This document shows positions 1 through 29,642 of a stretch of 29,642 bases of DNA, piece after piece. The notes beneath the pieces are model-generated. The model searched no databases, was not told where the DNA came from, and saw nothing but the letters and a program-made list of their open reading frames with translations. Each line of letters starts with the position of its first letter. The first letter of the stretch is position 1. The translations under genes were made by a program, and so were the position numbers. Where the stretch lies: the IMG/VR virus record IMGVR_UViG_3300025093_000086, positions 1-29,642 of that record. One strand, written 5' to 3'. Source of the DNA: a virus.

Positions 1-1
1 A

Positions 2-565
2 GATGCTAAAGCATTATTAAGTATTCAGATTACAGCTTTAACTGACCCTAGCAGTAGAAAAGAAAATGGTGGTTATTATACTTTAATGGATGATGTAGCC
101 GCTTCTATTGATGGTGTAGATATACCAGTTACTACTAAAAAAGAAAGTGAAATACAAGAAATACTTGATGAATGGGTACCTGAACATTTACATGGTAATT
201 TTAATCTAGCTGATGAAGCTGCTAAGTTAAGAAAGAATCCTTTATATAAAACAGAGTTTAAAGAAAAAGCTAAGAATGCTAGATTTGCAGAATACTCTAT
301 GTACGATAAAGATATAGATTGGAAAACTATTGAAGCTAGAGGTGTTGCTTTAGTTGAATCTTCTTGGGGTATTGTTCCAAAATCTGATAATCCTATTCTT
401 AAAGAAGTTATAAAAATGAATGATACTAATAAAGCAAATGAATATTTAAGAACTGAAGGATTAAAAGTAGGTAATGAAAAAGTTAAGAATGATTATGCTA
501 AAGCTGTAGCTCAAGCATATGGTGATAACATAGTTAGAAGTGCAGGATTTACAGAAGGTAGATAA
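2..565 (+). CDS. C-terminal part of an unrecognised virion-module protein (5' end outside window)
   Basis: The frame is open from base 2 to the stop at 563-565, so the ATG at 86 is probably internal and the real start lies to the left. About 187 codons are visible. The product is hydrophilic, rich in Lys, Glu and Ala, and probably helical, with no membrane segment and no motif I recognise. Its stop overlaps the next ATG (TAATG), so the two genes are translationally coupled. In tailed phages the place two genes before scaffold and capsid is often taken by the portal or a portal-associated protein, and this could be the tail end of such a protein. That is position only, not homology. Confidence 0.7.
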   Translation, partial: DAKALLSIQITALTDPSSRKENGGYYTLMDDVAASIDGVDIPVTTKKESEIQEILDEWVPEHLHGNFNLADEAAKLRKNPLYKTEFKEKAKNARFAEYSMYDKDIDWKTIEARGVALVESSWGIVPKSDNPILKEVIKMNDTNKANEYLRTEGLKVGNEKVKNDYAKAVAQAYGDNIVRSAGFTEGR

Positions 566-1509
566 TGGTTAAAATATATAGAAAAGACTTAGATGGTTTC
601 CATGATGTATCTGCTTCAAGAGCTAAAGAATTAGTAGAAGGAGCAGGATATTCTTATTCACCTGTAGATTATGACCCAGGAGGAAATGCTACTAGTGCTC
701 CTAGTGCTAATGATTTATCAGAAGGAATTGCTAGAGCTAATCAATTATTTAACTTTATGCCTGAAACTATTAAGAATAAGTTTGCTCAATCTTGGGTTAA
801 ATTTGGAGATGTTGAATTAGCTAAATCAGAAGTTAGACAAACTCCTGAATGGGAAAAAGAGTTTGGATATTTAAGAAGAAAAACAGATGGTTCTTTAATT
901 ATGTCTGAGTTAGAAGCAGTAGCTGCTAAGGCCTCTTATAGAGAAACACTAGGAGAAGTAGGTATTGTAGATACTTCAGGATTTGAAGAACAGTTTAATG
1001 AATTAATACAAGGTGAAGTTTCTGCTGCAGAGTTTCAACAAAGAATAGATACTGTATGGGGTGCTGTTAAAAATAATATACCTCAAGTAGAGTCAATGTT
1101 TAGAGACCAATACAATATAGATTCAGATACTCCTACTATATTTGCTGCTTTAATTAATCCAGATATACAAGATAAGTTATTAGCTGGTGATTTACAATCA
1201 TTAAGTATTGGAGCTGAAGCTAAAGCTGCTGGATTTAATAGAAGTTTTGCTAGATTTGAAGCACTTAGAAAAGCTGGTTTAGACCAAGGAAGAGCTAGAC
1301 AGTTATATCAAGGAGCTCAACCATTACTTGAAAGAGCTGGTGCAGTAGGCAGTGCTTTAGGAATTGAACAATTAGAAGCTGCTGCTATAGGTGACATAAA
1401 AGCTCAACAGCAAGTACAAAGAGCACAGTCAGAGATACTATCCGAAAGTAGTGTCGTATTAGGAGCTGCTAAAAAAGGTAAACAAGTTAGTGGACTTTTA
1501 GAAGAATAA
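565..1509 (+). CDS. Unrecognised helical protein upstream of the capsid genes
   Basis: A 314-aa protein coupled to the previous gene by a TAATG overlap. It has no signal peptide or membrane segment. Residues about 1-50 look like a small folded domain followed by a Gly/Ser/Ala linker. The rest is predicted mostly helical, with an Ala/Gln/Arg-rich C-terminal third (about 220-314) of the kind seen in virion internal or assembly proteins. There is no catalytic motif. Codons are strongly A/T-ending, unlike the capsid gene downstream. From its place directly before scaffold and capsid I infer a structural or morphogenetic role, but I do not recognise the family. Confidence 0.75.
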   Translation: MVKIYRKDLDGFHDVSASRAKELVEGAGYSYSPVDYDPGGNATSAPSANDLSEGIARANQLFNFMPETIKNKFAQSWVKFGDVELAKSEVRQTPEWEKEFGYLRRKTDGSLIMSELEAVAAKASYRETLGEVGIVDTSGFEEQFNELIQGEVSAAEFQQRIDTVWGAVKNNIPQVESMFRDQYNIDSDTPTIFAALINPDIQDKLLAGDLQSLSIGAEAKAAGFNRSFARFEALRKAGLDQGRARQLYQGAQPLLERAGAVGSALGIEQLEAAAIGDIKAQQQVQRAQSEILSESSVVLGAAKKGKQVSGLLEE

Positions 1510-1518
1510 GTGTATAAT
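1491..1518 (+). promoter_or_regulatory. Promoter of the scaffold-capsid operon and its structured leader
   Basis: A perfect TATAAT at 1513-1518 lies just after the stop of the previous gene. A weak -35-like TGGACT is at 1491-1496 with a 16-nt spacer. Transcription would start near 1525, almost exactly where the first pseudoknot stem begins (1526). That makes the 1526-1717 region a 5' untranslated leader. Confidence 0.55.
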
Positions 1519-1525
1519 TAGGTTT

Positions 1526-1704
1526 AAGCGTTGCAAGGTCCGCTTTAAATGACCGCACAACAGCTTTCAGAGCCTGCGTAGAAAGCTTGTACTAAAACCG
1601 CAGAGTAAGGACTTAGGATTAAAAACCCTACCAGATTCTAAGTCAAGTGTGAAGGTAGGGCCGCAGCTAATTGCCACGGGATTAGTTTGTAAGGTAAAAC
1701 CGTG
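1526..1704 (+). ncRNA. Leader RNA of four consecutive H-type pseudoknots
   Basis: This gap has no credible gene and is visibly richer in G and C than its flanks. Pairings read by eye: PK1, 1526-1530 with 1541-1545 and its loop 1537-1540 with 1551-1554. PK2, 1562-1568 with 1581-1587 and loop CTGCG 1574-1578 with CGCAG 1599-1603. PK3, an 11-bp stem 1610-1620 with 1634-1644 (two G-U pairs) and loop CCCTACC 1626-1632 with GGTAGGG 1654-1660. PK4, 1665-1671 with 1681-1687 and loop CACGG 1675-1679 with CCGTG 1700-1704. PK4 ends two bases before the Shine-Dalgarno GGAGG (1706-1710). An alternative pairing, CCAC 1674-1677 with GTGG 1704-1707, would hide part of it. It could be a cis-regulator, a riboswitch, or an RNA acting in trans (packaging or stability). 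I cannot match it to a named family. Confidence 0.7.
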
Positions 1705-1717
1705 TGGAGGTACGATT

Positions 1718-2179
1718 ATGAGTGAATTTGACGGTATAGAAAATACTGGCGTAAAAGCAATGCGTGAAACCATTGATAGAAAGAATGAAGAGATAGCTAA
1801 ATTACAAGCTGAACTTCATGAACACAAGGATGCAAAGCTAAATTCTGTTGTAAAACAGATAGGTTTAAATCCAGACAATGGTTTTGGTAAAGCATTAAAA
1901 CAAGTGTATAACGGTGATGCAACAGTTGAAGCCGTTAGTGAGTTTGCTAAGACTGAGTATAGTTATGAGCCAACAGGAGGACTTCAGGAAATCACACAGA
2001 CTGAACTCCCACCAGTAGTTCAAGACGATGCTAGGGCTAGAGTAGCTTCACTTGATGCAAATTCTACAAGTGATGTACCAGGAGATGTTCTGAACGACCT
2101 TCAGGAAATCATTGCAAAGGGTACTCCGAAAGATAGTATCCGAGCAAAACTTACTCTGATGGAAAACGAAAAGAACTAA
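1718..2179 (+). CDS. Probable capsid scaffolding protein
   Basis: A 153-aa acidic protein directly before the major capsid gene. The start is set by GGAGG at 1706-1710, seven bases before ATG 1718; an upstream in-frame GTG at 1649 lies inside pseudoknot PK3 and has no ribosome site. Residues about 13-40 form a heptad-like coiled coil rich in Glu, Lys, Leu and Ala. A segment with GLNPDNGFGKAL and a YNGD motif (about 50-68) follows, then a flexible middle and a short helical C-terminus. This layout, size and position match scaffold proteins of tailed phages, which bind capsid protein inside the procapsid and leave on maturation. More codons end in C or G than in the upstream genes, suggesting high expression. 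Confidence 0.75.
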   Translation: MSEFDGIENTGVKAMRETIDRKNEEIAKLQAELHEHKDAKLNSVVKQIGLNPDNGFGKALKQVYNGDATVEAVSEFAKTEYSYEPTGGLQEITQTELPPVVQDDARARVASLDANSTSDVPGDVLNDLQEIIAKGTPKDSIRAKLTLMENEKN

Positions 2180-2218
2180 ATAAGTATAAGTACAAGATAG
2201 AGTTTACGGAGGTAAATT

Positions 2219-3343
2219 ATGGCAAGCATAAGCTTGACAAACAATGCTATTTACTCACAAAATGTAAATAACTTTACAGGTGAGTTATTCCGTGTAGGTG
2301 GTCAAAGAACTCCTTTCTTATCTGCAACTGGTGGATTAAACGGAGGTAAGGTTTTACAATCTACTTTCTGGCAAATCCAAGCAGCTGACAGTCACACAGT
2401 TTCTTCTGAGCCAACAAAAGGCCAAGAAGGTGCACAACCAACTGAATATCTCGGAAGAGATAGAGTTGCTTTCACAGGTGTGACACAGGTATTCCACAAA
2501 GGTGTAAAGATGACCTATACTGCAATGGCAACTTTTCAACATCAAAATCCATTTGACTTGAGTGCAAATATTATTAACTCATCAGATGGTGATGGAACAG
2601 TTACAGCAGCTGATAAATTATCATTAGCTGGTGGTAACCCAATTGTTGATGAGTTCTCAGAACAACTAACTCTTGCTCTTGAAAAAGTAGCTCGTGAAGT
2701 TGAATGGTTCGCATTCAATGGTACTTTTGCCGATGGTGCTAATACAACACCAGGTTCAGGTACTAGAGAAATGAGAGGACTTTCAGAATATATTGCATTA
2801 AATGCTAATGCTAATAACTCTGCTGCTCCTACTGCTACTGGAGGTAACATTTATTATAATGATGCTTCTGGTGACGGTACAGGTGCTGCTAGAGTCCTTT
2901 CATGGGATGCAATCGCAGGTGCTATGAAGCGTCTATATGATGCTCACGCACCAATGATTCAACCAGTGCTTTGTGTAAATCCAAAGCAACTACTTGACCT
3001 TAACAAGGAATTGTTAGAAGGTAATGTAGGTATTACTGGAGCTATCCTACCAAGAGATAGAAGTATCGCTGGTATCGACATTGATACTATCGTTACACCA
3101 TTCGGTGCAATTGGTCTTATGGTCATCGACCCTAACATCATGCCTGCCGATGAAGCATATATCCTTGACTTTGCTTTCATACAACCAGTATTCACAAATA
3201 TCCCAGGATATGGTACTGTGTTCGTGAGAGACTTAGACCAAGACGATTATGCAAGAGTTGGAAAAGCAGTTTACATGGAAATGGGATATGACTTTGGTCC
3301 GCCAAGTTATCATCTCAAGTTCATTGATGCTGATTCAGCATAA
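2219..3343 (+). CDS. Major capsid protein (SU10/DUF5309-like)
   Basis: A 374-aa protein with a clear GGAGG ribosome site seven bases before the ATG. The N-terminus is followed by a region around residues 70-110 with FTGVTQVFHKGVKMTYTA, resembling the capsid proteins of the SU10 major head protein (DUF5309) group, an HK97-fold family. The C-terminus (YMEMGYDFGPPSYHLKFI) is typical of a capsid end strand. Codon use shifts to C-ending codons (TTC, ATC, GAC, AAC) compared with flanking genes, as expected for the most abundant virion protein. It follows the scaffold gene and precedes a hairpin and a new promoter. The family name is from memory of sequence style; the capsid role is well supported by context. 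Confidence 0.82.
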   Translation: MASISLTNNAIYSQNVNNFTGELFRVGGQRTPFLSATGGLNGGKVLQSTFWQIQAADSHTVSSEPTKGQEGAQPTEYLGRDRVAFTGVTQVFHKGVKMTYTAMATFQHQNPFDLSANIINSSDGDGTVTAADKLSLAGGNPIVDEFSEQLTLALEKVAREVEWFAFNGTFADGANTTPGSGTREMRGLSEYIALNANANNSAAPTATGGNIYYNDASGDGTGAARVLSWDAIAGAMKRLYDAHAPMIQPVLCVNPKQLLDLNKELLEGNVGITGAILPRDRSIAGIDIDTIVTPFGAIGLMVIDPNIMPADEAYILDFAFIQPVFTNIPGYGTVFVRDLDQDDYARVGKAVYMEMGYDFGPPSYHLKFIDADSA

Positions 3344-3361
3344 ATAAAAAATTGAAGATTA

Positions 3362-3389
3362 GGGTGGGAATCCACCTCCTGCCCTTTTC
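3362..3389 (+). terminator. Hairpin after the capsid gene, probable attenuator or partial terminator
   Basis: GGTGG 3363-3367 pairs with CCACC 3372-3376 around a GAAT loop, and a CCC then TTTTCTT stretch lies a few bases further on. An outer GAAGA/TCTTC pairing (from 3353) may enclose it. The T-run is not directly at the stem base, so termination may be partial. A new promoter follows at once. Confidence 0.45.
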
Positions 3390-3392
3390 TTC

Positions 3393-3401
3393 TGCTATAG
3401 T
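3393..3401 (+). promoter_or_regulatory. Extended -10 promoter, near-leaderless
   Basis: TGCTATAGT: an extended -10 (TGn plus TATAGT at 3396-3401). Only 9 bases separate the -10 from the ATG at 3411, so the transcript would start within a few bases of the start codon. The same nine-base element recurs on the - strand at 23347-23355, also just before a start codon. Confidence 0.5.
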
Positions 3402-3410
3402 AGAGAGATA

Positions 3411-3746
3411 ATGAGTAATAAAGTAAAAACAGTTTTAATAGATGTATCAGAAGATGCAAGTAATTCAGTAGGTTTCAAAACTGAAGGTTTGTTGTTATCA
3501 GGAATTAAATTCCCTGCAGCAATGACAGGTTCTGCAATTACATTTGACCATTCAATGGATAACTCCACATGGTCTGATGTAAAAGAAACAGATGGAACAG
3601 ATGTGAGTTACACTATATCAGCTGGAGATGTTGTAAGACTTGACCCTAGTGGTTGGGCTTTTGCAGCAGAAGGCTGGTTAAGAATAACATCTGATGGTAC
3701 AGAAGCAGCAGACAGAAGTTTAGAAATATACCTTAGACATAGTTAG
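3411..3746 (+). CDS. Small beta-rich virion protein, possibly capsid decoration or neck
   Basis: A 111-aa protein without membrane segments. The pattern of short alternating hydrophobic strands, a central TFDHSMDNSTWSDV motif and a C-terminal EAADRSLEIYLR strand is common in small structural proteins encoded just after the capsid gene in marine tailed phages. These look like immunoglobulin-like or jelly-roll domains describing expected value and deviation of virion surface sugar or protein binding, but no function is firmly known to me. It has its own extended -10 promoter and sits between capsid and neck genes. The most likely role is capsid decoration or head-tail interface; a small tail protein is the alternative. 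Confidence 0.7.
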   Translation: MSNKVKTVLIDVSEDASNSVGFKTEGLLLSGIKFPAAMTGSAITFDHSMDNSTWSDVKETDGTDVSYTISAGDVVRLDPSGWAFAAEGWLRITSDGTEAADRSLEIYLRHS

Positions 3747-3754
3747 GAGGTTTT

Positions 3755-4762
3755 GTGAGTAGTACAATAGCCGACCTAATTAATAGGACATATAGAGAAT
3801 ATCTAGAACCAATAGATTCTGTAGAGAGTTATTCCTACATTACTTCTGGTATATCTGATTCAGATACAAGTATCGTCTATGACGGTAATTTATTTTCAGT
3901 TGAAGAAGAAGATGCATTAGATGCTGGTGCAATTATAGAAATTGGCCAAGAGTTAATGTACACAACAGCTCTTAATGCACCTACTAATACAATTACAGTT
4001 AAAAGAGGACAAAGAGGTACAACAGCTGCTGCACATTCATCAGGAGATTTAATTAAAATAGCTCCTGCATTTCCTCGTAAAAATATTTATGATGCAATTG
4101 TTGACCAAATAAAAAATTTATATCCTACATTATTCGCTGTACAAACACTAGATGTTACAAGTGGTACAGGTTATAGAATACTAGGTGACTATGGTACTGA
4201 CCAAGATAGTTATAATTATTTAGTTACTCCAATTAAAGCTATATCACAATATACAGATTGGAGTGCAGGTTCAGACCAAACAGGATTAACTTACAAACCT
4301 GTAGGTATTGAATTAATAGACTTACCTAATCCATTTACTTGGACAGATGATACACAAACAGAGAGAACTAAAACATATACAACAGGCCCAAATGTTGTAC
4401 ATGCATTACAGTTTTCAGGTATAGCTTCAGGCCATACAACTTATGTAACTTTTAAAAAGAAATTTGTAATACCAACAGCTGAAACTACTACATTAACAGC
4501 AGTAGGTTTAGAAACAGAATATGAACCAATAGTTATGGCAGGTGTAGCTGCACAGTTGCTTGCTGGAAAAGATATCAATATGGTGGATGCTCCTTATATA
4601 ACTGAACAATTAGAAGCTGCAGTTTATCCTGTAGGTAGTTCAAGTTCTATTAGAAATTCATTATTACAATATCAACAAGTATTAATCCAACAAGCTAGAA
4701 GTAATTTGAGGTCTAAATATCCGGAGGCTGTCCTATTACAAGGCGTTAACTATCCTTCCTAA
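3755..4762 (+). CDS. Probable neck/head-tail connector-type protein
   Basis: A 335-aa protein. The start is GTG 3755, fixed by AGGAGG eight bases or so upstream; there is no better ATG. The N-terminus (DLINRTYREYLEP, residues about 7-19) resembles the helical start of head-tail connector or neck proteins. A beta-rich middle follows with an ITVKRGQRGTTAAAHSSGD segment (about 85-103), a motif style frequent in phage neck and tail-base proteins, and then a helix-rich C-terminus (about 255-325). Its stop overlaps the next ATG (TAATG). It is placed between capsid and the long tail protein, as expected for a connector. The family name is not certain. Confidence 0.6.
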   Translation: MSSTIADLINRTYREYLEPIDSVESYSYITSGISDSDTSIVYDGNLFSVEEEDALDAGAIIEIGQELMYTTALNAPTNTITVKRGQRGTTAAAHSSGDLIKIAPAFPRKNIYDAIVDQIKNLYPTLFAVQTLDVTSGTGYRILGDYGTDQDSYNYLVTPIKAISQYTDWSAGSDQTGLTYKPVGIELIDLPNPFTWTDDTQTERTKTYTTGPNVVHALQFSGIASGHTTYVTFKKKFVIPTAETTTLTAVGLETEYEPIVMAGVAAQLLAGKDINMVDAPYITEQLEAAVYPVGSSSSIRNSLLQYQQVLIQQARSNLRSKYPEAVLLQGVNYPS

Positions 4763-6741
4763 TGCCTAGAATAGCTACTACTGATTTAATCAATAACCCT
4801 AAAAGATACGGGTATGACTTTAGAGTTGATAAGTTATTACTTCGTGCTGCTATAAGTCCTGAAAGGCCTATGACTATACAGTCATCAGATGTTCAAGAAG
4901 GCCAGAATATTAATGTTAAACAAAATCCTGAAGACTTTACTTCTAACTTAGGAAGAATTTATTCTAGAAATAACTTTTCTGGTGGCCAAGGATTAGATAC
5001 AGCACATAGAGCTAATGCACAAGAAACTGATGTAAATAGATTTTGGGATAGTAAAGGTGTAGATGTATTTCATGGAGATGATGAAACTTCTTACAATATT
5101 CATTTGTTACATACAATGGCAGATAAAAATGTTAGAGGTGCAGATACTTCATTTACTGCTTCAAATAATTATTTAACACAAACTACTAATGGACATTTAT
5201 GGGTAACAGATGGAACTGCACTTTATAAATCAACAGACAATGGTGACACATGGGCTGCAGAAACTACTGGTGCTACACATGACTTTACAGGAATAACTTC
5301 AGTAGGTAATAGAGTATTTGCTACTACTGCTAATGGTACATCTGGTTCTCAGTTACTTGAATGGGATGGTTCAGCTTGGAATATAAGAACTACTGCACAA
5401 TCAGCAACTGGTGGATTAAATGGTATATGGTTTGTTAAAGGTGTATTAATTATATCTGGTGATGATGGAGAGCTTGAAAAAGTATGGGCAATTAGTCCAT
5501 TTCAACAAGTTTGGAGTGCAGCAGACTTAGTAGATGGAGATGCTTTATTTAGTTTTGAAGACACACATTATTTATCACAAGTTGTAGATGCTGGTGCTGT
5601 TATATTAGCTGCTTCTACAGATGGTAATGTTTATTCAATTAAAGATAATGCTGGTACTTGGGTATTAAGAGGTGTAACTAATGTACCTTTTGAAGAAGTA
5701 CATTCTATATCTGCAGTTGAAGGTTTAGTATTTTTAGGAACAAAAGAATTTGGTAGAAATGTAGGAAGATTCTATAGAACAGAGTTAGTAGTTGCAGATG
5801 ACCTTTATGTTTTATCTAATAGACAATTAGTAAAAGAATTTGTTAATGGTTTTGATACTACTCCTAAATTTATGTTTGCTTCAAGAGATAGTGTGTATAT
5901 GGGTATTAAAGAATCAGATTCAGAATCATGTTTGTGGCGATATTACTTACCAACAGGTGGTATAGCCAGAGATTTGTGTATGGCTGGTGAAGCTTTTGTT
6001 ACAGGAATTACTAATATTGATGATAAATTTATAGTAGTTATGGCAGGTATAGATGTATTTAAAGAGACATCTACATATGAAAGCACAGGTTATCTTATAA
6101 CATCTGCTGCAGATTTTTATACTGCTGAATTTAAACAATTTGTTGGTGCAGAGATATCTACAAAAGAACTTGCATCAAATACAGATGTAAAGTTGTCTTA
6201 CAGTACATCATTTGAAGATTTAGATAATCCTACTAGCAGTAACTATAGTTTAGCTTTACATCAAATAACAGGTGTTGGTGATACTGAAAAACAAATAACT
6301 CCTGTAGCAAGATATATTATAGGTAAAATAGAATTAAATTCTTTTGATGGTGTTAGTACACCTTATGTTAAATCAATACAATTTAGAGCACTAGCTAGAC
6401 CTGAACTTGTAGTTGCACAAATACCTGTAAATATATCAGATAGAGTAGAAAGACCTGGAAGAAGACCTATTAAAGTTAAAAACTTAGGTGATTCTATTTA
6501 TCAAGAGCTAAGAACATTAGAAGGTGATTCTGTTACATTAGAAATATTTAGTCCTAACGAAGTAATTAGAGGTGTAGTAGAACAGATAAGCTATCCTATT
6601 ACAACTAATTCTGAAGTAGGTTCTGTTACAACATATGCTACTATTACTGTAAGAGGTACTAGACAACCAACAGTTACAGAAGTATCATCTACAATAGTAT
6701 TAGGTATAGGAAAATTAGGCGAGATAAGGTTTGGTGGATAA
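4762..6741 (+). CDS. Large tail protein with beta-propeller/Asp-box features
   Basis: A 659-aa protein coupled to the connector gene by TAATG. There is no signal or membrane segment. Residues about 130-450 consist of repeated short beta strands with W-containing turns, including one clear Asp-box, STDNGDTW at about residues 160-167, typical of BNR-repeat/propeller proteins. The C-terminal 150 residues (VNISDRVERPGRRPIKVKN and onward) look like a separate beta domain ending in a hydrophobic Gly-rich tail. Such propeller proteins are common as tail tube, tail tip or stopper proteins in podovirus-like and siphovirus-like marine phages. Most likely a tail tubular or tail-tip protein; an alternative is a carbohydrate-binding adhesin. 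Confidence 0.65.
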   Translation: MPRIATTDLINNPKRYGYDFRVDKLLLRAAISPERPMTIQSSDVQEGQNINVKQNPEDFTSNLGRIYSRNNFSGGQGLDTAHRANAQETDVNRFWDSKGVDVFHGDDETSYNIHLLHTMADKNVRGADTSFTASNNYLTQTTNGHLWVTDGTALYKSTDNGDTWAAETTGATHDFTGITSVGNRVFATTANGTSGSQLLEWDGSAWNIRTTAQSATGGLNGIWFVKGVLIISGDDGELEKVWAISPFQQVWSAADLVDGDALFSFEDTHYLSQVVDAGAVILAASTDGNVYSIKDNAGTWVLRGVTNVPFEEVHSISAVEGLVFLGTKEFGRNVGRFYRTELVVADDLYVLSNRQLVKEFVNGFDTTPKFMFASRDSVYMGIKESDSESCLWRYYLPTGGIARDLCMAGEAFVTGITNIDDKFIVVMAGIDVFKETSTYESTGYLITSAADFYTAEFKQFVGAEISTKELASNTDVKLSYSTSFEDLDNPTSSNYSLALHQITGVGDTEKQITPVARYIIGKIELNSFDGVSTPYVKSIQFRALARPELVVAQIPVNISDRVERPGRRPIKVKNLGDSIYQELRTLEGDSVTLEIFSPNEVIRGVVEQISYPITTNSEVGSVTTYATITVRGTRQPTVTEVSSTIVLGIGKLGEIRFGG

Positions 6742-6749
6742 TAAATGTA

Positions 6750-6758
6750 TGGTAAGAT
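6750..6758 (+). promoter_or_regulatory. Weak extended -10-like element
   Basis: TGG followed by TAAGAT (6753-6758), nine bases before ATG 6768. The spacing to the start codon is the same as at 3393-3401, but the hexamer is further from consensus. Alternatively GGGAAAT here is only a poor ribosome site. Confidence 0.3.
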
Positions 6759-6767
6759 AGGGAAATA

Positions 6768-7322
6768 ATGACAGCTCAAAATTTAAATTATAGCAACTTT
6801 TTTGAAACCACAGCAGATGGTAATATTGGTGCATCAGATACATTAATAACACTTTCAGCAGCACCAACAAGTAACGGTACTACTAATATATCTGCACCTT
6901 TTTATTTAGTAATAGACCCTGATAGTGCAACTAAAAGAGAAGTAATACTTGTTACTGCATCATCTGGTGTAACAATGTCCACAGTAACTAGAGATGTAGA
7001 AGAAAGATATGCATCTGACCCATCACATTCAGATGGAACAGTTATTCGTATGGCTGTTGTTGGAGAAATGTTTGAAGATTTACATGACCAATTAACATCA
7101 GGTACATTAACTTTAACAAATAAAACTTTAACAACTCCTACATTAACAAGTCCTGTATTAAATACAGGTGCTAGTGGTACTGCAATTAAAGATGAAGATG
7201 ATATGGCATCTAACTCAGCTACACATTTGGCAACACAACAATCAATTAAACAATATGTAGATACACAAGTTGCTAGTATTTCATCAGGAGCAAGCTTAGG
7301 ACTTGTTATAGCGTTGTCATAA
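6768..7322 (+). CDS. Tail fibre-like protein
   Basis: A 184-aa protein. Residues about 1-95 are a beta-rich head containing TKREVILVTASSGVTMSTVTRDVE. This kind of segment (value, error and parameter-like repeats of short strands) is common at the base of fibre proteins. Residues about 105-135 carry the TLTNKTLTTPTLTSPVLNTG repeat, a well-known triple-stranded fibre shaft signature. The C-terminus (ATQQSIKQYVDTQV) is the usual helical segment that follows it. The protein is short for a fibre and lacks a large receptor-binding tip, so it may be an adaptor on which other fibre proteins sit. It is coupled by TAATG to the next gene. Confidence 0.75.
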   Translation: MTAQNLNYSNFFETTADGNIGASDTLITLSAAPTSNGTTNISAPFYLVIDPDSATKREVILVTASSGVTMSTVTRDVEERYASDPSHSDGTVIRMAVVGEMFEDLHDQLTSGTLTLTNKTLTTPTLTSPVLNTGASGTAIKDEDDMASNSATHLATQQSIKQYVDTQVASISSGASLGLVIALS

Positions 7323-7519
7323 TGGGTATCTTAATGATGCTCAAAGAAGGTGGAAGTCTAGCAATAGACACTATTGGTAATTTACCGATAGACGAAGATA
7401 TAGATTTATTACCTGATACTGGTGGTGGAGCATCACTAGCATTTAGGTTAATAATGGAAGCAATTTCTGTTACAAATAGTGCAAGTAGTCAAACTCGTGC
7501 TATAGTAATGGGAGTATAA
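7322..7519 (+). CDS. Small unrecognised tail-region protein
   Basis: A 65-aa protein overlapping the fibre-like gene by TAATG. It starts with a Met/Leu-rich segment, has an acidic middle (PIDEDIDLLPDTGGG) and ends in beta-like strands. No motif is recognised. The tight coupling and compact size suggest a small structural partner of the fibre or of the next protein. Confidence 0.55.
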   Translation: MGILMMLKEGGSLAIDTIGNLPIDEDIDLLPDTGGGASLAFRLIMEAISVTNSASSQTRAIVMGV

Positions 7520-7535
7520 GAATACGGAGATATAA

Positions 7536-7868
7536 ATGGCAGAAGCATTTAAAGCAAATCATGTGGCATTAACAACATCTAACCAAGATATTGTTCCTGC
7601 TGTAGCTGCATCTACAGAAACTATAGTGATAACACTTAGAGCAACAAATGTAGATGGTACTAATGATGCGACAGTTGATGTACAAGTAGTTGATACAGGT
7701 GGTTCACCTACAGCATACATAGCTAAAGAAATGTCAGTTCCTGCAGACACCTCTTTGGAGTTAGCAGGTACTTCTAAATTAGTTTTAGAAACTGGCGATA
7801 AAATTCAGGCATTAGCATCAGCAGCAAGTGATGTAGAAATATTTGTAAGTTATTTAGAGATAACATAA
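7536..7868 (+). CDS. Small beta-sandwich virion protein
   Basis: A 110-aa protein preceded by CGGAGA. The ETIVITLRATNVDGTNDATVDVQV segment region (about residues 28-50), the DTSLEL core and the C-terminal VSYLEIT strand match the style of a very common small structural protein of marine tailed phages that lies in the tail/fibre region. It consists of about seven beta strands and no membrane segment. I infer a minor tail or fibre-associated role; binding specificity cannot be read from sequence. Confidence 0.65.
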   Translation: MAEAFKANHVALTTSNQDIVPAVAASTETIVITLRATNVDGTNDATVDVQVVDTGGSPTAYIAKEMSVPADTSLELAGTSKLVLETGDKIQALASAASDVEIFVSYLEIT

Positions 7869-7878
7869 GGAGTAAGCC

Positions 7879-8493
7879 ATGTCGTATGGATATATAGGCG
7901 ATACTTCTACAAGTATTAATCAACAAAAAAAGAACGCAGGTGTTCTATCAGTTAGTGATGTCCTAGATTTAGAAAGTCAAGGATTTCTTGGTGGTAGCTT
8001 AGAACTAATAGAAGAAAATGTAATAAGTAGTAATGTTACTTCTGTAGATTTTAATAATATTTATGGTGATAAATATAATGTTCATGCTTTAGAAATTAGA
8101 GGATTGGAATGTGATGGTGGAGGTTCTATATTAGTAGGTGTTAGATTTTCAACAGATGGTGGAAGTAGTTACATTTCAACATCTGATTATCAGACTGCAC
8201 AAGAAACATTTGCAAGTGCAGGTTCATCATCATTACAACAAAGCAATACAAATAATCAAATTAACTTAGGTTATTCTAATGATACAGAACAAAATAATTC
8301 TATAGTATACATTTATGATGCAAACAATTCAGCAAAATATACATGGCTTGGTCACATGTCTATGAAACAAGGACTAGATTTTAGCATTGGTGGTGGTGTA
8401 TATGATACTGCTGCAACAGTAAATGGAATACAAGTTCGTGGTGCTACATTTGACACAGGTGTAGTGCGTTTATATGGTGTTAAAACAAGATGA
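7879..8493 (+). CDS. Fibre-like paralog A (anchor motif plus shared domain)
   Basis: A 204-aa protein with AAGGAG just before the ATG. Residues 2-36 contain the short motif YGYIG...NQQKKNAGVLSV..VLDL, which recurs in the gene at 9551 (YGYVG...QQAFKSNAGILSV). This type of segment is a usual N-terminal anchor of marine phage tail proteins. The remainder is a beta-sandwich domain beginning VTSVDF and a D-x-Y pair and ending LYGVKTR, the signature shared by the six genes 7879-11243. It is the first member of a duplicated cassette. A receptor-binding or fibre role is inferred. It overlaps the next gene (ATGA). Confidence 0.7.
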   Translation: MSYGYIGDTSTSINQQKKNAGVLSVSDVLDLESQGFLGGSLELIEENVISSNVTSVDFNNIYGDKYNVHALEIRGLECDGGGSILVGVRFSTDGGSSYISTSDYQTAQETFASAGSSSLQQSNTNNQINLGYSNDTEQNNSIVYIYDANNSAKYTWLGHMSMKQGLDFSIGGGVYDTAATVNGIQVRGATFDTGVVRLYGVKTR

Positions 8494-9026
8494 GTGCATT
8501 AAGATTTATAAAAAAAGTTATAGTAGATGACAGTTCAGGTGTATCAAAAGTTGAAGTACCTAATATATTTTCTGCAGACTATAGTTTATATAAAATTACA
8601 TTTAGTAATACACACTCAGGTGGTGCAGCAACAGGTATGAACATTAGATACTTAGACAGTAGTGGTGGTGTATTGTCAGATAGTAATTATGATTTTGCAA
8701 GACAAGCTAATTTTTCTTACACTTCTTCTTCTGAAAGTGATGCAGAAAATGAAACTAAATTACAACAACATGGTCCAATATTTTATACTACTGAACAACA
8801 AGGTGGTGGTTCAGTTATGTATGTAAGTGACCCTTTTAATGCAAGTAATTATACATTTTCATGGTCTGAAAATACATACAGAGATAGTAGTAATTATGCT
8901 AATTACAAAGCTAATGGTGTGTACACAGTTAATAGAATAGTAACAGGTATGGAATTACATTTAGGTAATAGTTCAGCAACATTTAAAAAATTAAATATTA
9001 ATGTATATGGAATAAGGGTAGATTAA
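8490..9026 (+). CDS. Fibre-like paralog B
   Basis: A 178-aa beta-rich protein beginning ALRFIKKVIVDDSSGVSKVEV and ending NVYGIRVD. It lacks the YGYIG anchor of A. Its best relative in the window is 10186-10710 (start NFEFIKRVSAIDVNSVDI, end IVYGVKQ). The shared elements are V-x-x-V strands after an FIK start, a D-x-Y-x-x-Y strand and the C-terminal YG(I/V) strand. It is coupled to A upstream (ATGA) and to C downstream (TAATG). The shared fold and tight coupling suggest one multi-subunit tail appendage. Confidence 0.7.
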   Translation: MSALRFIKKVIVDDSSGVSKVEVPNIFSADYSLYKITFSNTHSGGAATGMNIRYLDSSGGVLSDSNYDFARQANFSYTSSSESDAENETKLQQHGPIFYTTEQQGGGSVMYVSDPFNASNYTFSWSENTYRDSSNYANYKANGVYTVNRIVTGMELHLGNSSATFKKLNINVYGIRVD

Positions 9027-9547
9027 TGGCTTTAGGTAAATTAGTACAAGTAAACAAAACAACAATAGACCCTGCATCTCCAGTGTCACAAGTTACTTTA
9101 ACTGGATTTGATACAGACAATGCATATTTTGTTACATGGAGAAATGTACAAACAACAACAGACAATGTTTCTTTTAGAGGTAGAGTAACTATAGGTGGTT
9201 CTGCTGATAGTACTACTAAATACAATAGAGCATATAAAGTTTTAAAAGCATACACTACTAACTCTAGTGACTTAGCTAATGGTCAGGGAGAATGGTTCAT
9301 AAGTCAATTAGGAACACCTGCTAATGAACAAGGTAATGGTTGGGGTTATCTGTATAATTTTAATAGTACTTCTGAAAGAGCGTTTGGTTTAATTAGTTGT
9401 TCAGATTGGAACTCAATTAGTTCAAGTTCAGGAAACTATGGTGGTATAGAATATACAGGAACAGGTAGTGCAAGAGATGGATTTCAATTATATGTTAGTT
9501 CAGGAAATATGGACAATGGTGAATTTGTCCTTTATAAGGTAGTGTAG
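9026..9547 (+). CDS. Fibre-like paralog C
   Basis: A 173-aa beta-rich protein starting ALGKLVQVNKTTIDP. It pairs with 10710-11243 by position, start pattern (K-x-x-x-V then T-I-x-x-x-x-x-V) and a shared NYLFNWN/YLYNFNSTS-type middle. It ends FVLYKVV, so the C-terminal YG motif of the other five is altered. Coupled to B by TAATG. The inferred role is the third subunit or alternative binding domain of the appendage. Confidence 0.68.
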   Translation: MALGKLVQVNKTTIDPASPVSQVTLTGFDTDNAYFVTWRNVQTTTDNVSFRGRVTIGGSADSTTKYNRAYKVLKAYTTNSSDLANGQGEWFISQLGTPANEQGNGWGYLYNFNSTSERAFGLISCSDWNSISSSSGNYGGIEYTGTGSARDGFQLYVSSGNMDNGEFVLYKVV

Positions 9548-9550
9548 ATT

Positions 9551-10186
9551 ATGAGTAAATATGGATATGTAGGAAAAGAAAGCGATATACCTCAACAGGC
9601 ATTTAAATCTAATGCAGGTATATTAAGTGTTAATGACCACCTTGCTTTAAGCCAGGAAGATAAGTTAACACAGTTTGGACAATTAGAATTATTAGAAACG
9701 CAATCTAGTGCAACTGCAGTATCATCTGTAAATTTTGAAACTATAAGTGAAGATGTTTACGATACACACCTTGTAGTGTTTTCTAATAATAACAACTCTG
9801 GTTATCAATATTTAAGTGTGAGATTTGGTAATAATGGTTCATACACATCTAGTAGTTACATGTATGCTAATAGATTTATGCAAAGCAGTGGTGGCAGTTG
9901 GTCAGAATATAAATCAACAAGTGCTTCAGAAATTCAAATTGGTGCTTATGTATATAGAGGAGAAAGTGCATACATATATGTACACGATATAGGTAATGCT
10001 AATACTTATACAAATACTACAAGCATGATGGTTGGGGTAGAAGCAAATAATGTAGGTACTCGTAACATGTATGGTATGGGAAAATATCCAAGTAAATCAA
10101 GTTTTAATAACATACAAATTCTTAGAACATCAGGTACTATGAATGATTTTAGAGCTAGTATCTATGGCATAAGGAGATATGAATAA
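9551..10186 (+). CDS. Fibre-like paralog A' (second copy of A)
   Basis: A 211-aa protein with the same layout as 7879-8493: N-terminal YGYVG...QQ...SNAGILSV..HLAL anchor motif, then VSSVNF, D-x-Y-D-x-H strands, a C-terminal IYGIRRYE. Between these conserved ends the two copies have diverged strongly, as expected for host-contact surfaces under selection. The ATG is preceded by AAGGTAG. It is followed by B' through a TAATG overlap, so it begins the second cassette. Confidence 0.7.
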   Translation: MSKYGYVGKESDIPQQAFKSNAGILSVNDHLALSQEDKLTQFGQLELLETQSSATAVSSVNFETISEDVYDTHLVVFSNNNNSGYQYLSVRFGNNGSYTSSSYMYANRFMQSSGGSWSEYKSTSASEIQIGAYVYRGESAYIYVHDIGNANTYTNTTSMMVGVEANNVGTRNMYGMGKYPSKSSFNNIQILRTSGTMNDFRASIYGIRRYE

Positions 10187-10710
10187 TGGCTACTAACTTT
10201 GAATTTATTAAAAGAGTAAGTGCAATAGATGTTAATTCAGTAGATATAACAGATTGTTTTACTGATAAATACAGTGTATATGAAGTACATTTTAAAACTA
10301 ATAATGCAAGTAACAGTACAAATATAGATATGAGATTACTAGATAATACTAACACTGCAGTTACAACTACAACTTATCAAATGGCAGGTGAAGATTTTAA
10401 CTGGAGTGCAGGTTATTCAGAAGTAAGAAGAAGTAATGATACAGGTTGGTTAAATGTTGGTGCTGTGTCATCTGATGTAGGTGAAGGTGCTACAGGTACA
10501 ATAAGAATTTACAATCCACAAGACAGTGGACAACATACATTTGCTACATCCGAAATGTCAGGTTGGAATACTACTTCTACAGCAAGAGGTAGAAAAAATA
10601 GTTATGTAGAAGAAACAGCACAACAATATAAAGGAATGCAATTTTTTATAGTTGCAAATGCATCTTATACAACTAATATAGAAATAATAGTATATGGAGT
10701 AAAACAATAA
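10186..10710 (+). CDS. Fibre-like paralog B' (second copy of B)
   Basis: A 174-aa protein starting ATNFEFIKRVSAIDVNSVDI and ending IIVYGVKQ, parallel to 8490-9026. The DKYSVYEVHF strand near residues 28-37 corresponds to ADYSLYKITF in B. No signal or membrane segment is present. The gene overlaps both neighbours by TAATG. The inferred role is the same as B; specificity has probably diverged. Confidence 0.68.
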   Translation: MATNFEFIKRVSAIDVNSVDITDCFTDKYSVYEVHFKTNNASNSTNIDMRLLDNTNTAVTTTTYQMAGEDFNWSAGYSEVRRSNDTGWLNVGAVSSDVGEGATGTIRIYNPQDSGQHTFATSEMSGWNTTSTARGRKNSYVEETAQQYKGMQFFIVANASYTTNIEIIVYGVKQ

Positions 10711-11243
10711 TGAAAGGTGCATTAATTAAAATAGATGAAGCAGTTATTACTAGTGCAGTAGCATCTGTAGATTTAGGTGGTGTTAATTGGGATGACAGTT
10801 ATGATGTATATAAACTTGTGTGGTCAAATTTACAAGTAGATACAGACATAAGAGGTATACATTTTAGAGTTCTTGATACTTCAAATAATCCTATTACTAC
10901 TGCAAATTATGATGTAGCACAAAGAGTAATGAGGCAAGATACTACATACGAAGCAAGTTACGCAAATGGTCAAACTATTGGTTATCTAGTTGATAACTAT
11001 TTAGGAACTGCTGCAGGAGAAGTAGCTAATGGAGAAAATTATTTATTTAATTGGAATGAAACTACTGATTTTTCAAGTTGGACTACTTGTACTGTTTATC
11101 AAAACAACACAGGTGTATTAAGGTCTATGAATGGTGGTGGTGTATTAGATTTAACTGCAGCACACAAAGGTGTAAGAGTATTTTTATTAGCAGGTGGTAA
11201 TCTATCAGGTGGAACTATAACTTTATATGGACTTCGTAAGTAA
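10710..11243 (+). CDS. Fibre-like paralog C' (second copy of C)
   Basis: A 177-aa protein starting KGALIKIDEAVITSAVASVDL and ending ITLYGLRK. It has the YDVYKLVWSNLQ strand (about 31-42) that matches the NAYFVTWRNVQ strand of C, and a DFSSWTTC turn like CSDWNSIS in C. It restores the C-terminal YG motif lost in C. It is the last gene of the duplicated cassette; an extended -10 plus a strong ribosome site follow. Confidence 0.68.
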   Translation: MKGALIKIDEAVITSAVASVDLGGVNWDDSYDVYKLVWSNLQVDTDIRGIHFRVLDTSNNPITTANYDVAQRVMRQDTTYEASYANGQTIGYLVDNYLGTAAGEVANGENYLFNWNETTDFSSWTTCTVYQNNTGVLRSMNGGGVLDLTAAHKGVRVFLLAGGNLSGGTITLYGLRK

Positions 11244-11251
11244 TAAAAGTA

Positions 11252-11266
11252 TGTTAATATAGGAGG
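11252..11266 (+). promoter_or_regulatory. Extended -10 element with strong ribosome site
   Basis: TGT plus TAATAT (11255-11260) is an extended -10 form, followed directly by AGGAGG (11261-11266), four bases before ATG 11271. If it is the promoter, the transcript would start inside or just after the ribosome site. It may simply be a ribosome site in an AT-rich gap. Confidence 0.3.
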
Positions 11267-11270
11267 TATT

Positions 11271-11573
11271 ATGGCAACATTAGAAGAACTAACAACAGAA
11301 GCTACAGCAGAAATTAACGCTGCTAAGCCTTTGTACAAGCAAGTTAATAACGAAAGACTTGAATTTTCTGATGCTGATTATGACCAAGCTGTAACAGACT
11401 TGGCTAACAGTAAATGGAATGACCAACAATTCGGTTATATACAAGCTAGACAAGAGGCTTATGGTTCTATAGGTGACCAACTTGATATGCAATATAAAGA
11501 TGCAGTCAATGGTACAACAACCTGGAAAGACCATGTAGCTACAGTTAAATCAGATAATCCAAAACCTGAATAG
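11271..11573 (+). CDS. Small conserved tail-region protein, possible assembly factor
   Basis: A 100-aa acidic, largely helical protein with AGGAGG before its ATG. The middle FGYIQARQEAYGSIGDQLDMQYKDA (about residues 61-85) matches a short motif (YxSIGDQLDMxY) that I recall from many small phage proteins at the end of tail gene clusters. The molecular role of that group is unclear, perhaps tail fibre assembly. No metal or membrane motif is visible. The gene ends just before the small promoter at 11581. Confidence 0.6.
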   Translation: MATLEELTTEATAEINAAKPLYKQVNNERLEFSDADYDQAVTDLANSKWNDQQFGYIQARQEAYGSIGDQLDMQYKDAVNGTTTWKDHVATVKSDNPKPE

Positions 11574-11580
11574 AATTTTG

Positions 11581-11589
11581 TGATATAAT
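11581..11589 (+). promoter_or_regulatory. Extended -10 promoter, leaderless
   Basis: TGATATAAT is a perfect extended -10 (TATAAT at 11584-11589). The ATG at 11597 is only seven bases later and has no ribosome site, so transcription should begin at or near the start codon. Confidence 0.6.
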
Positions 11590-11596
11590 CCAATCT

Positions 11597-11749
11597 ATGG
11601 ATTTTTTATCAGGATTTTTATTAGGTTATTTTGTAAAAGAAATATTTGCATATCTTAAAAGATTAAGTAGATATGACTGGGAAAATCGTAATTATTATGA
11701 TGGTGCTTACGATTGGGATACAGGATTGAATGAAGATGACCTCCCATAA
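11597..11749 (+). CDS. Small membrane-associated protein (50 aa)
   Basis: A 50-codon frame starting at the ATG seven bases after a perfect extended -10. Residues 3-20 (FLSGFLLGYFVKEIFAYL) form a hydrophobic/amphipathic segment, followed by KRLSRY and an acidic Asn/Tyr/Trp-rich tail. It has no ribosome site, which fits leaderless translation. It overlaps the following gene by about 14-20 bases in another frame. The function is unknown; its place before holin-like and secreted proteins suggests an envelope role in late infection. Confidence 0.55.
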   Translation: MDFLSGFLLGYFVKEIFAYLKRLSRYDWENRNYYDGAYDWDTGLNEDDLP

Positions 11750-11927
11750 TGGTAATGGGTTTACCCAAAAAGAAATGCTTACTTTAATTTTAGAAGGACA
11801 ACAAGACATAAATAAACGCATAGACGAATTGCACGAAAAAGTTAATCAAAAGTTATCAAGACAAGAATTAACTGGGTGGTTAGTTGCTATATCTGCATTA
11901 GTAGTACTAATCAACAGTGTTATATAG
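11730..11927 (+). CDS. Coiled coil plus C-terminal membrane anchor, holin-accessory-like
   Basis: A 65-aa protein starting at ATG 11730 (an alternative ATG is at 11736). Residues about 12-45 form a helical coiled-coil segment (ILEGQQDINKRIDELHEKVNQKL) followed by LTGWLVAISALVVLINSVI, a single transmembrane helix ending at the C-terminus. This layout resembles XhlA-type hemolysin/holin-accessory proteins. That is a layout match only. It overlaps the previous 50-aa frame and the next gene's GTG start. Confidence 0.55.
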   Translation: MKMTSHNGNGFTQKEMLTLILEGQQDINKRIDELHEKVNQKLSRQELTGWLVAISALVVLINSVI

Positions 11928-13563
11928 AATAGGCCTAGTCCTTTTACTGCTGTTATTTTCTATACCAGCATCTGCAGAAGATGTACTTGGTGAAGTTACA
12001 GTCAATGAAGCATTTGATGATAGTACATACGAAACAGGTCTAACTGTTAGTGGTGGTTCTATTTACTGTCAAGAACAAGATAGATATGGAACTACAGGTT
12101 GTTCATTAGGAATTGATAGTAGTATCACTTTTGAATTTTCAGAAGATGTGTATGAAGTGGGTTTTATTGTAGGTGCAGTAAACAATTCTTATGATGTTAA
12201 GTATTACTACTCTGATGGAACAGATGAAACTATACAAAAATCAGGACAAGATAATTCAGAAGGTCCTCCTTGGGCAAATATGTACGATAGTTTTTATAAA
12301 TCATTTACTGATTACAACAATGATGAAGCTAATACAGATAAGTTTATAACTAAGTTTGAAGTTAATGTAACTGACCCTACTGTAGTAGATACACTGTATT
12401 GGCAGTATGTAGATGAAAGTACTATTCCTACTACTACAACCAGTACTATAACTACTACAACAACTACAACTACTTCAACTACTACTACAACTACTGTACC
12501 TCCTACTACTACTACAACATTACCTCCTAAACCTCCTGAACCACCACCTCCACCACCTCCACCTCCTGAACCTGAAAAGGTAGAAGTTGTAATGGATGAT
12601 GGTTCTACAGCAGAATATAAACCTTATGAAGTAGAAGATGGAACTGTTGATAGAGATAATCAGCGTAAAGCTAATGAAGACAAATATGGTTGCTATATGA
12701 CTGATGCTCAGATAGAGCGTGGTGATTGTGATATACCTAAAGAAGAGGATGTGATTCCGGAAGAAGAGGTTATAATAGAAGTTGAGGATACTAAGGAGGA
12801 GGTTACTGATGCCGTGGTCGATGAGGTATTTGAGGATGTCAAAGTCCCAGAAAAACCAATTGAAGAAGAAGTTGTTGTACCTACCAAAGAAGAAATAATT
12901 GAAGATATTAAAAAAGATATTGAAGAGATTGAATTTGAAGAAGAGGTTATAGTAATTGATATCCCTGAAGATATCGTTATAGTTATTGAAGATGAAGAAA
13001 CAAAACCAGATACCGAAGGAGAGCTTCCTGATGATGATATTGTGGTACCAATTGTGGAAGATAAACCAGTTGAAGAAAAGGTTGAAGAGCAGATTGAAAT
13101 CATTGAAGATATCGTTGTTGAGGAAATATCTGAAGAACAAGTAGAAGTTATAACTGAAGTTGTTACAGAAGTTATAGAGAATGTTGAAGAACTTAATGAA
13201 GAACAAGTTGAAGTTGTTGCTGAGGTATTACAAGTTGAAGCTGAAGATGTAGAAATCATAGCCGAAACAGCTAAAGAAGATGAAGTTATAGCTACTGCTG
13301 TAGAAGAATATGTTGAAAGAGCTGTAGAAAATGCAGATGTTGAAGACTATACATTTGCTGATGTTGTTACAGAAATACAATTTGAACAGTTTTTAGAAGA
13401 CCCAATAGAAGTGATATTAGATATAGACATAGCAGATATAGATATAACAACCATTGGAGATGACATGACACAAGACCAAAAAGAAAAGGCACAAGAAGTT
13501 GTAGTTCCAGTTATTTTGACTAGAATAGCTACTATGGCAGCTTTCGTATTCAGGAGAACTTAA
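11917..13563 (+). CDS. Secreted/surface protein with Thr-Pro linker and acidic repeat region
   Basis: A 548-aa protein with GTG start at 11917, overlapping the previous gene by 11 bases. Residues 1-20 are a clear Sec signal peptide (positive start, LVLLLLLF core, ASA cleavage site at 18-20). Residues about 21-165 are a beta-rich domain with two Cys at 51 and 62. Residues about 170-217 are Thr runs, then VPP, Thr run, LPP and a run of nine Pro. Residues about 255-500 are extremely acidic, alternating Glu/Asp with Val/Ile. A short C-terminal hydrophobic segment (VVVPVILTRIATMAAFVF) ends in RRT, like a membrane anchor. Thr-run/VPP/LPP linkers are typical of secreted proteins of marine actinobacteria. 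It probably acts at or in the host envelope, or on the virion; the enzymatic role is unknown. Confidence 0.7.
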   Translation: MLYRIGLVLLLLLFSIPASAEDVLGEVTVNEAFDDSTYETGLTVSGGSIYCQEQDRYGTTGCSLGIDSSITFEFSEDVYEVGFIVGAVNNSYDVKYYYSDGTDETIQKSGQDNSEGPPWANMYDSFYKSFTDYNNDEANTDKFITKFEVNVTDPTVVDTLYWQYVDESTIPTTTTSTITTTTTTTTSTTTTTTVPPTTTTTLPPKPPEPPPPPPPPPEPEKVEVVMDDGSTAEYKPYEVEDGTVDRDNQRKANEDKYGCYMTDAQIERGDCDIPKEEDVIPEEEVIIEVEDTKEEVTDAVVDEVFEDVKVPEKPIEEEVVVPTKEEIIEDIKKDIEEIEFEEEVIVIDIPEDIVIVIEDEETKPDTEGELPDDDIVVPIVEDKPVEEKVEEQIEIIEDIVVEEISEEQVEVITEVVTEVIENVEELNEEQVEVVAEVLQVEAEDVEIIAETAKEDEVIATAVEEYVERAVENADVEDYTFADVVTEIQFEQFLEDPIEVILDIDIADIDITTIGDDMTQDQKEKAQEVVVPVILTRIATMAAFVFRRT

Positions 13564-13784
13564 TGCTTAGAAGATTATGGAATTGGTTAATAGAGATAAT
13601 AAAAGAAACATTAAACCTAAGTTGGACTTTGGTTGGTTTAGTTATTGCTACACTTACTTTAACTGGTTCTGCACAACAAATTACAGGCCTTGCTACAGTA
13701 ATTACTTTAGTAGTATGGTTATTAACAATAGGATTTAGGAATAGTAAGCCTAAAGATAATAAGAAAAAAGGAGTGAGTAGATAA
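13563..13784 (+). CDS. Small membrane protein with two transmembrane segments, possible holin
   Basis: A 73-aa protein coupled to the previous gene by TAATG. After an amphipathic start (LRRLWNWLIEIIKETL) there are two hydrophobic segments, about residues 18-33 and 37-57, followed by a strongly basic tail (KPKDNKKKGVSR). Size, two helices and a charged tail are those of a small holin. It lies two genes before the DUF5675 protein. Another r1t-like holin candidate is at 17397, so this may be a holin partner or an unrelated inner-membrane protein. Confidence 0.55.
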   Translation: MLRRLWNWLIEIIKETLNLSWTLVGLVIATLTLTGSAQQITGLATVITLVVWLLTIGFRNSKPKDNKKKGVSR

Positions 13785-13822
13785 TGGAATGCTGCGGTGG
13801 CGGTTGTTGCGGAGGTAACTAG
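13784..13822 (+). CDS. Cys/Gly micropeptide, 12 aa (MECCGGGCCGGN), or a spacer
   Basis: This is a complete frame from the TAATG overlap at 13784 to TAG 13820-13822, whose last base is the first of the next gene's GTG. AAGGAG lies about ten bases upstream. The peptide has two CC pairs separated by GGG, a tetracysteine-like layout that could bind metal. The nucleotide sequence also supplies the GGAGG ribosome site for the next gene, so it may exist only for coupling. Confidence 0.4.
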   Translation: MECCGGGCCGGN

Positions 13823-14406
13823 TGGAATTAGAAGTATTAAGATTTAGTAGTCAGGCAGATTCTACATCTGGTGCGTTGTTTGATGTAGTTAATGGTAAAA
13901 GAAGTTTTCTTTGCTATACCATTGAAGATGAACAAAGAGATGTAAAAGTCTGGGGTGAAACACGCATACCTGCTGGTAGATATAAATTATCTTTAAGAAA
14001 AGAAGGTGGCTTTCATAGTAGATATCAAGCTAAATATGGTGATATGCATAAGGGTATGATACATGTGAATGATGTACCTGGATTTGAGTTTATCTTATGG
14101 CATACAGGTAATACTGATGAACATACTGCTGGTTGTTTAATCATAGGAGATTCACAAGAAAGTAACCTTGTGAAAAAGGATGGCTTTGTAGGTTCTAGTG
14201 TTGTAGCTTATAAAAAAGTTTATCCTTATGTTGCTGCTGCAATTGAAAATGAAGACACATATGTGACATACATAGACTACGATGGTGATATCAATACAAG
14301 TGACACAACTGATATACAGAGTAATGACATAATGGAAAAGCTTCAGGAGATTTCAGGCGAACTTAAAATACTCATAAACAAAGAAGACAAGACTTGGTTT
14401 AGCTAA
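13822..14406 (+). CDS. DUF5675-family protein
   Basis: A 194-aa protein. GTG start at 13822 with GGAGG six bases before it. Residues about 30-110 contain the DUF5675 signature: IPAGRYKL, a conserved GGFHSRY, FILWHTGNTDEHTAGCLIIGD. The last stretch has the His, Asn and Cys residues arranged much like the active site of L,D-transpeptidase-like or peptidoglycan-related folds, though catalysis is not proven for the family. About 60 C-terminal residues are helical and Asp/Asn-rich. It is common in phage late regions, often near holins, and two membrane-protein genes flank it at 13563 and 17397. I infer an action on the cell wall or virion entry. Confidence 0.75.
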   Translation: MELEVLRFSSQADSTSGALFDVVNGKRSFLCYTIEDEQRDVKVWGETRIPAGRYKLSLRKEGGFHSRYQAKYGDMHKGMIHVNDVPGFEFILWHTGNTDEHTAGCLIIGDSQESNLVKKDGFVGSSVVAYKKVYPYVAAAIENEDTYVTYIDYDGDINTSDTTDIQSNDIMEKLQEISGELKILINKEDKTWFS

Positions 14407-17390
14407 TGGCCTCTCGTCAAAAGAAAATCAAACTTCTTGAAGAGGCCTGGAAAGATTTACCTACTGGTGTTCGTAATACAATTGTTAATGTTTATGGTGG
14501 TTTAGATAAATTAGAAGATTTAGAACTTAATAAATTTTATAACCTTGTTGTTAAAGATAGTAATAAAACTTATAACCTTTTTGTTAAAGAAAGTACTGTA
14601 GCTAAAGCTGAAAAAACTGAATTAGGTTTTGCACTTGATGAAGCAATAGCTGAAAATCTTGGTTTAAATGTTGATGACTTAACTAAAGAAGAAGAAAAAG
14701 TTTTAACTACTAAGTTTGAAGGGGAGGTTGCTAATGTTGAAATGAAAAAGAAAACTGTACCTACTAATGAACTTCCTGAAAATGTATTAAAGTATGTTAA
14801 CAATTATAAAGTACAGTTCATAGATTCTAGAACAGAAATGACTAAGTCTGATTGGGCTAAAGAAGGTCAAGTATATAGTGAAAAAGGAATGCATCCTTTA
14901 CAAAAGTTTCCTGAATTTCAAGCAAGAGATAAAGATAGAATGGCTGTAATTGCAAATGTTTCTATTGCAAACTTAGAAGATGATTTAAAAGATGACATAT
15001 TGTTACTAGAACAAGTGCTTAGAAAACAAAATGAAATGGAAAAATATGGTAGCACTAAAACTTCTAGAAAACAAATTAGAGAATCTATTGTTGATGCAGC
15101 AGAAAGAGTTAAGACATTACAAACTGGTTTAGCTGATATGTATTATAACGCAAATATGGAAATATTAAAAGAACAAGTATTTACTGAAATAGATGGTAAA
15201 TATTATTTAACTGATAACAATAGACAGATTTTAATACCTGAAAAAACTATACAAGAACTAGCTAAAAGACAAGATAATATAATTAGTCAGTTCTCTTTAT
15301 TAAAAAATAATATAATATCTGCAACTCCTAAGAAGACAAAAGAACTTAAAGATGTTACTTCAATACCGTCTAGCGAATTAAATGTGGGTGATAAATTATT
15401 AGCTGACTTTGATAAAAGATTAAAACATTCTGGATTTATAAATGACCCTAACAATGCTACTTTAGATGATATTGAAACAGCTAAGCGTCATTGGAAGATG
15501 GCCGGTGAATTAGCTGGAGGTGGTAAAGCATTTACAACTACAGAGATAGCTTCTAATACAGTTATAGATATGGGAGACTTAGGAGATATTGAAGTATTAA
15601 GAGACCCTAAGTTTGAACAAGGTGGTAGAGCTACTGAGATTGGAGTAGTAGCTGAAGCTGGAGAAAGAATACCTCTTGAAAATGAAATAGAGATAAGAAA
15701 AAATTTATCTAAACATCCTATATTAAATTTCTCTGGTTCTAGACAAGTAGTAGAAGAGCCATGGGGTTGGGCTTATGTTGATATGAAAGGTGAAGTTGGT
15801 TATACTGGTTCTGCCAAATTCTCTACTACTATTGGAGAAACTTTACAGGGGTTAAGAGATAATCCTAAAGGTGCAGAAATAATTAAATTTATGGGTCTTG
15901 AAAGATACACAGATGAAGAATGGTTAGCTCAAGAAACATTAAAATTAAAAGAACAAATGGCCAGACAAGGTGTTGAGCAATGGAAAATAGATAAAGCTGA
16001 CCCTTTAAAGAAAAGAACTTTTGTAAGAACACCTATAGGTGCAACTGAACCTTTTGATAAACCAATTAGACAAGGCCCTATAGTCAATAGCTTTATGCAT
16101 TCAATGATGGACGATAGAAGCTTTGCTTTAAATAGAGAAATGTTTGAATATGCAGAGGGAAATATATGGATGAAAGAGTTAGATAAATTACCTAAAGGTT
16201 CTTTACAAGAAATAGGTACTGATTACTTTAGAACATATGAAACATTAGTAGCATCTGGATTAAAATTACCAGTAAAAGAAATGGTTAATCCTGTTGGTGG
16301 TAAGCATAGTTTAATTCCTAGTGTTAGTGAAACAGTATTTAATAAATACTTAATGCAGATTGATTTCTTAAATAAAAAAGATTTTAAAGGTATTACTGAT
16401 GCAGCAAAGATAGGCCCTGTTATACAAGAGTTATATAAAAATATATTTGAACAACCTGATATTCCACTTGTAACCAGCAAGGGATACTTTGCTAACTTAG
16501 GCCTTAGAACTTCAGAAGTTGTAAAAACATTTCAAAAAGATATAGAACAAATAAATGTAGAAATGGAAGAAATTAAATCTGGTAAAGCTTTTGGTGCTGA
16601 AATATATACTCCAGAAAAACAAGCTGGAGAAATTAGAACTGCAAAAATGATGGTTCAAACTGAAAAGAAATGGTCAACTGTAGAGGCTAGAACTAGATTT
16701 GAATTTGATTGGAAAGTTGGTAAAGATTTTTATGAAGAATTTGATGCTGCTAAAGAAGAAACAGTTAGGCATTATATAGAATCTCCAACTCAAAAAAGAT
16801 TTATGGAAACAGCTAAACAAAAACTTCCTGGATTAGATATAGAAAAATCTATAACAGCACCAGATAATATCAATGTACTTATTAAAGAAGGATATTTGTT
16901 TAAAGGTTTACCTAAATCTCCTGGAGAATTTTTAGAAAGAATGAATGTAATACCTCCTAAATCAAAACTTCCAAGTGATATCTTACAAAATAAGATAGCT
17001 GTACAATCAAAACTTGAAGCTTATGGAAGACGAATAATGTTTGGTCAATATAAAACATACATAAAAGAAGCAGTTAAAGGTAAGATGACAGAAGACCTTT
17101 TCTCTATGAGGCCTGTATCAATAACAGATATAGGGCCTAGAGATTTACCTAAAGGTATGGCATCTACAATACTTGAATCAAAAGAGATACAACATGGCCT
17201 ACCTTCTGGTTCTTTAACTGGTATGAAGAATGTACAACAAGGTATGCAAACAGCAGCTTCAATAGAGTTCTTGAAAGACTTGCAAAAGAGTACTAAAATA
17301 TCTACAGAAGATATAGCTAAACAAGCTGTACAAGGTGACTTTTATGAACAATTAAAAGATGCATTAAAGTTGCTAGTGAAAAAAGGATAA
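14406..17390 (+). CDS. Very large helical protein of unknown function, possible internal virion protein
   Basis: A 994-aa protein, the largest in the window, coupled by TAATG to the DUF5675 gene. It has no signal peptide, no membrane segment and no catalytic motif I recognise. It is Lys/Glu-rich with long helical stretches (about 170-300 and 750-800) and a less charged central region (about 400-520) containing a FSGSRQVVEEPWGWAYVD segment. The first 70 residues carry the repeated pattern FYNLVVKDSNKTYNLFVKES. Its length, Lys content, late-region place and following small basic genes are like ejected internal proteins of podovirus-like phages. This is inference only. Confidence 0.7.
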   Translation: MASRQKKIKLLEEAWKDLPTGVRNTIVNVYGGLDKLEDLELNKFYNLVVKDSNKTYNLFVKESTVAKAEKTELGFALDEAIAENLGLNVDDLTKEEEKVLTTKFEGEVANVEMKKKTVPTNELPENVLKYVNNYKVQFIDSRTEMTKSDWAKEGQVYSEKGMHPLQKFPEFQARDKDRMAVIANVSIANLEDDLKDDILLLEQVLRKQNEMEKYGSTKTSRKQIRESIVDAAERVKTLQTGLADMYYNANMEILKEQVFTEIDGKYYLTDNNRQILIPEKTIQELAKRQDNIISQFSLLKNNIISATPKKTKELKDVTSIPSSELNVGDKLLADFDKRLKHSGFINDPNNATLDDIETAKRHWKMAGELAGGGKAFTTTEIASNTVIDMGDLGDIEVLRDPKFEQGGRATEIGVVAEAGERIPLENEIEIRKNLSKHPILNFSGSRQVVEEPWGWAYVDMKGEVGYTGSAKFSTTIGETLQGLRDNPKGAEIIKFMGLERYTDEEWLAQETLKLKEQMARQGVEQWKIDKADPLKKRTFVRTPIGATEPFDKPIRQGPIVNSFMHSMMDDRSFALNREMFEYAEGNIWMKELDKLPKGSLQEIGTDYFRTYETLVASGLKLPVKEMVNPVGGKHSLIPSVSETVFNKYLMQIDFLNKKDFKGITDAAKIGPVIQELYKNIFEQPDIPLVTSKGYFANLGLRTSEVVKTFQKDIEQINVEMEEIKSGKAFGAEIYTPEKQAGEIRTAKMMVQTEKKWSTVEARTRFEFDWKVGKDFYEEFDAAKEETVRHYIESPTQKRFMETAKQKLPGLDIEKSITAPDNINVLIKEGYLFKGLPKSPGEFLERMNVIPPKSKLPSDILQNKIAVQSKLEAYGRRIMFGQYKTYIKEAVKGKMTEDLFSMRPVSITDIGPRDLPKGMASTILESKEIQHGLPSGSLTGMKNVQQGMQTAASIEFLKDLQKSTKISTEDIAKQAVQGDFYEQLKDALKLLVKKG

Positions 17391-17396
17391 GGTATA

Positions 17397-17678
17397 ATGT
17401 TTGCAAGAGATAATAGAAAAAGAAATTCTGATGGTACATTCAAAAAGGATGTTGCGTGGACCCCTTGGAACGAAGCATGGAGTTATAAAATGAGTAAAGA
17501 ACTTAAAGATATGTTAAGTAAAACTCTTTGGACATTTGTTGAAGCATTTATTGGTGCATTAACAGTTGCTCCACTTGTAGGCGTTGACGCATCAGCTGTA
17601 CAGTTGGCTGCTATGTCAGGTGCAGGTGCAGCTTTAGTTGTTGTTAAAGAGTTTGCTAAAAAACAAGTGAGTAAATAA
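17397..17678 (+). CDS. Putative holin, r1t-like
   Basis: A 93-aa protein with a basic, Trp-containing N-terminal cytosolic part (residues 1-40) and a hydrophobic part: TLWTFVEAFIGALTVAPLVG (about 43-62) and VQLAAMSGAGAALVVVKEFA (about 68-87), then KKQVSK. Two helices separated by a short Asp-containing turn match the layout of the r1t holin family common in phages of Gram-positive bacteria, especially actinobacteria. Such holins open the inner membrane at lysis. No ribosome site better than AAGG is seen before ATG 17397. Confidence 0.7.
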   Translation: MFARDNRKRNSDGTFKKDVAWTPWNEAWSYKMSKELKDMLSKTLWTFVEAFIGALTVAPLVGVDASAVQLAAMSGAGAALVVVKEFAKKQVSK

Positions 17679-18172
17679 TGTCAGCAAAAGATGAATTAGC
17701 AAAATACTATAAAGCTGGTGGAGGCAAACAAACAAAAGTAGGAGGTTGGGCTTCAGGTCAAATAAAATATGGTGTCAAAGCAGACATTGCAAAAAATATG
17801 GCTGGAAGCATACAAAACTTTGCCAAAGTTGGTTCAGATATGTATATTCATACTGATGATGTAGCTAAAATAGCTAAAGGTGCAAAAAGTGCAGGTATGT
17901 CTGCAGGTAAATTAGCTGGACATGTTACTGGAGCACAAACAGCAAAGTTAGCTGCTCAATCTTTAACTAAATCAGCTGCCAAATCTGCTTTTGCTGCTGG
18001 AGCTAGAGCTACACTTGGACCTGCTGCTATAGCTGGTGGTGCTGCAGTGAGTGCTATTCAAGCTGGTTACAACAGAGCTAAAAGTAATCCTAGTTTTCAT
18101 AAAGGAAAAGCAGGAAAATCTTATTTAGATTTAAGTCCTAACAAACCGGGTAAGTACGGCATAGATTATTAA
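17678..18172 (+). CDS. Basic Ala/Gly/Lys-rich protein, possible ejected or DNA-associated virion protein
   Basis: A 164-aa protein coupled upstream by TAATG. It is rich in Lys, Ala and Gly with few acidic residues. Residues about 60-130 form a long Ala-rich amphipathic to hydrophobic helix region (KLAAQSLTKSAAKSAFAAGA, then LGPAAIAGGAAVSAIQAG), and the C-terminus is basic and Tyr/Pro/Gly-rich. It has no enzyme motif. Such composition suits a membrane-active ejection peptide or a DNA-coating internal virion protein. It is the first of three basic genes ending the + block. Confidence 0.6.
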   Translation: MSAKDELAKYYKAGGGKQTKVGGWASGQIKYGVKADIAKNMAGSIQNFAKVGSDMYIHTDDVAKIAKGAKSAGMSAGKLAGHVTGAQTAKLAAQSLTKSAAKSAFAAGARATLGPAAIAGGAAVSAIQAGYNRAKSNPSFHKGKAGKSYLDLSPNKPGKYGIDY

Positions 18173-18534
18173 TGTCTGCTCAAAAACCTAAGCATGATTG
18201 GACAGTTCATGGTATGACTGAGCGTGAAATGAAATCACGCATTAAGTCACATAGAGAAATGACTATAAAGCATGCTAAAAAGGCTGGAGAATATGCAGTT
18301 CCTAAAGCATTCTTAAGTCCAGAGTTTAGGACATGGGTTAAAAGTAATCCTAATTCTCCTTGGGTTTCAGGTGGAGGAATGCAACAACTACAAGATAGAG
18401 CTACTAAATCATATATGCATTCTAAAAAAGCAGGTCAATATTACAATACTCAAAAGAAATTGGGTAAAGGTTTAGAAAGAATACAATTAAGTAAACTTCA
18501 GAAATCTATCAGTAAGTTAACATCAGGTTACTAA
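18172..18534 (+). CDS. Basic protein of unknown function
   Basis: A 120-aa protein, coupled to both neighbours by TAATG. It is very basic (many Lys, Arg, His), largely helical, with the motif SPEFRTWVKSNPNSPWVSGGG in the middle (about 48-69) and repeated KKAGxY motifs (about 34-39 and 86-90). It has no membrane segment. It could bind DNA or a membrane surface; with its neighbours it may form a virion-internal basic set. No family is recognised. Confidence 0.6.
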   Translation: MSAQKPKHDWTVHGMTEREMKSRIKSHREMTIKHAKKAGEYAVPKAFLSPEFRTWVKSNPNSPWVSGGGMQQLQDRATKSYMHSKKAGQYYNTQKKLGKGLERIQLSKLQKSISKLTSGY

Positions 18535-18602
18535 TGCCAATAACTAAAAAAGGTAAAAAGAAATCTTACGGTAAGAAGAAAGGTGGCGGTAAACGCTACT
18601 AA
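18534..18602 (+). CDS. Lys/Gly-rich micro-protein, 22 aa, histone-tail-like
   Basis: A complete 22-codon frame starting at the TAATG overlap with the previous gene. The peptide runs from MPITKKGKKK through SYGKKKGGG to KRY, with about ten Lys/Arg of 22 residues and no acidic residue, resembling a histone tail or a condensing peptide. It ends the + block, and 51 bases later the convergent SET-domain gene ends. The consistent coupling supports that it is translated. It could condense DNA in the capsid. Confidence 0.6.
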   Translation: MPITKKGKKKSYGKKKGGGKRY

Positions 18603-18603
18603 A

Positions 18604-18640
18604 TACCTCTGATAGCCTCATAGAGCCGTTTTAAGAGGTA
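18604..18640. terminator. Hairpin between convergent operons, possibly bidirectional terminator
   Basis: TACCTCT 18604-18610 pairs perfectly with AGAGGTA 18634-18640 around a 23-nt loop. There is no strong T-run on either side (only TTT on the - strand side), so its strength is uncertain. Its position between the ends of the two blocks (18602 and 18654) is right for a shared terminator. Confidence 0.4.
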
Positions 18641-18653
18641 GTTTGGCCGTCTC

Positions 18654-18962
18654 CTATAATTGATTCGGGTTGTATAACTTATAAAAAAGGGTCAATTCTT
18701 CTCCTGTCACAATTAACACTAGGGTCTTTAATATGTATCCATTTTCTGTTTCAATTAATTCACAGTTCGGATATTCGGAATGGTTTATAAATCCACCTAA
18801 TGGTGTCCTTACAAGTCCATGTTTGAAGGCATTGTTATCTGTTTTGTAATGTGTAATGCCTAAGATTTTACCTTTTCTAATAGGTCTTGTTGAAAATAAC
18901 CCAAGGCCCTCTACTTTAGAAGGCCTTATGGTTACATGTTTTGGTAATGGTCTATAACTCAT
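18654..18962 (-). CDS. Minimal SET-domain protein lysine methyltransferase
   Basis: A 102-aa protein that is almost only a SET domain. The GLGLFSTRPIRKG block (residues 19-31) is the S-adenosylmethionine-binding start, FINHSEYPNC (58-67) is the pseudoknot NHS motif, and GEELTLFY (87-94) is the C-terminal motif ending in the expected catalytic Tyr 94. All three landmarks are in order and spaced as in small SET proteins such as chlorella virus vSET (about 119 aa). The family transfers methyl groups to lysine side chains. The start is ATG 18962, which overlaps the end of the upstream gene by 11 bases; an upstream in-frame Met (19001) lies inside that gene. It is the last gene of the - block. Target unknown; lysine-rich phage proteins lie next door. 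Confidence 0.82.
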   Translation of the reverse strand: MSYRPLPKHVTIRPSKVEGLGLFSTRPIRKGKILGITHYKTDNNAFKHGLVRTPLGGFINHSEYPNCELIETENGYILKTLVLIVTGEELTLFYKLYNPNQL

Positions 18963-19545
18963 CTGGATATTTCCATGTACTTTCTGGTACAAAGTACACA
19001 CTATCAGCTAATGGCCAATGTTCCATTATATTGTATTGTGTTATGTCACTGTTTACATGTATAGCGTCTGCTATATATTTGAACAGTAACTTTGTAGGTT
19101 TATTTTTAATAAAACCTTTGTAGTATTTAATATCTACTAGTTCTTTTAACCTTTGTAAGTGATGTAGAGTTTTAATAGTCACCTCTCCACCTCTCTTTTT
19201 CTTTAACTTTCTAGTCATAGCATCTGCAGATATTAAAGGTTTGTCATTGTATCCCATTGAATATCTATCATTTGCCATTACACTACCAGGCAGTGTAAGT
19301 GCAGAAAGTTTATGACTGAAATCTATTTGTAAAGATAAACTGTCTTTAATGAGTTTATATCTAACATAGACTGGTGTTCCACTTTTAGTTAATCCTAAAA
19401 ATCTCTTTCCTCCATACCAATCTAATTCATTAACTTTATCTTTAACAATATTTCTTTTCAATAAAGCATTATTTTTTCTTTCTACTTTATCATTAGCCAT
19501 TTGTTGAGAACTTGTATAGAACTTAGTATCCATGTTGTTTAACAT
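18952..19545 (-). CDS. Basic protein of unknown function
   Basis: A 197-aa basic protein with GGGAGG before ATG 19545. It overlaps the preceding 26-aa frame by seven bases and the SET gene by 11. Lys-rich helical N-terminus (to about 40), then a beta-containing middle (FLGLTKSGTPVYVRYKLIKD) and a helical C-terminal half. No motif is recognised. It may be an adaptor or substrate of the SET protein because the two are translationally coupled, but that is only context. Confidence 0.65.
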   Translation of the reverse strand: MLNNMDTKFYTSSQQMANDKVERKNNALLKRNIVKDKVNELDWYGGKRFLGLTKSGTPVYVRYKLIKDSLSLQIDFSHKLSALTLPGSVMANDRYSMGYNDKPLISADAMTRKLKKKRGGEVTIKTLHHLQRLKELVDIKYYKGFIKNKPTKLLFKYIADAIHVNSDITQYNIMEHWPLADSVYFVPESTWKYPDEL

Positions 19546-19619
19546 TTGTGTCCTCCCTCTTCTATTTCTTTAAAGCAATCTTCACAAAAGTACTCCATTC
19601 CGGGTACTGGATGTGACAT
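19539..19619 (-). CDS. 26-aa Cys-containing micro-protein
   Basis: The frame starts at ATG 19619, which overlaps the previous gene's stop as TAATG, and ends seven bases inside the next gene. The peptide contains FCEDCF (a CxxC pair) and ends HKC, so it could hold one metal ion. The nucleotides also carry the GGGAGG ribosome site of the next gene. Coupling on both sides supports translation. Confidence 0.5.
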   Translation of the reverse strand: MSHPVPGMEYFCEDCFKEIEEGGHKC

Positions 19620-19876
19620 TACTCTTCTTCTTCTTTGGCTTTGTCATTTTCTATTACTGCTTTATTTAACATTTGATAGTTATAGTTATAATCAATAACA
19701 AATTTGTTTATTAATTCATCTACTTTTTCTGTATTAGGTAATGTATTTGTATTACTATCTCCTAAATATCCTATCAATGTCACTGCCCAATGTCGTAAAT
19801 CCATTGGCGTGTTAAATATATTTCCTTTCTCTTTGTTAGCTTCTATAAACTCTTGTTTGTCTTTTGGCAATGCCAT
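19619..19876 (-). CDS. Small acidic protein of unknown function
   Basis: An 85-aa protein starting at ATG 19876 with AAAGG upstream; the longer frame (to 19933) lies inside the transglycosylase gene. It has a Lys/Glu-rich start, a DLRHWAVTLIGYLGD segment (about residues 25-39) and an acidic tail (KAKEEEE). It overlaps the end of the transglycosylase gene by 41 bases. No family is recognised. Confidence 0.5.
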   Translation of the reverse strand: MALPKDKQEFIEANKEKGNIFNTPMDLRHWAVTLIGYLGDSNTNTLPNTEKVDELINKFVIDYNYNYQMLNKAVIENDKAKEEEE

Positions 19877-20285
19877 AATTATCAACCTTTCCCCAGCAGC
19901 GTTTGCTGCTATTCCAATGATGCCAACCATCATTATATACTAACCATGCTGCAACAGCAGTTGTTACTTCAGGGTTATATCTATTACTATTTATGTTTAA
20001 TTTATTTGTCAACCATGTCCATGTATTGTCATTAAATTGCCATAGTCCTATGTCTCTTGTGCCATTAGTATTAATACCAACTGCGTCATCTCTACCTGAA
20101 GACTCACAATATATAATTGTTAATGCTTTAGGTACATCTTCTTGTTTAAAGTATTGAGATACTAATGGTTCCCATTCAAGTACATGTTCTATTTTTCTAT
20201 TAATGTCTCTACATTGGATATACTCAGTTATGCTCTCCACGCTCACAGGCAATGTAACTGCACAACTGAGTAGTATCCCAGCCAT
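19836..20285 (-). CDS. Secreted lytic transglycosylase-like enzyme
   Basis: A 149-aa protein. Residues 1-19 look like a signal sequence (MAGILLSCAVTLPVSVES). The catalytic-type domain spans about 45-140: YCESSGRDDAVGIN (the Glu is the likely acid catalyst), GLWQFNDNTWTWL, and AAWLVYNDGWHHWNSSKRCW. This pattern is that of the lysozyme-like transglycosylases found as lysins or virion-associated wall hydrolases in actinobacterial phages. They cleave peptidoglycan between N-acetylmuramic acid and N-acetylglucosamine. It begins one base after the stop of the gene at 20287. It sits in the metabolic block, away from the holin and DUF5675 genes on the other strand. Confidence 0.8.
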   Translation of the reverse strand: MAGILLSCAVTLPVSVESITEYIQCRDINRKIEHVLEWEPLVSQYFKQEDVPKALTIIYCESSGRDDAVGINTNGTRDIGLWQFNDNTWTWLTNKLNINSNRYNPEVTTAVAAWLVYNDGWHHWNSSKRCWGKVDNYGIAKRQTRVYRS

Positions 20286-20286
20286 G

Positions 20287-20637
20287 TTAGGTTAACACCT
20301 TCTGCATTTTCTTTAGAAAGCGTTTACCTTTGCGTTTCATTGTGTCACCATCTTTGGGACTACTTACTAAATAATAAAGGTAATGTCCTTTTTGTTTAGC
20401 AGGTAATGTTACAATATCATAACCTTCTTTTCTAAGGTCATGTAATACTGCACCAAATCTGGTACACCTTAACTCAAAAACAAACTCACCATTGCTTATA
20501 GGTTCTTTAAAACGAAATGTTTCTAAAGCCCATAAGATAAGTTGAGATTTATTTTTAATATATGCAGGTACTTTTGTACCTCTGAATGATGATACTATCA
20601 ATTCAATCTCCGTTTCTCCACCATATAGCTCGTACAT
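20287..20637 (-). CDS. Winged-helix-like DNA-binding protein
   Basis: A 116-aa basic protein. Residues about 30-80 have a helix-turn-helix layout: SQLILWALETF, ISNGEFVFELRCTRFGAVLHDLRKEGYDI. The LRKEGYDI wing is typical of phage helix-turn-helix proteins that read a recognition helix then a small beta wing. The C-terminus is very basic (KRKGKRFLKKMQK). Likely a transcription regulator or a DNA-structure protein. It overlaps the preceding zinc protein by 40 bases. Confidence 0.6.
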   Translation of the reverse strand: MYELYGGETEIELIVSSFRGTKVPAYIKNKSQLILWALETFRFKEPISNGEFVFELRCTRFGAVLHDLRKEGYDIVTLPAKQKGHYLYYLVSSPKDGDTMKRKGKRFLKKMQKVLT

Positions 20638-20735
20638 CCTAAGTTAGTACAAGCTATAATTTGGTGATTGTTTTTTGTAGTTTCCTGTAACTCTTTATTA
20701 CAAGCACTACATTTATTGTTGGGTTTCCTTGCCAT
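20598..20735 (-). CDS. Small zinc-ribbon protein (45 aa)
   Basis: The start is chosen at ATG 20735 (MARKPNNKCSACNKEL), because the longer frame to 20840 lies wholly inside the preceding gene. CSAC and later CTNLGC form a likely four-Cys zinc site. It overlaps the previous gene by 23 bases. Such micro zinc-ribbons are often regulators or subunits of larger nucleic-acid machines. Function unknown. Confidence 0.5.
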   Translation of the reverse strand: MARKPNNKCSACNKELQETTKNNHQIIACTNLGCTSYMVEKRRLN

Positions 20736-21276
20736 CAAGATTCCATTCTTGAGGAACATCGGAATTATCCAACCACCACGATTTTCGCCACTTGCCTGTA
20801 TGCTGAGGGCATTCCTCTGGTGTTTTGCCTGAACAAACAAAGTCAGGACTTCTATCAGACTTCTTATTGCGTCTATTATCCCAAACCATAAGTTTGTTTG
20901 GACAAGGACACTTTAAGTCGTCACGATATTTATTCTGATTAGCCATTTCAGTGACTAATTTATCAGTTATCTCAGACACTTCCGCATCTGGTTCTGGTGT
21001 TATGTCGTTCACATCTCCCATTATACTAGATACTTTCTCTATAATATCCATTTGTTCAAATTGTTCTTGTGTATAGACTTCAGGCATATCTGCTATCTTT
21101 TCTATATACTCAAAGTATTTGTTCAATTGGTCATCATTATAGTCTGTTAACTTAGGTGGGAACTTACGCAGTTTAGCGTATTCAGCAGCAGACTTTAATA
21201 TCTTTTGCTTAGTTCCCATCTCTTTGCCTTCTAACATAGCATTAATAGTAGTTTGAATAAACTCTATGTCTTGCAT
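20713..21276 (-). CDS. Zinc-finger protein linked to the recombination gene
   Basis: A 187-aa protein. It has a helical N-terminal half and an acidic middle (about 70-115), then a zinc-binding module: CPC 123-125, WDNRRNKK 132-139, PDFVC 144-148, CPQH 156-159. The W-x-N-R-x-x-K-K...PDF-x-C pattern is one I associate with phage proteins in recombination and replication modules that bind single-stranded nucleic acid or an annealing protein. Its start overlaps the stop of the Rad52-like gene (21276), supporting a joint role. Specific activity is not known. Confidence 0.65.
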   Translation of the reverse strand: MQDIEFIQTTINAMLEGKEMGTKQKILKSAAEYAKLRKFPPKLTDYNDDQLNKYFEYIEKIADMPEVYTQEQFEQMDIIEKVSSIMGDVNDITPEPDAEVSEITDKLVTEMANQNKYRDDLKCPCPNKLMVWDNRRNKKSDRSPDFVCSGKTPEECPQHTGKWRKSWWLDNSDVPQEWNLDGKETQQ

Positions 21277-21818
21277 TAGAAAGGTGCCTCTGCTATAGTT
21301 CCATCATCATTTAATTTGATTTCATCTATAGGTCTGGCCTCTGGCTTAGGCATTTTGTTTTCTTTCTTACGCATATCGACTTTAGTAACTTCTACTTTAG
21401 CTTCTCTTGCAGCTTCAGCAGAGGCTTCCTCTTCAGTCTGTGTAGAACCACTCCATAGTTCAACACCTAAACCAAACCTCATACAAGCTCTCTTGAATGC
21501 GTCTGATTCTGCGTCTTTAAGATTAGTGCCATCATTAAACTTTTCACTATTTAATTTAAAGGTATCTATATCCCCAAAGCCATCATAGCTTCCCATACCT
21601 TCTATAGTTATAGTTCCTTTAGCACCAACAATACGCTTCTCGCCATTGTGTGTACCATACACTGGTTCACATGTCCAACTATATGAGATGCCACTATCTC
21701 TTAGTCTTTCAACATAATTAGCGTGTGGTACATAATCCCCAAACTTCCCAGCAGGTGCTGAACGCACCAAATTCTGTGGAAAAGGGGACAATAATTTCTT
21801 GGTATCTATTTCTACCAT
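21276..21818 (-). CDS. Rad52/22-like single-strand annealing protein
   Basis: A 180-aa protein with AAGGA before ATG 21818. Residues about 10-120 match the Rad52/Sak-type annealing domain: FPQNLVRSAPAGKFGDYVPH, a beta region (GAKGTITIEGMGSYDGFG) and LKDAESDAFKRACMRFGLG (100-118), the family's most typical helix. These proteins form rings that anneal complementary single strands during phage recombination and replication. The C-terminal 60 residues are charged and disordered, ending TIAEAPF, similar in style to protein-interaction tails. It is the first gene of its operon, after a terminator and promoter. Confidence 0.82.
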   Translation of the reverse strand: MVEIDTKKLLSPFPQNLVRSAPAGKFGDYVPHANYVERLRDSGISYSWTCEPVYGTHNGEKRIVGAKGTITIEGMGSYDGFGDIDTFKLNSEKFNDGTNLKDAESDAFKRACMRFGLGVELWSGSTQTEEEASAEAAREAKVEVTKVDMRKKENKMPKPEARPIDEIKLNDDGTIAEAPF

Positions 21819-21834
21819 GTTATCCTTCCTATAT

Positions 21835-21840
21835 ACTATA
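21835..21840 (-). promoter_or_regulatory. -10 promoter of the annealing-protein operon
   Basis: TATAGT at 21840-21835 on the - strand lies between a terminator hairpin and the annealing gene. A leader of about ten bases with AAGGA would follow. The hexamer is the same as in the extended -10 promoters at 3396 and 23352, but without the TGn. Confidence 0.5.
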
Positions 21841-21848
21841 ATAGAGAA

Positions 21849-21885
21849 AAAGTATTTGGTATCCGTTAGGATACCTGTTTACTTT
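21849..21885 (-). terminator. Rho-independent terminator after the phosphoesterase operon
   Basis: A 7-bp perfect stem (21858-21864 with 21869-21875) has a TAAC loop on the - strand. Outer arms AAAGTA/TACTTT (21880-21885 with 21849-21854) extend it across a small internal loop. The stem base is followed by a few T. The outer arm overlaps the stop codon of the 44-aa gene. Confidence 0.65.
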
Positions 21886-22018
21886 ATCCTACTAATTCTT
21901 TATTTAGTTTTGTAATACCTCTTTCAACAGGTACAAACTCTATATCTCCTTGTTCATTTTGAACAATAAAAAAAGGTTCACTACCTATTCCAGCGTATTC
22001 TATTCCAACTATCTTCAT
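21884..22018 (-). CDS. Small protein of unknown function (44 aa)
   Basis: A complete 44-codon frame from ATG 22018, in the gap after the phosphoesterase. Beta-like start (MKIVGIEYAGIGSEPFFIVQ), then an acidic and Lys-rich end. AGAGG lies about 12 bases before the ATG. It ends within the terminator hairpin. No motif is recognised; composition and codons are like neighbouring genes. Confidence 0.5.
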   Translation of the reverse strand: MKIVGIEYAGIGSEPFFIVQNEQGDIEFVPVERGITKLNKELVG

Positions 22019-22045
22019 GTCTTGACATACCTCTATCCATATGTA

Positions 22046-23101
22046 CTATACATCTTCTAATTTTACTAGATATTCTGCAGTTACGCCAGTACCATCCTTA
22101 CAAAATAGTAACCATTGGCATGGCCTACCCATACTAGCTAGTTGTTCTAGTGCAAATGTATTGTAGCTTTCAGTACTTCCATTAACCCATAACCTTATAT
22201 CATTGAGATACATTGTTGTAGGTGTATGAAAGTGGCCTGCTATAGCGTTGTCAAAGTCTGGCATAAGACCATTAGCTGCTAATGTTTTCCAACCTTGTAG
22301 CTTCTTACCGAAACCATACCATGGAAATCCACTAAAACCTCTAACATTGTCTCCGTGCCATAATAAAAACTTACATTCTTTACCTAAATCAGCTATGTCA
22401 AACCAGTGATTGTCTCCTGTACTGTCAGGTATTGTAAATTTTATACGCTTTTCATCTCTAAATATCATTCTCATAATGTTACCTAGCATCCTATCAGCGT
22501 TAGAATCTGGATGATAATCCTTACGACTTCGGCCTCCTAAGTGGCCATGATTACCTATTACCCAATGAACATCAACTTCATTAAAGTTAGCAAGTAATAT
22601 GTCAAAGAACTTTGTCATTATTCTTGGGCCATCAACTGTTACTTGTTTGTACAAGCTGCTGTCAATCAAGTGTGATTGGCCTGGGAATATAAGCTCACCT
22701 TCTACTATATCTCCTACTGCAAACACTGCAACTTTATTAACTGGATGAGATTGTCTTTGGACATTAGTAATGTCAACTATCTTATTTGCATAAGCTATGA
22801 CTCTTTCTTCAGCTATCTCTGAATTATATTCAGGTGTAACTTTAGCTAACTGAATGTCACTAAGTACTGCTATTGCAGTCTCTTCATCCTTAGTTTTCTT
22901 TAAGTTGCGTGGTTTAGGAATAGAAGGTTTTTCCCATGTACGAAGATTGGCTGATACTGCCTCATAAACTGCATCAACCATATCTTCTTTCCTCTTTTTG
23001 GCCTTCTCAAGTTGCTTTAATATATTTAAATTATCTTTTTTTAAATCTTGAACTACTTGAGATTCAACTTCAGCCATTAATTTTTCGACATCTTTAGCCA
23101 T
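22046..23101 (-). CDS. Calcineurin-like metallophosphoesterase
   Basis: A 351-aa protein. A helical N-terminal 65 residues (coiled-coil-like, Lys/Glu-rich) precede the catalytic domain. Metal-binding blocks are seen in order: SDIQ 81-84, GDIVEG 130-135, GNHGH 183-187, HGD 249-251, GHFH 289-292. The first block reads D-x-Q instead of the usual D-x-H, so one metal ligand is changed. The rest is intact, as in phage relatives of Mre11/SbcD and lambda-type phosphatases. Possible roles are nuclease or nucleotide phosphatase in DNA processing. It overlaps the small upstream gene by eight bases and shares its leaderless promoter. Confidence 0.8.
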   Translation of the reverse strand: MAKDVEKLMAEVESQVVQDLKKDNLNILKQLEKAKKRKEDMVDAVYEAVSANLRTWEKPSIPKPRNLKKTKDEETAIAVLSDIQLAKVTPEYNSEIAEERVIAYANKIVDITNVQRQSHPVNKVAVFAVGDIVEGELIFPGQSHLIDSSLYKQVTVDGPRIMTKFFDILLANFNEVDVHWVIGNHGHLGGRSRKDYHPDSNADRMLGNIMRMIFRDEKRIKFTIPDSTGDNHWFDIADLGKECKFLLWHGDNVRGFSGFPWYGFGKKLQGWKTLAANGLMPDFDNAIAGHFHTPTTMYLNDIRLWVNGSTESYNTFALEQLASMGRPCQWLLFCKDGTGVTAEYLVKLEDV

Positions 23102-23339
23102 TAGATTCTTTCTCCAATCTTTGTAAGTATCGTCTCATTGCTGATTCAGATATTACAATACCAAAGTTATCTTCAAGTAATCTTGATACAACATATGGTC
23201 TCATCTTTACTTTATCTTTTATTACCCTGTTTTTTAAAGCAATCCAAAAAGGTTCTGCGTCTGGTGTAATTTTGCCTTCAACATAATTACCTTTTTTTCC
23301 ATGCTCCGCTTCATTAAGCATTTCATTTATATCAGTCAT
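23094..23339 (-). CDS. Small DNA-binding-like protein (81 aa)
   Basis: The start is ATG 23339, seven bases after an extended -10; the longer frame to 23432 runs through the tRNA-like gene and is not credible. Acidic N-terminus, then helices with VVSRLLEDNFGIVISESAMRRYLQRLEK (about 49-76), which looks like a helix-turn-helix in which a Ser-rich turn precedes a basic recognition helix. It is coupled to the phosphoesterase by overlap, so it may direct that enzyme to DNA. No family name is certain. Confidence 0.6.
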   Translation of the reverse strand: MTDINEMLNEAEHGKKGNYVEGKITPDAEPFWIALKNRVIKDKVKMRPYVVSRLLEDNFGIVISESAMRRYLQRLEKESNG

Positions 23340-23346
23340 ACTGAAT

Positions 23347-23355
23347 ACTATAGCA
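23347..23355 (-). promoter_or_regulatory. Extended -10 promoter, leaderless
   Basis: TGCTATAGT on the - strand (TATAGT at 23352-23347), seven bases before ATG 23339. It is identical over nine bases to the element at 3393-3401 on the + strand. There is no ribosome site, so the message is probably leaderless. Confidence 0.6.
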
Positions 23356-23393
23356 GGATATAGATATATGTAAAAGAATTTAGAAGAAAGTAG

Positions 23394-23468
23394 TGGAGGT
23401 GGCCGGAATCGAACCGGCGTTAGGATAAACAACGGGTAGCTGTTATATCCACTAACCTGGACACCCCC
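23394..23468 (-). tRNA. tRNA or tRNA-like RNA with alanine-type acceptor
   Basis: 75 nt. Acceptor stem of 7 bp (23468-23462 with 23401-23395), discriminator A at 23394, CCA not encoded. The T arm is perfect: GCCGG and CCGGC around TTCGATT. The acceptor has a G3-U70 pair plus A73, the known alanine identity elements. The D arm is poor (3 bp TCC/GGA with no connector bases). The anticodon arm AACAG/TTGTT has loop CTACCCG, which would give anticodon ACC (glycine codons). The arm extends by GGATA/TATCC to 10 bp with one bulged base, if the D stem opens. That is like the long arm that replaces the anticodon stem in tmRNA. So either an odd tRNA or a tRNA-like domain. Confidence 0.7.
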
Positions 23469-23477
23469 AACTGAGAT

Positions 23478-23539
23478 GGAATACCGTGCTTAAGGTCGGA
23501 AAGGAGTACAACCCACTGTTGCCAGTTGCACGGTACTCC
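23478..23539 (-). ncRNA. Compact three-way-junction RNA with anti-Shine-Dalgarno-like loop
   Basis: Read on the - strand: P1 is a 12-bp stem (23539-23528 with 23489-23478, one G-U). P2 is ACTG/CAGT with a GCAA GNRA tetraloop (23526-23515). P3 is GGGTTG/CGACCT (23514-23509 with 23498-23493) with the 10-nt loop TACTCCTTTC. Only one A and TAA are unpaired at the junction. The P3 loop resembles the 3' end of 16S rRNA and would pair with AAAGGAG ribosome sites. It lies between the CobT-like gene and the tRNA-like RNA. A competing pairing uses GTACTCC. No known family is recognised; hammerhead core bases are absent. Confidence 0.6.
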
Positions 23540-23552
23540 TATACCTACCTTT

Positions 23553-25064
23553 CTATACTAGCTGATTTAATGCTAAAGCAAACTTCTTTACTTCATCAAT
23601 ATTAGCTAGTCTGGTTATTCCTGAACGCTTGCATATTTCTATACAATCTTTCAATAAGTTTTCATTATTTTGATTATGTAAACCAAAGACATACATATCA
23701 CTTACCCATATTCTTTTAGGTGGTTGTTTAGATAACCATTTCAAAGCAGGGCCATCAACTAAGTTACCTCCGCCTGTATATTTATCTAAGTATTCTTGAT
23801 TTACTCTCTTACCATTCTGTCCTATTATTCTTAACGAACCTGTATCCCATGCACCTGCATAGTTATCGTTATACATAGCAATAGTAACAGCTGGTAGTAA
23901 TTGCATTATATCTAGGATATCTTGTCCTGAAAAATGCATTGAACCTGATGCGTCAATTAATATTGTTCCACCATATACTCTTTGTTTTTGTTTGAATACT
24001 TTCTTATCCACACACCAACGATTCATATACTTAGGATTAACACCATAGTCCATTGGCCTATATTCTCTACCACCTTTTATTTTTGATTGCATATTCACAT
24101 CAAGATATGGTTTAAATATCTCCATTTTTCCCCACTTACCCATATTATTTGGTTGTGGTTTGTAGTTCATATTACCATCATTAGTAGCATTAAATATCTG
24201 CTCTTTGTTACGCTGCATTAACTCATCTAATGTTTCCATTCCATCCGCATCGCCTTCACCATCTTGTTCAGTAGATGCACTGTTAGCTTTACGATTGGCA
24301 TTCATGGCTTGTTCTTTAGCTTGTTTAGCTTTTCTAGCTTTTTCAAGAACTTCATGTTCTTTAGGCTTGTCATTGAACTCATCCATTAATTTGTTGAGTA
24401 TTATTGCAGCTTGTCTAGTTTTATTGTAGCCAGTAGGTTTTCTATAGTAACCTCTGCTATAAGTTATTTTTTGATATAACTTATTAGCTTGTCTCATAGC
24501 CCATTGTAACTGACCTAACCTTAGTCTGGTCATTTGGTCTGGACTACCCGGTTCTATATTATGTACTTGTTCCATTACTTGTTTAATAGATTCAAACTCT
24601 GGACCACCAATACTCTGACTATAATAACTTCCACCTTGTCCTGGTCTCATATTCATTAATATCCATGCAGTGATATCAAATATTGAACCGTTATACAATA
24701 TGTCTAAAGTTCTTTCTTGAAACTTTGGTTCACATACTGTCCATTCATCTAACCATAAATCTTTAATAGATAAATTATAATTAACACGAACTTCTTCGCA
24801 TATTTCTATACAAATTTCACTTTCATATTCTTTTAATTTACCTACAGTTTTAGGACTCCACTTAGCATGGCCAAGTTCATGTCTTCTAATCATTTTGTTA
24901 TGGTCAGCACCACATAAATCACATACATCACCATTTGTAGGGACATACATTTCTTTAGACAATACAGATGTTCTAGGTTGTTTTTCGTCCTCAAATATTT
25001 TCCAAGGCCCCTCTCCAGAAGCTATTTCTGGAAAGGGTGTCTTGTTATTCTTCTTCTTGTACAT
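23553..25064 (-). CDS. CobT-like protein: zincin motif plus VWA (MIDAS) domain
   Basis: A 503-aa protein. N-terminal part: CxxC at 48-51, HELGH 62-66 and EEVRVN 90-95, a metallopeptidase-like layout known from VWA partners of MoxR-type ATPases. The middle is helical, then an acidic/Gly/Asp low-complexity linker (about 258-280). C-terminal VWA domain: DASGSM at 371-376 is a complete MIDAS motif, GGGN near 430 and VSD near 455 complete the metal site. The family works with an AAA+ ATPase as a chelatase or remodelling machine; CobT is the cobaltochelatase example. In phages the target is not known. It overlaps the ATPase gene by 20 bases. Confidence 0.8.
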   Translation of the reverse strand: MYKKKNNKTPFPEIASGEGPWKIFEDEKQPRTSVLSKEMYVPTNGDVCDLCGADHNKMIRRHELGHAKWSPKTVGKLKEYESEICIEICEEVRVNYNLSIKDLWLDEWTVCEPKFQERTLDILYNGSIFDITAWILMNMRPGQGGSYYSQSIGGPEFESIKQVMEQVHNIEPGSPDQMTRLRLGQLQWAMRQANKLYQKITYSRGYYRKPTGYNKTRQAAIILNKLMDEFNDKPKEHEVLEKARKAKQAKEQAMNANRKANSASTEQDGEGDADGMETLDELMQRNKEQIFNATNDGNMNYKPQPNNMGKWGKMEIFKPYLDVNMQSKIKGGREYRPMDYGVNPKYMNRWCVDKKVFKQKQRVYGGTILIDASGSMHFSGQDILDIMQLLPAVTIAMYNDNYAGAWDTGSLRIIGQNGKRVNQEYLDKYTGGGNLVDGPALKWLSKQPPKRIWVSDMYVFGLHNQNNENLLKDCIEICKRSGITRLANIDEVKKFALALNQLV

Positions 25065-25818
25065 CTTTTAATTCATTGTCATGTACATTAACATCAGATA
25101 ATTTGATAGCGTCAAGTAACTCTTCACCTCTATCACCAAATATCAATTCAGCTGCCATTTTCATTGGCGTACCTTTTTGTTGAAGTTCAAAGTATTCTCT
25201 CCAACTTCTAACTGATATTCTTTCTTCCATATCTTCTGATAATGAAGTATCTTGTATTACTTGATGCCAAGTTTTAGGAAACATACTTAATGCCATAGGA
25301 TGTATGGTATCAACATGTATCTTAACTGGGAACCTATCTTTAAGTGCCATTGGTAGGCTCTCAGGTAGGCTGTTAGTTGTAGCAATAACATTAAAACCTG
25401 ACTTAGGTCTTACTGTTTCTTTGTCGTCATTATTCAATGTCAACTGTGCTATATCTTTGTCATCAAGTATTGCATGTAAGAATGTCATAGCGTCAGGACT
25501 AGCGTGGTCAATTTCATTGACTACTAATCTTCCACCATTTCTCCATGCCTGAATTGCGATACCGTCATGCCATTCAAATCCACCGTCAGAGTTTGGCTTG
25601 TAAAAGCCTTCTAAGTTTGCACTAGCAGTATCCTCTGTCATTGTGATTTGATATACATTAGGGTCGCCTTTCATATTCAAGCCGACTTTATTTGTTGCAG
25701 CAGCATATGTTTTACCGGTGCCTGGTGGCCCGTATAATAATATTCTATCGGAGTTTCCGATTGCTGACTTTACTTTATCCCAACAAGTAACTACTTTCGT
25801 AGTCTCTTTCTCACTCAT
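25045..25818 (-). CDS. MoxR/CobS-like AAA+ ATPase
   Basis: A 257-aa AAA+ protein with AAAGGA before ATG 25818. Walker A GPPGTGKT at 30-37, Walker B RLVVNEID at about 96-103 (Asn in place of the more usual Asp before Glu), sensor-1 ATTN at about 148-151, arginine finger KDRFP at about 163-167. The short C-terminal helical part is acidic. This is the MoxR/CobS subfamily, which forms rings that act with a VWA partner; that partner is the next gene. Annotated often as cobS in cyanophages, but cobalt chelation is unlikely to be its function in isolation. It probably remodels a protein complex. No other cobalamin gene is visible in the window. Confidence 0.85.
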   Translation of the reverse strand: MSEKETTKVVTCWDKVKSAIGNSDRILLYGPPGTGKTYAAATNKVGLNMKGDPNVYQITMTEDTASANLEGFYKPNSDGGFEWHDGIAIQAWRNGGRLVVNEIDHASPDAMTFLHAILDDKDIAQLTLNNDDKETVRPKSGFNVIATTNSLPESLPMALKDRFPVKIHVDTIHPMALSMFPKTWHQVIQDTSLSEDMEERISVRSWREYFELQQKGTPMKMAAELIFGDRGEELLDAIKLSDVNVHDNELKDVQEEE

Positions 25819-25830
25819 TAGTATCCTTTC

Positions 25831-26154
25831 TTAGAATGGTTTTTCATCCATTCCATCTATTTTTACAAAACGACAATATATTTCTATAAAGCCGTGTTCT
25901 GGGTTTCTTCGTTGCTTTACTTCAAACATACCTTTATCTTTAAGATGTCTGATATTAGTTTGGTTCATGCTTTCGATATTTTGTTTCACACCTGATATCC
26001 AATTAGTAGATTCAGCTATTACATACCATTCATTAGGTGTAGATAATAGTGTTTCTACTTTTTCATCAGTCAATATCGTAGGTGATTTACCTTTACGATT
26101 TGCGTGTGCAACTGGTGGCTTTTTTCTTTCTAACTTACTATTCTGAATCGCCAT
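25831..26154 (-). CDS. Winged-helix-like small protein of unknown function
   Basis: The frame begins with three Met codons; the third, at 26154, is chosen because GAGG lies six bases upstream. A 107-aa protein with a basic, disordered start and a domain about residues 30-105 in which helices are followed by TNIRHLKDKGMFEVKQRRN and a beta strand pair, resembling a winged-helix wing. It overlaps the preceding gene by 17 bases. It is translated just before the AAA+ ATPase (13-base gap) and could be its adaptor or a DNA-binding partner. Confidence 0.55.
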   Translation of the reverse strand: MAIQNSKLERKKPPVAHANRKGKSPTILTDEKVETLLSTPNEWYVIAESTNWISGVKQNIESMNQTNIRHLKDKGMFEVKQRRNPEHGFIEIYCRFVKIDGMDEKPF

Positions 26155-26695
26155 CATCATCCTCTGTCATATCTTTTAACCATTGTTCAGCTATGTTGCC
26201 TGTATTCTCGTTATGTTCAAGAACTTCAGCAATTGATTTGTCAATCATAGCGTCTTCATTAGCTTCTAATACGCATTGAATAGTAGTTGGTTCCGTAAAG
26301 AAGAAACGATTGAATAATCCACTATCTCCCATATCATTCAAACACATTAGTTGTTCTTCTTGTGTTGCTTTAGAGTCGATAGTTTTAATCCAACCTGTCA
26401 TCATAGCTGCTTTACGATAAGAGTCTAATCTCATCGCAGCATCTATTGCTTCCTTCGGTCCTACTGCAGGAACTTTATATCTAGTAGCTAGTTCTGTATG
26501 TTCATCGAAGTTAACAAACTTATCACTCCATAAATTTCCATGCTCATCATCTCTTTGATAAACAAGTATAACTACATATGTGTGAACTTTTTGTTCTCCA
26601 AATGCTATAGCATCTCTGCTACCAAACATATTCATTCCTATAAATGAATCATCACTGCATTCATTACAATCACAATGATTGTTCTCATCAGTCAT
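26138..26695 (-). CDS. Acidic protein of unknown function with N-terminal Cys motif
   Basis: A 185-aa acidic protein with GAAGGG before ATG 26695. It begins TDENNHCDCNECSDD (three Cys and a His within 9 residues, possible metal site). A beta-rich core (TYVVILVYQRDDEHGNLWSDKFV, about 38-60) follows, then helices with WIKTIDSKATQEEQLM and a Glu/Asp-rich end (MTEDDDGDSE). No family is recognised. Its start overlaps the end of the upstream zinc-ribbon gene by eight bases. Confidence 0.6.
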   Translation of the reverse strand: MTDENNHCDCNECSDDSFIGMNMFGSRDAIAFGEQKVHTYVVILVYQRDDEHGNLWSDKFVNFDEHTELATRYKVPAVGPKEAIDAAMRLDSYRKAAMMTGWIKTIDSKATQEEQLMCLNDMGDSGLFNRFFFTEPTTIQCVLEANEDAMIDKSIAEVLEHNENTGNIAEQWLKDMTEDDDGDSE

Positions 26696-26990
26696 ATATT
26701 TTCCCTTCTTCTACTTCCCAAGTCTCAAAATTAGCGTGACATCTATCACACCACCACAATTCTGAATGTTCATCGTCAAAATTTAATTCTCCTTCACATA
26801 ATGAACAATAGAATCCTTCTGGTATATCATTATCAGTTACTAGCTGAAGCATATCTTCAATGATACGCTGCTCGATAAGCAGCTGTTTCTTGTTATACTT
26901 CCACCACCTCATAATGTCATAATTAAAATCACGCAGTCTTATGTAGACTTGTTTGTAGAATCTTTTATAATCACTAAAAGTCATCCTCAT
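26688..26990 (-). CDS. Zinc-ribbon protein with basic helical N-terminus
   Basis: The start is ATG 26990 with AAGG six bases before it (TTG 26996 and ATG 26984 are alternatives). A 100-aa protein: residues 1-55 basic, aromatic and helical (RRF, YKRFYKQVYIRLRDFNYD type), then CSLC near 64 and CDRC near 80 separated by an acidic segment, a four-Cys zinc ribbon. It could be a transcription or replication accessory factor. It overlaps the previous gene by 17 bases and the next by eight. Confidence 0.6.
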   Translation of the reverse strand: MRMTFSDYKRFYKQVYIRLRDFNYDIMRWWKYNKKQLLIEQRIIEDMLQLVTDNDIPEGFYCSLCEGELNFDDEHSELWWCDRCHANFETWEVEEGKIYD

Positions 26991-27189
26991 TGTCAACCTT
27001 AATTTCTATTAAGTCAATGCAATGACTATCAAATGTAAACAACTCATTGTTATCAGCTAGTTTTGCAAGTTCAAGAACTTGTTCATCTATCTCTTCAACA
27101 GTTGTTTCTTCTGGAAATGTAAATGTAACCACTACATCTTTGTCCCAGGTTTTCTTTGCTGGGTTTTCATAAACATATGGTCCACTCAC
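26974..27189 (-). CDS. Small acidic protein of unknown function
   Basis: A 71-aa acidic protein (many Asp and Glu). Beta strand VVVTFTF, then a helix (IDEQVLELAKLADNN) and another beta strand, so a small alpha/beta fold. It overlaps the upstream gene by four bases (ATGA-type) and the next by 17. No family is recognised. Confidence 0.55.
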   Translation of the reverse strand: MSGPYVYENPAKKTWDKDVVVTFTFPEETTVEEIDEQVLELAKLADNNELFTFDSHCIDLIEIKVDNEDDF

Positions 27190-27389
27190 TGTTCCTCCTT
27201 CCTTGCGATATAGTCAAGCTCTTTTACAATGCTTAACTTTAATCTCGCATGTTTAATTTGATTGTGTATTTTTATTTCTTCAACAATACCTTCGCTACTA
27301 AACTGTTCAATGTCACTATTAATATCTTTAATGATTTTAATCAATGAACCTTTAGGTAACGATTCTAATTGGTCGTCTAAAACATCCAT
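27186..27389 (-). CDS. Small helical protein of unknown function
   Basis: A 67-aa mostly helical protein with GGAAAGG before ATG 27389. The pattern of hydrophobic residues every three to four positions suggests one or two coiled-coil helices (DINSDIEQF, then HARLKLSIVKELDYI). It is the first gene after the 230-nt stem-loop region, so its translation could be controlled by that leader. No motif is recognised. Confidence 0.55.
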   Translation of the reverse strand: MDVLDDQLESLPKGSLIKIIKDINSDIEQFSSEGIVEEIKIHNQIKHARLKLSIVKELDYIARKEEQ

Positions 27390-27417
27390 ACATTTCCTTT
27401 CCCTATCTTTTTTTATA

Positions 27418-27629
27418 TAGATAGCTTGTAGCGTACAGTTTCAGTCATAATGCAAACAGGGGAGTCACACACTCTTACTCCTATACACTACAAGCTACCT
27501 ACTATAGATAGCTTGTAACACACACATTGGCTCATAGAGTCACTGTCTTTTACTTTCTGCAGAAAGCGTATGTGCTACAAGCTACCTACAATATATTCGT
27601 GGATATACTTCTGGTTTACGATATTGTAG
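27418..27629 (-). ncRNA. Untranslated leader with three stem-loops, two sharing the same arms
   Basis: There is no credible gene between 27390 and 27646. On the - strand: stem III, 27629-27621 with 27594-27586 (9 bp). Stem II, 27588-27576 with 27517-27505 (13 bp, one G-U, with a 14-bp palindrome CTTTCTGCAGAAAG at 27553-27566 in its loop). Stem I, 27501-27484 with 27435-27418 (18 bp, two G-U). The arms of I and II are near copies of each other (core TAGGTAGCTTGTAG). The arm differences make G-U pairs in the - strand RNA but A-C mismatches in the + strand RNA. That points to a function of the - strand RNA. It precedes the gene at 27186-27389. Confidence 0.65.
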
Positions 27630-27646
27630 GATAGCTTTACTAACTG

Positions 27647-28240
27647 CTAGTTAGCATTTTTAGTAATATTTTCTGTTAAATTATCTAACTTATCAAAAAC
27701 TGCAGCATGTTCAGCATACAATTTATGAGTTTCTTCATCAGATAATGGATATTTACTTTGCACTGGTTCATTTTCAAACTCATGCAAAGCAGAATTAGTT
27801 ATCTTTAAATTATAATTTCTACCAATTTCATTTAATAATCTGAATGGTTCTCCCCAAGCTGAGTCAAATGTCATAACAATTTTATTTTCATCTATGAATA
27901 ATAACTCTGTTTGACAGTCTCCCCATTTGGTTCCCCAATTCTTGTATTCCCAATCAACTGGTTGATATGTTCCGTATTTGTCAACTAGTTCTTGCTTTGT
28001 TATGTCAAGCATTGGTCTAGCACCGTCTTCATCCTCAAACCATACATCAGCTCTAACACCATCAAATGTTCTAGCTCCTTGATGTATATTCTTAAATATT
28101 TTAGGTCTAGGCATACAATTAGTTAAATGATATGCTGGTTGTCCATCAGTTGGTTCTATGTCAGTGATTTTTAGCATAAACTTTTCTAAATCATCACCTT
28201 CACCTGTAATTACGATATTGTTATTTGTCCAATTCGGCAT
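27647..28240 (-). CDS. Api92/DUF1281-like protein
   Basis: Three Met codons in a row; the third (28240) is chosen, because GGGAG lies six bases before it and because family members begin MPNWxxN. A 197-aa protein: PNWTNNNIVITGEGDDLEKF at the start, WGTKWGDCQTELLF near residues 107-120, and WGEPFRLLNEIG near 133-144. These are the usual landmarks of this ferredoxin-like family, found in phages and plasmids and of unknown biochemical role. It overlaps the upstream 98-aa gene by about 20 bases. It may interact with host proteins. Confidence 0.72.
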   Translation of the reverse strand: MPNWTNNNIVITGEGDDLEKFMLKITDIEPTDGQPAYHLTNCMPRPKIFKNIHQGARTFDGVRADVWFEDEDGARPMLDITKQELVDKYGTYQPVDWEYKNWGTKWGDCQTELLFIDENKIVMTFDSAWGEPFRLLNEIGRNYNLKITNSALHEFENEPVQSKYPLSDEETHKLYAEHAAVFDKLDNLTENITKNAN

Positions 28241-28517
28241 CATCATCTCCCATCATTTTCTTAGCGTCATTAACTAGTTCATTAAGACGCATCATTTCTA
28301 ATTTTACTGCGTCAGGCACATCTTTACTTTCTTGAGTGAATTTAGTAAATTCGTCTCTAAAATCATCTCTTGACAATACTGATGCAATAACTTCATTTCT
28401 GAATTTATGTGATTTCTTGCCTAAATACTCTACAATAGCCATTTGAACTGTAGTTAGTATGTCTATTTGTCTAGTAGCAGTTTCAACGAACTTTTGTAGT
28501 TCTTTTATGTCAGCCAT
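28221..28517 (-). CDS. Helical protein of unknown function
   Basis: A 98-aa protein, AAAGGAG before ATG 28517. It is almost all helical and amphipathic, with a central SVLSRDDFRDEFTKFTQES segment and an acidic tail (MMGDDDAELDK). Overlaps the preceding 51-aa gene by 13 bases and the next by about 20. No motif is recognised; may be a partner of a small protein in the same operon. Confidence 0.55.
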   Translation of the reverse strand: MADIKELQKFVETATRQIDILTTVQMAIVEYLGKKSHKFRNEVIASVLSRDDFRDEFTKFTQESKDVPDAVKLEMMRLNELVNDAKKMMGDDDAELDK

Positions 28518-28660
28518 TTATTATCTCTCTCCTTTACAACAACTTTTTTAACTGTATCTTTACCGTTACGGTATGCTTCCATATGAATTTTAGCTTCATT
28601 ATAGGAGTAACCTCTGCTAAGGCACTCCCATAACTGGATAATAATTTCTTCTTTATCCAT
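28505..28660 (-). CDS. Small protein, possible helix-turn-helix fragment (51 aa)
   Basis: A 51-codon frame starting at ATG 28660, which overlaps the upstream stop as TAATG, with AAGGAG before it. It begins MDKEEIIIQLWECLSRGYSYNEAKIHM, helical with a Gly-Tyr-Ser turn, so it could be a short helix-turn-helix. It ends basic. It is supported by coupling at both ends. Confidence 0.5.
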   Translation of the reverse strand: MDKEEIIIQLWECLSRGYSYNEAKIHMEAYRNGKDTVKKVVVKERDNKWLT

Positions 28661-28815
28661 TATTTCTCCTTTATATCAGTTTCGCCACAATCAGGACAAT
28701 CCCAATTACCGAATTTGAATATTTCGTTGTGATAGTCTTGATTAATATATTGCATACCCTCAAAAGGTCTGCCGATATTATCATTACCACATTTTACACA
28801 AATAAATTTAACCAT
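28660..28815 (-). CDS. Small zinc-ribbon protein (51 aa)
   Basis: A 51-codon frame from ATG 28815 (overlapping the upstream stop) to a stop overlapping the next ATG. ICVKCGND near the N-terminus and CPDCGE near the C-terminus give a four-Cys zinc ribbon separated by about 33 residues. The middle is aromatic (MQYINQDYHNEIFKFGNW). Likely a small nucleic-acid or protein-binding factor; function unknown. Confidence 0.6.
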   Translation of the reverse strand: MVKFICVKCGNDNIGRPFEGMQYINQDYHNEIFKFGNWDCPDCGETDIKEK

Positions 28816-29210
28816 TATTCCTCTTCCAATAATGATGCAAGAAACTTATCTGCTCCTTTTTTCATTTGAAAGTCAACATAATCTTTCCATAAAGTATTGA
28901 ATACATTCTTTAAGTCTCCGTTACCTATATCTGTTTCTAATTGTGAACTTCTCTCTATTACTTGTCCATTATTATCTAATGGTATAAGTGTCAAGTCAAA
29001 GAAATCATTATAGTTATGTTCTATTTTCCAATGTAATGTTCTATTGTTTATTGTAATGTCAAACTCTATTCCCCCGTGAAATTCTTGTAGTCTTTCGCCT
29101 GTTGGATTGTTAGTTAGAATTACAACATTATCTATAATCTCCTCATACATACCTTCTGGCATTAAGTCAATAATGCTACCGGCACTGTATGATGTAACCA
29201 TATTTTTCAT
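28815..29210 (-). CDS. Acidic protein of unknown function
   Basis: A 131-aa protein, start chosen at ATG 29210 (AAAGGA upstream); the longer frame to 29249 reaches the promoter region and ATG 29201 is an alternative. Beta strands (VVILTNNPTGERLQEFHGGIEFDITIN) are followed by helices; the C-terminus is helical with an acidic end. No motif is recognised. It is the first gene after the strong terminator, so it begins a transcription unit, probably from an AT-rich promoter at 29250-29260. Confidence 0.6.
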   Translation of the reverse strand: MKNMVTSYSAGSIIDLMPEGMYEEIIDNVVILTNNPTGERLQEFHGGIEFDITINNRTLHWKIEHNYNDFFDLTLIPLDNNGQVIERSSQLETDIGNGDLKNVFNTLWKDYVDFQMKKGADKFLASLLEEE

Positions 29211-29260
29211 TTGTTCCTTTCTTCGTCTCATATGGGTGTTACAAGACAAATATAGTTCTA

Positions 29261-29289
29261 AAAAAAGCGTAGGGGGGCGTTAGCCCCCC
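29261..29289 (-). terminator. Strong rho-independent terminator
   Basis: A perfect 7-bp G/C stem GGGGGGC/GCCCCCC (29289-29283 with 29278-29272) with TAAC loop on the - strand is followed by TACGC and six T (29266-29261). It ends the truncated gene at 29302-29642 and is the clearest terminator in the window; the same TAAC loop is used at 21849-21885. Confidence 0.85.
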
Positions 29290-29301
29290 GTAAGCTTGTA
29301 A

Positions 29302-29642
29302 TTATTCTGAGTATCCCCAAAGTTCCTTAGTCATAGAAGGTGCCTCATAGATACCTTGTATAACCAATTGAGTGCCAAAGTTACTCCATTCCTTAGTTTC
29401 CTTATTCTGGAAGCTTTGTTCCTGTGCAACTGCCTCAATTAACACTGGGCGTGTTTTGGGCCTACCGTTCTCGCCAATTTCAGCAGATTCAAGTAGTTCC
29501 TTGAGTTGTGTAGCTACATTAGCGTTAGCGTTATTAAATGCTTTCGCTATGCTACGATTATTCTTTCCTACGAACTTCACGCCATAGAAAACACCGTTTC
29601 CCATAGTTCCGATATCGTTAGGGTCCTTTGTGATAGTGGTGA
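29302..29642 (-). CDS. C-terminal part of an unrecognised, probably highly expressed protein
   Basis: The frame is open beyond ATG 29604 to the window edge (12 more codons visible), so this is probably a partial gene with its start outside. About 112 residues are visible. It is a compact alpha/beta protein (VFYGVKFVGK, then helix IAKAFNNANANVATQLKELLESA, then VLIEAVAQEQSFQNK, FGTQLVIQGIYE). C- and G-ending codons are far more common than in neighbouring genes, as in the capsid gene, suggesting high expression. A strong terminator follows. One idea is a single-stranded DNA-binding or virion protein, but no family is recognised. Confidence 0.6.
   Translation of the reverse strand, partial: TTITKDPNDIGTMGNGVFYGVKFVGKNNRSIAKAFNNANANVATQLKELLESAEIGENGRPKTRPVLIEAVAQEQSFQNKETKEWSNFGTQLVIQGIYEAPSMTKELWGYSE

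Follow-up and report, generated by a model that had tools for sequence, protein, structure and literature searches.

Covariation points to a conserved array of tandem pseudoknots in the leader of a phage scaffold-capsid mRNA

The scaffold-capsid locus

The window analysed here is a single IMG/VR virus record of 29,642 bases, taken at its full length. It carries a leader region that begins after the stop of an upstream gene and is followed by genes for a scaffold-like protein and a major capsid protein; a sigma-70-like promoter site predicts a transcription start at about the first base of the leader (Table 1). The label 'scaffold' rests on position and analogy, the product being named for its place before the capsid gene, as in phage Bernal13, and its match (phrog_7813) is to a family without known function. 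A GTG frame from 1649 was considered as coding sequence within the leader and rejected, since it is not kept as coding (indels occur among leaders), and the start was placed at the ATG at 1718.

Table 1. Features of the scaffold-capsid locus, in coordinates of the window
Feature	Position	Strand	Details
Upstream gene	565-1509		leader region begins after its stop
Promoter-like, sigma-70-like site	1491..1518	+	TGGACT-16 nt-TATAAT, -10 at 1513-1518; 10/12 matches
Predicted transcription start	~1524-1526	+	inferred from the -10
Pseudoknot leader	1526-1704	+	four H-type pseudoknots
PK1	1526..1556	+	AAGCG 1526-1530/CGCUU 1541-1545; GGUC 1537-1540/GACC 1551-1554
PK2	1562..1603	+	AGCUUUC 1562-1568/GAAAGCU 1581-1587; CUGCG 1574-1578/CGCAG 1599-1603
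PK3	1610..1660	+	GACUUAGGAUU 1610-1620/GAUUCUAAGUC 1634-1644; CCCUACC 1626-1632/GGUAGGG 1654-1660
PK4	1665..1704	+	AGCUAAUU 1665-1672/GAUUAGUU 1680-1687; CACGG 1675-1679/CCGUG 1700-1704
Shine-Dalgarno GGAGG	1706-1710	+	outside every conserved helix
Scaffold-like gene	1718..2179	+	153 aa, acidic; phrog_7813
Major capsid protein gene	2219..3343	+	SU10_MCP PF17236, E 3e-40; phrog_1328
Intrinsic-terminator-like hairpin, 3' of capsid gene	3361..3393	+	terminator-like hairpin in 68/77 loci vs 10/231 shuffles
Extended -10 promoter of next genes	3393..3401	+	TGCTATAGT; -10-like site in 70/77 loci

Behind the capsid gene stand a conserved terminator-like hairpin and a new extended -10 promoter, the latter about 10 nt ahead of the first ATG of the next genes, so that a leader could not fit into the next unit. 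Given this terminator and promoter, the leader RNA should head a short scaffold-capsid mRNA and mainly serve those two genes. Within the terminator, at 3361-3385, a TCCACC in the upper part is kept in nearly all relatives despite a changing stem. Its ACCTCC could pair with GGAGGT of the leader, which may be chance or may mark a protein site.

Four pseudoknots in the window

Eight strands between 1526 and 1704 pair as the sequence-only reading had described, nested as four H-type pseudoknots in the order given in Table 1. PK1 was said to have no base between its stems, and this is so; its stem 2 is further extended by G1533-C1556 and C1534-G1555. For PK3, described as an 11-bp hairpin with a 7-bp loop helix, both helices are present, the stem with some G-U pairs, but only about 6 of its 11 bp are conserved in relatives. 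After PK4 a single U separates the array from GGAGG, and the array ends 13 bases from the scaffold ATG.

The best chain of non-overlapping H-type pseudoknots, computed with nearest-neighbour stacks, scores 85.1 in the leader against a mean of 35.6 and a maximum of 61.0 in 400 dinucleotide shuffles (0/400 as high). Across the rest of the window, on both strands, no scanned 183-nt stretch exceeds the chain score of the leader. The nested minimum free energy of the leader is unremarkable (z -0.45); this is uninformative as a test, because a nested model cannot represent pseudoknots.

Other RNA-like elements lie elsewhere in the window, on the minus strand. At 23391-23560 a GC-rich non-coding stretch contains a candidate H-type pseudoknot (GGAGUAC/GUACUCC and CCGUGC/GCACGG). 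Behind the knot comes a compact 3' end that resembles a tRNA, having a T-arm and an acceptor of the alanine type, with G3-U70, whose last bases are ACUA. The stretch gives a sub-threshold tmRNA match (16.1 bits, E 1.3e-4), nothing in ARAGORN and an 82-nt fold of z -2.9; a 91% identical copy occurs in L438, and the exact 3' end in two IMG/VR contigs. Either an attachment site or a tRNA-like RNA of the phage could lie here. At 27390-27646 two long imperfect hairpins are formed from repeats of TAGGTAGCTTGTAG / CTACAAGCTATCTATA, with similar stretches in the related loci L446 and L441; these are possibly a repeat element or a regulatory RNA.

Distribution and leader classes

A search with the capsid protein of the window yielded 80 close IMG/VR loci, and an alignment of divergent capsids 80 more, many of them on the same contigs; the locus set was also fetched in part by leader patterns, and the capsid-based searches are independent of the leader. 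Among 186 distinct regions upstream of capsid loci, a leader is found in all 185 that belong to the phage group (175 assigned by class-specific patterns and ten by eye, with only aligned ones counted pair by pair below). The sole region without one is that of phage Bernal13, an outgroup with 29% capsid identity and a 68-nt gap before its scaffold gene. Being present in every related phage examined, the leader is probably important to this abundant marine phage group. All class-specific leaders with long enough flanks have the same upstream gene on one side and the scaffold-capsid pair on the other, and none lies elsewhere; four long related contigs contain no other convincing tandem-knot leader in intergenic DNA on the transcribed strand. 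A degenerate PK1 pattern run over IMG/VR was set aside, as many of the matches listed were chance ones in coding DNA.

The host is probably actinobacterial, as judged from the hosts of isolated relatives and a genome bin. A DNA-level search of annotated phages found no relatives; at the protein level the capsid has relatives of at most 29% identity in mycobacterial and propionibacterial phages, and the isolated relatives infect Mycobacterium and Propionibacterium. The only genome matches come from a single Actinomycetota bin, in two contigs that could be phage DNA binned with it.

The leaders fall into at least five sequence classes, with four knots in A (the class of the window) and D, and three in B, C and E. 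Class D (L069, L111) builds its four knots from different stems, class E (L129, L138, L155, L194) has three knots read by eye, and L417 carries a version of its own, a lone class F, likewise read by eye. One member of class B, L206, has an entirely different PK1 (CACUG/CAGUG with GAUAG/CUAUC). The part most recognisable between classes is PK2, whose loop often contains CCUAC, followed by an A-rich loop 3 and GUAA.

The placement of the array is regular at both ends. From the -10 to stem 1 of PK1 the distance is 8-9 nt in class A (61 of 72 leaders), 6-7 nt in class B (50 of 51) and 6 nt in class C (all 51), a spacing by which PK1 should begin at about +1 in these three classes. Between the last knot and the ribosome site there is one base in class A and several in classes B and C, and the Shine-Dalgarno is outside the conserved knots in every aligned class. 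As a separate observation on these promoters, some of classes B and D (L069, L111, L048, L213) have the palindrome CCACTATATATAGTGG or a similar one between -35 and -10, which is missing from the promoter of the window and is probably an operator for a phage regulator.

Covariation

Compensatory changes in relatives, on which the sequence-only reading had staked its structure beforehand, are present. The class A alignment comprises 60 distinct leaders and 44 pairs in 8 helices; 97.2% of pair cells hold, 22 pairs have changed on both sides, and there are 181 double-change cells against 38.9 in shuffles (0/500), a control that ignores phylogeny, so that this count and those of the other classes are strong but are not probabilities. 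When partners are shifted, as a slide control, pairing drops to 31-40%. The other large classes, each with three knots, behave similarly: in class C (49 distinct leaders) 98.4% of cells are paired, with 133 double-change cells against 34.5 in shuffles (0/500), and in class B (48 leaders) 96.6% are paired, with 50 against 14.6 (0/500), PK2 varying little there because the search pattern fixed it, and stem 1 of PK1 being left uncounted owing to alignment shifts.

Within class A the clearest covariation is in PK4, where all 7 counted pairs of stem 1 covary, as do 3 of the 5 in stem 2 (UA41/AU19, AU41/CG19 and UA41/AU13/GC6), which occurs as CACGG/CCGUG, CUAUG/CAUAG and CACAG/CUGUG. The loop helix of PK3 shows double changes in 5 of its 7 pairs, and the central pair of PK2 stem 2 is divided AU45/GC15. 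PK1 covaries in stem 1 (GC58/AU2) and in the extension of stem 2 (CG58/AU2), and stem 2 itself reads GGUC/GACC in 60 of 60 leaders once anchored by hand, MAFFT having shifted four rows by one base. The slide controls and the three separate classes make it very unlikely that the covariation is an artefact and, on these comparisons, we conclude that the tandem-pseudoknot leader is a real, conserved RNA element. Together with the promoter spacing and the layout of the transcription unit, the covariation bears out the earlier proposal that the scaffold-capsid mRNA opens with a structured leader.

Possible functions of the leader

That proposal extended to a switch for capsid synthesis, with two alternative pairings as its states. 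Both fail conservation, leaving the switch unsupported: in CCAC/GTGG the last pair is A-G in 41 of 60 class A leaders, and with the second copy of CGCAG the central pair is A-C in 45 of 60. A packaging role, also suggested, finds no support, and the sensing of a metabolite is unlikely, since loops and stems are replaced wholesale between classes. We consider it very improbable that the leader works as a riboswitch for a metabolite or is processed into a stand-alone RNA with a task of its own (as a decoy or in packaging). Its compact knots do resemble small riboswitches, and the leader could be cut off; but no ligand pocket is conserved across classes, no conserved state sequesters the Shine-Dalgarno, which lies free of the knots in the aligned classes, and the leader has no Rfam match and no tRNA-like end. 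The two leading explanations are RNase resistance and the binding of a head protein, both of which had been among the roles first proposed.

We tentatively favour a reading, to which we give somewhat less than an even chance, in which the four-pseudoknot leader serves as 5'-end armour and as a translation platform for the scaffold-capsid mRNA. The first knot would tie up the 5' end of the transcript and so deny RppH, RNase E and RNase J a single-stranded end, and the further knots would stop 5'-to-3' degradation and hold other sequence off the ribosome site, single-stranded right after the last knot; the mRNA for the proteins that the phage needs most would in this way last long and be translated strongly. 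The model builds on the structure, conservation and position of the leader and on the layout of the transcription unit, all of which are shown here, and infers the start site, the stability of the message and the effect on translation. It is favoured because a knot takes in the predicted 5' end in each of the three large classes, the ribosome site stays free in the classes aligned, bulk proteins are encoded, and shape is kept despite replaced sequences. Replacement of stem sequences with the topology kept, including that of PK1 in L206, is what would be expected if it is the shape that counts and not the sequence. One 5' stem-loop is enough to stabilise an mRNA in some cases, and three or four knots therefore look excessive for armour; the conserved loop sequence of PK2 (CCUAC, the A-rich loop 3 and the GUAA after it) moreover suggests that something reads it. 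As to the enzymes, BsRppH of Bacillus requires at least two unpaired 5' nucleotides (PMC3997798), and mycobacteria possess both RNase E and RNase J, actinobacterial decay enzymes acting from the 5' end (PMC7509114). In T4, the gene 32 mRNA, with its leader pseudoknot, is the most stable of the T4 mRNAs (PMC3014915).

How the leader is inherited bears on the choice between protection and protein binding. Between leader classes, identity among the scaffold proteins is mostly about 25-40%. Only one scaffold of 184, that of L417, has its nearest neighbour in another leader class, against 13 of 145 capsids. The upstream gene matches leader class no less closely than the scaffold, with 1 of 174 discordant. 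In class A, similarity between leaders correlates with that between scaffolds at r 0.90 and with that between upstream genes at r 0.35; the corresponding values are 0.65 and 0.54 in class B and 0.60 and 0.53 in class C. These patterns suggest that leader and scaffold gene tend to move as one unit; linkage alone could be enough for this, yet it could also be the expected look of an RNA-protein partnership. In class A the leader appears to follow the scaffold gene in inheritance much more closely than the upstream gene, although both lie equally near, and this speaks against armour. Among the capsids, those of L226 and L335 are identical under class B and class C leaders, with scaffolds of different classes; judged from these sequences, recombination has taken place between the scaffold gene and the capsid gene in this group of marine phages.

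The main rival to armour, less probable in our estimate though far from negligible, is an autogenous operator, in which free scaffold (or capsid) protein would bind the array and shut off translation or speed the decay of its own mRNA. By analogy with the P22 scaffold and with T4 gp32, which acts on its own mRNA by way of a leader pseudoknot, scaffold synthesis might in this way be matched to assembly; the scaffold of P22 represses its own synthesis to that effect. The near-perfect agreement of leader class with scaffold clade, looser for the capsid, argues for such an operator, as do the class A correlations, the confinement of the RNA to this locus and the precedent of the T4 gene 32 leader pseudoknot (PMC3014915). 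Against this, the leader adjoins the scaffold gene, so that linkage could give the same pattern, the upstream gene agrees with leader class equally well, and in classes B and C the leader-upstream correlations nearly equal those with the scaffold; the scaffold proteins are also acidic (median net charge -9), which is mildly unfavourable, and the ribosome site is in no knot.

It is improbable, in our judgement, that the array is a ribosome-recruiting platform, docking on the 30S subunit beside the Shine-Dalgarno and raising initiation in the manner of a prokaryotic IRES-like standby site: the last knot is directly 5' of the ribosome site in every aligned class, but its sequence is wholly different between classes and no conserved ribosome-contact sequence is seen. 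Least probable of all is a processive antitermination element of the put or EAR kind, modifying RNA polymerase for late genes. This role would suit a structured RNA that opens what is probably a late transcript; however, no core sequence is conserved throughout the array, and the conserved terminator and fresh promoter right behind the capsid gene make antitermination unlikely, as the unit looks built to end there.

Comparison with known systems

The element appears to be new and undescribed. Rfam 15 gives no match in the window at gathering score, in 1450-1800 up to E 10 or in six relatives up to E 0.5, in line with the earlier remark that no family with such a layout was known. Within our literature search, which left most subscription journals outside, we found no paper on tandem-pseudoknot phage leaders, nor a description of any phage or bacterial mRNA leader with several different consecutive pseudoknots or with a layout kept while its sequences are replaced. 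We regard it as a real possibility, if short of an even chance, that the leader is an RNA device of a new class. On this reading three or four unrelated pseudoknots would make up a modular array, with selection acting on nothing but their number, order and geometry; the array would cap a phage structural mRNA, either resisting exonucleases or sensing assembly, and would pass from phage to phage along with its scaffold gene.

Several known RNAs share part of this architecture. Like the leader in classes A and D, tmRNA (RF00023) has four pseudoknots in one RNA, but classes B, C and E have three, and the element lies in an mRNA leader without a tag frame or tRNA-like domain; ARAGORN likewise finds no tmRNA in the window, upholding the view that the leader is not one. 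Several consecutive H-type knots in an untranslated region are found in the tobamovirus upstream domain and the picornavirus 5' UTR, which belong to RNA viruses of eukaryotes and show no homology to the present leader, here in the mRNA of a DNA phage. Among bacterial 5' mRNA stabilisers we know of none with tandem pseudoknots. The ompA, SP82 and aprE stabilisers and the 5' UTR of phage SW1 are leaders believed to shield a highly expressed mRNA at its 5' end (PMC7509114; PMC4762005), as proposed here, but they depend on stem-loops or ribosome binding. Type III antitoxin RNAs (ToxI, CptI) also place H-type pseudoknots head to tail on one transcript; theirs are tandem repeats cut by their toxin (PMC5086642), whereas here the knots differ in sequence and no toxin gene adjoins, the neighbours being the upstream gene, scaffold and capsid.

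In gene 32 of T4, T2 and RB69, as here, an H-type pseudoknot stands in the leader of the gene; it is conserved across some relatives, and the transcript is unusually stable (PMC3014915). That leader has a single knot lying 67 nt ahead of the start, and behind the knot an A+U-rich stretch that binds the repressor, whereas the present array, without homology to it, precedes a head gene and has three or four different knots, which reach from about +1 as far as the ribosome site. A pseudoknotted mRNA leader is of a known kind, and there is a fair chance that the tandem array is a kind of its own. The array makes it testable through which RNA element the synthesis of a phage scaffold might be controlled by the scaffold itself, and whether bacterial mRNAs gain from stacked pseudoknots the protection that resistant RNAs give in eukaryotic viruses.
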